The position numbers were made by a program, and so were the translations under genes. Positions 1 through 64,000 of a stretch of DNA of 64,000 nucleotides are shown one piece after another. How positions within the stretch are numbered: position 1 is the stretch's first letter; each line of letters opens with the position of its first letter. Under the pieces are notes generated by a model. It saw nothing but the letters and a program-made list of their open reading frames with translations, did not search any database and was not told where the DNA came from. This DNA is from Polytrichum commune (lineage: Eukaryota > Streptophyta > Polytrichopsida > Polytrichales > Polytrichaceae). The stretch spans positions 12,276,001 through 12,340,000 of the forward strand of contig OX485803.1 in the NCBI GenBank assembly GCA_950295325.1, read 5' to 3'.

Positions 1-890
1 CATCAAATAAAATTTCAGACGCAGTAAATTTGTAAGGAACGATTAAGATTGTTTTCGGTATTTATTTTGAGCTTTCCTCATACTTTAGACTCAGAGCCTC
101 TCTCCTTGGGTCAAAACTTTGCTCTCAACCAACAAGATCGCTTCGATTCCAGAGTTTCTTTTGGTCTTCCGACCCTGCTCGTGGAAACCCTAAAACGCCT
201 ACGGTCTAAGATACGTCTCTTAATAAAAGTCCTCTGTTGGACTGCACATTTGTTGACATTCTTGTGGGGGGTTGCCTTTACCCAAAAACAAATTTACACC
301 CGGGCCCATCCTTCGTGACATCACAGGAAGAAAAGAAAAGAAAAACCATTGTTACCTCTGGGCACCAGTCTTTTGTGACATCATGGGGAAAAAGAAGCAC
401 TTGTTACCGAGGAAGTTTTTGGTACGGACGCCTAGTGTTTTTTAGGGTTTTTTTTTAAAAAAAAATTGTGGGCTTTGCACATGGACAAGTGGCAGCGATC
501 CACACTAGGTGCCACCTCAAAATGCTGCCAAACTGGCCTTTGACCCCAAAAAGGAAGGAAAGGCAACGCATGTGGAAATGGAAGGCATGTGGAAAGGGCC
601 CTTGTTGTGGCTCGACCCCCCCCCCCCCCCCCCTTTCTTCCCCTTGGCTTGGTTACTTCCTTCCTACCTTCCTCTATGCTTATTTTCATCTCCCACTTGG
701 CTCCACCACAAATCCATCAATCCCCAAGGAAGCTTCTATTTTATGTTATTGTCGCCATGGTCACCGTACGGCTCCACTCGAACAACGCCCACCATTTTTA
801 TTTTTCTTCCTTCTTTCTCTTCTCTTCTCTTCTCTAATAATTTCAATGTTTCATCGAAGTTCGTGAGACGCCTCCTTGAAGAGTGTCGGC
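1..890. other. No recognisable gene; low-complexity stretch
   Basis: I find no recognisable protein domain here. The stretch holds a poly-C run near 617-633, a poly-T/poly-A run near 448-467, and two copies of a GTGACATCA-containing motif (about 316 and 376). A CTTCT-rich tract lies near 810-836. An AAACCCTAA motif is near 185, which could belong to a plant promoter or 5' leader, but no coding region follows convincingly. The open frames here are short and read through low-complexity DNA. Confidence 0.5.
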
Positions 891-892
891 TG

Positions 893-1510
893 CACGGTTG
901 TTCGATCCAAACAAACCACCATTTTTCCATCACGCTCTACATTACCGAGGGCTCGTTGTTTTACACTCGTGACCAAGGGCCATGAGGAAAATGTGGTTCA
1001 TGGTTTCTTGTGGTCACGGTCAATGGTCCGACAACCATGATCCGTAGAGATTCACATCACGTTTCGAGAGCCTCGGTCATGGGACATACTATTGTGAAGC
1101 GGGTTTTAGATTGAAATGTAGTGTATTTGATGAAAATGAAAATAGTTAGAAGTTTTTCAAACAAACCATCATTTTTCATCATGCTCCACGTACTGAGGGT
1201 TGTTGTTTTACACACGTGACCAAGGGTCATGAGGAAAATGTGGTTTATGGTTTCTTGTGGTCACGGTCGGCGGTCCGATGACCATGACCTAGAGAGATCC
1301 ACGTCACTTTTTGAGAGCCGTGGTCATGGGACATACTACTGTGGAGCGGATTTCAGATTGGAATGTAGTGCATTTGAAAAAAAAGTGAAAATAGTTAGAA
1401 GTTTTCCAAACAAACCAACACTCTTTCATCATGCTCTACGTATTGAGAGTTGTTGTTTTACACATGTGACCAAGGGCCATGAGGAAAAAATGATTTATGG
1501 TCTCTAGTTG
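893..1510. repeat. Tandem repeat, ~247-bp unit, about 2.5 copies
   Basis: The motif GACCAAGGGYCATGAGGAAA recurs at 971, 1218 and 1468, giving a period of 247-250 bp. The whole unit is repeated (FRAME: TGTGGTC-ACGGTC, then a GGTCATGGGACATACTA block, then CAAACAAACCA), with about 10 percent divergence by eye. The third copy stops near 1510. The 92-residue frame across copy 2 has no domain I recognise and looks incidental. Confidence 0.85.
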
Positions 1511-2440
1511 GTCGAAGTTCACAAATGTGTAAAGTGTTATTTCTCGTGTGTATTTGCTCGGGTGTTAACTGGTGTGTAAGATAATACTTTGCCAAATTTA
1601 AACAAGCATGTCTTGTGTTTGAAACTCTACCTATGAGGCACCTATTGAATACATATGGAAGTGGTCCCCAAAGTGGTTGTAAAATAAGACTACATATGAG
1701 TGCTTTTTAACATCATTGTGGTCAACGTTGGAATCGCTCCTTCTCCAACTAGTGGCATCAAGTTGCATGCTAGTGAAAGGGAACATGTGCTTTGAGGTTG
1801 TGCAACTATGCCTAGGATGGACTAATTACTTTTGATGTACATGAGTTTGTAATCTAGTGAATTTATGTGCATTTAACGTCCAATCAAACTACGTTAATTA
1901 TGATAAATAATACATCCCATGTGACTTACCATACACATCCTTACAGTGTGGCCCAACAAAAAGGAAAAAATAATGTCAAATTTATATAGTGTGGCCTAGA
2001 ATATTCCCCATTAGTGTTATGGAAAATAACTTGCAACGCTTACACTTGAATCTTCAACCACTCACTATGTTCATGTTCTTTCACTTCTAGTTGTGGGTAA
2101 GCTATCAATTGAAAGCAATTAAAAGCAATCAAGAATGCAAATCCAACGAGCATAAACTCGCTTCCTAACCCCAACAATAGTGGGAGAACTTATTAAAAAT
2201 TTGACACGCAAATGTTGTTGAAGGTATATGCAACTGATCTTCGAATGATTATTATGGTCAAATGCTTAAGAGTTAAGACTGACGAGTGTTAATTGTTTAG
2301 TACGAGCATATGAGTCTTAGGCAATTGACCTACATCATTGGAACTTGTCCCGTGTAACTAAAAAATATGCAAATCTAACATAGTGGTAGCTTTGCATTAT
2401 TCTTTCACTGACGTGGGATGATTGTGTAGGACTCGTATGC
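1511..2440. other. No gene seen
   Basis: AT-rich sequence with stops in all frames and no domain recognised. No clear repeat other than short AT-rich words. Confidence 0.5.
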
Positions 2441-2661
2441 TACACTAAGTATTGTATTTAGTGTCACTTCTTATTTGGAGCTCCAAAATACTAAATATTT
2501 TCAACATCAATGTAAGTTCTTAATAAGAAAATATGTCAATTTTCTATAATGTTCAAACAACTAATTTGATCCTTGTTGGCAAAGAATGAGATATACAATA
2601 AATAGAGATAACATTGAGTAATGTCAAATAATAAGTGGCACAAAGTACAATATTTAGTGTA
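2441..2661. mobile_element. MITE, TA-flanked, TIR family TACACTAA...TTTAGTGTCACTT
   Basis: The two ends are inverted copies over roughly 40 bp: the left reads TACACTAAGTATTGTATTTA and the right, reverse-complemented, TACACTAAATATTGTACTTT, both continuing into GTGYCACTT-TTATTTG. Length is about 221 bp with no coding capacity. TA at both borders would be the target duplication if it is not part of the repeat. Relatives are at 25803-26023 and 50399-50610, and more distantly at 14191-14455 and 47526-47880. A superfamily cannot be fixed from two flanking bases alone. Confidence 0.85.
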
Positions 2662-2681
2662 GTAGTGATTGGGTTATTCTT

Positions 2682-2702
2682 ATAGATAGATAGATAGATA
2701 GA
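2682..2702. repeat. Microsatellite (TAGA)n
   Basis: About five TAGA units directly downstream of the MITE ending at 2661. Confidence 0.9.
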
Positions 2703-4137
2703 TCTATGCATAAGCAAGCATAAATGAAAAGCCTTTATCTTTTCTTGAGGGCTACTTCCTCTTTTGGGGGCATGCTCTATATTGTTCTTGATACATACCC
2801 TTTAGCGTGCCAAAGTTGTTAACTCAAGATGTAACATTCTTAAGCATGTGTTAGGATGTTCTCTTTCTATTCTACTAAAATTCAAGAACAAAATGTTGAC
2901 AATCAACGTTCTTAAATGTGAAGCGTTCTTAGGTTTTTAAAGATTGCATGAAACTTACTCATTTACATTGGAAAGTGTGATTTGTGTTGATATATGGATC
3001 AAGAATGTTGCTGTGTTGTTGTCATGTTCATATATGTCGTGGAAATACTTGTTGATATTCTTTATATGACCACAATAGCTAAGTTTGGTTGTGTGCAAAT
3101 GGAACGTTCTACCATTATGAAGCAACACTTATCCACACCCATACCGGAATATCTAGCATAACAAACAAACCAACCTAAACAACAATGAGTTCATCGAACG
3201 AAAGTAAATACTATAAAACATATCAATGAGTTCTACAGGCCTCCCCGTATCACATTTTTTTATAACCAACAATCAACTCTTCATTGTTACCTCTAAGAAG
3301 GAATATTCAACCCAAAGTGTGGTTGCATGTGTTTTTTGAAGTTACTTGAGAGGTTTTGATCAAGTCTTCATCTTCTAATATGAGTTTCTTCCCACATGTA
3401 GCTATTCAAGCTCCAAATTGTCACTTGGTTGGTGAGAATTTAGTATCAACGTTTCTTTGTGGATTTTGAAGTGCTCAAACATAAAATATTTGGCTTTGTT
3501 ACAAAATTTACTATAAGAGGAAAAATATAAGATTATTGACTTTATAATCTTTGTCATTCTTGACCATATGATAAAACCCATGGTTTTAACCAATCAAAAC
3601 ACAGTCTATTTAAATATGACGATATATATATAGTTATCATCATATATAGTTATAGTTATATAGTTATTAGCATGGTTTAGAAGAAAATGCTTCTAATTTG
3701 GTATTTTAAAATATAACAATAGTTCACAATTGCCTTGATGCTTACCACATAGATGTAGTTTGAAATAAGCGTAACAACTACCTTCGGTATGTTGACTCCA
3801 AATTAGGTCACCAAGTCAGACTTTGTAACACATCGTTGATAGTATGTATATCCCCTCATCCTTTAGGGATTAAGTACATGTATAGTGCGGGATTCAATCA
3901 CATACAATAAAGCCATATTGGGTCCCCTTAACTTAGTTTGTATGTGACTGCAAGATATGAGTGAATTGTCATTACACATGGTGGGCCATATAGTAAGGAG
4001 GCCGGTTCACATGGGATCCCAACATGAAGGCCAAGTCCTAACTTTTGAGCCTCAAGAAACCATTAGAATATGGTTAATTATCATTAAAGTTGGATCTTGA
4101 TTAATTTATGTAAAAATATTTGTATGTCTTGTGTCAA
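2703..4137. other. No gene seen
   Basis: AT-rich DNA. A 63-residue minus-strand frame (3402-3593) has no recognised domain. A run of TATATAGTTAT repeats lies near 3620-3670. Confidence 0.5.
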
Positions 4138-4698
4138 GGGGTTGTTTACATCATGGATCATGAAGTTTTTTGTTGCTCCCCCTGAAACATGTGATTGGTT
4201 GTTGAACTCGTCCCGGGTCAACTTCAGTTTACATCAAGGAAACAATGTAAGAGTGACCATGGAGCTCGAGGTCCCCAAAAGGTCTATTTTCATGCCGACA
4301 TAATTCATTGTCATGATTTAACGGGTTTCGTGGTGAGAGAGGCAAAAGAGGTTTTCATGTTGCGAAAGTCATGGGGACCATGATAGAGAAATGTTGTCTT
4401 TAGTTTTATTTTTATTCTTTCCAAACGTTATTGTAGGAAAGAAGGGAAGAAGTTGGGGAGAAAATAAAACATGAAAAACAAATTCCTAAAAGTACTATTT
4501 TTGGGCATATAATAAAAAATCAACACATCCACTTTTTGATGCATGGTCACTCCTCTTGGTCCACACTTGGTTTACACTTGGTGAGAAGCCCAAGGAATTT
4601 AAAACGTGTGTTTCTCATAATTTTGACAATGGAAGTATGACCATGGAACATGACCATATGACATGGGACAACTTCATGGTCCATGATGTAAATAGCCC
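4138..4698. mobile_element. MITE, TIR GGGGTTGTTTACATCATGG, copy 1
   Basis: The left end GGGGTTGTTTACATCATGGA and the reverse-complemented right end GGGCTATTTACATCATGGAC match over more than 25 bp, both continuing CATGAAGTT. The element is 561 bp and shares its body, including TGATTGGTTGTTGAACTCGT, with the copy at 19270-19846. The 3-bp flanks do not show a clear direct duplication here. Short frames inside are non-coding shadows. Confidence 0.85.
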
Positions 4699-6565
4699 TT
4701 GAGAATTGGGTAGAGTTTTTTGCTTGACCCAATTCTCAACACAAGCCCCAAGCCTCAACTCCAAAAAGTGTTGCCATGTAGTCATCCATGTCATACTTGG
4801 GACTTAAGACTTGGGACTCCATGTGAAGTGTTAAGTCCCAACTTCCATGCTCTCAACGGTTCAGATTGCATGAATTGACCTCGAGTGACTTGGGACTTAG
4901 GACTTGGACCCGGGTGAACTAACCCTTTATTGTGGTACCTTTACCACTTTGGCTATTCATAGAATAATACTAATTTCTATTTCTATTTCAGATTTGGCAA
5001 CCCCAGATTGTAAGAAAACGTTGTTTTTTTCCATATCAATTTGTGATATTTTAAAGCAAAATATCCAAATATTGGGTTTTAATTAGTGCTAAAGTGATAA
5101 AGGCCATGGGATAGATCACATCTTCATTTGGCTTGGCCCCGCCCCTCCCACGCCTCCTTCACTATCCAAACTTCTTACCCACACATGCATGGGAACTTTT
5201 CCCCGTTGGGAACCACTATGACAATACCCGGTCACTTAAGCCATTACGCTCCTTTGGCATGTGAAGGAACTCCATCGATTAACTTGAGAATAATGAAAGT
5301 GATGTCAACTTGAATATTTGTAAGTTTGACCGAGTATTATCACATTGGTTCCCAACGAGGAGGAGTTCCCACGCAGGTGCAAGCAGGATGATCAAACAGT
5401 GAAGGAGCATGTGAGGCTAGGGCCCAACCGAATGAAGACGTGATCTAGCGCAAGGGTGAAAAAAACCCCCCAACTTTTCCAAATGATGCATTGGTTTTTG
5501 ATTTCAATGCAAGAAACCCGATTTCTGCGAATACAAATCATAGTTTTATCTCAGCAATTGGCACCATCGTTGGCGGACATTGGGCCCTCTGCCCTATAAT
5601 CTCCACTTATCTACAATAGAACCAAATAAAACCGGATTTTCTTAAACCTCATATGATTGGGTTTTTTTTTATTAAAAATTAATTAAAACTATGAAAAGCC
5701 CAACTGTAAAAAACCACGTGGTGCCAGCCTTGATCTAGGCGGGGGTGTGATAAAGGCAATACGGTATTATAGAAGTGGGGCGGCTGGGTGGTGTCACAAG
5801 AATGTAGTGCTTCTCGGGTGCCTTCAATTTGATTACTTCTGCATTCACACTTCGCACGTGCCCATGAAAGTTGTGGCTCTAATAGGACAATGGAGCAATG
5901 GCTTCCTAAAGTTGTCAATTCACACCATGTGTCACCTATGCATGGCAAGTAATGAACTTGCAAAAAAACAAAGCTTACCGTCACGAATGATAGGATGTTC
6001 AGTCCTAACTCTTTAATATGACACTCGATAATAAGACAACCTCGATACCATGACACAAATTTCCAAAACCAAACTTTCTAGTTAAAATCTACCTCCATAA
6101 TATGAGTGTGACATTGTTAATATGACACTCCTAGACCCCCAAAATGTCATATTATAGAGGTAGTAAATGAACATAATGTGGGTCCCATAGATGTTTAAGT
6201 ACATAAATAATACTACATTTATGTAATTTTCACATATTAAGTGTGGGTAATGTAGAGTGATGTTAAAACATGTAAATTAAAGGAACTAGGTTCTCTATCT
6301 CATAAATAAATAAATAAAATAAAAACAACGTCTGGGTTTCTTTTACCCTGATGTGAATGGGAGCCCGTTCCTCTTTACCGTGGTCTTGTTTGACCAAGCG
6401 CCATTATAAGGGGTACTTCCTCCCTCTCGGGAGGTGGGCTCTCTATCTCAAAACCAAATCAAGAGACTCATTAGCTCTTGTCTCTTTTGTAACAGTTGCT
6501 CACCTAAACCATGAACCAAGCTGCACATTTTGTTTTCAATTGTATTTTTGCCTAATTGCACAAGT
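4699..6565. other. No gene seen
   Basis: Contains short repeats of GACTTGGGACTT near 4797-4905 and an ATAAATAAATAAA run near 6302. Words such as AATATGACACT recur between 6015 and 6130. Frames of up to 125 residues carry no motif I recognise. Confidence 0.45.
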
Positions 6566-7262
6566 ATGGTGCAATCACTTGACCAAGGTATAATTGTTGC
6601 TTTCAAATTGCGATACAAGTCCAAGTTGGTCGAGTGGGTTTTACCACGGTTTGATTCAAATTAGCAACATGATTATTTGAAAAAGGTTGTGCCTAATGTT
6701 AAACAAGCAATTCTCTATCAAATTTGGACAATTAAGGATCCTCATGTTATCGAATAATGTTGGAGAAAAACATGAATTTTGTCACATGATTAGAGTGTAA
6801 AATTTGTTAACGAGGATCAATGAGATAAAAATCAAAACTGACTAAGGAGTCCCGAAGATCTGGCACTTGAAATTTATGAAGATCATGTCAAAGTTGCAAC
6901 TTGGACAAGTTGAAATGCCATTTGAAATTTATTTAATAATGGAAGGTGAAGACATTATTATAACTAAATATTGCATGTGAGAGTTGGTTGATATGGTGTT
7001 GGGATAGAGAACAAAGCCACCTAGTTTTGAGCTTAATGCAAAGCCCTTGAACTATCTAGATATTGATGAGAGACCTCCACTTATTGTGAAACTAGCAGAT
7101 GCTCAACATCATGCTTAACAATTTTGATGAACAACCCATTAGAGTTTACTCTTACATACGTAATGAAGTTGCATGCCATATTGGAGAAGCTCAATAAGAT
7201 ATTTGTTGCTAACTTGAAGTGGCAACATCACTAGACTATGGATTCCTTCTTCAAGACCACAT
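6566..7262 (+). pseudogene. Tigger/pogo-type (DDE superfamily) transposase, C-terminal remnant
   Basis: The frame starting MVQSLDQGIIVAFKLRYKSK matches the typical 'QPLDQGII-FK-YR' block of Tigger-like transposases. About 100 bp on, a block reading IWTIKDPHVIE-stop-CWRKT matches the 'V--TI-NCWRKT' motif. Further pieces follow in shifted frames: KLQLGQVEMPFEIYLIMEG, then SFELNAKPLNYLDIDERPPL, then PLEFTLTYVMKLHAILEKLN and a final DSFFKT. In intact relatives the protein would bind element ends and catalyse cut-and-paste transposition. Here several stops and frame changes make it dead. The N-terminal HTH and the first catalytic residues are not present upstream. A separate HTH fragment at 38888-39073 belongs to the same superfamily but is not contiguous. 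Confidence 0.75.
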
Positions 7263-7880
7263 AAATTTCATAAGAGAATTTTGCATATTTGCAAAAATAT
7301 TTGAATGAATATTTATTTTATATGTGTGGAAAAATATGTAATGTGCATTTTCATGAAATACCTCATTGTCATGACCAAAATGTCCAATTTGTCATATTAT
7401 TGAATATGTGACACCTCAAAAATACAACAATTTTCTCATTTCCCAAATGCGTCATATTAAAGAAGTAGGATTGTAGTATGTGGTGACAATTGCTACTCCA
7501 ATCGAAGTAACAACCCATGAGATTAGCCGGATGGGTGTACTATTCTAGTGCTTCCAAGTAATGACCTTCTAACTCCTACAATTATGTAAATGCATTACAT
7601 TCATCCATGCAAATCACTCTAGTTCATCCTAAATCCATCATTTTATCCCTCACAAAACCGCTCTCATTCAACCTAAGTTCATCTAAAATTCATTTATCAT
7701 AATTAGTGTATTTAGGGCCTTCAAACTTGTGTGTGAAGTGGCCCTAACATACTAACTTTGTAATCAATAGACATAAAAAGAAGCCTCGTATGTACTCCAA
7801 ATACCACTGGGGCCATTCACCACAAGAACTCCCGCATCTTTAGGCTTAACCTTCGTCTTCTCAAACAATTCATCCAACAT
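7263..7880. other. No gene seen; short MITE-end fragment near 7706-7733
   Basis: The stretch includes a TTAGGGCC start and a GTGTGTGAAGTGGCCC end only about 30 bp apart. The second piece is the terminal sequence of the Tourist-like family at 44128-44627, so this may be a collapsed or solo MITE end. Confidence 0.5.
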
Positions 7881-7899
7881 CTGAACATGACTGCTTCTT

Positions 7900-8580
7900 T
7901 TCTTTTTTCTTTTGAGACAAAAGGCCAACACAACCAACGCCAACACAACCAACGCCAAAATGAATCAAAACAATGGAGAAAACGCACCCACAATGAGGGG
8001 AGGCGGGCCCCCTCGGGCGCGAAACACTGCCATGTTAAAAGTAACACCAACTGATCACTACCAAGGACAACCCACTGACCTCACTAGCCACGGACAACCC
8101 CCAAGCCACCATGACAGCCCCTGAGAGAGGGCTTGACCACTTTACTACGTTGTCTTCTCCAACTCCACTCATAATGTAAATTATGTCTTATACGAAGAAC
8201 ATTCCTAGCACCCCAAGTTTTGTCCAAACCTTGGAGCATGGCCGCCGCATAGAAGCTACTAATCTTAATTTGTTTAATAACCCAATTCCAAGCCGCCTTG
8301 GCATAAACGATGAGTTCATCCCAAATCCAATGCTTGACCTTAGACTCGTGCCCTTGTTCATGGTTGAACACTTAGTCATTACGTTCGATCCAAACGGTCC
8401 AAAGCGTAATGCCCCTAAGGAGGTGCCAAATTTCAATCATTTTGCCATATTTTTGGAGGATCCTTTCCCCAAACAATGCTTGGCTTCCGATTAAAGCTGT
8501 CATAATTGCCCATTCTAACCCCATAAAGTTCATGCATAATACGAGTGGGATTGCATTCAAGCAATGAGGACGTGGAGATG
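7900..8580 (-). pseudogene. LINE (non-LTR retrotransposon) C-terminal remnant
   Basis: Reading the minus strand, the block WHLLRGITLWTVWIERND (about 8372-8430) is the hallmark W--R--LW-IW-ERN motif found near the C-terminus of plant LINE ORF2 proteins, after the reverse transcriptase and zinc-binding region. It continues, after a frame change, as KHWIWDELIVYAKAAWN and then KTWGARNVLRIRHNL. Stops and frameshifts interrupt it. No reverse transcriptase catalytic box remains in this piece, so it is a 5'-truncated dead copy. It differs in sequence from the plus-strand LINE at 9890-12535, so it belongs to another lineage. Confidence 0.75.
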
Positions 8581-8630
8581 GAACATGACTACTTCAGCTT
8601 CCCAATCTGGCTGATCTCATGTTAGGATGT

Positions 8631-8713
8631 GAGCGAACGAACCCATACACTCGTTCCTTGTTGGATGCCTAAACCCTTGCCTCCAAAGAACCAGTGTACA
8701 AGTTGGTTCGCCC
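8631..8713. mobile_element. 83-bp mini-MITE, copy 1
   Basis: An 83-bp unit whose ends are near-inverted (AACGAACCCATAC at the left, GTACAAGTTGGTTCG at the right). It matches the copy at 24995-25077 along its whole length, including CTTGTTGGATGCCTAAA in the centre. Confidence 0.7.
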
Positions 8714-8781
8714 CAGCCCTCGTGTTATTAGGACATGGTGGAATCTGGTGCATAGCTGAGGGAAGATAAGCCCTCCCTCCC

Positions 8782-8798
8782 CCCCCCCCCCCCAATCC
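8782..8798. repeat. Poly-C run
   Basis: A run of about 17 C, one of several long C/G homopolymers in the window (others near 617, 12520, 17140 and 60660). Confidence 0.9.
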
Positions 8799-9261
8799 AG
8801 ATCTCTCCAAAACCTTCTCCTGGAAATCCATGCTCTTCTCATCGAAGAATCCACACACGCGTGTCCTCTCCATGAACAGAGGGATAAGTTAGGCACTTTC
8901 AACCGATCCACCTCCAGAAGGTCACATGAGAAATCCACCAAAAAGATAGGCCAAAGGATGGAGACTGTGTGTTCCAGTAATAACACCAGAAGCCAGGGTG
9001 ATCACCTGCAAAGGCTCAGGAGTCAGGTCTGGTGTCCATCTCCATCCACTTAATTAATAAGTTGCCCAAAGAGGGAGGCAGCGTTTACCCGCCTGACACG
9101 GTGCCCTCCTTCTTTGCCTCGACTTGAGAGTCCAGACAACGAAGGTGACTTCAAATTTGGAGTGGCGCTTGACGACTAAAAGGACGAATAGAAAACAACC
9201 AATCAATACCAACAGAATGAAACTACGAAAACTTATAAGAAAGATATCCCAAAGATAGTAT

Positions 9262-9737
9262 TACACTCTAAACTCTGTAGTATCACACATGTGGCAATCA
9301 AAGTGTACGTGATATTATAGAGTTTTGTAGTGTTAACATGGATGCCTGGTACTAGTGGATTAGTGTAGCATCTGACACTACGGAATAACACAAAGTGCAA
9401 ACATTGTAACGGTGTGGTGTGGTCCACTCCACTTGGCCTTCCCGGGCAATGTGGCATATGCATGCATTGACATTCAACAAATGGCATAAGAGGAAGAACA
9501 AGAAGAATAAGAAGAACAAGAAGAACAAGACATTCCACATATTGACACATGGCGCAATGCGAGGGTGTGGGTTGACTTCTTTGGTAGTATGCATTAATGA
9601 CAAAATTTGTCATATAAGGGAGAGAAATGTGACAATAAGGAGTGAGATTTGAACTACGAACATACGTTCCCTAGGGTTTCGGGATGTTAGAGAGTGAGTG
9701 GCATTATGGAAGTTGATATTACGGAGTTTAGGGTGTA
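9262..9737. mobile_element. TIR element, short form, TACAC-CTAAACTC ends
   Basis: Left end TACACTCTAAACTCTGTAGT and reverse-complemented right end TACACCCTAAACTCCGTAAT match over about 23 bp; length 476 bp. Both flanking thirds match the ends of the 1417-bp element at 42384-43800, while the centre does not, so this copy looks like an internally deleted derivative. The AAGAAGAACAAGAAGAATAA run near 9490-9530 is low-complexity sequence in its middle. Confidence 0.8.
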
Positions 9738-9889
9738 CATGAGTTTGGGGATCAACTGATACTTAAACAACAACAACTATCCAAACTATCAGCTTATGGT
9801 TACTTTTACTAGTTATTGGTCACTAAAGTGTTTATTCTCGGCAGAGGAGAGTAGTGTTGTCCTAATGGCCCTTTATTTGGTGGACACTG

Positions 9890-12535
9890 GGTCATTAACA
9901 TTACAAACATACACTTTATTCACACCGGCCTTGTGAGAGGTCCGGAGTTTCCATCTCTCTGGCGCTAAACTTCAAAGTTCCGATGGAATTTGGTGTACTA
10001 TTCCTCTGTCAACGCGCCGCCGACCTCGGTCCAACTCATGGATGGGATCCAAACTTCTCTACCGAGGGTGGATCCAAAGTGTGGCACCACATTACTCAAT
10101 CGTGGAAGGTGATGGCAAGCAAGGTCACATACCTTTCTCCTTCAATTGTAGAGGATACCGTAGGTTCATAGCTGGCTCGACAGAAAATAATTCTAAAAAT
10201 AGATGCCGAAAGTTTTGGAATATTATTGGCATTTTTTGCCGAATATAAAATTAATTATTTTTCAAAATTGCCAAAAAGTAAGAAATTTTTACTTCTCACT
10301 AGAGTTTTAGTTACAGTGGAAGCATATGTGAATTTTGAAAGAGAGAAGGTGCTCCTTTTGTAATCAAGCTCAGTTACATTAGTCCACAAAGAATATGGGT
10401 TAAGAAATAGCAAGACTCTAGGTGAGGCTTTTCAAATGTGTTGTACACAAATTTTTGGAGTCCAATTGAGCATAGAAGATGAAGTTTTATAGAATTTTGT
10501 CCAACTAACAAAAGTTGAGAAATCAATCCTTCTTCCACCTCCAACAAGTTTTGTGTCAAAATAAGTCTTTATGCAAAAGATATGGACAAAACATTGCAGC
10601 CGTGTAAAGATCAAAAAATTAAAATGCGTTCATAACAGTTTTTCGGAGCTCATTTGTGCATAGAAGATCAACTTTTTTGGAATTTTGTTGGTCTAAGAAA
10701 TGTTTAGAAATCAAGTAATCTTTCACCTCCAACAAATTTTATGTCATTTGAAGACTCTATGCAAAAGTTATGCGTGTTATAAAAATGAAGTCTAACTCGG
10801 TGCTTCACCTCAAAGTTTACATATCCCATATGCATTGTTGAACACAACTCCACTCTACTTGCATAAAGCACAAAGCATTCTCAACTCTTCACTCACATCT
10901 TACTTGTCATTCAATGCAGGAGAGATGTACAAGATATAAGCTTAAATAGAAAATTATAAACGAAAATTTAAAAATTAAAAGAGAAAATTGCCGAAAATAT
11001 GAATATTCTATTTTTAGGTGCCGAACCGACTTTTTGAAATTTAATTAATTAATCGGCTAACATGTGTCGAACCAGCTATGAACCTACGGTATTATGCAAC
11101 TCAATATTTGGTGGAGGACGGAATACCAAGGTCTTTACTTTGGCACCACCATGAATAGGGTTTGTACCTTGTACAAGAAAGGATTAAGGTACTTCAGGGA
11201 TATTTGGGACCCCGGGAGATATGATTACTTGAACTAGGAGGTTGCCAAAGATAAGTTTGCCCTATAAGAGATTTATCATGACTTCTAGTTTAAACTAATT
11301 GAACTCTATGGACCTTTCTGATATAGGGTGTTCAACTAACAAAGTGCCCAACTCACTTCACATGAATGGGTTGGCCCTCTATAGGAGCACGGAGGATGCA
11401 TTGCCATAATGGGTGGTTAGCGTTGGGTACCTCAAGGAATTTAGCCATGGTCTTGTTCAATTTAGCAACGAGTTCATGAACACTTTCCCTAAATCTACCG
11501 TGGGTTCGCTATATTTCTCCCTCACCGAGGTAAAACCAAACATTGAGAATGTGACACCACCAATGGCCTTCTCCGGATGGATGGCGCATATTAGGGTGGA
11601 TAAACTTACAAGAGGAAGCAATAAACACCCAATTCAATTTGTATTTTGGGAAATTGGATCAACTTTTCTTTGACCTTGCTTGTTGGTGGTGGCTAGATGT
11701 TACATTTTTATTTTTATTTTTCTTATTTGACCAAAGAGGGGAGGAAATGGATCAACAAGTGGCCCTTACGAAGCCGATTCTGCATAAGTGGCGGAATGAA
11801 ATCCCCCCTCCACCTCCCCTAAGTGCAACATCATTTGGCATAAAGCTAAGGCACAAAAACATGTTGCCTTTCTATGGTCAGTCATCCACAAGGTTGTGGC
11901 GGTTAACGAGTGGCGCGGAGAAATCTCGGTAGAGATTGACAAAAGTTGCCCTTGTTGTGACCCACAATCGGTAGAATCGGTGGAACATAGGTTCTACAAT
12001 CGACCACTTGCTCAACAAGGGTGGCGGTATGTTGCCAACATCGTTTGGCAACTCTTTGCCAAAAGAGGGAATCTCGGTCCGCGGAAATCCTTTTCTATGA
12101 TGCAATGCCTCTTTGATCAACCTTTATGCACAACTCTTGAACGGTTCAGTCGCATATGGTTCTTCTTGAGAAGCGGTTTTCCATGAATTAGTTGGCGCAA
12201 ACGGAATGATATGGTTTTTGATAATTTGCAATGTCCCATTGAGAAAACAAGTCAAGTCACTTGGGACGCCTTACATGATTATGGTAGGATCGAGTGGAAA
12301 CAATCTCTCTCGGATTTGGAAAAGGACACTCTTACTGAATTTGATTCGACTCAGGGGGGTCAAAGGCCTTATTGTGACCCGGAGTAACTTAGTGGTCACG
12401 TGAAAGGTTAGGTCCCAAATGGGTATTACTTCTTGATATCCCCTCGGTTTGCGTTGGTTCTCCCGAGGTGGTTGTATTTTGGGTCCTTTCTTGCAATTGA
12501 TTTTTCAATTTGTAAACCCCCCCCCCCCATTAAAA
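9890..12535 (+). pseudogene. LINE ORF2 C-terminal half and 3' end, interrupted by a 932-bp insertion
   Basis: Recognisable blocks run in order on the plus strand: a frame with KVWHHITQSWKVMASKVTYL (about 10075-10135); after the insertion, QLNIWWRTEYQG and YKKGLRYFRDIWD (about 11100-11210); then WHKAKAQKHVAFLWSV and VAVNEWRGEIS (about 11838-11935). A zinc-binding-type cluster follows with CPCC, then EHRFYN and GWRYVANIVWQLF (about 11950-12055). The last block is WRKRNDMVFDNLQ, then ALHDYGRIEWKQSL, ending near 12387. A 3' tail with a C run and an A run closes it at about 12535. In intact relatives ORF2 supplies endonuclease and reverse transcriptase for target-primed insertion. Here the N-terminal two thirds are absent, and there are frameshifts near 11660-11840 and 12190, so it is a truncated dead copy. 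Confidence 0.85.
10158..11089. mobile_element. 932-bp TIR element inserted in the LINE, TA target duplication
   Basis: The ends are CCGTAGGTTCATAGCTGG followed by CTCGACA (left) or, reverse-complemented, TTCGACA (right): 24 of 25 bases agree. TA lies at both borders (10156-10157 and 11090-11091). Removing the element and one TA rejoins the LINE frame as ...VEDIMQLNIWW, so the borders are exact. The interior has no long frame but holds two ~140-bp direct repeats (about 10448-10585 and 10637-10775) with the word CATAGAAGAT. It is probably non-autonomous; the TA duplication recalls Tc1/mariner but the TIR is not one I recognise. Confidence 0.9.
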
Positions 12536-12539
12536 AAAA

Positions 12540-14190
12540 ACAAATGTCGTTGGGGCCACTCGGGTGGATTAGGGCCCAAAGCTCTAATCAATTTTGGACT
12601 TGAGGTGGTAATTTTCTAGAGCCCACACTAATTCTCGTAATGAGAATAAAGGTGGGTCACAACAATTCTCAAACCACACTAAATTTTTAGTAGAAAATTA
12701 GCATGGGTCACATTGATTTCTTTTCGAGCAAATGTATGTGGATGATTATTTTACTTTACTTTACTTTTGTCCTATAACTAATATTCAATATGTTATTTCT
12801 TTCTTTTCTTCAAGAAGACTTGAGGGAAGACTTGGGATCTTGGACCCATGTTAATTCCACCTTGACTAGAAAGTCACTATGGCCCACACAAAGTTTCCAC
12901 CCACACTAATAAGATTGTTTAGTGTACCATACTAGGTAGCAGCTTGCTGAATTTCAATTTGTAGGAAAACCGGCTCATTTGTCACCTAGAGTAGATGGAC
13001 CTCAAAGGGTTACTTTTCCAACTAGCCCAGTTCTCCTAGGATATGTTTAATGTAGTGATACCAATAACAAAATAAAACAACATAACATAAATAATTATCA
13101 CATTCATCCCATATTCAAAAACTCGAGCATACAAAATGTTTATTAATTACTATCTGCACCTTCTCACTTCTCAGAAGACATTTTGATAATTCTGACACAT
13201 TGTAGGACGCGAAATGTACTTTGATAGTGCCTCACAACTTCTCTCCCATGACGGTGCTCAAAAAAACATTCAAAGAAATGTTACTGTATAACATTGTATA
13301 TCATAAAATTGTTTCCATATCCCTAAATATATAAATTACGCTTCCATGAGAGAGGAAATTATCGTATACAAGTGTGCCACTCATTCATCCAACATGAAAA
13401 CTTTGAAATATATGTAACCCAATTATTATTAATTATAGTAGATTTGATACCAAAATTAGCTTGAAAGACCCGAAACTAATCTAACTAATCTAGGTCCCTA
13501 AGACTAATCGGTCACAAACTTATAGGGGTCAAGTTTTTATGTTATGAGAGGTACATAACATCAATATGCCTACTCCCTTGGCACCCATTTTGAAAGGGGG
13601 AGGGGAAGATGACTTGGCGGGTCTACATATTGTCAGCCAACATGATTTTACTTGGTCTACAGGTTTCCGGGCCCCGCTCAAATTAATTGAGTAAGTTAGA
13701 AGAGTAATCTCCATGTCCACCGGGGTTCTTCTTAGTACATTAGTCATCTTAATTAGTGAGGGAGGGCAATTGTGAGTTTGGGAAATTAATGAAGGTGATT
13801 CTAAATTTCTTAACACTATGAAATTAGTGCCACTAAAACAATATAGGAAGCATTGTTCATCCCGACACTATTCATTGAAAAACTATTCATAGCAACATTA
13901 TTCATTGAAAAATACCAACACTCTTCATCCTAGGACTATTCACTTTTGCGAATAAATTGTGTTTATCATTCTACAAGCACCTTCAAGAACACATTGATTC
14001 TCTTGAAATGTATTGTAAACGGGCATGTATTCATGGATTTAGTACCACTCAATGAAAACTTCAACCCTCGTTAGTTTTGAGACTTGGCAAAAAGTTCATC
14101 CCTCACTAAAAAGTGTGTGTTTTGGGAATTAGTACCACACGCACTACTTGGGGAAATCAATGTTTCCTCCTGGGCCCAAAGAGATGACTA
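12540..14190. other. No gene seen
   Basis: AT-rich DNA with a few ACACTAA words and repeats of CTATTCATTGAAAA near 13868-13910. The 95-residue minus frame at 13529-13816 has no recognised domain. Confidence 0.5.
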
Positions 14191-14455
14191 CACTAAATAT
14201 TGTAAGTGGGGTCACCAATTCTATTTGTCTTGCTCATATACTAATTGTAAACTGCCCGTGTAGTGCCACCAACAGTAAATGTAAACCGAATATTATTTGT
14301 CACATAGAAAATGGGCATTATAGATTTACAATGTTGCAATTATTGTCACTTGCTAAGTGATTTTTCATCCAAATTTCATTTATCCATAGCAAGTGTCTTG
14401 GAGAAGTTACCATAGTGACGTGAACTATCATATGTAGAAAACACAATATTTAGTG
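14191..14455. mobile_element. MITE, CACTAAATATTGT ends
   Basis: The left end CACTAAATATTGTAAGTGGG and the reverse-complemented right end CACTAAATATTGTGTTTTCT agree over the first 13 bases. The body (TTGTCTTGCTCA, CTAATTGTAAAC, TTATTTGTCA, TTTACAATGTTGCAAT) matches the element at 47526-47880. No coding capacity. Confidence 0.75.
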
Positions 14456-14730
14456 AGGTTTTGTAAAGTTTTGGATGTGGTGGCTATCAACACACAACAT
14501 CCTTGAGGGGTTGATCATACCGGCCACTACTGGTACCATTCGTTGGCATCTCCGGTTGTAATAATGTGAAAAGTGGTGGGCCAACATCTATTTCTGAACA
14601 TAATCCCACACAATTTCACGGTTAAAACTGCATAGAAAGTTTGGTGTGATCGGGCCATGAGTGTAAGGTAACTAGAAATATTCATGAATGATCGAATATT
14701 CTAACCACATGTGTGTAAGTAGAGGATGAT

Positions 14731-15092
14731 GGGAGCTAGACAACTCCCAGTTGAAGATAGATGGATTGGAGTTAGACAGCTCCAAATTGACAACATGTGC
14801 ACTAGAGTTAGACAGCTCCGCATTTAGTGCATTGGAATTAGACCATTCCATATTGAGAACATGTGCACATGAGTTAGACAACTCTCGATGAGGTGCACTA
14901 AAGTTAGACTACTCCAAATTTGGAAAGATGAATGTTATTCATTGGAGTTAGACAACTCTCAATGAATAAATAAATCTAGTAAGAATTAGACAGTTCCAAC
15001 TAGAAGAATGGACGGATGAACCAAGTTGGAATTAGACAATTCCAACTAGAAGGAAGGATGGATGAATCTAGTTGGAATTAGACAGTTCGAAC
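14731..15092. repeat. Array of ten short hairpins with a shared AGAC loop
   Basis: AGAC occurs at 14738, 14774, 14810, 14840, 14876, 14906, 14950, 14988, 15034 and 15080, spaced 30-46 bp. Around nearly every one the flanks pair: GAGTT/AACTC, TTGGAGTT/AGCTCCAA, TGGAAT/ATTCCA, and a perfect ten-base stem AGTTGGAATT/AATTCCAACT at 15024-15047. The stems differ between units but pair within each, with G-T wobbles; the unit at 14906 is weakest. Spacing of the first six is a multiple of three, and 12-residue peptide repeats (NLELSNSNP-type) can be read on the minus strand. The last four are out of frame, so structure rather than protein is what is retained. An LTR U3 or enhancer-like array is a possible explanation. 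Confidence 0.8.
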
Positions 15093-15115
15093 TGGAAGAA
15101 TGAGATCGAGTAAAA

Positions 15116-15780
15116 AATGGAAGAAGATTATAGAAGAACCAAAGATAGAAGTTTCGTAACAGAACTAAGAGATAGAGCTATGAATAGAACACTTTAATAT
15201 ATGTAAAAATAAAAAGTAAAAGTAATGCCTTTGGCATAAGAGGAAGCTCAGGGGAGGAGAGGATCTTTTTTGTCTCTCTTCTATGGTTGGGTGGTTGAGC
15301 TTAGACCAAGACTACTTGGTCTACGATTGTAATTTGACGTTACAAGGAAAATAAATTGAGTTCTTCAACTCATCATTTTGATTGATAATTGTTATTTAAA
15401 AAGTTGGTGACAAACATGTGGGAGGTTTGTTACACTGAGTCTCTCCCAATGTGGAGTTGTCTGTTTGTACGTGATTAACTCAAGGGCCCTTCTCACCTAG
15501 CTATATCTTTTGTGGTGTTTGGGCATGGCCACCATTGGCGCCAACAACAACTTCACCGAGGCTACCCTTGGTCCCTCCCCCCCACTGCACTGGTGCCAAC
15601 GCGAGAAACTCTCCCACTCTCAACACTTCCACACCTCCTCCCTACAAGTTGCAGTGACCTCTTCCTCCATGCAAAACACCTTGATTTTTGTGACCCTTTC
15701 AACGTGCCGTGGAATTTTATCTAGTTTATGGAAATTTGTGTCATGGTGGGAGGGAGGAAGCAAGTTGGAGCAAGGGTGGC
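15116..15780. other. No gene seen; possible LTR-like tail
   Basis: After the hairpin array come an AATAAATTGAG word (about 15350) and a TCTCTCCCAATGTGG stretch. These are compatible with an old LTR but no paired copy was found in the window. Confidence 0.35.
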
Positions 15781-15799
15781 GATTGAGGGAGGACCGACG

Positions 15800-16690
15800 A
15801 GGCCTAGTGTGAAGGGGACGAACTTCAACATGTTGGAGGAGGAGCAATTGTGTAGGTCTGTGTTTTTTGTGTCTCGTAGGATCGAATTGTGGGGAATCAA
15901 TGGAGAGTTGGTGTATTATGGGAACGAATTTGCGAGCATTACGATGACCACACACCGGATGCACCATGACTGTAGCAAACTTTAGAGACAAAGTGGGGTA
16001 TGATCAAGCACGACGTTTCTAGCTTTTGTGGGATTTATTCACAAGTACTGAGATTGAACGGGATGAGTACTGCAGATGCATTGAGGAGGGCGTGGGACTT
16101 GTTCAAGTAGAAGAATGCAAAGAAGACAAATTTCGCGTTTCAACATTGTTGGGTTTTGCTCCAAGACCATCCCAAGTGGGTTGATGGTTGGTCACATGTG
16201 AAGTCTTCCATGTTGGAGAGGAAGTCGCAAGCATCAGAGGGCGAGGTGAGCAATATGGTGGATGTGACCAAGTGCGCGGGGGTGGGTTGCAGTCAGAGGG
16301 CGGGGGCACTAAATCTCAACGCATGCTCAAGGGCTAGCCATGTGGATCAAAGGGGGCGAAAGAGGAATTGAATAACATGAATGTGCAAGAGGGGGCGATC
16401 TACACGCAAGCTGATGCAACTAAGACCATGGTTGTGGCCCAGACGAAGAAGGCAACCCTCTTGGAAGACCAAAACATGTTAATGTTGATGACCATGCTTG
16501 ATGATTAAATCATGACTGCAGAGGGGAAGGAGTATTTGCGTTTGCGGAGGGAGGAAGAGCTAAAAAAATTGCGCCGCAAGTTGGAGGCCGAGGAGGAGTG
16601 GGAGTGCTAGGAGGTGCTTGCCGAGGTCGTGAAGACCTCACGACGCTTGCACGAGGAGGCGCGGGCCATGGCCTAGGCAGAGGTAGATGG
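15800..16690 (+). pseudogene. Myb-like / NAM-associated C-terminal domain gene, ORF1-like, broken
   Basis: Blocks on the plus strand: TNFNMLEEEQLCRSVFFVSR (about 15820-15880), matching the 'FT--ED--LC-AW---S' start of Myb/SANT-like plant proteins; LLQDHPKWVDGWSHVKSS (about 16150-16210); then ADATKTMVVAQTKKATLLEDQ and LRLRREEELKKLRRKLEAEE (about 16410-16600), which resembles the NAM-associated C-terminal coiled coil. A D/H/Q-rich tail follows (EVDQTKDQDQGEHGDEDDQ). Such proteins are multi-copy in plants and often travel with PIF/Harbinger elements as the DNA-binding ORF1; that link is inference. Stops near 15965 and 16500 and several frameshifts break it. A PIF-type transposase end lies 0.7 kb downstream on the opposite strand. 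Confidence 0.65.
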
Positions 16691-16879
16691 CCAACATCAT
16701 GGCCAAGATCATGGCGATGAAGTGGACCAAACCAAGGACCAAGATCAGGGCGAGCATGGTGATGAAGATGACCAGGACCATGTTCAAGTTGGTGCTGAAG
16801 CCAACAAAGATGTCAACGTACCACAACCAAGGCCATTTCAAGGAGTAGCTGCCTGGCGGCCACCATGGCCATTCTGATG

Positions 16880-17040
16880 ATTCTGATCTCGATTTTTCTT
16901 TGCATCATGTTGGTCTTGAGGGTCGAAGGGGTGTGGTTGGTTGGGAGGTGGCATTTTGATTTTTCTAATCATCTCGATTTTTCTTTGCAACGTGTTGGTC
17001 TGGATGGTCCAAGGGGTGTGTTGGGCGGGAGGAAGTTGGT
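16880..17040. repeat. Imperfect direct duplication, ~80-bp unit
   Basis: The word CTCGATTTTTCTTTGCA occurs at about 16888 and 16974, each followed by a TGTTGGTCT-GGTC-AAGGGGTGTG block. The surrounding DNA is G-rich, with a run of 12 G near 17138-17150. Confidence 0.75.
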
Positions 17041-17399
17041 GTTGGTGTGGCTGCGTGGAGGGGGGTGGTGGGGTTTGCATTGGAGGGGTGCATGGTGCTA
17101 GCTTTTGGTTGCAATCAATTTTTTTATATTGGGGTTTTGGGGGGGGGGGGGTTGAATGTAGGTGGTTGTGGGAGCTTGAATCGAGGCTGGTTGGACATGG
17201 ATTGTGTGGATCCCTACCAACCCACTTAGTACCGCACTATCGGTGTCATAGGAATGCGAGAGGGCAATGAGCAATGGAACATGGCACTTAGTGATAGCTC
17301 ATAGCCAATTCGTGTAAATGATGATGAATATGTTGTAATAGGGCACCACAATGTGAATGTTGGATTGACCTTGCAAGAAATTTTTTATTGAAAATAAAT

Positions 17400-17640
17400 T
17401 CAGGCATATGTATTGGCACCTTTCAATGCCCACAAGTGTTAAATGAGATCACATCTTAAATCATAGCGTGTGTTTTCATTATTTATTTCTTCTGTATGTG
17501 CTGTGAATTGCTCGAAAAACATGACTCTATGCAATGGCACATTATCAATAGCTGCAACTTTGAGGACATTCTCTAGCCCATGCACACCACGTTCATCATC
17601 TAAAATCATGTTATGGAGAAAACAATCGATCGAGCACCAT
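17400..17640 (-). pseudogene. PIF/Harbinger transposase, C-terminal fragment
   Basis: The minus strand reads CFLHNMILDDERGVHGLENV from about 17628, a close match to the 'CCILHNMI-EDE' motif near the C-terminus of plant PIF/Harbinger transposases. It ends in a block reading LRCDLI-stop-HLWALKGA, corresponding to the usual 'LR-DLIEHLW' tail. Only this end is clear. The sequence upstream (17640-17900, minus) contains a 94-residue frame with no recognised motif, so the catalytic D and E are absent. Confidence 0.75.
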
Positions 17641-18082
17641 TCCCATGTTCACCTCATCGTCTTCGTCATTGTCCAAAAAAGTTTGAGAGGCCTCCTTTAA
17701 TCTTGTCCTCCATGCCTCCATTTTCATAAGTTTCACAAAAAAAAAATTCACCAAAAAAATAGCTTGCAACTCTCTACCAATTTGCACAATGGGGGGACGT
17801 CGAAGGAGGGAGGTCCCCCAAAAGGCGGGACCATTGGAATCAATAGGAGATAAGATTGCACAAGCATAGACACCTATACAAAGGCATATGAACAATGCTT
17901 GAAGTGAGATGGTTGCTCTTCTTGCTTTGCCTTTAATTGTTTTTTTTCTCTTTCATGGTTCACACAAACAGTATGGGATAAATCTTATCCCTCTTCGGAC
18001 TACCATGGTAGCCTTATTCTAACCTTATTTTTTCTCATGCCTCTTCTTTTATATTTCTATTGACTACGAGCAATCTAATGTT
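17640..18082. other. Probable remains of the copia 3' end or LTR
   Basis: On the minus strand, directly beyond the RNase H stop, a purine tract AAGTGGGAG is followed by TGTAGAGGGT at 18094. This is the order expected for a polypurine tract and an LTR start. The other LTR border and a second LTR were not found. Confidence 0.4.
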
Positions 18083-18985
18083 CTACCCTCTACACTCCCA
18101 CTTTGAGTAGTTAAAGGATTCTAAACCCATTGCCTTTGTTAATGTTTGATGCCTATCCTTTGCAAGTGGTTTGGTTAGCACGTCCGCTATCATATCCTCT
18201 GTTGGACAATACTTTAAACATATCTCTTGGTTTTCTAGTTTCTCTCTAATGAAGTGATGTTGTAGATCGATATGTTTGGTGCGAGAATGGTGTGTGAGAT
18301 TCTTTGCAAGTGCTATGCATTCTTGATTGTCACACATGATGGATGTCGGTCCTTTTTGCACATATCCCACATCCGCCAAAAGTTGCCTAAGCCAAACTGT
18401 TTCCTTAGTACAATGGCTAGTAGCCATGTACTCCGCCACTGTCGTACGTAATGCAATGGTTCGTTATTTCTTGCATTTCCACGAAATGACTCCAACGCCA
18501 ACGAAAAAACACGTACCCCATGGTAAATTGTCGGTCGTTTGCATCTCCCACCCAATCCGCATCGCAAAAACCTCTCAAGACAATATCCTTGCCTCCGAGA
18601 CATAATTTGAAGTCCAAAGTGCACTTCAAATCCTTATGATGCATTTTACGACCATCCAATGCAGTGGACCGGCCTTCAACATGAATTGGTACACCATACT
18701 CACTGCAAATACAATATCGGCCCTTGTGGCCACCATTGCATACATGAGAGATCCTACTTCGGCTTTGTATGGAACACCTTCCATTTCTCTTTGCACATTC
18801 ACAAATTCCTCATCCAAAACTTTTGATAATTTTGAATTTACATCGAACGGAATTATAACTGGTTGCATTCTTCGCTGTTAAAATGCTTGAGGACCTCTTT
18901 GATGTAGTTCCTTTGGTTCATGATAATGGTATGGGCTTCTCTATTCCTCTCAAATTCCATTCCTATAAACCACTTTTAAAGTCAC
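18083..18985 (-). pseudogene. Ty1/copia retrotransposon, reverse transcriptase C-terminus and RNase H
   Basis: Read on the minus strand the order is: MNQRNYIKEVLKHFNSEECN (about 18935-18878); PFDVNSKLS then YKAEVGSLMYAMVATRADIV (about 18845-18720), the copia RT tail; GFCDADWVGDANDR (about 18570-18530), the start of RNase H; then AEYMATSHCTKETVWLRQLL, CDNQECIALAKN, RTKHIDLQHHFIREKLE and DMIADVLTKPLAKDRH. The final 118-residue frame (18439-18083) is uninterrupted. Upstream there are at least three frameshifts and no gag, protease or integrase within reach. In a live element this protein copies RNA into DNA in the cytoplasmic particle. The copy is a 5'-truncated relic. Confidence 0.95.
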
Positions 18986-19269
18986 TTAAAAATTCAACCT
19001 TGCTGGTGGGAGCCTGCGACTGGCCTCACCACTAGTAGGTGTGGGGAGGCTATTAATTTTTTTTCCCTACTGCATGCCTTGGTTTATTTCTCCCCCATCA
19101 GATCAATTGTTTGTTTGGATATGATAGTGCTCTGCTCATTAGAGAGAGAAGAGACCACATTTTTTCCAAACTTCCTCCTGTCCACCTCAATTGAAATCGC
19201 AATGTTGCTTTATGAGTTCTTAAGTTTTTGCCACTTCTTTACCTTTGTCATATCTCAGTTTGGGTCTTA

Positions 19270-19846
19270 GGGGTTGTTTACACCATGGACCATAAAGTCG
19301 TCCCAAGGCCCTGTGAAAGTTGTGATTGGTTGTTGAACTCGTCCCGGGACCACTTTGGTTTACATCAAGGAAAAAATGTCGGAGTGACCATGGAGTTTGA
19401 GGTCCCCAAAAGATCTATTTAAAGGTCTACATTATCCACTAACATGGTCCAACGGGTTTTGTGGTGGGAGAGGCAAAAGAGATGCTCTAGTAGGAAAAGA
19501 CAGGGGCTCATGACAGAGAAATGTTGTTATAATAAAATTTTAATGATTTTTTTTTGGGGGAAGAGAAGATGAAGACAAGAGAGTGGTCAAACTTGATTCC
19601 CCCCCCCCCAAAAAAAAACTATCCTTTTTGGGCATATGCTAAAAAAATCAACACATTCATTTTGTGGTGCATGGTCATTCCTCTTGGTCCACATACAATT
19701 TATACCTAGTGAGGGGCCCAAAGAGTTTGTAAATTGATTTTTTCTTGAAAGAAATCAGACCATGGATGTTGGATCATGAAAGTTGGACCATGAAAAAAGG
19801 CCATCTTCCATGGTCCAACTTCATGGTCCATGGTGTAAACCGGCCC
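19270..19846. mobile_element. MITE, TIR GGGGTTGTTTACACCATGG, copy 2
   Basis: Left end GGGGTTGTTTACACCATGGA and reverse-complemented right end GGGCCGGTTTACACCATGGA match, both continuing CCAT-AAGT. The 577-bp body is collinear with 4138-4698. Flanks are TTA (left) and GTA (right), close to a 3-bp Tourist-type duplication. A poly-C/poly-A run (about 19602-19618) lies inside. Confidence 0.85.
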
Positions 19847-21020
19847 GTAGTATAATTCGAGGCTGTCTTGAAACATCATATGTTCATGTTTCAAGAATGT
19901 TGAAACACATTATTCAAACTACTCAATAACATTGGATTATCAGACACCTGACATTAATTATAGCAATCTAGTCGTTAGAGGGACACCATGCCTCTCAAAT
20001 CTTTGTCCTTTGCAACTCAAAGTGAAGTGGCAGAGCTACATTCCAATTTCCTGACTCACTGCCACTTTGATTTTTGTTTCCGTCCGCCAAGTATGTGAGG
20101 CCGGGCCCTTGTCAAATTTGAGGTTGTCTTCAAAAAGGTGGTTGATATGTCAGGCAAGTAAATGAAATCTGACTATCAAGCATCTGAGATGCCACACACC
20201 CATAACATTCGCTCCTGTTCATCTAGCTATGGCTCATTTTCATAGGCTTTATGGGCTAATGTGAGGTCTCTGTCCAAGGGCAGTAAGTCTAATTATACCC
20301 AAGTCACACAATTATTGGCCCTTAACTTTCCGTTCAATTCTTTATTTGAAAATGAGGGACCTGGGCAAACATGTGAATTATCCCCATTTATTTATTTATT
20401 TATTTTTGTAATTTTTGATACACAAGAGGCGCTTGATCACCATGCTAGTTTTCCGACAAGTAGAGAGACAATTTCGTGCCTGGGAATTGAATTGTCAACC
20501 ACTGTGTTCAGTTTGGGTACCTCCCCATTATCATCTGGTAGTTTAGGATCATCTAGAACTGAATATTCCCCACTTCGGATAGTTGAGTTCCAAAGTGACT
20601 ACATGTGATCACTGACTTTCACTACAAATGGGTCACAATCCTGAAATTTTACCCATCATGATGGTTGAATGTGAAATGCCTTGCAATATGTACAATGTTT
20701 GGTTCTTAATGGGAAAGGCCCATGTCCACTAGACTTCATCACTACCCACACTTCCTAATATCAATATGTACACATTTCAATGTTTGATGCTACACCATGC
20801 CTAACCTTCATTTATGCTTTTTACAAACGCTTTGCCATTTGAAATTCATATTAATATAATATCTTCCTCTTTGTCATGCTTTGTTTACCCCCTTGCTATT
20901 CAATTTAGTCAACATCATGTTCCAATTGGTTCTCTCAGTTGTAGTTGTGGTAAGTGTTCTTCCCTGTCATCTTTGCAAGGAAACCTTCTCATAAATAGCG
21001 GAGGGACCGAGGTCCGAACT
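19847..21020. other. No gene seen; TTTA microsatellite
   Basis: Contains TTTATTTATTTATTTATTT at about 20388-20406. A 115-residue plus frame (20261-20608) has no recognised domain. Confidence 0.5.
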
Positions 21021-21021
21021 G

Positions 21022-21090
21022 GACACACACACACACACACACATATATATATGAGAAGGGACCGGAGTTTCTATCTATCTATCTATATAT
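21022..21090. repeat. Microsatellites (CA)n, (TA)n, (TATC)n with a GGGACCGGAGTTTCTAT motif
   Basis: ACACAC then ATATAT, followed by GGGACCGGAGTTTCTATCTA. The reverse complement of that last motif occurs at 60277-60300 next to a GATA run, so a shared element end or source is possible. Confidence 0.8.
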
Positions 21091-21689
21091 GAGAAGGTGA
21101 TAAATGTGGGGTTTTCTTTCCGCATGTGTGACGAAATGGCTTATATGACACCTTCTCTTACCGGACTATTGCAGGTTGGCATACTACCATGCTATGACAT
21201 GGATCAATTATGAGGACTATTGGTTATTGACATCTTTTGAGCATGTTGCGGAGAAACTTCCTTGGGCAGTTTTAAAAGAGATTTATGTTCACTTACACGA
21301 TTGGTTTTGGCTGTTGGCCTCAAATCCATCCTTGTCACATCATAACATAGAATTTCAATTCACATTCTAAAGAATGGTTACTAAGTGGATAACTAATAAG
21401 GTTTGGAATGGGGTCCCTTGTATCACACCAAAATGATCAATAACTCAATACACACATAAAGAATGAAATCTTACCCTTTGGTGTAATCTACAAATTCACA
21501 AAGTACGACATCTAAACTTATAAATTCCAATCGTAAATATTAAACTTGCATTTCACTTCCCAATCTTCATGCACTTATATCAACTCCAAAATTGCCAAAA
21601 ATTAAAGTCCAACTTCAAATAACTTCAAACCATAAACTTGAATTTATAAAATCAAACTTCAAACCATAAACTAAAAATCCAAAACACCA

Positions 21690-22960
21690 AATCTACATTC
21701 TAATCACTTAGTGGAACCCCCCTTTGGAACCCTAGGTAGTTGGCAAGCAAGAGTCGGAGGGGCTCCCCGTCATTCCGTTTTAGTATTTGAGGAAGATGGT
21801 TTTCGGGAGCATCATAAACTTCAACCTCCGTATCTTCGTCACCATCATCTTCCATACCTTTATTTTCAAACAAGACTATCATTGCCTCAAGGTCCTCACT
21901 CATTTATTTTCAACGGACATGGTGCGAAATTGTACAACTCATTATAACATCGGGCACGTACATAACATTCAGTTTGGGTTTTCCCAAGAATTCTCGCCAA
22001 TTTTTTTTAGAATTCCAAAGGCATTTCAACAACTCCCCTACCCCTATGCAAATTCTGATTATAAAGAGTCTCTTGGATAGTAGGGTTTTGGGCTCAATTT
22101 AGAACCATAAGCTATGGTAGCAAGGGATGGCTAGGATCCCTTAAGAAGTAAGGAGGAAACTCATTTGTACCTAAGGTTGTGTTAAAAACAAACCCGTTGT
22201 GACGCAATGGTATAGAGACGATCATCTAAACACGCAGGAGTCATTAGTAGAGCTCGATTATCAAGATTTATATATATATATATATTTCTAGAGTCCACTA
22301 TGGCTTAACAATTCAGGGTGAATCGATAGGTATTTAAATTTTAAAAAAATCTTCAGGCCCTACCTTAAGCTTGGATACAGATATTTGAGTGCCATGTATT
22401 GCACCAACCATAGATGGTAAGCCCCACATTGTCTTGAATTCATTTTGAATTCGTAAGAGATGTTGATTGGTAGGCCACAAAATCTCGTGCCACAATGCTA
22501 TATTAATGGCACGGTAGGTTTTGTGAATGACACTTGAAACAATAGATACACTCATTGCAAATAATTGTGAAAAACAAAGTCATACTTGAACCTTGGCATG
22601 ATTTGAATAGAGTGCAAGCAATCCTAACCACCGTGGGTATTGCAAGGCGGTACGTTATGTTATTCTTTTGGGAGTGGGAACGCAATAGGTTTGAGTGTCG
22701 ACGCACAAAGTCTTTGGTCATTCGGAAGAGCGATGATCACCTATCATCATCATACTCCTTGAAGACGAACTGTTAGAACCAAGTCATGGAACGTGGCTTC
22801 ACCCAATGTCCAAGTACATGGTCGTTGTTGAAAATTATTGTTGCATACTCTACAATAGTGCAAGGCTGCAACGGCAACACGATTTAATTGAGCCACATGA
22901 CAACCACCACCACCATCATCATCCAGTATAGGCACCCCCATCAATGAAGGCGCCTCGGTG
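21690..22960 (-). pseudogene. PIF/Harbinger (DDE_4) transposase remnant
   Basis: Minus-strand blocks in order: VAVAALHYCRVCNNNFQQ (about 22880-22820); then SVSIVSSVIHKTYRAI, ALWHEILWPTNQHLLRIQNE and GLPSMVGAIHGTQI (22555-22380). The last is the first catalytic block, normally GAIDGTH; the aspartate has become histidine, so the enzyme could not be active. Further on, a C-terminal piece reads ILGKTQTECYVRARCYNELY (about 21990-21930), then an acidic frame MSEDLEAMIVLFENKG (21903-21700). The centre of the catalytic domain between about 22330 and 22090 is missing and replaced by unrelated DNA. No matching ORF1 is adjacent. Confidence 0.8.
22190..22275 (+). mobile_element. Possible tRNA-derived SINE head
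   Basis: TGACGCAATGGT (22200-22211) resembles a pol III box A, and GAGCTCGATTA (22250-22260) a decayed box B, 45 bp apart, followed by a (TA)n tail. It lies in the gap of the PIF transposase remnant. No second copy in this window, so the call is tentative. Confidence 0.3.
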
Positions 22961-24560
22961 ATGAATTGAACTGCAAGGATTGTAAAAGAGATTCTTCGAC
23001 GTTGACAAGAATGATAAGCATTGCCAACACAAATGATACGAAGGCGCTAGGATCCTCCAAGCCAGCCATTACTGCAAACAGCTACAAATGAATCACATGA
23101 TTTTTTTCACTTTAAGTCTTAAAGTTTAAGATGTACATGAAACAATATCAAGAAATGCAAAAACAGTAGGTGGCAGAGAATTCACCGGTAGGTAATTTCT
23201 CCAAGATGAGTGAGAGTATGTGAATATCAGGTATGTGATTAGGAAGAGACTGTGGATGGTGAAGCATCGACACCGAGGGAAGGTCACAAAATGAACTTAA
23301 ATTTATGTGCTATGAATGTGTATGGACAGTTTATCATGATCTGTAGTTGGATGGTAGGCCCCTGGTTTAGCTTACAGCGGGCATTGAAAAACCTACAATT
23401 TTTTCTCCTTGTACCCGAAACGATGGTTGCAAGTTGGATGCAAGTACTGGAGGTAATTGGCAACAACTGAATAAACGTGGGAAATTTGAGATTGAGGAAT
23501 CCCAGCCGATGCATGTGTTGGAGGTGAGACATGGTTATGAGCAGCAGAGGGACATTTGTTGCACTGAGGTTAGATTCTGTGCAACCTGATTGCAGACGAT
23601 TCGATGCATTTCGGCAGTGAGGTGGGTTTTTGAAATAACTTCGGGGCTGCTCGGTTTGAGTAGCTGGGATGCATTTGGTTGGGATTCGAGAGGGGATTAA
23701 ACACAGTACGGGAATGGCATTCACCTGTTGCAATTGCTCACCGACACTGCTGTTGTTGCTTTCGAAATACAGCAGAGAGAATTTTTTTTAACCTGCGACA
23801 ATGGATCACGCGTGTTCGATACGGATACTGGTTTAAGGACATGCATGTGCCGGTGTCTGAAGCTTTTATTAGTCGGGCGAGGTGACAGGGCATTGGACTG
23901 GGGAAAAAGAGGAAATAGAAGCCAGATTTGCGGAGGAAGTATCGCATTATTCTGAGGAGGGGCAACGTACCTTTCGGATGCTGGTTGGCAGTATGACATC
24001 GTGCAGGTGTGTGCGCAAATGAAGGGTGAATGCGATTGCCTGTGATTGTCCTGGTGAGCAGTGTTCAAGATTGAAGCCCTCATATGAGTCTCATTTTGAA
24101 GGGCTCTCAAATTTCACAGTTGTTCAGTTGAAGGGCTCATTCAATCTAAGAATATAGAAATGAAATACAAAACTCATAATGAAGTTGTGCATGGATTATA
24201 TAGTACATGTTTCTAGTACAATGTGAAGAATGGAAAATCAACCATCTAACTCCACTTCTTGTAGTGACAATGCCCTACGCTTGTTGGTTCTTGTGGCGGG
24301 CATATTACATCGAGAACTTCAAATGACGTCTTCATTTTCAATTTGGGGTTGCGTTTTGAAAAGTTGTTTTGAGAGAGGTATATTTTGAAGGGCCAAATCA
24401 CTGCTGGTGAGGCTCCTCCATGTGCGTGTGCTGAGCGAGATATCGACAGTCGAGGCCTTGGTGTGTAGATAGAGCTTGACCATGTAAGAAGGTGGGTTAA
24501 TCGGTAAGCTGAGACATGCACATGTGGCATCATCGATAAAGATAAAACGACAACGGCCAA
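22960..24560. other. No gene seen
   Basis: Frames up to 149 residues (minus, 23284-23733) show no recognised domain and composition unlike the two real genes. GAAGGGCTC occurs twice, at about 24098 and 24131. This may be the 5' part of the PIF element whose transposase lies at 21690-22960. Confidence 0.4.
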
Positions 24561-24561
24561 G

Positions 24562-24790
24562 CAATGATCGGGGAGAACCGGCAGTTAGTTACAAATGAAC
24601 TGGTTGAATTTGAGAAATAACCGGTTGAAGTTGGGGACTGTAGGAAAATTACCGATCATTTTAGAGGAATTTATAGAAGAATATACCCCATTTTAATAAA
24701 GGAAAACTGGAGAATGTCAACATGTAACCGGTTGGACTTGCAAACACTAGGATCTCAACTGATTATGCCCAAAAATCTCCCGGATCACTG
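24562..24790 (+). mobile_element. hAT-like MITE, CAATGATCGGGGAG ends, copy 1
   Basis: Starts CAATGATCGGGGAGAACCGG and ends CTCCCGGATCACTG; the reverse complement of the end is CAGTGATCCGGGAG. The interior repeats AACCGGTTGA-type words and ends with CTAGGATCTCAACTGATTAT. Length 229 bp. The 8-bp flanks (CGGCCAAG and CAGCAAGT) agree at only four positions, so the target duplication has decayed or the border is uncertain. Confidence 0.85.
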
Positions 24791-24994
24791 CAGCAAGTGA
24801 AGGAAAATGGCTGTGTTAATATGCCCAGATTTCTAAGTGTCGGGAGATATCTCAACCGAGCCTGCACTCGGTATGAATGAGGCTGGTTCCGGTCTGCTAG
24901 CAAAGCAAATTTTAGGTTAAGAACACGGTTTTACATAAAGCCAGGTGAGGATGGGCCATTAGGCTAGAATCTCAAGTACATACACTATGGATTT

Positions 24995-25077
24995 GGGCGA
25001 ACCAACCCATACATTTGTTTCTTGTTGGATGCCTAAATCCTTGCCTCCAAGGAACTAGTTTACGGGTTGGTTTGCCC
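24995..25077. mobile_element. 83-bp mini-MITE, copy 2
   Basis: GGGCGAACCAACCCATACA at the left and, reverse-complemented, GGGCAAACCAACCCGTAAAC at the right form a TIR of about 17 bp. It matches 8631-8713 over all 83 bp. Confidence 0.8.
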
Positions 25078-25802
25078 TAGCCATACGCTATGTACATAAG
25101 GTTAGAAGTTATACATGTCTCGTTGTGTTGTGTGTGCACTTTCACTTGCACAAAAGAACTTGTTGTGGCTAACTTAACCTACACAAGCACACTCTGAGCA
25201 TTAAGGGTGAGTTTTCATGTAGGCCAGTCGCCTATCATAATTGTGACCTCATGACACTTGGCGTTCAAGTGCACTTACTAATGTAATGTCTTGGCATGAG
25301 CATGTTCAATAGTGTTATGAGGTGCATGCCTTTGGTACACAATGGTCTACAAGTTCACCAAAGTGTACACAAATGACACTTGCTATTAGTATGCTCAAAA
25401 ATATCTTCCTCCTGCATATTAGAATGCAAACACATGGCACTTGCCATTAGTACACTCAAAAATATGTTTCCCTTGCATACTAAAAATGCAAGACTACTCT
25501 CTAACGCACAATATCCCAGTGTGCTACTCTAAATGTCACAAGGTAGATATTTTTTCACTTCAAGAAGTTGCTTACGTTGACAAATGGAATCATGTTGACA
25601 ATTAGCAGGCATGACACTTTGAGACCTCTAAGCATCTAGTTTAGGCCCTCCGCAAATAGTGTACGTGACACTAAATACCATAAACATTGTACTAAGTTGC
25701 ATACCAGTGCTTTATGGAACCGAAACTCCCCTGTGCATTATGCTACTCACATTTCGAATATCATAAGCCTGTGACTATTCATTGTAGAATAGTACCCACC
25801 GG

Positions 25803-26023
25803 TACACCACTTATAATATTTATTGTCACATACTAGTTGGAGTTACATTGTGCTATGACGTTTTACTATGGATCTCATTTTCTACCAAAAAAGGTCAAAT
25901 TGGTTGTTTGGACACTATATAACATTAACATCTCTACTTGGTAAAAATTTACATAAAAAAATAATTGTTATAGCAATGTGTAACTCCGAATAGTAAGTGA
26001 CACTAAATGCCATAAACGGTGTA
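25803..26023. mobile_element. MITE of the TACAC...TTTAGTGTCACTT family, nested in the foldback loop
   Basis: Left TACACCACTTATAATATTTA and right, reverse-complemented, TACACCGTTTATGGCATTTA; both run on through GTCAC-TACTA-T-GGAGTTACA and TTGCTA or TGCTA. It is 221 bp, the same length as the copy at 2441-2661. Confidence 0.8.
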
Positions 26024-26580
26024 GTTAGTCATCGATTCATAAAATTCAATTAAATGCAGTAGACTGAAGAGGATGTTTCATGCTTTTGTATATTGCCTCA
26101 ACTGTTGTATGCCTTGCTCGTCATTGTCTACATGGCCCAACTGTCGGTTACTTTTTGCAAATGAAAGAATTTACTATGGTGGTTTTGTAGGGTCAACTAC
26201 CTCCTTTACCTTCTGGAAAAGGGAACATGCTATCAAGGATGAGTAAATGTTATGGCTCGGTTGTGCATAAGGGTTACCATACCATAATTGATTGATCATC
26301 TAGGAGCATAAGGGTTATGGGAACTTGTCACAATGTTTCAGTTGTGTAGGTGTAAAATCGTCCATAATTCCAAGAGAGAGTATGCTAACCCTAGTTGTTG
26401 GCATGAATGAGGAGGGCTAACTCAACCCATGAGCTGATCGGTTATGTCTGAGAACCAACTTGAGGAGGTTGATGACTTGCTGCTCCAACAGATCATCGTC
26501 CACGCTCCTCTTGATGATTCTCTAGTTTGGAGCTAACTCTTTTAGGGGAGACAAGGTCTAACCATGTACCGAAAAAATGT

Positions 26581-26650
26581 GAAACGTTGTGCATGTATAC
26601 TAGACTACATGTGAAATGTTGTGCATGTATACTAAACTACATCTGAAATG
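26581..26650. repeat. Tandem duplication, ~34-bp unit
   Basis: GTTGTGCATGTATACTA occurs twice (about 26585 and 26618), each followed by -ACTACAT-TGAAAT. Confidence 0.8.
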
Positions 26651-27189
26651 CACAGTATAAATAATCAACATCAATAATGGTTTCAAAGAATCTACTCATG
26701 GACCTCGATTTTGTAACACCAATCAACTGCATCGTTTTTAGTATTTAGTGTCACATACATTGTTTGCGAAGGGCCTAAACTAGATGCCTAGAGGTCTCAA
26801 AGTGTCATGCCCGCTAATTGCCGATATGATTCCATTCGTCAACAAAAGCAACTTCTTGAAGTGAAAAAATATATTTATTATGACATTTAGAGTAGGACAT
26901 TGGGATACGTTAGATGATAGTCTTGCATTTTAGCATGCAAGGGGAAGATATTTTTGAGCGTACTAATGGCAAGTGTCATGTCTTTACTTTTTAGTATGCA
27001 AGAGGAAGATATTCTTCATCGTACCAATGGCAATTCGTGTACATATCTTAGTCAACTTCCCGATCATTATGTGACATAGGCATGCACCTCGTAACACTAT
27101 TGAACGTACCCATGCCAAGATATCAGTAAGCACACTTGAACACCAAGTGTCATGTGTTCACACTTACGCTAAAATTGTTGATCATGAAC

Positions 27190-27871
27190 ATAACTTAGCA
27201 AACGCTTCAAAACAGAGTAAGTGACACTATCACGCATGTGACACTAAATTTCATAAAATGGTGTGTTGATACTCGGTGGGTACCACAAGGTGGGAGAGTC
27301 TGTGTGTATTTGAGTTATTATTTGGGCAATATCATTCTGAACCATATTCATACCGAGGAAATGTTACCTTAGTATGAAGTCTTTTGTATGGTACATAGAC
27401 CCGAATGATATCGAAAACAAACATACCTTCAAAAGCACTTACCCTATTGGTATCAAAAGAATGTAGACTCTTGATTAAATAAACCCAAACCAATAAGAAC
27501 ATTGCATGAATCTAAGTTCCATATGTCCAAAATTCATGTATAAATCTATTTTTAACTTCATACCATGTTGTTGTTATCGAATATAGCAACTCTTGGTTTG
27601 AATGTGCATAAATGTGGATATCATTCGATGTTGTTGGAGTTGTTGGTTGTACGTCACCTCCAGATATTTGAACACAAAATTATTGGTATGAATTCGACAG
27701 TCGATGTCAACGAGTTATGGGGTTGTTGATGGATTCGGTGACTAGTAGATGGCACCTTGATCTAGACCAATTCATAGCAGACTCAAGTTTCAAGGTGTGC
27801 CGAATGATGGGCTGCAAATTCCATCATGATGCACATGAGAGTCAATCGTTGAGTTCTCATAGACACCCCAA
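27190..27871. other. No gene seen
   Basis: Contains another GTGACACTAAATTTCATAAA word near 27239, related to the ends of the neighbouring elements. No domain recognised. Confidence 0.5.
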
Positions 27872-28259
27872 GGGTCGGTTTAGATTACAATGAAGGAGTG
27901 CATTGGTTGGTCAATAATTTTCAGCCCAAGGCCATGTTATTTGAGACAACGATTGGTATGGTGGAGAAGATGGGGAAGATAATAAAGGAAAATGTCTTCA
28001 GTTGGAGTTCTCCGGAGGCCAAGTCTCTTATCTGAAGGTTAGAGGTTGTCCAAGAAACCTGACCTCTGGAGAACTTCCCTAGTAAAAAATGTTGCCATGT
28101 TAGTAGCCATGTCATTTTGTCATTCATGCGTGAAGTTCCCCACCAGAGAAGTCTTGGGCGTAGTGTAAACCCTAGCCGGTGAAGAACCAATTTTGTTGTC
28201 AATCATATCCTCTAAACTTCTTGACATGTGCATTTCTTCACCGTAGTCTAAACTAGCCC
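27872..28259. mobile_element. Tourist-like MITE, GGGTCGGTTTAGATTAC ends
   Basis: Left GGGTCGGTTTAGATTACAAT and reverse-complemented right GGGCTAGTTTAGACTACGGT agree at most positions, both leading into GAAG. It is 388 bp. Part of the body (TGGAGTTCTCCGGAGGCCAA at about 27993) is shared with 60017-60190. It lies only 6 bp from the next MITE. Confidence 0.7.
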
Positions 28260-28265
28260 TTAAAG

Positions 28266-28470
28266 CAATCTCTGGGGAGATTTTTGGACATAATCGGTCA
28301 AGATCCTAGTGTTTCCGAGTCCAACCAATTACATGTTGTGATCATTTGGTTTTTCTTTAATGATTTAGAGGTATGTTCCATAGATTCTTTAAAATGATTG
28401 GTAAATTTCCTGAAGTCTTGAACCTCAATCAGTTCATCTGTGACAAGTGCTCGATTCTCCCCATTTATTG
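28266..28470 (-). mobile_element. hAT-like MITE, copy 2, inverted
   Basis: The plus strand starts CAATCTCTGGGGAGATTTTT and ends TTCTCCCCATTTATTG. It is the reverse complement of the family at 24562, with GATCCTAGTGTTT-CGAGTCCAA and GGTAAATTTCCTGAAGTCTT recognisable. The 8-bp flanks CCTTAAAG and ACTACAAG agree at five positions. Confidence 0.8.
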
Positions 28471-28893
28471 ACTACAAGCACAGTGGCAGACCTCACCATA
28501 TGGAGAGGTATCAAGAGTGTATATGTGTATGCAAGAGCAACAACATTTTGGATTGAGTTTTATTGTAAGGGGATATATAGACACTACGATTTTTTAGCAT
28601 ATTTTCTACATTGTGCTTATTTAATTGCCTAGTGACACTCAGTGTCACAGTATAGTCCAACTGTAATATAGGTATTTATGTTACATTTCCATTGTTTCCA
28701 ACAATTTTGTTCTATTTTAGAAATGACTCAAGAGTCTACTCAGGAATCATTGTGCCTTTCATCCTAAGCTATCTCACATAACATTGCTCGGCTAGATGGA
28801 GCATGTTTGGTGGAGCACGGTATCGCTAGCAATGAAACCTGACAATAATTGATATTAGGTTGAATCTTAGAACTATCTCTCATCTTCGTCTTA

Positions 28894-29293
28894 GGGTGAG
28901 TTTCATGTAGGTCACTAGCTCACTATATTCTAGATAATAGTGGGTTGGAGGTGTTTGCATGTAGATAAGCACAAAATGTCATCCAATCACATTTTGGTGG
29001 TTCACTTGAATGCGGAGGGCCGAGGAAATGGGCTGCTAGACTTTCATCCACTCACTAAAGAATCTTGAACCTACAAGTGTTGGTCACCAAAGGATTGAAG
29101 AATGTTTTTAGGAGGATGAGGAGGTTTTAACCTAGAGGGGGAGGTTTAATAGGTGGGCTTGAATTTGAGAAGATGGGAGTAACTAGTTGGCACATACGAA
29201 CCCTACCACACCAAATTCCCTCTACATTCGGGTGGGTTTGTCCTTATCTGCACTAGAATCTGGTGGGTAAGTGGCCTACATGGAAACTCACCC
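28894..29293. mobile_element. Tourist-like MITE, GGGTGAGTTTCATGTAGG ends, TTA duplication
   Basis: The left GGGTGAGTTTCATGTAGGTC and reverse-complemented right GGGTGAGTTTCCATGTAGGC agree, and the similarity continues to CTAG about 45 bp in. TTA flanks both sides (28891-28893 and 29294-29296), as expected for PIF/Harbinger-type transposition. It is 400 bp, non-coding. A solo end of the same family (TAAGGGTGAGTTTTCATGTA) lies at 25202-25221, and a 132-bp relative at 41566-41697. Confidence 0.9.
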
Positions 29294-29469
29294 TTAGGTC
29301 ACAACATTTGTCTAGAAGGTCTCAGAATAAATGAACCAAATTCGACACGGGTGAATATTCTCCACTAAAATATTAGTGAATAGATACGAGGGTTGTAGAA
29401 TGTTATGCACCTTTCAAAAAAACACCTTGGTCCTTGAAGGGTTGAGTTGCTTATGTATCTAATATAATG

Positions 29470-29510
29470 GAAGAGATGGTGGTAGTGGTGGTGGTGGTGG
29501 TGGTGAGGTT
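29470..29510. repeat. Microsatellite (GGT)n
   Basis: About nine GGT/GGTGGT units between 29474 and 29505. The 92-residue minus frame through it (29459-29737) is low complexity at its end and has no recognised domain. Confidence 0.9.
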
Positions 29511-29754
29511 GTCGCCCCATTGTTTCTAGCGCGCTTGCCTAAAAAAACAACAAACTTCCAAAGAAAGAATATCATAAGCACAACTTTCAACCCAAAACAA
29601 ACATGTGACAAAAGACAGAGGAGGGAAATGAGGAAGGAAGGGGGACTATAAGTGCAAAAACTACGTATAGTGGTGAAAACTAGGGAGAGGTGACGGGCAC
29701 ATAGCCAAGGTGACAACATGACATGGGCAAATAGCAAAAAATAGGACTAATTTT

Positions 29755-29784
29755 TTATTACTATTACTATTACTATTACTATTT
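29755..29784. repeat. Microsatellite (ATTACT)n
   Basis: Five units of TATTACTAT-type sequence. Confidence 0.85.
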
Positions 29785-31186
29785 TAGTTGGTTAAAGCAC
29801 TCCATGAGGCATGATGAGTGATCATGAAGGCTTATGTGCATGGCATGGACATACATGCATATGACATGTATGCCCGGGCATGAGAGGCATACCATTGCAT
29901 GGTGGGATGGGGTTGGGTTCATTCATGATATCAATTCATATGCATGGGTGCAACAAAATTGGGATGACATGGGTCCAACCTTGAAAGGAGGCAATTGCAT
30001 TTTCAACACTTGGCCAACAACACATGAAACCTTGTAAGTGTGCTTGGTACCATCTCTTCAACTTTCTATTGAATACTTCTCCCATCTAGCAGGTGGGAAT
30101 CAAGTATAAGTAAATGAATGATAGGAGGTAGGGAGGGCCAATTGGGCATCAGAAGGAGAGTTGCATGGGGAGTAGGTGGATGATATTTTACGGCCTAGTC
30201 ACATCGTTATGTTAGGCATGTGGGCCTTATGTGGACAATTTTCTTAATTGGACACTTATGTTTGAGTGGTATAGGGGAAGCCATGTTGTTAAGAATGACC
30301 ATCAAAAAGACATGTAACACGATGAAATGATTTTTTGTGTTCTAAATATTGACACCATCATAAGTCCAGTAGGTAAACAAATGAGACAATCATTGTGAGT
30401 CTTCAAAGAGAAAGAGAGAATTCACTTTGATCTCTTATAAAGCCTCAATTGAGAATCTAAGACTTGAAATGATAATCTATCAATTGCTACCGACTGAGAC
30501 AATTCCCAATCCAATCCAAGAACTGAAATTGTCTTTGACGTTGGAAGTGTCACCATTACGCCACACACCTAATATGAAAAGGGTGCAATCATATTTTGTA
30601 TTTCATATGAAAGAATGAGTGTTGCAGTGTATGTGGATACAAGTTCCAATGTGATCCTCCCATGAGAATTTGGTCAAAGCAATGGTTGCATATAAACCTA
30701 CTTTCCATCCATCCAAACTAAAACTTGGGACATTACAAGTTTGACATCAACTGCAATAGTTTTACTATACTAATTTGGGGTCTCTAATACTAATTCTAAT
30801 GTCAAGTTCATTGTGTATATAAACACTATGGGTTATGCTTCCACATTGACTTCACATGCAAAAATTTCATGGAACCTTGGAATTTTATTGGCTTTGTTCA
30901 CTAGGGCAAAGTCTAAGCAATGACACCCCATCAACAACATATGAAGGTTCAATGTACTATCTACAACCCTTTCCACACTCATATTTTGCAACGGATACAT
31001 GAGAAAGCCATGGTTTGTCAAACCTCTAAGACTCACCATCATAGGGGTCAAAATTCACACCACATGGACAAAGGGGTTTTAGACCCACACATAGTTCTTA
31101 TAATTCTTTTAGAAGCATTATTTTCTAACAAGCAAGCAAGGAAGCAAGCAAACAAACAAAAACTAACTAACTAACTAACTATTCTT
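29785..31186. other. No gene seen
   Basis: CATG-rich DNA near 29830-29905 (CATGGCATGGACATACATGC). GCAAGCAAGGAAGCAAGCAA and CTAACTAACTAACTAACTA tracts lie at about 31131-31180. No domain recognised. Confidence 0.5.
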
Positions 31187-31576
31187 AGATGCTTATGGGG
31201 TGTGAATTTTTCAGACCCGTATGCCCATGGGTGGGTGAGGTTTTCAAACCCCTTGTGGCTTAATAAGGTGTGGATGGGATTTAAAAATTTGGGCATATAA
31301 TTCTTATAGTATATTTTACTTTCTATATTTGTATATGTATCAGGTTTTGTTCTTAGATCTAGTAGATCTTCTATATGAAATTGAAGGTTATGGGGTCTAA
31401 ACTTTTAAACTCCTTATGCCAATGGGGTGTGAATTTTGCAAACCCATATGCTCATGGGTGTGTAAATGTTTCATACCCCTATGCTCACGGGGGTTTGAAT
31501 TTTCTAACGTTTTATGACTCAATGAGGTGTGAATGGGGTTGAAAAATTTGGGCATGTAGTTTTTATAATTATTATA
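31187..31576. repeat. Two clusters of ~35-bp units with ATGCYC hairpins
   Basis: Units such as ACCCATATGCTCATGGGT, ACCCGTATGCCCATGGGT and a CCCCTATGCTCACGGGG version recur at 31214, 31440 and 31475. Each can fold with ATGCYC in the loop. Both clusters end with AAAAATTTGGGCAT (31284 and 31542), so a block of about 230-bp offset has been duplicated. Confidence 0.7.
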
Positions 31577-31578
31577 GT

Positions 31579-31580
<2 letters not shown>

Positions 31581-31619
<39 letters not shown>
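31581..31619. repeat. Microsatellite (CT)n
   Basis: About 19 CT units. Confidence 0.95.
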
Positions 31620-32059
31620 GTTCTTGCTTTAAACCAAGTGTTCGCTCTAGGACCATGAACCCTCACTTTATACACCTTGTAAATACTTCATTTTTTGTTA
31701 TAAATATAATAAAAAAAAAGAAGGACGATGAGTCATGAAATATATCTTATATACACATGGAAAGAAAATGTAATTACCATGTGAATTAAGTTTTCATGAG
31801 TATGGATGAATGGAACAAAGTAACCAGGGCTAAGGACGTGAAGCACGTTTTTAACCCATGGTGAACTTAGGGTTGGCAGAACTTACCACGGGTAAGATCT
31901 TCAATATAAACCCTCAAACCCTAAAAGAGGCTCTTTTTTACCATTCACACAAGAGCTTGGTGCGGTAACTTAGTGCACACTTACTGGGATACTAGATACG
32001 TGTGTTAAGAAGAGGATACTAGAGCTATTCACCAAGCGGAGTATTCTACTTGTGGTGAT

Positions 32060-32270
32060 ACACTCATGGCTAAGGAACAGGTTTGAACACCCATTTGACA
32101 TTGTGTAATGAGTGTTACCATTTGAAGTACTATTATGCATTTGATGTAAGTTTTATGTGTGCGACATGGATAACAACTGGGTTCTGCTGTTATTTACCTC
32201 GTGTACGTAACTAATCCTCAATTATTTGTTGGTTGGTTGCATGGGCACAGGTGAGGCAGACCCTTCACAC
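32060..32270. repeat. Direct repeat, copy 1 of a pair 1.27 kb apart
   Basis: TGGCTAAGGAACA, GACATGGATAACAACTGGGT and GAGGCAGACCCTTCACA recur in order at 33308-33500 (CTAAGGAACA, GGCATAGATAACAATTGGGT, GAGGCAGATCCTTCACA). No coding content seen. Terminal repeats of a decayed element are possible. Confidence 0.65.
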
Positions 32271-33307
32271 TCTCAATACAATGATGTATTGTGACTATGA
32301 CATATTATGCATTTCTTTTGGTTAAGACTACTAGGCATATACCCTGGTATGTATTCCATATGTATAGTAGATAGGTTACTTATATGTTGGAGCAAGGCAT
32401 GAGGATAGGTGATTAAATCTACCAAGGTATGGAATAGTCAGCCACAGTTTGTTATCAATACTTATGAACAATATATGAATACTGAAACCCTAAGTATAAA
32501 ACAAATACTTATGAGGCACAGTATGACATGAAGTAGCATGTTTATGTTGGTTACATACAATTAGGCATGGATACAAACACTATGCATTATGCATTGTTAG
32601 CATTAAGGTATTGTATAGGAAGGGTATGGTTTGAAAGACTGAGTGGTAAGAGGGTTCCCACCCACCCACCCTTGCAAAGCAGTGAGGAAGATGTTGAAGG
32701 ATTAAGCCTCTGAAAAGAGGAAGTTCAAGCTTTGCATAAAGCATTGATCACTATATTCGTTAATTTGGGACTTTTTCGGCATTTTGAGACAGTTACAAAT
32801 ATAAGAACATGGATAAAATCACATAGATATTGGAGAATGTTGTAAGATGCAAATACTTCGAAGCGGGTGTTCATATCAAGGACCCAATTAAGAACTCATA
32901 TCAAGATGGTTTAGGTAGGACGACCCAAACATTAGACCATGTTGTTGTGGTCCATATATTAATTTGAGACAAGAGAAAGTCAGCTCCCTCCATACTATGT
33001 TTTTACTTAAGCCTTAATGAACTGACACGGTAACAAAATATAACCCCAAAGAAAAATACTTTAGGGTTGGGTAAAAGCTACCTAACAAATACCCACCATA
33101 GATCTAGTATGCTAAAATCTATGGTCAAGAATGGTTACCTAATCCTATATCAAGTGAAAGGAAACATATGAACCTTCTTTCAAAGGTTATGCTGCAAGTG
33201 GTTGTTTACCCTAAGTAACTTCTAGGATTAGTGTAAGTGGTGTGGACTAGTAAAAGTGGGAGGTGTATGTAGCCTTCCACACATTTCGGTCAGATAAGGT
33301 TCAAATG

Positions 33308-33500
33308 GCTAAGGAACACATAGAATACTCATTGGTAATGTATGTATTCTTCGTTATGAAATGTATGATTATGCCGTACATGTTTGTGTGGCATAGATAA
33401 CAATTGGGTTCTACTAATATTCACCTCATGTTCGTTACTTACCCTCTCTATGGATTTGGTTGGTGACATGAGCATAGGGGAGGCAGATCCTTCACAATTT
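33308..33500. repeat. Direct repeat, copy 2
   Basis: Partner of 32060-32270, at roughly 75 percent identity by eye. The intervening DNA (32270-33308) and the DNA on to 34025 show no gene. Confidence 0.65.
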
Positions 33501-34024
33501 TGACGGCAATTTTAGGTTTTATATTTCATCTTCTTTCAAAAATATGTATATGTTGCTTAGATATTCCACAAGATGACTTGGAATGTAGAGCATATTTGAG
33601 TTGTGATAGAACTTTGAAGTATCCTTGAATACGTCTTATATTGAACTTGGTTTTGTAAACTTAGGATATGGAAGGCATTATGTTGCTTAAACATACAAAG
33701 TATGAAACCTTAATAGCTTAGATGGCTAAGGTTTTAACTTGTTTAATAGTATATTGAAATGAGATAATTACAATAGTATGGAAATAGATGTGCAAAAATA
33801 TGGTCATGAAGGGTAATCCCAACTACCCTCCCGAGTCTTGAAAGGACCATAGATATGTAAAAGAATAGATGGCCTCTAAACAAGAGGATGTTTTAAGAAG
33901 CAACGAAGCTTGAAAGTAAGTTTTGATAGACTCAAGAAATGCCCAGCTTTCGTTAACAAAGAATGGGGATGCCCAGCTATTTGTAAGTGCCGACCAAACT
34001 TCATTATTCAATTTCATTATATAT

Positions 34025-34031
34025 AGAGAGA

Positions 34032-34070
<39 letters not shown>
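34025..34070. repeat. Microsatellite (GA)n
   Basis: About 20 GA units with one G interruption. Confidence 0.95.
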
Positions 34071-34073
<3 letters not shown>

Positions 34074-34129
34074 GTTATCCTCGTATTTGTGTGTTGTTCA
34101 TATGATATGACAATAAAAAAAAACGTGCA

Positions 34130-35460
34130 AAAATGCCAACATGCAACCTTGTAGAAATTGTACACAACAAATGGCTCCAACAGTCTGACACAAGAGGACT
34201 TGCTTATATGAAGCTACAATGGACGACATGATCCATGTTTTCATGCAAATCGCAAATTACCAGGCATGGTTGAAAAGGGAGTGTGATGATAAAGGTCATG
34301 ATTCGGCGCCCTTGAAACTCAAAGCGGTTGCCAGGTGTGGAGATCCCAAAATATTGGTTGATGCCATGAAGTCTTACCCATGGGCATAAGATGTCAACAC
34401 CAAAGATTGTGCATTGGAAGGGTTTGAGCTCTTTGGTTCCACCAAACGCAAACTCAACCTACCATTGGGTGTTGATTGTGACTTTCATCGAATCAACAAA
34501 GTGAATTATTCCATTCCTCACCCCAACACCCATGCAATTCGTCAACGCATAGAGGAATCGTTGAGTTTTGCAAAGCATAGTGTGGCTCATACTACATCCG
34601 TGTTAGAGACTGATTGTCTTGTTTTCAAGTGGCACATTGCAAGATTGTCACCCAACTCGACCAAACGATGTTGGGCACTACATGCCATTACAAGGATTAT
34701 GTGCAATGCCAAAGTTGGGACTGGCAAACATGACACACATACTCCAACATACAAAGGGCTCACGAAGGAATTTCGCTCCTAACAATGTGGAATATAAAGT
34801 TTGGTTTTGACCTAATAACATCAAACGTTGTGTGAGTGGTAGTAAAAAGAAGTATGTGTTGGATTGGCCTATAATACCCAATATATGGCCGGTGAAAATA
34901 AGTACCAATCTATCGAGAAAGGAGGTTTTGGCACTTGAGGACGCCGGATTTCAACTACAACAGAGGGAGGCATTGTCCCCTCGTTGTAGGCTTTCAACAA
35001 TCGTAACCCTCCCCATCTCTCACTAGCATTTTTGTATGCCACCGAACTGAACGCCCACCCTACATTTAGGTATGGAAAGACAATGCGTCACAATCCAACA
35101 TTACTGCCGGCGGATCAGAAAAAACAAATGAGAGAGCACTAGGCTCATGGACGGTCACTATGTGGTTAGGATCACTACCATTCCATATCCAGGCTTTGAA
35201 GTGATAATTAACATTGTCTTCAAGGAGGATATTACATACCGTGTCACAATTGGCGACATCCCGCATGTCACATGGCTTCACGAAAATGTCCTCTCATGCA
35301 TTGGGAAAGAAAGGGAAATGGGTATATTGCAAACATCTTTATTATGTGTTTAGGATTTTGTACACAGTGGATTACGAGAGTGACAAGTTCATTCATGCAC
35401 CTACATATACCTACAACGAGGTCATGTGATTACTTGAACTTGTTGGTATTATAGAGTGTG
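34130..35460 (+). pseudogene. SWIM-type zinc-finger protein (MULE-related) pseudogene
   Basis: Plus-strand pieces in order: CNLVEIVHNKWLQQSDTRG (about 34145-34200); LKAVARCGDPKILVDAMKSY (about 34315-34375); a 122-residue open frame (34414-34782) with FGSTKRKLNLPLG and KWHIARLSPNSTKRCWA; then, frameshifted, WPVKISTNLSRKEVLALEDA (about 34885-34945); ITTIPYPGFEVIINIVFKED; and finally WVYCKHLYYVFRILYTVDYE with FIHAPTYTYNEVM (about 35315-35428). The C-x-H of CKHLYYVF is the second half of a SWIM finger, C-x-C...C-x-H; the first CxC is no longer readable. SWIM fingers are typical of MULE transposases and their domesticated kin. At least four frameshifts or stops make it non-functional as a single gene. 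Whether it was a host gene or a transposon gene cannot be told. Confidence 0.6.
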
Positions 35461-38400
35461 AGTAGTATTGCAAGTGTTCTATAAAGCTGCATGTATAAGA
35501 ATGTCAATAAATGACATGTATTGGTTTGGATTGTTATAATAAAAATCAGCAATAGACCAAAAGTATTCCAATTGATCCATGGTAATGCACCTCGTTCATT
35601 CTTGCTTCGTTTAAAATGTTTCCAATTTATAATTGAAAATATGCAATTAATGTAGTACCAAATTTAATTTATGAACCCTAAATTTGTGCATATTTACTAA
35701 ATTTAGATTCATCACTCATGTGTTACCGCTCACTGCTCACCACTCACTGCTAGTTGCTCACCGCTCATAAGATAGCTTCCCTCACATTAGGGTTTGTCAT
35801 TGGATGATGACGCTTTTATTTATCTTGTGTGAATAAACATAAATAAGCATATGCAACACTTTGAAAAAATATTTAGAATATAGAAGTGATCATAATATGT
35901 AATTCAACAAGGAAAAAAAATTATTATATATTTCTAGATATCATTGCACACATAATTATGATGAACCTGGTTTACTTATGATATATGACATCAAATAATG
36001 AGTCATCATTTCAAACAAAAACTTATAGTTCTCTCTTTAATTTAGGTACTTATACAATGATACATGTTATTATTATATATTGAGCTCATACAACCAAAAT
36101 CACAATACTAATGGCTTTTCTATTAAAATTAATTAATAAAGTGCATGTAGAATGTCCAATCATTATTCTAGGGAATTTCAATGTTGATGTATCCAATCAA
36201 ACAACTTAACACAATGATATAGAAAAAATTCAAATTGCATGAGCCAACACTACTTATATCAAATGAATTGAACACCCACTACACAAAATTTGGTAGATCA
36301 TATTTGGTTCAATATACCTAGATCAAATATCAAATGTGAAGTAATTGATGCATATTGGCCAAATTATCATGAATCTATATTTTTACTTTCAAACTACCAA
36401 GCATTTTGCCAATGTTTAAGAATCATGTCCATCCATTTTATTTTACATATAGTTATATTTTATACTTGATAAAATAATGAATTGAATATGAAATAATTTA
36501 AATGATATAAAATTCAATATCAATTTTATCATGAATGAATATAATTTATTGAAACTATCAAATTTTGAGACACCTTAGATGTTTTATTGAAATATGACAT
36601 ATTATTAAAATATTAAAATTACTCCAATTGAAAACCCATAACAATGTTCTAATAATGTTCAAAATTCTTCTTAGTTACCTACCCTTACAATATTAACCCT
36701 TGGTCTAATCATAAGGATTGTGTTTTTAAATGTATTTTCATAGATTTTATGAACTATATATATATATATATAACACATTACTTTTATATGCATGTTTTAT
36801 TAAATTATAATTCATATAAATATGTGTTTTCAATGATCTTATCGACATATTGTTTGAATGTTTTCTTCTATTCTAACTTAAAATTTGCATTTGCAATCAT
36901 GACATCCAAGATGAATAAGCATGACTTGGAAGACAAGGATTTTGAAGCTTTTGCTCGTATTGTTGCAACAAAAATAATTTTTCTGTTTGACATTATGATT
37001 ATAGAGGTGGAGGTTATGTCTTTTATGCAATAAATTTTACTCATTTTCATGGGCATCATAAATCTAGAAATGAATCGAGGCTTTTGCTAATGAATTCAAA
37101 AAGCAATCAACTAAGAGAATTCATATCAAATAATGATGATGACTCAATATACTTCAAACCAATATTGAGATTCCTCATGCATTCAAGGTTAAATCTTTGG
37201 ATGCATGTATTAATAGAATGTCAAAACCAACTGTAGATGGGGGAATATGATGTGATACTTTCATAATGAAGTATATCTTGTGCCATTTGAATAGACCTTC
37301 AAAATCTTGGGAATATAAGACGTGTTTTTGAAGGCAATATCGACCATGCTACTTGGAGTTACTTAAATAATGTCAATCCAATCAAAGAAGGCATCAACGT
37401 TGTATGTGGGAATGTTCATTTTAATCCTATGCTCTGATGTATAACTCACGTACATTGAATCAATCAAATCAACAAGGTGACACAAGTAATCTAAGCCACT
37501 CACTTTCTTCTTTTTTTGACGATGAAAAGAGGAACAAAAACAACAAGAGAAGGAATAAACTCAATTTGACAATTTGGTTGGAGTTTTATGCCTTTAAAAA
37601 TCTTCACAAAGGTTGCATATTTGGGCAAAGCTTCAAGTTTGATGTTTCTATTGAGCACGCTTCTAGTTCACAAACTACAACAAACCAACGCAAACCAGAT
37701 GTCAACAATGTATACAATTTTTTTGATTTTATGTAAACCACATTGGTTTTAAGTTGCGGTTTGCTATAGAGTATTTTTCAGACTCAATGGGCTAACATTT
37801 CAATTAATCATATTCCAAAATTCCAAACTTTGGTTAGGTCAATACCCCAACAACTTTATGATTTTAATAAGTCTTCTCAACAAAGATGATTCTCAACCTT
37901 CACTGAAGGTAAACAATTGGATGTGGCAAGAATATGGAATGATAACAAAATTGGGAGGTTTGAAAGTTAAAAATACCATTTGGTGGTTCTGTAAAGCTTG
38001 GAAGTTTTCATGAGGATTTTGTACCTATGGACGGTGATGGTTTCTTTTATCCTTGATCACAAGATTTGGTGGCAAAAGTGACATTCCTCGGACATCTGAC
38101 AATTGTGAGGAATTTATGAAAAATGTTGCTAAGTGGACTACCAAAAATATATGATGGAATGTTATTATGTTGTTACCTACAAATTCGTATGCGCAAGAAA
38201 TAGTTTGGGAGCTTCAATTATCTTGTGAACATAGTAGAAGACACGTCAACATTGGGAAATCATGTTTTTCAAGGCACATCTCAACATCCAAAGAGTTTGA
38301 AGATTCCATGAAGACTTCCATTTCCTTTCAAGCATGCATTGTGTTTATATTCTCTCACCCGAGAACAAAATCTATAGCATTTAAATAATCTCATCCAAAT

Positions 38401-38880
38401 GATAGTAAGCCCATCTTTTACATATATAAATGATGATAATAGGGCACTTGAGAGACATCAATCGATTATTATTTCTTTAATTCAAAACTATATGCCTGAT
38501 GATTGGTCATTGGCCATAGTTGGAGCTACTTTGCAGGTATCTAATATATTAATGACAATGCCTATGAGGATACCTAAAATATATGTCATAGTTTTGTTAA
38601 TTGAACGACTTACTTAGTTAGCATCTCGAATAGTTTCACTACTTCAATAATAATTGTATTTAAACTAATGAAGGTTTTTCTGATACATGTTAACTTATTA
38701 TTATTTCAAGTTCTAATATATTTCATAATGAATTTAAAAATACATGTTTGGTTATGTAGGACATAGTCTCACAACTGTATTATTATAGTGTTCCCCCGCT
38801 TATGTACGCACTTTGAACCAGAGCCGTTGGTGCGCACTTAGTTGGTGGGTGTGTACTTTATTCATATCATTTTCTAAGCC
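35461..38880. other. AT-rich stretch with unrecognised short frames
   Basis: No domain was recognised. Moderately long frames lie at 36749-37033, 37437-37736, 38167-38388 and 38399-38617, all plus strand; between them other plus frames read on in part (for example NIRRVFEGNIDHATWSYLNN near 37310). Several lying on one strand suggests one decayed coding region of about 1.7 kb, but I cannot name it. (TA)n occurs at about 36756-36771. Confidence 0.4.
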
Positions 38881-38887
38881 CTATGAT

Positions 38888-39073
38888 TCAATGGATCACA
38901 ACAAGAAACGGATGAAACTTGAGACAACATGCTTGATTGAAGCCCAACGATGTGAAATCATTGCAAAGTTGAGCAAGCCAAACATGAGCAAGCGGGCGTT
39001 GGAGCGGGAGTGTGAAGTCAATGAAGGTGACATCCGGAAAATCTGGGACAATCGGGAGAACATACTGCAATGA
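38888..39073 (+). pseudogene. psq/CENP-B-type HTH domain fragment (Tigger-like)
   Basis: The frame reads DHNKKRMKLETTCLIEAQRC, then EIIAKLSKPNMSKRALEREC, then EVNEGDIRKIWDNRENIL. The pattern 'I--L-----S-RALEREF-V----I-KIW-NRE-I' is the N-terminal DNA-binding helix-turn-helix of pogo/Tigger transposases and CENP-B-like proteins. Stops follow directly after ENILQ, and the DDE domain is not found downstream. The codon-initial Met of the open frame lies at 38813, but similarity begins only near 38890. It may be the 5' piece of a relative of the element at 6566-7262. Confidence 0.65.
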
Positions 39074-39180
39074 ATGGCTCCAATGTCTAATGATGCCAAA
39101 ACCCCTAAACGGAAGTTGGACAAATGTATGATGAATTGCAATGATTGTTTGAGACGTTTCAATGAAATGTTAACAAACTG

Positions 39181-41565
39181 ACATTGAACATCAAGGGTAA
39201 AAAATCGTGCATTCGCAGCAAATGACTCTGCATGACATGTTCAAACATCAACATATGAACCCTAACTTTTGTCAAAAAAATTGCGCACTTAACCGGGATG
39301 CATACTTAAGCAGGAGATTAGCTCAATGACCACGTTCAACTACCTACCTCTAGGGGTCTACAAAGATAGTGATGACTCCAATGTTGTCACCAACGTGACT
39401 TATGGAGTTGCTATATCTTCCAGTGGGTCCCATTATGTACATGATATTGAACTAGGTTATAAACTCAAACAATAATGTGAAGACCCACCACACCTATCAA
39501 TGTCATACTCTATGTTACCTAGATTCCGAAGGCACTTGGTAATCATAAGACAAGCGCTTTAGCACCCCAACCATGACATGGTCTTTCTCACCAACCACTC
39601 TCAACTCACTACAACACAAATCTCCGCGATACCCGTAAAAAACGTTCTAACTACCGCAAAGTAAAGACCCCCCAATAAGTCCATAAATCAATAGAGGTTT
39701 CCAACACCCACATGCATACAATTGAATGCAACCTTGACAAATATATATACTTGTGCAAACCCCCTACAATCCAACTATGTAGGTCCCTCGCTAAGATTTT
39801 CGACTCCACTTGATCCATGCTCTTCAAATTCTCCATATATAGCTCATAGATAGGCTCACTTGGCTATGGAATCAACACAACCACAACCCACTCCCCATCA
39901 CATGAACTCGTTGACCCACCAATCCAAACCTTCGAAATTGAAATTTGTTGGCTATCCAACACCACTATTTGATTGGTGTGGGGTTGGGTGAAGATCAAAT
40001 AACAAATATCATAAAGACACATGTTTAAGAGACTGGACTATGCCTTCAACTTTTATTAAATACTCTACACTCAATAGTGAACACAATTGAGAAGGCATAT
40101 GTAGTCCGTTAAGAAATCAACAAACATGCATTTCTGATAACCATATATATTCAAGGTTGGTCCGATTTTCAATCCCACCTTGGTAATGTGTCATTGTAAA
40201 CTTGCTAATCCAACACAACTTTTGTTGTGTAATTCCAATTGGTAGAAATTGAGGAACATGAAAAACAAACAACTAGTTGTGTAATGTCTTTGCCCCATCA
40301 TGCATTACTACCACAAGATTAAGACAATGTTATTGTTCAACTTATGTGATGGTATTATGGAGCATAATATGGAATTTTGAATGCAAAAGAAATTGGCTTG
40401 TGGTCGGTCTAATATGCCTCGACAACTCCAAATGTGATCAACATGAGAACCGTTCATTGTTGTGATTTATGTAAATTGAAAATCCATTGAATGATGGTGC
40501 ATAAAGCTATGGAGTTCATTTGATTGTGTTGAGTTTTGTTGAAGCATGTCAATGTTGAAAGTAGCAATATTGGAGGTTTGTAGACAACGATGACATGAAT
40601 ATCTTTCATTGTATTTCCATTGAATGTTGCAGCAATATATTCAACTCCTAAAGTGGTCATTGTTTCATGTGATGTCAATGTTGTATAATGATCATATACA
40701 ATCATTGCACCATTTCTTCCCTAAACACTCATCCTTGAATAATTCGTTGAATCAATGAAAGATTAAATTTGTGATGTTTGTGGATTGAAATGTGTTCCTA
40801 TTAGGACACAATTTATGAGATGATGCACAATGACATCCCTTGTAGAAATCATGCAAGTTTCATTTATATTATCATTTCAAATTTGCATGTCTTACTCTTG
40901 CCATAAAATTTTCATACAAAGTATTCTACACTTTTAATATTTATCTTGTACAAATATCATACATCTAGATGATGAAGGACCAAATCCACGAGACATCATT
41001 GTATAGTCTCTCCCCTCAAGGGCATAATTAACAAACTGCATAACACCCACAATCCTTATTGGCAATCGATTGGGAAGTGGATTCTATGTAACCTTTGACA
41101 CCGAAAGTAAGAGATATGCAATTCACTAGAATGATAAACGGACTTTAGTGAAAATGATTTGAGGCCATTATGAATGTGCAAAAGAATGTTGTTGCTTAGG
41201 AAGTTGTGAATGGGTGTCTTGATTGATCAACATGGAAAAATGCTAGTTTAGTATCTTTTGAGAACAATGTTTTATTAATGTGAGATGAGTATATGAGATG
41301 ACCTACTCAAAGAGTTTGATATTGGATAAGGATCGATATTACATTGTCAAGCCTCATGTTTTTTACCCTTTCTAAATAACAGAGATACCATGTTTCATGG
41401 GAGTTTGTCACAACACCAATAAGACTTAGAGTCAAACCACCTATTCCCAATCAAGATCTCATTGGGAATTTATAAGGTGCCTTAATTTTGATCAGGTTGT
41501 TATTGATTTTGGTAATTTCTTTTTGTGGGTGGCTAAAAGAAGGTTCCGTATTTCACAATTTGTAA
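39181..41565. other. No gene seen
   Basis: No domain recognised in either strand. Short frames only. Confidence 0.5.
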
Positions 41566-41697
41566 GGGTTAGTTTCTGTGTAGGCTACTTGCCCACTAGA
41601 TTCTAGTGGACATGTGTAGATGCCACCAAGAGAAATCTTCATTTTCTCTAGAATTTGATGGGTGAAGCCGCCTACAAAAACTAACTCTAAGTCTCCA
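41566..41697. mobile_element. Tourist-like MITE, 132 bp, TAA duplication
   Basis: Left GGGTTAGTTTCTGTGTAGGC and reverse-complemented right GAGTTAGTTTTTGTAGGCGG with exact TAA on both sides (41563-41565, 41698-41700). It is a short relative of 28894-29293. The DNA around it (41430-41995) is repeated at 47140-47500 without the MITE. Confidence 0.85.
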
Positions 41698-41734
41698 ACT
41701 TCAGTTATGACATCACCAGAGAATTGATAGTGCC

Positions 41735-41990
41735 ATGACACATGTCCCCGGTTTTTAATGCTAAAGCGGTTTATGGCAAACTCTAGACATTGGTAATGTG
41801 TTCATGCCAACTTTTGGCTTAAAAAATTCACAGTAGTTTCAATTTAAGGACTTCAATATTATTAAAATTTTGTAGCCTTTCTAATTTCTATCTTCATATA
41901 CGGGGAAAATTTGCACCGCCTTATATTTCTCCAGATTTGACACAAATTCTCTGAAGTGATTGGTTATGAGCGCCTCTACTCTAGGTGGTC
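41735..41990. repeat. Dispersed repeat shared with 47250-47490
   Basis: Collinear words include CTCTAGACATTGGTAAT, GCCAACTYTTGGCTTAAAAA and GTGATTGGTTATG-GCGCCTCTACTCTA or GGACGCCTCTACTCTA. No coding capacity seen. Confidence 0.75.
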
Positions 41991-42383
41991 ATTTCTTCAA
42001 AATCACAAAGTGTTTATTCATGGGCTTTGGCTGTATTATTCTATGACCTAGGGTGAGGGAGCTAGAGACTTAGCAATACCATGAATCTAGTGTTGTTATT
42101 GGGAATTCAACTTAGGTTCAAGTGTATATTGTGAGCATGTAAGCATATTAAAATGAACCCTTGCATGTGTTAAGTGACACATTGTACAACCTATCCAATA
42201 CACTATTTCTATGACCACGGTTAGACATCCATCTCTTTGAGCTAGGCCCTTGCAAACATTAGAGAGGCCGGTCTCTAGTCCTGGCCTAATTCTAATGAGA
42301 TTCACCAAGCCATAAATACATATTTTTATATTTAAGGGTGTGAGATTGAGATATGTACATTGTCTCATAAGGAGAACATAGAA

Positions 42384-43800
42384 TACACTCTAAACTCAAC
42401 AATATCACACCTATGATAACTAGAGTACATGTGATATTACAAAGTTCTGTAGTGTCAATATGGATGTGTGATAATAGAGAAGTAGTGTAGCTTGTGACAT
42501 ATTGGAATAACACAAAGTGCAACTTTGTAATGTTGAAATTGACGCTCACAATTGGCCAAAATAAGTGCTTAAAGGTTTCAAACTCAAGATTTGAAGAAAC
42601 AAAATGCGCATGTGTCACTAATGAGGAGCAATTGACAACACTTCGATTACAATAAGCGTGGATAAAATCTAGGATGTACAAAAGATTTCTCTTGTTTGCG
42701 ACAAATGATACGAATTGGTGCGGATCACTTGACAGTGTACTTATATTGATCCTCTTGAAGGAGATAAGAATACAAGATGGAGAGTGCCGTGGGGACGCAA
42801 TCAAAACAACTTGCCACACTCCCTTGCTGCAGGGAGCAATTTGTGAGAAATTTGAAGGAACAAGTTTAGATCATTGTGGATAACGACAATGATCATCCTC
42901 TCTACATGAACATACACTAAAATCCTAATACCTTGCCCAACACGGGTGCCACATCTAACTCTCATGTGAAGAATACCACTGCTAGAATATCAAAAAATAT
43001 AATTCATTTGCCACTATGGACGGTATGAAAATCATGATTTTAAGTTTCTTCCACAAGGATTCTACACCCAAGTAAGATGTATTCAATGAGTAACTTCATA
43101 TCATTATTGGCATCAGAATCCAAACTTGCTCGAAAACCCTCGAAGTGGGAAAATGGTGTGCAACCCACAAACGTGTAGGAGGTTTGTGTGGAGCTTGAAT
43201 TCACAGTTTTGCAAATTGCCAAATTCTCACTCATGATATTTTGATCAACGATATTTCGAGGTTTTGCTTCCCATGCTTGCTAGCTTTGTACAACGGAGTC
43301 CTTGGCAATTGAGCACTTTGTGCACAAGCTCACAATAGAACACAATTTCTCTTCGCCAAACTCCACATGATCAATTGTTTTGTAGATTTAGTATCATGCA
43401 TGACTACTACAATTGTAAAAAAAAAAATTAACACCCGTTGTCAAAATCTTGCAAGTTTTATGGGATGAGTATTGAGCTTCAAATTCTTCCTAAACTTATC
43501 AATCCAACGTTCCTCACCAACTACTTCCAACCTACAAAAACCATAAACCCTCATTCACATCACCGAAACCTTGGCATATTCGTGATCACCAAATCCCTCA
43601 AAATATTGATTCAGTTTGAGAAGTGGATACACATGGCACAATGTGAGGGCTCATTTATTTGGTGGTTTGCATTAATAGCAAAACCCATGATATAAGGGAG
43701 GGAAATGTGACCATAAGAAGTGAGAATTGAATTGAGAACATATGTTCCCTAGGGTTTCTAGATATTAGAGAATGAGTGACATTAGGGAGTTTAGGGTGTA
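42384..43800. mobile_element. TIR element, long form, TACAC-CTAAACTC ends
   Basis: Left TACACTCTAAACTCAACAAT and right, reverse-complemented, TACACCCTAAACTCCCTAAT. It is 1417 bp, and both outer parts match the 476-bp element at 9262-9737. The centre has a minus-strand frame of 175 residues (42819-42292) and one of 64 (43234-43040) with no recognised domain, so any former protein cannot be identified. Confidence 0.75.
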
Positions 43801-44127
43801 CAACGTATTTAAGTTGAGGATTAATATACTAAGCAGAAAATTGCATCCAAAGCCATTCTTGACACAATTAGTTTAGAATGGAAGCAATGTAGTTCAATAC
43901 ACATTTTTGTGCATGTTGAGTTCCAAATCGGGCCTCTTAGACGCTTATGGGTTAAGTGTGTTTAGTGGCTTGTTAGTATGTTGCACCAATTCTCCCCACT
44001 GTGTATAAACTTACTCATGACTATTATTTCAAACTAGAGAGGTCCTTATTCCACATCTGACATGTGTCCTTGCCTAATATAAGGCTTTGAGGGCCATTTG
44101 GGGGTAGAAGTTAGTCTTTTAAGCTTA

Positions 44128-44627
44128 GGGCCACTTCACACACAAGACTGAGAGCCCATGACCATTACACTTCAAGCACTCTCATTGGTGGAAAAGGTGG
44201 AGCCGGTCCAAGTTCGCTTCACACTACGCTTCAGGGACCAACTGAGTATGTGAATGCAAGATGGATGTAAAGTCTATATGGATTCCTACATGGCATTGAA
44301 TGGATCATGTTTCATGATCACTTGGAGTATTTTCAAAAACCACCTCTTGGAGGTAGGCCTAACACAAAACCAAGAGACCATGGCACTCCGAACACTCACA
44401 ACCATTTATTCATTCTATTTTTATCGTGTGTGAGGACCCGCATGAATAACAATTCATTGAAATAGCATTTGGTCGAGGGCCCAATCACATACAACTTCAC
44501 AATACACTTGAGGATCCATGACCACACTACATGACTTTGGAGGTGTCTTGGGACGGCCTTTGGACACTTTCATTTGGGCTCTCACAATTTCATAGTCACG
44601 GGTCTTGGCTCGTGTGTGAAGTGGCCC
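44128..44627. mobile_element. Tourist-like MITE, GGGCCACTTCACACAC ends, TTA duplication
   Basis: Left GGGCCACTTCACACACAAGA and reverse-complemented right GGGCCACTTCACACACGAGC are nearly identical. TTA borders both sides (44125-44127 and 44628-44630). Exactly 500 bp, non-coding. Another solo end is near 7717-7733. Confidence 0.95.
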
Positions 44628-45794
44628 TTAATAGTGCCCCTTCATTTAAGATGGATGAGTTTGCCTAGCCTATATGAAGCTCGAGCCATCGTAGGAGAGA
44701 GAAAATTACTGCATACAAGCGTACTACATCTCTCATCCATCCAACATAAAAAACTTGGTTACTTATAAATTAGTGGTTGATTCGTCTCAAATGACTTAAA
44801 CTATACTACTTCGGAGTCTTTAAAGCTACTTCCGATGTCAAATCAACTTAAACTACTAAAATATGGGATGCATGCTATTTCAAGGCTTTCATGTTGGATG
44901 CATAAGAGGTACGCTCTTGTGCGACCCATTTTCTCTCCACCATCAAAGGATAACGTAGATTGAACCTTTTGTAGGCTTACCCCAAGTCCATGGTCGTACC
45001 ATAGACTTTACATTGTTTATTGAAGCCTTTGTACCACACATTGACTGTCCTAGTTGGCACCTGAGGTGTCCCACATAGGTGCTCCTTGTACACGTGGCAA
45101 GCTGTGTGGTGTCCACGTGTCATTATCCGGAACTGGTCTGGTCCAATATTATCCTCCTTGATGGATTGGATGAATGGATTGTGGTAGCAGCTTCCATGAT
45201 CCATGTAACCAGAAGGTTTCGAAGCAAGTGAAGGCAGGTCTCATAAAGGTTTCTCCCGATCCTTTTGGCACAAAGAAAAACAAGACAACATACTATAGAC
45301 GTCAGTGCTTTTGTTGGCTCTGTCTATAGGACAGAGACTATGCATCAACTTCTTCGTTTCAAGAGCAAATTTCCTAACCACTTTGTGTTCACACTTGGAC
45401 ATTACTTGTTCTTGTTATTTTTGGTCCACTTTATGTAACGTGGATGTTAACTATAGTATATATATATATAAGTAAGTGCTCCCTAAAATGCATTGAAAGA
45501 AATCTAGTTAACTATAGTTATTTCGGTAGTTCTTGATTATTTATTTTAAAAATTTTGGGTGATAAATGAGTAGCTTCGATCCTCGACCTGTATTTGAGAA
45601 GAAGGTGCACAAAATCCAAGAAATGTTTGATATAGTGAATAGCCATAAATTGGCATGAGCAAAGTGGACAACTATAATTGTAGTCTATCATAATAAAGGA
45701 CAGAGCCTCACGGTTCTACCGTTTTCTTGTTCACTTACAGACGTTTTTGTTCCCTTACAATGACCATGTTTTTACCAAGGTTTAGCGTAAGGAT
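44628..45794. other. No gene recognised; one odd minus-strand frame
   Basis: A 75-residue minus frame at 44977-45204 (begins MDHGSCYHNPFIQSIKEDNI, later YKEHLCGTPQVPTRTVNVWY) has a normal-looking composition but no match I can name. A (TA)n tract is at about 45455-45470. The rest is gene-poor. Confidence 0.4.
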
Positions 45795-46575
45795 AAGGTA
45801 GGAGCACCTTAAACCATGACAACACCCAAAATCGACACTCTCAAAATCTTGCATGAAAGGGCCGTTTCACACTATGGCTGTCCAAGTTGAGGGACCGTGG
45901 GATTGGATGGCGAAACTTTGTTGAGAGTCCAAAGAAATGGGCTGAAAATATAGCCAATAAAATATGGGAACCGGAGCCTTTGGCGGGGCATAGTGTGAAG
46001 CCTCCAAAGGCCAAGGCCAAAGCTCAAACCCATATCATTTGTTTGGAGCATCCCACTTTATTCCTTGTCCAAAACAACCCTTCCAATCCAACAACCAAGA
46101 TCTTGTCATTTTTAGATTTTTTTTTAATGAAAAAAATTCGATAGCCTCTTGACCATAAATTGGGTTTCCATTCTTGTCCGACCCAAACGTCCTTTGAGAG
46201 TCCGTCGCCTTGGTCAAAGAGTATTGCCATGTAGGCATTTTGGAGAGCAACGGCCTTTGGACTTTGGCTTGTAGTGTGAAGGGTCGAGAGGCTGAATTCT
46301 TGGTTTCTTGCAATCTGATTGGTGGAAGTCGACGACCTCTAGACCTTTGGCCATAGTGTGAAGCGGCCCTAAGTACAACATGTGTTTGGGTGCCAACACA
46401 ATTTTCATATTAATTTTTTTATAATTATTTCAATATTGGGGGAAAATTACCAAAAAAATCTTCCAGTACACTTGATCTTCTTTTTTCCTACCTAAGAAGA
46501 CTTATAATTTGATTTGTATAGCTGTCACATGTATGCCAAATACTTCAACTTCTTAGTTTAAGGTGCTCCTACCTT
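45795..46575. mobile_element. TIR element with 20-bp perfect ends, hosting a Tourist-like MITE
   Basis: AAGGTAGGAGCACCTTAAAC at 45795-45814 is exactly inverted at 46556-46575. The MITE at 45859-46369 lies between them, so the two inverted copies frame either a host element with a nested insertion or extended arms of one composite. No coding capacity. Confidence 0.7.
45859..46369. mobile_element. Tourist-like MITE, GGGCCGTTTCACACTATGG ends
   Basis: Left GGGCCGTTTCACACTATGGC and reverse-complemented right GGGCCGCTTCACACTATGGC differ at one base. It is 511 bp. Flanking triplets are AAA and TAA, two of three matching. Internal frames (46024-46313 region) are non-coding shadows. Confidence 0.9.
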
Positions 46576-47525
46576 TAGTACCTTCCTTTCGGAAAGTGGT
46601 CGATATTTTCCTCACAAAGTCCATGGCATGGGACCAATCCACTTCCCAACGAGTGTAGATACAAAGCAATTCCATGCAACTTAAACAATTGGTGGGACAT
46701 CTCAAACTCTTGTAGAGCAAGACCAAGAGGTTTGTGGGTCTAAAGTATACGGCCTATTTTCGACAATGTTAAGCATTTTAGCACATATATGTGATTGAGC
46801 AATGGTGTGAGGGATAATTTTCTCTTGTTGGGTAATAGATATATTGAAGATATATTGAAGATTTCCAACATTTTTTCTCTTACTAAGATTTCATCAAGTT
46901 TGGAAAAAGTAGAAGTTATGGAAGTGCAGAATGCGATCTGACTTGTTCTCGATCTATAGATGAACCTATTTCCAAGGGGCTTAAAACAAAGAACATGAGA
47001 AAGTAGAAACCAATATGTAAGGGTTTTGGGTCTGAATGTTAAGGATAGTCTTTGTTGCCACACATTTCCTTACATTCTGTGACCTAGAATTTCCAAAGCC
47101 ACCCATGTACTCTGTAGAACTGAGTGATTTACTGTATAGTAGAGGCACCTATTCCCAATAAGGACCCCATCAACTATCTATAAGGTACCGGAATTTTGAG
47201 CAGATTGGGATTAAATTTTGATCAAGTCGGAATCAATAATGCCTTGACACATGTTTTGGCTTTGAGCGCTAAAGTGAGGAGGAGTGAGTGGTTAAAATGA
47301 GCGGCTATGGTGAACTCTAGACATTGGTAATATGTTTAGGCCAACTCTTGGCTTAAAAATTCACAATAATTTCAAGTTGAGGAATGAAGTTACCAAAAAA
47401 TTGCAGTTCTCATAATTTCTATATTCCTACATGGGAAAATTTTGCACTGCCTTATACTCTTAAGTGATTGGTTATGGACGCCTCTACTCTACTGCATTTT
47501 GATGAACGAGGAGAACTAACATCTA
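46576..47525. other. No gene seen; dispersed repeat at 47140-47490
   Basis: A 107-residue minus frame (46740-47063) has no recognised domain. The second half is the repeat shared with 41430-41995. Confidence 0.5.
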
Positions 47526-47880
47526 CACTACATGTGGTATTTAGTGTCACCAATCCTAATTGTCTTGCTCAATACTAATTGTAAACCGATGTGTTAGTGT
47601 CACCAACACTAGATGTCAACCCAACATTATTTGTCATTCCTTGTAAAAAAATTGGGGGATTATACATTTACAGTGTTGCAATCACAGTCACTTACCAAGT
47701 GATGTTTCATCCAAATTTCAATCATCCATGACAATGCTCATCACAAGTTGTTGGCAAGAGAAGGTAGGGCTTTGGCCAATGGAATGAACTCATCCATCAT
47801 CCACTACAACATTTTCTCACTTATTCATAACAAGTGTCGTCTGAAAATTACCATAATGACATGAAACACCACATCTAGTG
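47526..47880. mobile_element. MITE, CACTACATGTGGTATTTAGTG end
   Basis: Left CACTACATGTGGTATTTAGT and reverse-complemented right CACTAGATGTGGTGTTTCAT; TA on both sides. The 355-bp body is collinear with 14191-14455. It abuts the MITE cluster starting near 47885. Confidence 0.75.
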
Positions 47881-47884
47881 TACT

Positions 47885-48550
47885 TACAGATGAACTAGTT
47901 GAGTTTGAGAAATAACTGGTTCAAATTCAAGACTTTAGGAAAATTACGGATTGATCTAGAGGAATTTACAGAATATTCCCTCCATTTAATGAAGAAAAAA
48001 CTGAAAGATGTCAACATGTAACCCAGTTTATACTGGAAACAGTAGGATCTCGACCAACTATGCCCCAAAATCTCCCTGGACCCAGGCCAAATTGAAGACC
48101 ATAGGTAGGGCAAGTACCGATCGATTTAGAGGGTTCACGAAATATTCCACTAATTTAATCAAGAAAAACCAAAAGATGTCAACATGTAACCAGTTGATAT
48201 TGGAAACAATGATCGAGGAGAACCAGCAGTTAGTTACAGATGAACCGGTTGAGTTTGAGAAATAACCACCGGTTGAGGTTGAAGACTGCATGAGAATTAC
48301 CGATCATTTTAGAGGAATCTATAGAATATACCCCAATTTAATAAAGGAAAAACCGAACAATGTCAACATGTAACTGGTTGGACTTGCAAACACTAGGATC
48401 TCAACCGATTATGAATGCCCAAAACTCTCCCCGATCACTGATTGGAAACACTAGGATCTCGATCGATTATGCCCAAAAATCTCCCCGATTATTGATTGGA
48501 AACGCTAGGATCTCGATCGATGATGCTCAAAAATCTCCGTGGACACAGTC
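47885..48550 (+). mobile_element. Cluster of hAT-like MITE copies, including a self-insertion
   Basis: Several partial copies of the 24562 family lie head to tail. One ends in CCCCAAAATCTCCCTGG (about 48063-48079). A second runs 48110-48206 and resumes at 48441. A third, 3'-end unit lies at 48495-48545. The intact copy at 48207-48440 is inserted in this older copy. The 54-bp stretch 48441-48494 resembles 48495 onward, so either a tandem duplication or further nesting occurred. Confidence 0.85.
48207..48440 (+). mobile_element. hAT-like MITE, complete copy with 8-bp duplication ATTGGAAA
   Basis: Starts CAATGATCGAGGAGAACC and ends CTCTCCCCGATCACTG. ATTGGAAA is exactly repeated at 48199-48206 and 48441-48448. 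It is 234 bp. An 8-bp duplication plus CARTG ends fits the hAT superfamily (YARNG-type TIR). Confidence 0.92.
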
Positions 48551-48801
48551 CTGAAGCGTTCATGCATCCCGATCCCAGCTTGGCACAGTGATTATTAATA
48601 ATTTTGTGATGCCATAGTTGTAGGTTGGAGACAGTTGTTTTGTAATAGTGCCCACAGAAACATTTGACATGCTTTCATGCATAACTAGCAAGTTTCGCTC
48701 ATTTCCATCATGCAGCTGACTTTGCATAATATACAAAGAAGCTTCAAACTATGAAGACATCATTTGAAGCAACTTATTAGTGTCTGTAACATAAGAATCA
48801 A

Positions 48802-49508
48802 TTGACTCCACCTAAAGAGATGGATTTCGCTCTCACTCTAATGGTTTCTGAAATCTCCCGTACAGACACTCAAGACGAGTTCTCCAAAGCCTTCATTAGA
48901 CTTGTGTCCAAATCTTATCTTAAAACGCTTCATTTTGTTGGAGCTAAGAAGTGGGAAATATTTACCTACGTTGGGAAAGCTCTTGTTGTATACTCGAATG
49001 CGGTAATATATAACAAATATTTGTACAAAGAGAGCGTAGCATGTGAACATAGTTTTGTAGACTTTATGCTCATCATATGAGCAACGAAGAGAGCATGAAG
49101 CCGTCCAAGGACATCCTCAACAAGTTCAGCATTGAGGACATTTACAACACTTTGCTAACATTCTAGAGTACATGAATTGTTCTAGCTCTTCATCTACGGC
49201 TGCTACATCCACCTTTAGTACGACGCTTATAACTTGAAAGGCGGAATTTAAAGCACTAGAGGATAAGGCATAAAGAAAAGATGGATTCTCAAAAGGAAAG
49301 ATTGGAAAAGAAGATCACTACCACAGTAATGAGTAAGCCGTCTACACATTCGGACAAACTATATTTGAAATACGCCAACGACTCAACCACTCAAGTATCT
49401 TCACTCACCAACAAACAAATGACTCTACTCATTAAAGACAACCCAACATTTGAAGAAACATCCAACAACGAGAACACCACCTTCGCTCTAATTGACATCA
49501 CAAAATGA
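48802..49508 (+). other. Unrecognised plus-strand frames
   Basis: A 92-residue frame (48802-49080, starts MTPPKEMDFALTLMVSEISR) and a 75-residue frame (49281-49508, MDSQKERLEKKITTTVMSKP) lie on one strand with AC-rich codon use unlike the surrounding AT-rich DNA. No domain was recognised. They may be fragments of one decayed gene or transposon ORF. Confidence 0.35.
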
Positions 49509-50398
49509 CATCACAACAATGATCATTGCTCTAAACCTACATTTTTTTTCTTCCAATTAAACATATGCTCATTAAGTATTTTTTTTCCAATATTGTCGAG
49601 CATTTTTTCAACATGATATTTTCATATATGAACATCCTTTCATACTTGATATTCTTATTTTTGCATTCATATAAAATTAAATTTATTAAATTTATATTAC
49701 CTTGCGATTAAAATATGAAATAAAATTTACTAGACTAGAAATAAAACCATAATATCTACCTAGAAGTATAAAATCTATAGAAAATGAAGATTGTGGTAGG
49801 TTGTGATGAAGTTACAAAGTAGGCTATACTAAAATAGAACTTACCTCACGGGAACACTCACAACTTCTAGAAAAACTTCCAAATATATAAAGAAGACTTC
49901 CAAATCTATCAACAATTATAAGACATGTGAGAATTGGACGTAGGAGCAAGTTGTGGCAAGTTTTTGAAATCAAATGTCTTTATCTATTTAAGATCATTCA
50001 CAACTAAAACACATTGAAAAAAATACTAGCTATTATGCACCAACTAAGCAAGGTGGGTAGAGTGCAAGTTTAATACAAAGAACAAAAAAGGAATAAAATA
50101 TAAGGAAATATTTCTATATATGAAATAAAATTAACTTTATATTCATTTCTAATAATTACTAACACTAAAACCCAAAACTAACACAGAACACATAGCCCTA
50201 ACACTAATCACACGGTCCACCTATGAAAAACAGGCACTTAGCTGTCCCCACTCTCATGCTCACGTAGACATGAAAAGGTGGTGAACAAACATCGCATGTC
50301 ATGCTAAAAGACTCTGACATTATTTTTCCTTTCTTTTTCTTGCATTGAAGCTTAAACATACATGTTGAAAGAGTGTTGGGCTTTGGGGATTTGATAAT
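49509..50398. other. AT-rich, no gene seen
   Basis: Very AT-rich with only short frames. Confidence 0.55.
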
Positions 50399-50610
50399 TA
50401 CACTAAATGTGATATTTAGTATCACTTAATATTTGGAGTTACACAATGCTATATCTTTTTAACTATTGATGTAATTTTGAACCAAATAAAGCTGTTAATA
50501 TCCAAACAACCAATTTGACATTTGTTGACAAAGGATGAGATATACAGTAAATAGATAGAGCATTGCGTAATTTTAAACAGTAAGTAATTTCAAATGCAGT
50601 ATTTAATGTA
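50399..50610. mobile_element. MITE of the TACAC...TTTAGTATCACTT family
   Basis: Left TACACTAAATGTGATATTTA, right TGCAGTATTTAATGTA, 212 bp. The body (TTTGGAGTTACACAATGCTA, GATGAGATATACA-TAAATAGA) matches 2441-2661 and 25803-26023. Confidence 0.85.
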
Positions 50611-51921
50611 CTCCTTTCAAAAGCTCCTTGTTTGGGTGGGGGTTAGTTCTCATTTATATTCTTCTGGTAGCAGTGCTTGTGGTTTCATCACAAGCTACCA
50701 ATCCTCCTCATCATATTGCACAATATATTGTGCATGTACAACAAAAAGCTCAGTAACATTTCTCATTTTGCTTGAACTAGGTTGATTCTTTGATTGTGAA
50801 CACTTGATGACCAACTGAAATCATTTGCCTTGGATTGCACTTTGTTTTCTTGAGATCTCCAGAGAACATCAACCCTTCGAATGTAAAGAACTGGCTTTAT
50901 TGTGGTGGTTGCAACTAGGATTAGCCTGTGCATGTCTACAAGTTCTTTGAATACATGAAATCGAACTACACCCAAAGATGAGTTTGGTTATGATGCAAAG
51001 GGAGAGTCCAACTGACAAGGATTCCTTGCATTGTACAGTTACAGAAAGTCATTCACGGACCGTTCTAAGAGTGGTCGACTTGGTTTCCTCACGTCTGATT
51101 ATGTACAGTGCTGATTGAATCTCTTAAATGGGTTTCACAATATTCTATTTCTGAGACTTGCCTGTCGCTAGAAACCACCACTTGAAAGAGGTGGTGCAAG
51201 GTTGGAGGTACATCAACTTGTTACAAATCAAAATTGCGATATACAAAAGGTGTTAGCATTTTCTCCCTATCATCTGAATGGTGTATCACCTTTCCAAAGC
51301 CAGCCTCACTAAGACCTCAATGCTATATGCATGGAATGGCATGCACTTCTTGGAAGAATCATAGAGGTAAATTTAGACTGCCCAATACACTTTACCCTCA
51401 CAGTCGAGGACGTATAACTACTGCTCTGAATTGTCATAACCAACTTCCCTTGTGGTCCTTTTAAAAGTGACATCTCCTGGGGAGTACTCCTACTGTTTCC
51501 CTTTCTGTTCCATGCAGCCATGCCAAACTTTGTTAATGCAACAAATGCAAAAGGCAGCCATCTAATGTAACCCACATAAGCTTTAAGGGATTGAGACCTT
51601 AATCTTCTCCCATGTACAAATCTGTTGTGTGATTTAGCTGGACACTAATTAGATGGCAGTGCACAGAACATGATGTCTATTCACATGACAACATATGAAA
51701 ATGGATGCCCAGTCCAAAAGAATGATCGCCAACATATCGTTTAAACAACAGCTTAGACAAGAATCAATTTTTTTGTGATGAAAATAGATGAGCTCCTAGT
51801 GCTAAACTGACAAACTGTATAGGTATCCTTCAAACAAATATTGCTAACGGCCAGACATTTTCATGTCTAGCAGTTTTTTAAAGTGTGGACATCATTGAAC
51901 ATTCCATGTCTGGCTTGAGAC
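50611..51921. other. Downstream flank of DTD1, no coding region identified
   Basis: Less AT-rich than the DNA to its left and free of recognised repeats. Frames such as 51309-51575 minus show no domain. It may hold the DTD1 3' UTR, whose end cannot be fixed from sequence alone. Confidence 0.4.
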
Positions 51922-54649
51922 TCACATCTTCTGAGTTCCAACTGTCTCATCAGAATCTACATTTGAGGTCTTTCGAGAATCAAGGTTCATAGTGACAGGC
52001 CCATCATTCACTAGATGCACCTGCAAATTAACAGGTCACTCAATGTCAAAAAGTCTCCCTGCTCATTTTTTACTTTGTGACCATAGCCACTAAGTCATCT
52101 TTGAAGGCAACTTTTGCCAAAAAATTCATGGTAACTCAATACACAAGCATTCCACAGAGTTGTATCGTATAAAATCAAAGTAGATAGAGCTTGAGTGAGG
52201 TGATCACACAAGACAAACCTGCATCATTGCCCCAAAAACCCCATCTGCAAGGATTGCAATCCACAATGAGGACTTCATTTTTTCAAATGATGGAATTATG
52301 TAAGATATATGAAAACACCTTCAGAAGGTAATCAAAAGCCTCCAAGTATACAAAAAATATAGCAAACAAGATGATTAAAGCGAAACGTAGAAATAAAAGA
52401 GGTTGTTCAAATTGATGGACCTACCTTTCACAGTATCTGGATTGTAAGCTTTACGCACTCTTTCTAGAAAGGACTCATAGAATGGCTTAGCAAGCTCTGG
52501 GGGCATGGCTACATGGAAGTCTGGCTTATTGCCTTTCAGCACTCCATAAAGTGTAAACTGGCTGACTGCACCCAAACACTCATGTATCTCAAAGAGCCCC
52601 TCAGATGAAAATGAATACCATTAAGTCTTACTATGTGCAGAATTAGCACAAATAAGTTATCACAGCTAAATTCATGGTGTAACACATCCTTGGTTGTATT
52701 GTGCTCTTTCAAGTAGGGCAGGACACTATTCAAGCCTCAACAATGGTCAGAATGTGGAAAGCAATTGCCAGTAAAAATCATGTAAGTTGAAAGAATAGGT
52801 AGATCGATGAGAACAAGCAATACCAAGGAGAACTTCGTAATTCTTTTGCATCACCTGCAGGACAAACAACAAGCAGTGCTCAGTCCCTTAACCTCGGCGT
52901 ACCAAACACAGGCATCTGCCAAATTTTGCAGACTTAATCCACTTTAAATACTTGCAGATAATATGAGAGAGTGCAAAAAACACCATGGTGACCTCACATT
53001 TGAACATGCACTTCACACGTAGTTGCAGTATTCTACAATTATAGGTTTCCTGTCATTCATGACAAGGCTGTGCCTGCATGTCTTCCATGCATGTCCATAA
53101 TTTCACAGTAAAGATTCATATAGGAGCACTGGCTTACATTTTGATCCCAGGGCTTGCCAGTTTTGTCATTGTGAAAGATTCGCATGTTGAGTATTTTGCG
53201 GCATCTGATAATTTCCCATGAAAGCAATTCAGTTCATTGCGCTCACGCTTTGTGATGCCATCAAGAATAAAACTATCCACAAAGCAGTTGCATATTGCTG
53301 CCTGTTAAGAGCAAGAGTGTCTGCCATAGAAAACCATCAAGACACGTATAACAAAACATGCCCCAATTGTAGCCGCTGTGCACATGAAAAAGTGGTCGGA
53401 ATAGGAAACAAACATGAACTCGGAGTCTACATCAGTGTCGGACTCCAGCAGGCCCACGAGCACCAGCAGGCCTTGCCCAATTTCAGATACTATTTTCCCA
53501 TCAACCTGCCATCCATTCACAGTCCATTTATGCCCATTTCTATCTCCAGTGAATTACATTGTTCATAGCCAACTCCATACCTTCGCTCCTCATAATACAT
53601 GTCCTGTGCAAGTCTCATATTAGTTGAAGCAAAATTCATAGGGATCAAAGTTATCCTTTAACTCAACACGACTTTAGGTCAGGAATTGGTTCGTCTGCAT
53701 AAGGTAGATGGTGCTAAAACCGTCACTTAAAGTCACTTGAAGTGCTGAGTGTGTGATCCATTATTGTATTGATAAACTTGTAGATGCATCTCACTTAGCA
53801 ATTGAAAGGGAATCCAGGGCAGCAACATATGCCTCATTTGAACTCCGTATGCAAAGTTATAAGGATTCAAAGTCTTATTGATAGATGACCAAAAACCAGC
53901 ACAGGAGCCTGACATTAAGGTTGTGGATATTCTCATAACCAATACTCACTTATTGTGCAAGCTTTTAGGGTGTTGGTGTTGGATGGGGTGCAAGGTAGAT
54001 GTTGATTTTAACGCCATCTACCTTACAACACCTTCCATGTTCTGTACATTTTTCATGCATGCTTGGAGGTAGTGTGGAGGTTTTGCACAAAGCACCATTG
54101 AGGGTCAAACTCATTTCGACATGCCAAGAGGTGCTAAAATAGGTTGCCCTTTATTCAAATTCAAACACTACCTCCAAGCATGCACCACAAGTGGAAAGAA
54201 GTTAATGATTTTGTATGCAAAACAACCAATAAGAAACTATAGGGGACCAACTCCCGACAAAAAGCCCCATTGAGATAAAGGATAACTCTAATAATCCTCC
54301 TAAAATTTGACAAGGATTCACATTGAACAAAAAAAAAGTTTGTCATTTGCCAGCTGACCATCACATCTTTGTCATTGCACTGAATTCCTCAATTGCAAAA
54401 GATTGTTCAAAATTGTAATTCACAACGGGACACCATAAACTCTTGATCCACAGCTTTGACGCCTTGAATGGTGACAAGAAATAGCATTTTGTGATCAGGG
54501 GAGGTCAGTGTCATGTGCAAGTCTACTGCTTAATATTCTTCGGCCACTGAATTTCTTCGCATTTTCTATTAGGGGAAGAAGAAACTGGAAAGGTATAGAG
54601 AACAAGCCTCTACTCGGGCAGACACGACTCGCTGCACCACAGCTCTCAT
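51922..54649 (-). CDS. DTD1: D-aminoacyl-tRNA deacylase 1 (DTD), seven exons
   Basis: Removes D-amino acids mis-attached to tRNA, a cytosolic translation quality step acting as a homodimer. Exons on the minus strand: 54649-54608, 53505-53414, 53204-53138, 52854-52824, 52565-52425, 52244-52219, 52020-51922. They join in frame to 165 codons plus stop, near the usual 150-165. Visible family blocks: MRAVVQRV at the start; KIVSEIGQGLLVLVGLLESD; CRKILNMRIF; SQFTL (residues 79-83), the catalytic-site motif; NKPDFHVAMPPELAKPFYES; DGVFGAMMQ; and NDGPVT (138-143), whose Gly-Pro gives chiral selectivity. All key motifs are intact. Introns 2-6 are GT-AG. Intron 1 (1102 bp) would need a GC donor (GAG/GCTTGT); using GT two codons earlier drops two residues usually present. 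The start is set by MRAVVQRV. A telo-box lies about 110 bp upstream. SPCS1 is on the same strand 1 kb further. Confidence 0.93.
53701..54024. mobile_element. Probable MITE inside DTD1 intron 1
   Basis: AAGGTAGATGGTGCTAAAA at 53701 is inverted at 54007-54024 (TTTAACGCCATCTACCTT) with two mismatches. A further AAGGTAGATG copy at 53992-54001 forms a short hairpin with the right end. No coding capacity. Confidence 0.55.
54056..54184. repeat. 20-bp perfect inverted repeat in DTD1 intron 1
   Basis: TGCATGCTTGGAGGTAGTGT (54056-54075) is exactly inverted at 54165-54184; the loop is 89 nt and includes a second AGCACC/GGTGCT pair. The transcript of this intron could fold into a stable stem. Confidence 0.85.
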
Positions 54650-54678
54650 TGTGCCTCCCTCCCTCTCTTGTGACCACG

Positions 54679-54860
54679 ATCCCTGTAACTGGTGACAAGA
54701 AAGGAGAAATGAGACTCATAGAGGATTGCAACTGCAAATGTGACTACAGAATGCCATAAACCCTAATCCTTAAGTTCACTCAAATACTTCCATTCTCTCC
54801 AAATTTGCACACCAAGTGCACATAATATATACACTATACAAACTCCAATGTACATCCAAC
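54679..54860. promoter_or_regulatory. DTD1 upstream region with telo-box; copy A of a duplication
   Basis: AAACCCTAA lies at 54758-54766 (plus strand), a telo-box of the kind common in plant promoters of translation-related genes. The block from CCCTGTAACTGG to the TACATCCAA word is repeated at 55116-55295, 433 bp away. Promoter function is inferred from position only. Confidence 0.5.
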
Positions 54861-54924
54861 AGTACAAATTGCCTCTGAACACAAGCAAAACCTTAAGCTT
54901 TGGCATCAGCAATAATAATTGTGT

Positions 54925-55090
54925 TCATAATCATAAGCAATACATCAGCATGATATGAACACAATTGATCTTCAGATTGCATAAGCACATTAACCAATAC
55001 ATCAGCAAGATTATGAACACAATTAATCTTCAGAAAGCACATTAACCAATCCATCAGCAAGAACATAAACACAAAGCACATCAACTACCA
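54925..55090. repeat. Short tandem repeats with ACATCAGCA/CCATCAGCA
   Basis: AATACATCAGCA, AATACATCAGCAAGA and AATCCATCAGCAAGA occur with GAACACAAT and ATCTTCAGA words between them, about 45-65 bp apart. The 63-residue minus frame is a product of the repeat. Confidence 0.75.
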
Positions 55091-55115
55091 AAGCCTTCAC
55101 AGCTACAATTCGCCA

Positions 55116-55300
55116 TCCCTGTAACCGGCAACAAGGAAAAATCAGACTCCTAGAGAATCACAAACTGCAAATGTGATTACAGAATGCCATAAACCCTAAT
55201 CCTCATTTGTCACTCAGATGCTTCCGTTCTCACCAAAATCTGCGCATCGAGTACAATTGATCAACATGATATACTTAAAGGTACATCCAATGAGATTTTC
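55116..55300. repeat. Copy B of the telo-box segment
   Basis: CCCTGTAACCGG, GCAAATGTGATTACAGAATG and AAACCCTAA (55191-55199) repeat copy A at roughly 75 percent identity. It lies in the presumed 3' flank of SPCS1. Confidence 0.8.
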
Positions 55301-55628
55301 GCTCCACATCCAATAAATTATGACCACAAACCACACCAAACACCAAAAGCTTCAGAAATCGTGATTGCCCCTGTGCATATCCTTCGCACATTCCTGAAGA
55401 TACTCAAATTGCAAGTCACAGAGAAGCACATATATGTTTCTTAATATGGGATGTTCATTCACAACAATTGTCCTCAAACATGTTCTCAAAAGAGCCCTAA
55501 TTGCTTCCAGTATATGTATGCTGCGCATCAGCAGGATGTTGAAACCCTCCATATGTGTGACATGCATGTCGGAGGAGGGCTTGTTCCATGGCCATTTTCC
55601 TGGTATAATTCAGAGCAAGGGCTCTTCT

Positions 55629-55928
55629 CTACCGCTTGCCCTGAGGCTTAACAAACGCCTTCCTGGCAGCAGCTTGCTCCTTCGATTTGACCTGCCTGGA
55701 GCTCGCCATGCCAGCGTACACAGGCTCCAGCCAATGGAACGGATGGCGATTGAAGCAAGGCCAATTGGGAACCGTGACCAACAATGTCACCACCATTCCC
55801 GCAAGGTACATGTACATCATTGTGCTATACGACGATGTGAAGTAGCCGGTGAGGAAAGCCACTAGGGCTGATCCCAGAAGCAGATACTGCATCAGATTCT
55901 CCACCATTTTCTGTCCCTGCCAATCCAT
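55629..55928 (-). CDS. SPCS1: Signal peptidase complex subunit 1 (SPC12)
   Basis: A 99-residue protein in one exon. Family members are small ER membrane proteins that assist the signal peptidase complex in cleaving signal peptides, or in keeping membrane segments away from the active site. The N-terminus MDWQGQK is the plant family signature and fixes the start. Two membrane segments follow (about residues 15-33 and 36-53), then the conserved VPNWPCFNRHPFHWLEP (53-69) and a basic K/R-rich tail ending KPQGKR. Length equals the usual plant size of 90-100. The loop between membrane segments is diverged (SSYSTMMYMY). No break is seen. Intronless coding is possible for this short gene, and a retrocopy cannot be excluded without flanking checks, but there is no poly-A tract beyond the stop. 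It is co-oriented with DTD1 1 kb downstream. Confidence 0.93.
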   Translation of the reverse strand: MDWQGQKMVENLMQYLLLGSALVAFLTGYFTSSYSTMMYMYLAGMVVTLLVTVPNWPCFNRHPFHWLEPVYAGMASSRQVKSKEQAAARKAFVKPQGKR

Positions 55929-56110
55929 GGCTGCTCTGCTCCTCTATTCCACAAACAGAAGCCAAAAACCGGACCACAAGAAGCAGAAAATCCGTCTCTC
56001 TCACCTCAGAATCTCTCCTCCTGCGGTAGTCTCCAAATCGGGTCCAAATTGTTCAATCAGTCTGGAATGCGACGTGAGGGTTGGATCGCACGCTATAGCC
56101 AAAAAGCTGA
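55929..56110 (-). promoter_or_regulatory. Presumed SPCS1 5' UTR and promoter
   Basis: A short spacer between the SPCS1 start and the GC-rich block. No TATA box is clear; CT-rich words (TCCGTCTCTCTCACC) lie near 55990-56010. Assigned from position only. Confidence 0.35.
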
Positions 56111-56129
56111 GCTAGGGGTATACTTTGTG

Positions 56130-56600
56130 GTGCGCACATGAGCTTCCTCCGCCGCTTGGCCAGGCGGAGGAGGATGATAATCATCCGGCGTTGGATGACC
56201 TCCGCCGGCTGTGGGGGCGGAGCGGACCGTCCGCCCCAGCCCGGAAGGGACGGGTCCGCCCCCATCAGCCACACCAAATCAAGAAAAAAAATCTATATAT
56301 AATAAAAAATGCTGACAGATAGGAGAGGCGGAGGGCGGAGGGTTGAGGGCCAGTGCGCAGGCACTTGGCCTGGCTGGTCAGCCACCTCCCCGGCCCCCCC
56401 GCCGGCCAATCGCGGAGGGCCACCTGGCTTCCGCCAGGCTGGGGCGGAGGCGGCCCTCCGCCCATGTGCCCGGGACCAAAGCTATCTAAGCTTTGTAGTC
56501 AGATATCTAAGCTCTCCAAACCTTGCTTGCGAAGGACCCGTACAGTCTCGGAGTCTGCCCATACCCTCCGAAAGGCCGGGGATCGAATCCCCGCATCTCC
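56130..56600. repeat. GC-rich block with hairpins and a T-arm-like end
   Basis: Strikingly GC-rich against an AT-rich background, with GGCGGAGG, TCCGCCCC and GCCGGC words and palindromes such as GGATGATAATCATCC. Its end reads CCGGGGATCGAATCCCCG (56576-56593), which folds like a tRNA T-arm and resembles pol III box B, but no matching tRNA 5' half was found. It may be a mobile element or SINE relic inserted upstream of SPCS1. Confidence 0.6.
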
Positions 56601-56612
56601 ACTAAAACACTC

Positions 56613-56800
56613 TTTTCATTGAATTGTGAAGGGCGAAGGCCACACACGTTCGAAAACGCCAGTTTTGAAATGGAGTTTGGTAAGCCAAGGTAAAAGAAGA
56701 ATCTCAGCTTTTATGTGTGCCAAACTTTGAAGAAGCTTGGTTCCAATATTGATCCTTCTTTTCTTAGGTTAAAACATCCATTTTCAACTCTGATTGGAAA
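56613..56800. repeat. Direct repeat, copy 1 of a pair 355 bp apart
   Basis: TTGAATTGTGAAGGGCGAAG, GGAGTTTGGTAAGCCAAGGT and the GTTTAAACAT- or GTTAAAACAT-CA end are repeated at 56968-57140. The spacing could reflect a tandem duplication or short terminal repeats. No gene lies between. Confidence 0.85.
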
Positions 56801-56967
56801 CGGAGGTTATAAGCTTTAGAAAACTGATGGTTGGAATCGGAGTTGAAATCAAATAGTTGTAACCAATATATAAGCCTTGTGGGGGGTATTGGTTGTGGGG
56901 AGGCAAGCAGGAGCAAATAAGAAGGGCCAACGTAATTGGCTGGCCGGGGGGGTTTAGCCTCTTTTCC

Positions 56968-57140
56968 TTGAATTGTGAAGGGCAAAGGCTACACACATTC
57001 GAAAATGCTAGTTTCGAAGTGGAGTTTGGTAAGCCAAGGTAAAAGGATTTCGGCTTCAATGTGTGCCTAACTTCGAGAAGTTTGGTTCCAAGATTGATCT
57101 CTCTTTTCTTAAGTTTAAACATTCATTTCCAACTCTGATA
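56968..57140. repeat. Direct repeat, copy 2
   Basis: Partner of 56613-56800, collinear with about 85 percent identity by eye. Confidence 0.85.
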
Positions 57141-57224
57141 CGTTGTATAGAAGCAAAGAGAGGATGGTATAGAAATTCGATCGGCCAAGTGGATATGTAT
57201 TACAATATCTCCTTGGATCATATA

Positions 57225-58110
57225 ATATAAGAATGTTTCAAGACCGTCTACATGTCATTAGGCCTATATTCACATATTTATGTCATTTGTTTGGACCCAT
57301 ATTGAATAAAAGAAGACACAAAGTTTAGACCTTGTATCCCAACACATGCTAAAATTTCAATTACATTGTATCGATTGGATTCCAGTGATATTTTGCACAC
57401 ACTTGCAGATTTATATGATATATTAAGGCCAAATGTTTTATCATTGATATAAATACTTGTGATATGATTGAAACATTGTTGAGGCCCTTGGTTTTCTAAA
57501 GACAAACACTAGGAAAGATTAAGCAAATAAATGCAATATTCGAGAGTTTCCATGAAATTCTATATATTCTAGGGGCAATAGATAGTAGTCACATTCCAAA
57601 TACTACTCCAAGTATAGATCGTACTTCATATTATTATAAAAAACGATTTCATACAATTTTAGTTCAAGATGTAGTGGATTGCCAATGCAAATTTTGGGAA
57701 TATGATTGTGGTTGGGTGGAAAATATATATGACTGGTCATTATTATAAAAATCATAAATTGAAAAGAGACCTATGAATGAAGTATTTTTATCATACAAAT
57801 TCATTGGAGATGTTGCATATCCAATGCGTTCATCATTTGATTCACCTTTTAAAAGTGAAAAGACATGTCTCTAAAAAAAAATCTTGGAATTTTATTCAAC
57901 TAAGTACTCGAATGACAGTTGAACATGCATTTGGCATCTTAAAAGGAAGATGAAGAATGTTGTTGAAAATAATTGATATATCATTACGAACTATTCCAGA
58001 TATTGTTACATCTTGATTATGACTCTATAATTTGTACATCATACATAGTGATGAATTCGACTTAAATTGGACAAAGAGTGTTAAAAAAAATGAAAATGAC
58101 ATCATTAGGA
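57225..58110 (+). pseudogene. PIF/Harbinger (DDE_4) transposase remnant
   Basis: Plus-strand pieces: RMFQDRLHVIRPIFTYLCHL (about 57230-57290); FESFHEILYILGAIDSSHIP (about 57540-57600), the first catalytic block with its Asp kept; YYYKKRFHTILVQDVVDCQC and KFWEYDCGWVENIYDW (about 57630-57740); FIGDVAYPMRSSFDSPFKS; and RMTVEHAFGILKGR (about 57908-57950) with the usual E-AFG-LKGR motif. Order and spacing follow plant PIF/Harbinger transposases of about 400 residues almost end to end. Several stops (for example after WSLL and after LKGR) and frameshifts make it dead. A Myb-like ORF1 remnant faces it at 58630-58910, the usual partner of this superfamily. Confidence 0.85.
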
Positions 58111-58289
58111 ACATTTGGTGATCTCAAAAATATAGATACATTTCATGTCCTAGAAGTAGACATAGCTGAGATGAAGAAGATATTAAATCAAAATATATAA
58201 GTAAAATTCAATGATCATGTAGAGAATGATACAAATAACTTGGATATTGTACAGTCCAAAAAGAAAGTTATCGAAACAAGAGTAGACCA

Positions 58290-58320
58290 TGAAAAAATAT
58301 ATATATATATATATATAGAA
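58290..58320. repeat. Microsatellite (TA)n
   Basis: About 11 TA units. Confidence 0.9.
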
Positions 58321-58629
58321 GTTGCCCGAGTTTATGTGATGTTGGCAAAAAATTATTATACATAGCAAGTAAGGAAAAAAACAAAACTAATATTTCCAGC
58401 AAATATTGACATTGATAAAAAAAAAAACTAAAGATCGTCAATGAGTCGATTCATTTGATGATCTACCTTCTACAGCAATCCATTGGTCTTTCCAAAGTGG
58501 TCGAACATTGCAGTTTCATTGTCTACTATCTTCTCGAATTAAAATAAAGTTTGATTATGGAATTTGTTATTTTTTGAAGCTAATGATGATTCGGATTGAG
58601 AGTTGCGTTCTACTTGTATATCCTGAGAT

Positions 58630-58910
58630 ATATATATCTAAACTTGCATCCTCGAAATTATCTTGTACATTGTCATTTGTATTATTCATTGTAATTGCAC
58701 TCACATGCTTCATTACAGAGCCGACTTGGTGCTACCATTGATCTAAAAAATCATATAATTCACATTTATGTCTATCATTCCCTGAAATTGAATTGACAAG
58801 TTTGTTTTCCTTATAAAACTTAAAAACATTCTCAAATTTATTCCAACATGTTTCAACAGTATGAGAATATTCAAGGATTGCAACCAACATTTGTGCTTGA
58901 AGTCGAATTC
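58630..58910 (-). pseudogene. Myb/trihelix-like ORF1 of a PIF/Harbinger element, remnant
   Basis: The minus strand reads VETCWNKFENVFKFYKENKL, then SGNDRHKCELYDFLDQW and MKHVSAITMNNTNDN. This matches the Myb/trihelix-like DNA-binding domain (C--KF-N-FK-YK, then G-DR---C--YD-LDQW). In PIF/Harbinger elements this protein works with the transposase to bind element DNA. A stop lies after DQW. Further minus-strand frames without recognised motif follow upstream, at 59052-59372 and 59564-59964. Confidence 0.65.
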
Positions 58911-59970
58911 ATATATCAACTTTTGCTCAAAATAAATTACAATATTAAAATACGATGCAATATGATGTGTTGAAGCATGTTAAAATGCTTAAAAACAAGT
59001 CCTAAATCTTTTAAAATGGCCTTGGAATATTTAAGGTAGTATATGCATCTTTTAGCATATTTTTTGTAGAATAAATATAAAAAATATGGTAGTGTATGGA
59101 TCTTTTAGCATCAAGGAAATGGAAAGGAAGTTGGTTGGTGAAGTATAAGAATAAGGTTTTAAACCCATAAGGTCCATGATTCGATGCTCAGTGACGTCGT
59201 TTTGATTAAAATCCCATTCGATTTGAAAATCAAATGAAGGGAAAAGGGGGGACACATATCGGGACCAATCCGACATTTTTTGGCTGCGAGAGAAATCAAA
59301 GGCATCAAAAGGCATATGTCTTTTGTTAAAAACATCTACTATATAACAAACAACATATATAAGTTCCTTCAATAGATTGGTGACATACCTTATTTTTTTG
59401 CATTCTTCTCAAACTCTGGCCGCATCTCCCCTCGAAGTGCGATCAAGTGCTCAACTTCGTTGTTCAACCAATTTTTCTTCTTATCGCCCTCTCTTCTTTC
59501 TTCTTCTTCTTCACCTTCCACCTTCACCTTTGTAACTCTCTTCTTTGTCGGGGTTTTCTTCTTTCATACTACATCTCTCTTCTTGTATGTGGGTTTGACT
59601 GAAGGTTCTACAATTTGCACGTCGCTCCCTTCGTTTATTTTTTCCCCTTCAGCATCTATGTTGTCTTCACATGGTTTAAACTCTCGAATCAAGTTTCTAC
59701 TTGTTGAATAAGAATTCGGATTGTAAGATCTAAAGACATTAGTTGAAAATTGACTTGGATGTTGAAAAAATTTCTCACTACCTGCGTAGTGCTCATCTTG
59801 GCTACAAATAAATGGAAGATGCGAGTAACCGGCCATCTTGCAAAAAAAATTCTACATACAAATTTCTCACACATGAACCTCCAATTGGCCTCTACAACCA
59901 AGCAAGAGAGCGTCGAAGTGAAAGAGGAAGAACCAACTGCCTCAACAGGTTTTGAACATGACAAACTTTC
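58911..59970 (-). other. Possible upstream part of the Myb-like remnant, unrecognised
   Basis: A 106-residue frame (59372-59052) and a 90-residue frame (59836-59564) lie on the same strand as the Myb-like remnant, and a K/E-rich stretch follows the second (TKKRVTKVKVEGEEEEE). Order and strand suggest one decayed gene. No domain was recognised. Confidence 0.4.
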
Positions 59971-60009
59971 AATTTATTGGTTTAAATTTTTCTAAGGAAA
60001 AAATATTTT

Positions 60010-60270
60010 ATTCAAGTTGGAGTTCTCCGGAGGCCAAGTTTCTTGTCTGAGGGTTTGAGGTTGCCCAAGAAACTTGACCTTTGAAGAACTCCTCTTCAAA
60101 AAAATATCGCCACGTTGGCAGCCATGTCATTTTTTCATCCATGTACAAAGTTCTCCACTAAAGGACTCTTGACCGTAGTGCAAACCACCACTAGACAAGA
60201 GTGTCACTCTTGGCCAATCAAATTTCAGAATTCCCCTAGAATTCATGTCCACCGTAATGTAAAGTGGCCC
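60010..60270. mobile_element. Tourist-like MITE fragment, right end only
   Basis: The body from GGAGTTCTCCGGAGGCCAAG matches 27990-28170. The right end, reverse-complemented, is GGGCCACTTTACATTACGGT, followed by TTA. The left end was not found. Confidence 0.65.
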
Positions 60271-60654
60271 TTAGATAGATAGATAGAAACTCCGGTCCCA
60301 ATTTCAAGGCCCTTAGACATATATCAAGACCAAAATTCTTTTATCTTGGCTTCACCAAACTCCATTTAAAAACCGGTGTGTTTAAATGTGTGCAACCTTC
60401 ACATGAAGTATTATTTGCGAATAGTTTGGATGGGTTCAACTCAAGACAATGATTTCATTTGATGTCTAGATAATGAAACTACACAAAGACATGTTTTGCC
60501 CATGATGTAAACCTACTTGGGTTTCTAATATGAAGCAAGATTCCCTATTTCTTTTAATAAATAATTCTTTAGTCATATTTTGGATTGTAGGGTTCCCCTT
60601 CTGTTTTCCCCTCTTTTGCCCCTCTCTTGTACTATGGCCGTCATCCCTTCACTC

Positions 60655-60690
60655 TCCCCCCCCCCCCCCAAAAAAAAAAAAAAACACCCA
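60655..60690. repeat. Poly-C followed by poly-A
   Basis: About 13 C, then 15 A; no gene detected in 60274-60970. Confidence 0.9.
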
Positions 60691-60970
60691 CATTATAAAG
60701 TGTGATGTGCATATTTAAGATTGAGGCACCTACAGCTGATAAATAAAAGAGTTTGCATATGTTTAGGAAATTTTTGAATTTTTTACCTTATAAATATGGA
60801 AATTATTACAATTTTTGATGCGTAAAGATTAGGGCTAACACACAATTGTTCTATAGGTTTAATCATAACCACTCGTCTAAATGCTAATACTTGGTTATGA
60901 TAGTTATCAAATTTCTTATGAGAATAATCAATCACAAGTTGCTACCACGTCAATTTTTAACTCCATTCAC

Positions 60971-61131
60971 TTACATAACATTACTCAATGACGTGGGCCC
61001 TCATAATATAACAGTGGGATGTTGGGATCTCAATCTAAATTTGAGTCTCCTTGCACATCATTTCTAGCATGTGATTGTTATATTGTGAGGGCCCATAGAA
61101 TGAGAGCTTAATGTTGAGTAATGTTATGTAA
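60971..61131. mobile_element. Small foldback MITE, TTACATAACATTACTCAA ends
   Basis: TTACATAACATTACTCAA (60971-60988) is inverted exactly at 61114-61131, and GGGCCCTCATAATATAACA (60996-61014) is inverted at about 61077-61095 as TGTTATATTGTGAGGGCCC with one mismatch. It is 161 bp, with a short loop of about 60 nt. Confidence 0.85.
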
Positions 61132-62803
61132 AAAATTGTAGTTCTCATCCATGTTAGCATTATATGATCCTAGGGAGCGATTAAATGGACCCAGTCAACA
61201 TGAATGTTGTGACCTTAAAGGTCACATTTTTCCAATAAGAAAGTTGGTCCATTGAGAAAGGATACATAGAGAAGTAAAAGGAAATAGAAGTTTGGAAATG
61301 ACAGTCAATTGCCGGGAAGAGTGATTGTCAGAGGTTGATAATCAAGGTGAACTTTTGTTGTTATTTCCAAAATGGAATTCTATCATATGATTATGAGATG
61401 GAAGTTTAAGCTGACTTCTATAATCCAATAATAGTCTTGCATGGCCATAATTGGACAAACCTTGACCAAGGGGAAACACTTTGGATTTGTGTCTCTCATA
61501 CCCTAGCCACACTGGAGGGTCTAGCCGCCCCTAGCTAGCCCAACTGGTTCAGGGCACCACTGCAGTTGGGGGCAGCTAGCTAGAGCAGTTTGGGACCTTG
61601 TGGGACCAGCGGGGAGCCCCTAGCTGCGGGGGTGCCCCAAATGTTGGATGGGGGGGCAGTTGGACCCCCCAATGTGGCTCAGGTATCAAGCCACATGACA
61701 ATTTGAACAATTATCAATGGTAAGTTGTGAAGGTTTAATAATGTACAAAGTCCAAAAGATCATAATTCTTGTGTCTTATGTGCAGTTGTTATTGTATTAC
61801 ATATGTGAAATGTAAGGAACATGACATAAGGTAGATGAGGTTAATGTGGACACCTTCAACTTTGTGAAATCATCCAGCCGATAGATTTGGGTATTAGAAG
61901 CTTGAGCATGATAGCAATTGTGAATTGGGACCCAAGAATTTGAAATTGTTGAAATCGGAGTCAAGGAAGGTGTTGATCTAGGCTCTGGAATCAAAGACTC
62001 TTTGCTTCCCAATTTAGTGTTATGAGGGGGAACTCTTTTATCGTTCAATGTTGTGTAAGCGGACAATATCATTATCAAATTCAACATGGGTCATTTGCCA
62101 ATGAAAACCAAGTTCAATACCAATATTCATTGTGTTGTGTCTCTAAACTGGTCACATGTAAGATAAAATAAAACCAAATTAACTTTTCATTATAGGATAC
62201 CCACAATACAAGTTGGTCGGCACCTCACAACCACATGCCGCATCCTAATTTGCCCACCTCGCGCACACAAATCAAGCATGTCACAACTCGATGAATAACG
62301 CTCTTAATTATGGAGGATGGTGGGCATAGTTTGACTTTTGCAAAGGTGACTAACCCAGATATCATGAAGGCGGTGGCTAAATCACCATGTACTACTCACC
62401 CATTGAATTAGAGTGACTATACCTCCGATAGGGAGCCAAAAATAGGTGTCCTATTAAGGAAGCTAACCGCATTAGCCTCAGTTACCTTACATAATAAGTT
62501 GTCGTTGGTGAGGTAGTTGTTGATGGTGGATGAAATTTAACTAGTTCAAGTCACGAAGGAGCAACAAATTGAGTTGTGCTCCTTTTGTTGCTCCTTCACA
62601 TAGTTGAAGCTTGCAATAGATCTTGGGTGGGTCGAACGAGCATTCCAATCACGCTGATCCCACTAACGTTAGCGTTTCTTCTCTACAACAGATCATAGGG
62701 ATGAATACTGGATCATAGTGTTGGTGTTTGATTGTGGAAATCGAGACGTTCTGGAGTTGGAACAAATTGGTTTGCATCTCAAGGAAGGAAGGGGGTTTGG
62801 GAG
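61132..62803. other. No gene seen; short GC-rich segment at 61500-61680
   Basis: Repeated words CTAGCTAG, GGGGGCAG and GGACCCCCC sit in a GC-rich segment. The 96-residue minus frame (61797-62087) has no recognised domain. Confidence 0.5.
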
Positions 62804-63025
62804 CTATGATCGGGGAGAACCGGCGGTTAGTTATGGATGAACCGGTTGAGTTTGAGAAATAACCAGTTGAAGTTTGAGACTGCAGGAAAATTACCGATCA
62901 TTTTAGAGGAATTTATAGAAGATACCCCAATTTAATAAAGGAAAACCGGAAGATGTAACCGGTTGGACTTGCAAACACTAGGATCTCAACCGGTTATGAA
63001 TGCCCAAAAACCTCCCCGATCACTG
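62804..63025 (+). mobile_element. hAT-like MITE, copy with TTTGGGAG/GTTGGGAG flanks
   Basis: Starts CTATGATCGGGGAGAACCGG and ends CCTCCCCGATCACTG; 222 bp. The 8-bp flanks (62796-62803 and 63026-63033) differ at one base. Confidence 0.9.
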
Positions 63026-63171
63026 GTTGGGAGGTTGTCAATGGAAGGTGAACGAAGGGTGCATCGGTGCTTCTGGTTGTTTGGTTTACATACAATCATT
63101 CTCCAGTACTTTGATGAATGTATTGATTTTATGCTCAACCCCAGGTCCAAGATGACCCTAAACTACCGGGT

Positions 63172-63399
63172 CTATGTCCGGGGAGAACTGGTGGTTAGTT
63201 ACAGATGAACCGGTTGAGTTTGAGAAGTAACTGGTTGGAGTTCGAGACCGCAGGAAAATTACCGATCATTTTAGAGGAATCTAGAGAATAATATATCTCA
63301 AACGAATATAACAAAACTGGAAGATGTTAACATGTTACCGGTTGGATTTAGAATCACTAGGATCTTGACTGATTATGTCCAAAAACTTCCCGGGCATTG
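63172..63399 (+). mobile_element. hAT-like MITE, copy with exact TACCGGGT duplication
   Basis: Starts CTATGTCCGGGGAGAACTGG and ends AACTTCCCGGGCATTG; 228 bp. TACCGGGT is repeated exactly at 63164-63171 and 63400-63407. Confidence 0.92.
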
Positions 63400-63494
63400 T
63401 ACCGGGTGATAGTGGAGAGGTACCCATTTTCGAATGGAGTGGTTGGGGGTTCGGTTCCTACTGTGAAATCCTCTCTCTACTTGACAAGAAAAAC

Positions 63495-63800
63495 TAAATA
63501 CACTATATAAGATGTTTAGTGATTATATTTAGTGTTGTTACTGCCCTACCCTACTCAATACTAATTTTCAATTCCTTGACAATTGGTGTTAGACATAAAT
63601 GTGCCGCTACCTTCCCTACTGCCACCTCCCTTATTTTTTTATATATATTTCATATCCTCACTAACACTAAATGCAAACATGTAACTTCCACATATTACCA
63701 TTGTTGATTATTTAGTGTTTGAGTTTACATTTAATGTCACTTACTTTCATAGGGTTATTGATATTTAGTGTATGTGTTCGGTATTTAATGTATGAAACAC
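63495..63800. mobile_element. Degraded relative of the CACTAA / TTTAGTG MITE families
   Basis: Repeated TTTAGTG, ACACTAAATGCAAAC and TTTAATGTCACTTAC words recur, as in 14191-14455, 47526-47880 and 2441-2661. Ends are not definable. Confidence 0.5.
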
Positions 63801-64000
63801 TAGATATCCTAATTAGCGTACGTAGATAGGGAAGCCAAGAGTCCATCCATTACAAGGTAAGTAGTAAACCCCACCCTGCATCAAGAGGATTCTTGAGCAG
63901 GGTAAGATTCTTGAGGGATTTGTTGATTTGGAAATTCGACGAGGACATGCTAAGCCCAAAATTTTCCAATTAGGCTAAGCCCAGAAATTCCCAATTACAC

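Follow-up and report, generated by a model that had tools for sequence, protein, structure and literature searches.

Why should one short stretch of the Polytrichum commune genome carry the tetranucleotide AGAC ten times, each time between flanks that can pair with one another? The stretch lies in a 64,000-nucleotide piece of DNA (assembly GCA_950295325.1, contig OX485803.1, positions 12,276,001 to 12,340,000 of the forward strand), referred to here as the window. A first-pass annotation, made from the letters alone, had described ten hairpins with compensating stem changes and had proposed that folding, or two-fold symmetric protein binding, has been kept, with an LTR regulatory array, a structured RNA and a palindrome-prone repeat as candidate explanations.

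Layout and pairing of the ten units

All ten AGAC units that had been described at 30-46 bp intervals were located within the block (Table 1), starting at positions 14738, 14774, 14810, 14840, 14876, 14906, 14950, 14988, 15034 and 15080, and their orientation is identical in 10/10. Measured between AGACs, the unit-to-unit steps are 36, 36, 30, 36, 30, 44, 38, 46 and 46 bp; within units 1-6 every step is a multiple of three, and after unit 6 none is, as had been reported. The core of the unit, GGARTT-AGAC-ARYTCC, is near-invariant across the array. A search of both strands of the window with the 16-mer GGARTTAGACARYTCC, allowing up to three mismatches, returned 12 matches, 10 of them inside the array, compared to a mean of 2.8 for shuffled sequences, which reached 12 in 0 of 100 cases. 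Folding of the array block gave z = -5.75 on the + strand and z = -6.17 on the - strand, with 0 of 100 shuffles equal on each strand, and at least five of the six inner pairs were present in 9 of the 10 array units compared to 5 of the 167 remaining + strand AGACs of the window. By these three measures the flanks do pair well above chance, as had been claimed; unit 6 has 4 of 8 pairs. When single units of three arrays were folded, the means were -7.7, -9.8 and -10.6 kcal/mol, compared to about -3.3 for single-base shuffles. Stems in the arrays are mostly about 4 to 14 pairs long.

The array is made up of a 66-bp duplication (units 2-5), a 46-bp repeat (units 8-10) and single units. Between units 3 and 5, which belong to the two halves of the 66-bp duplication, the sixth and seventh pairs differ on both sides, and in unit 5 these two positions have no standard pair. 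CpG is depleted in the array (4 in 362 bp, observed/expected 0.30). A peptide repeat, against which as sole explanation the first-pass annotation had already argued, was ruled out by stop codons in each of the three + frames of the block, and no listed open reading frame of at least 120 amino acids overlaps it. A search of window positions 14600-15500 against Rfam returned no family at its gathering score, the one match scoring 22.3 bits against 83 (E = 0.34).

Table 1. Coordinates, in window positions, of the array and of the element that carries it
Feature	Position	Strand	Evidence
AGAC near-palindrome array, ten units, U3 of LTR	14731..15092	+	motif matches and pairing counts
66-bp tandem duplication, units 2-3 and 4-5	14765..14920	+	2.4 copies, 76% matches
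46-bp tandem repeat, units 8-10	14983..15102	+	2.6 copies, 85% matches
Solo LTR, 773 bp, Ty3/gypsy chromovirus, short-LTR form, TGTAAGG...GTTACA	14662..15434	+	BLAST limits against genome copies; end letters
5' target-site duplication ATGAG	14657..14661		sequence letters
3' target-site duplication CTGAG, 4/5 match	15435..15439		sequence letters
TATA-like box TATATGTA, slightly more than 100 bp downstream of array	15198..15205	+	by eye
AATAAA, possible polyadenylation signal	15350..15355	+	by eye

The array lies in the U3 of a chromovirus LTR

The proposed check of whether the block sits in LTRs, by BLAST against genome copies, yielded the LTR limits given in Table 1. Against the two short-form copies, L006 and L008, homology starts near 14658 and stops near 15439. 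The start TGTAAGG also borders internal sequence in L006, and L008 is a single LTR with a perfect duplication; in fact L002-L005, L007 and L008 are all single LTRs, and the 5-bp target duplications are perfect in all six. The TG...CA ends and the 5-bp target duplication (4/5 in the window) are those of a Ty3/gypsy chromovirus LTR. The window LTR itself carries no pol, and the class of the element was read from a relative, L009, whose two LTRs lie 6.7 kb apart. They are 99.6% alike along 774 bp, at which point the match to the second LTR stops. In L009 the primer site TGGTATCAGAGC begins two bases past the LTR end TTACA, and we take it to fit plant initiator tRNA-Met. Open frames of L009 that run in the direction of the array match zinc knuckle, protease, RT, RNase H, integrase and chromodomain; the Pfam matches were RVT_1, RT_RNaseH, Integrase_H2C2, rve (under its cutoff) and Chromo at residues 925-970. 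L009 thus has both the adjoining primer site and the order of RT, RNase H and integrase, with a chromodomain, that mark a chromovirus. The LTR occurs in two forms: that of the window is short, whereas the other reaches about 960 bp and starts with a 78-bp tandem repeat.

From the copy-based limits, the TG...CA ends, the target duplication and the L009 domains on the array strand, we identify the window feature as an old solo LTR of a Ty3/gypsy chromovirus, with the array within its U3. The earlier suggestion of an LTR U3 regulatory array therefore holds as to place, with the array ahead of the TATA-like box and on the strand of the L009 pol. A search for an empty site, in which the window flanks were joined with one copy of the duplication, found no uninterrupted site among the best 40 of 1178 candidates, so by this route the insertion is unproven; the right flank matched itself only, the left flank matched a dispersed repeat, and the furthest match reached about 14 bases past the join. 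ATGAG also forms the terminal letters of this neighbouring repeat.

Several further repeats were observed. The dispersed repeat, about 158 bp at 14504-14661, has inverted ends recognized by eye (GGGGTTGATCATACC...GGTGTGATCGGGCC, then CATGAG) and occurs both single and in tandem in the genome; the solo LTR is placed exactly at its end. In L009, positions 340-503 hold the 78-bp tandem repeat that is lacking in the short form, which resembles a duplicated LTR beginning, and an AT-rich self-similar stretch (2240-2680) lies between two gag-side open frames. Elsewhere in the window, an element-like stretch at 19276-19840 has 33-bp inverted ends, 85% complementary and 499 bp apart; parts of it recur in diverged form at 4137-4397 and 4498-4565. 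Three copies, roughly 86% alike, of a repeat some 240 bp long are present (24559-24790, 48200-48445 and 62797-63030), with weaker ones besides. The stretches 25238-25685 and 26734-27166, each about 450 bp long, are inverted relative to each other, 82% alike and 1 kb apart.

Copies of the array across the genome

When a 380-bp block was compared with its own 408-Mb assembly, the best 40 of 648 candidates were the block itself and 39 copies at 90-92% identity, the match covering all or nearly all of the block. A pattern of two consecutive units gave 148 matches in the genome and 0 for the reversed control, and three TTAGACA motifs at array spacing gave 413 matches (overlaps included) compared to 60 for the control. 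The array is thus present in many LTRs, and the doubt that the first-pass annotation had attached to a block without further copies falls away. Among the matches listed, at least three additional spacer types carry the core. One of these types has many copies that are identical in the listed letters; between its paired arrays lie long open frames of pol, and its RT is about 90% identical to that of L009. The copies studied are the best 40 scored for each DNA query together with the first places of pattern searches that required the core; since they were selected by similarity or by the motif itself, the sample is non-random and biased to intact cores. Two of them, L073 and L074 (C4:45036057 and C4:44986114), are near-identical LTRs that face opposite ways at a distance of 50 kb and may stem from a segmental inverted duplication.

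Unit number differs among copies, with added 46-bp steps in L025, L037 and L050. The well-kept arrays L002, L075 and L079 hold 10, 9 and 10 units, and the units of L002 and L079, the two of these three that were folded, fold strongly. The symmetry of the units is imperfect: summed over units 2-10 of 76 copies, C occupies the left second base in 10 cells and G the right second base in 209, unit 1 being the exception with a left C in 73 of 76 copies. In units 2-10 the left TT beside AGAC is near-fixed and the right side is variable, which suggests that TTAGAC may be the key part of each site, with the outer arms helping. At eight loci beside more distant RTs (L095-L102; 68-71% identical in five, 58-59% in three), no AGAC array was found in the 3.2 kb downstream of the RT, a span that may miss part of the 3' LTR. 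In a general hairpin scan the densest stretches of these loci had no AGAC-type array, and several of the loci had hairpins above shuffles, L102 the most (13 compared to 3.4). The absence of the array at these eight loci indicates that it is dispensable for chromoviruses in general.

Do both arms change together?

The right arms were reassigned at random among the units of one array and the standard pairs were counted; the p values of this arm swap, like those of the pooled-unit counts below, ignore the kinship of units (units 8-10, for example, are one duplicated block). In the window, 65 of 80 pairs were observed compared to 61.2 after swapping when eight pairs per unit were read (p = 0.019), 87 of 120 compared to 78.9 for twelve pairs including the outer arms (p = 0.003), and 51 of 60 compared to 50.1 for six pairs (p = 0.36). 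With eight pairs, swapping lost 5 of 72 pairs in L002 (p = 0.0006), 4 of 64 in L075 (p = 0.011) and 5 of 71 in L079 (p = 0.012); with twelve pairs, p was 0.001, 0.003 and <0.0002, respectively. Most pairs survive the swap because the core is nearly constant. Joint arm variation is therefore weak, small in extent and mostly confined to the outer arms, and the bulk of the pairing comes from the near-constant palindromic core. Of the compensating stem changes that had been proposed, what stands is a small excess over arm swapping with eight and twelve pairs, and the six inner pairs give none. When whole units were compared in 54 aligned copies (54 of 73 arrays were kept), the commonest 20-base form of each unit was shared by 18 to 34 of them, and the remaining listed forms are mostly a few bases off it.

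Paired changes are clear at two places, the third pair and the outer stem of the last unit. The third pair (G-C or A-T) is Watson-Crick in 86% of the 321 distinct units collected at 98 loci, compared to 48% expected, and pairs 7, 8, 9 and 12 of these units are likewise above all shuffles; among 35 cluster representatives the third pair is at 63% compared to 41% (p = 0.004), and no other pair stands out (next best p = 0.076). The last unit could be read in 56 cases, while 52 loci yielded none. Its ninth pair is G-C, G-T (4 copies) or A-T, with A-C once, and its eleventh pair runs from T-G or T-A to C-G. All six outer positions are paired in 46 of the 56, the other ten having at least one unpaired position. 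The outer stem is CCAATT/AATTGG in 35 of 56, mostly one young subfamily; others have CTAGTT/AACTGG (4), CCAGTT/AACTGG (2) and CTAGTT/AATTAG (1).

Pairing and constraint on internal and terminal branches

Terminal branches, which mostly represent decay after insertion, served as the neutral reference for internal branches. Of 100 matched loci 76 were kept (24 were dropped for coverage), and removal of L073, L074, L082 and L094, which are misaligned or deep, left 72 copies, for which one tree was built from the full LTR and one from the LTR outside the array, LTR columns being counted from 14663, so that the first base of the LTR is left out. In a larger set, 40 more loci were fetched and 106 of 139 matched loci were kept for array-only trees, again without these four and with internal branches <0.0001 dropped. 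Trees of such short LTRs are uncertain, and the sample is one genome.

With six pairs and 72 copies, kept and broken pairs stood at 37:18 on internal and 83:109 on terminal branches of the full tree (odds ratio 2.7, p = 0.002), and at 28:9 and 92:120 on the tree outside the array (4.1, p = 0.0003). A control in which the partner was slid by +1 gave odds ratios of 3.4 and 2.9 on the two trees. Omission of the right second base reduced the ratios to 1.9 and 2.5 (p = 0.15 and 0.08), and the third to sixth pair alone gave 2.3 and 3.2 (p = 0.056 and 0.036; slid +1, 2.7 and 1.5). In 106 copies the ratios were 1.5 and 2.0 (p = 0.12 and 0.03; slid +1, 1.6 and 2.3). When all 76 copies and pairs 1-8 were counted on the full tree, single changes from a standard pair only, the same lean appeared as in the 72, with 57 kept and 36 broken on internal and 96 and 144 on terminal branches. 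The excess of kept pairs thus rests largely on one right-arm column. Since the slid control equals the signal and the signal shrinks in 106 copies, we do not claim selection for folding; the proposal that folding has been kept is not established by this comparison, in which the terminal branches themselves broke more pairs than they kept. Independent arm changes, which the first-pass annotation had named as speaking against its view, do occur in the dead copies, but dead copies cannot speak for live lineages.

Constraint on the sequence of the units is a separate matter. On the full tree the ratio of internal to terminal changes was 0.24 in the loop and 0.29 in the inner stem, compared to 0.41 and 0.47 in spacer and outer stem. 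Loop and inner stem together differed from outer stem and spacer by column permutation on both trees of the 72 copies (p = 0.007 and 0.009); the loop against the spacer alone gave p = 0.050 and 0.071, the inner stem against the spacer p = 0.060 and 0.18, and for the inner stem compared to the remainder of the LTR the two trees gave p = 0.63 and 0.0006. Relative to terminal branches, internal branches thus carry fewer changes in loop and inner stem than in spacer and outer stem, and a difference from the remaining LTR is clear on one tree only.

A putative enhancer of symmetric sites

The array is probably a U3 cis-regulatory array of near-palindromic sites in a chromovirus, of which the window holds one old solo copy, and we put the probability of this reading at about 0.62. 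Two-fold symmetric protein binding to the units fits best among the candidate explanations, and the ten units are most likely protein-binding sites through which the element was once activated. An enhancer built of such sites would fit the near-constant core, the symmetry and the ten copies ahead of a TATA-like box, as well as a degree of constraint over the lifetime of the element. A host DNA-binding protein would recognize each unit as a two-fold symmetric site, and in the active element the units would jointly act as an enhancer. The array may have grown through tandem duplication of the 66-bp and 46-bp blocks. For as long as the element was active, the units would have been maintained as binding sites, with free decay setting in after insertion, and the few paired arm changes would reflect upkeep of symmetry in each unit.

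Alternatively, one palindromic unit may have been multiplied by slippage during replication or reverse transcription and carried along without a function of its own. The variable unit number in L025, L037 and L050, the independent decay of the arms on terminal branches and the survival of most pairing under arm swapping would all be expected of such passive growth. We nevertheless regard it as unlikely, because the core is common to several LTR types with differing spacers, because changes on internal branches fell less often in loop and inner stem than in outer stem and spacer, and because L002, L075 and L079 have retained 10, 9 and 10 units, with strong folding in L002 and L079.

The units could also act in RNA, where the 3' U3 of the genomic RNA would fold into a row of hairpins, all with the constant apex UUAGAC, to be read by Gag or by a host RNA-binding protein. 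Single-unit folding energies, the third pair (above expectation in the 321 units and in the 35 representatives), pairs 7, 8, 9 and 12 (in the 321 units, though not in the representatives), the twelve-pair arm swap in the window and in all three well-kept arrays, and the pair series and outer pairing of the last unit are in line with such a row. Changes to G-U rather than A-C offer a test of the RNA strand, which was run with and without the four excluded loci: in the first set the two kinds stood at 32:17 and 25:11 on internal and 68:62 and 75:67 on terminal branches. This excess over terminal branches gave p = 0.13 and 0.09 and fell to 21:14 and 14:9 with the second pair omitted, and in the larger set the counts were 34:26 and 28:17 internally and 108:90 and 121:106 terminally. 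The RNA-strand signal is thus suggestive in the first set and weaker in the second. Given further that the arm-swap and pooled-unit tests are blind to kinship, that a +1 slide equalled the pair-keeping ratio, which was lower in 106 copies, and that both strands are alike in fold z-score, we consider an RNA role very unlikely.

A slim chance is left to the array as a target of host silencing, in which the transcribed palindromes would fold and feed small RNA and DNA methylation, a course reported for the LTR palindromes of maize Sireviruses, while the element keeps the array as a needed promoter. Small-RNA hotspots on palindrome-rich LTR regions are described in the available portions of PMC10760457 and PMC5311732, the units fold strongly, and the CpG ratio of 0.30 is what decay of methylated sites would give; the stems, however, mostly fall under the 21-nt runs used in published palindrome work, as far as that work was accessible. 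Finally, it is a long shot that both uses are combined, with enhancer sites in the 5' LTR and, in the 3' LTR, an RNA row of about ten hairpins serving as a multivalent signal for packaging or export. If so, Gag or a host factor would recognize several UUAGAC apices together, and the trace would be the A/G freedom of the right arm opposite a fixed left T, together with the G-C, G-T, A-T series of the last unit.

Comparison with known systems

For the preferred reading, a U3 array of protein-binding sites, two known arrangements are relevant. As in tobacco Tnt1, short boxes are repeated in the U3; Tnt1 is a copia element, and the likeness drawn here is one of arrangement. Its BII boxes are reportedly the tandem repeats of its U3, ahead of the TATA box. 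Tandem repeats in U3 are described as frequent in retroviruses and present in Tnt1 (PMC3601003, in part), and defence-induced factors reportedly bind the BII boxes (PMC3316501, in part). Closer in form are the LTRs of Sireviruses (Ty1/copia), for which the sections available of PMC2829016 describe palindromic RM boxes, a dyad motif of 10-20 bp in at least 8 copies upstream of the TATA box, with CpG islands and a CGG-CCG core in all but one (Tnd-1) of 13 listed Sireviruses. The chromovirus array likewise has at least eight dyad-symmetric copies, here ten, before a TATA-like box (by eye). Unlike the RM region, however, it has a core (GGARTT-AGAC-ARYTCC) without CGG-CCG and with AGAC at its centre, lacks a CpG island (observed/expected 0.30), and begins 69 bp into the LTR rather than at the 200-400 bp given for Sireviruses in the material accessible; moreover, the L009 pol has its integrase after RT and RNase H and carries a chromodomain. 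Since pol type, core and CpG island all disagree, the array resembles Sirevirus palindrome regions in position and form, yet is not a Sirevirus array.

Among plant chromoviruses (CRM, Tekay, Reina, Galadriel), the accessible part of PMC3605345 describes a tRNA-Met primer site within 3 bases of the LTR, also for beet chromoviruses, a chromodomain at the integrase end and a 5-bp target duplication, all of which are shared by the element described here. The same main text, as far as available, has no mention of tandem or palindromic repeats and one of a subrepeat, and the accessible portion of PMC10760457 reports no obvious peak of palindromic structure for maize Ty3 elements. A literature search over titles and abstract openings, mostly without subscription full texts, found no AGAC palindrome array in a chromovirus. 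Palindrome clusters in the LTRs of copia Sireviruses have been linked, in the work available in part, to promoter function and small-RNA silencing. A chromovirus family with a palindrome array of its own is a case separate from these, and its many copies of graded age provide a natural series for asking what palindrome arrays are kept for.
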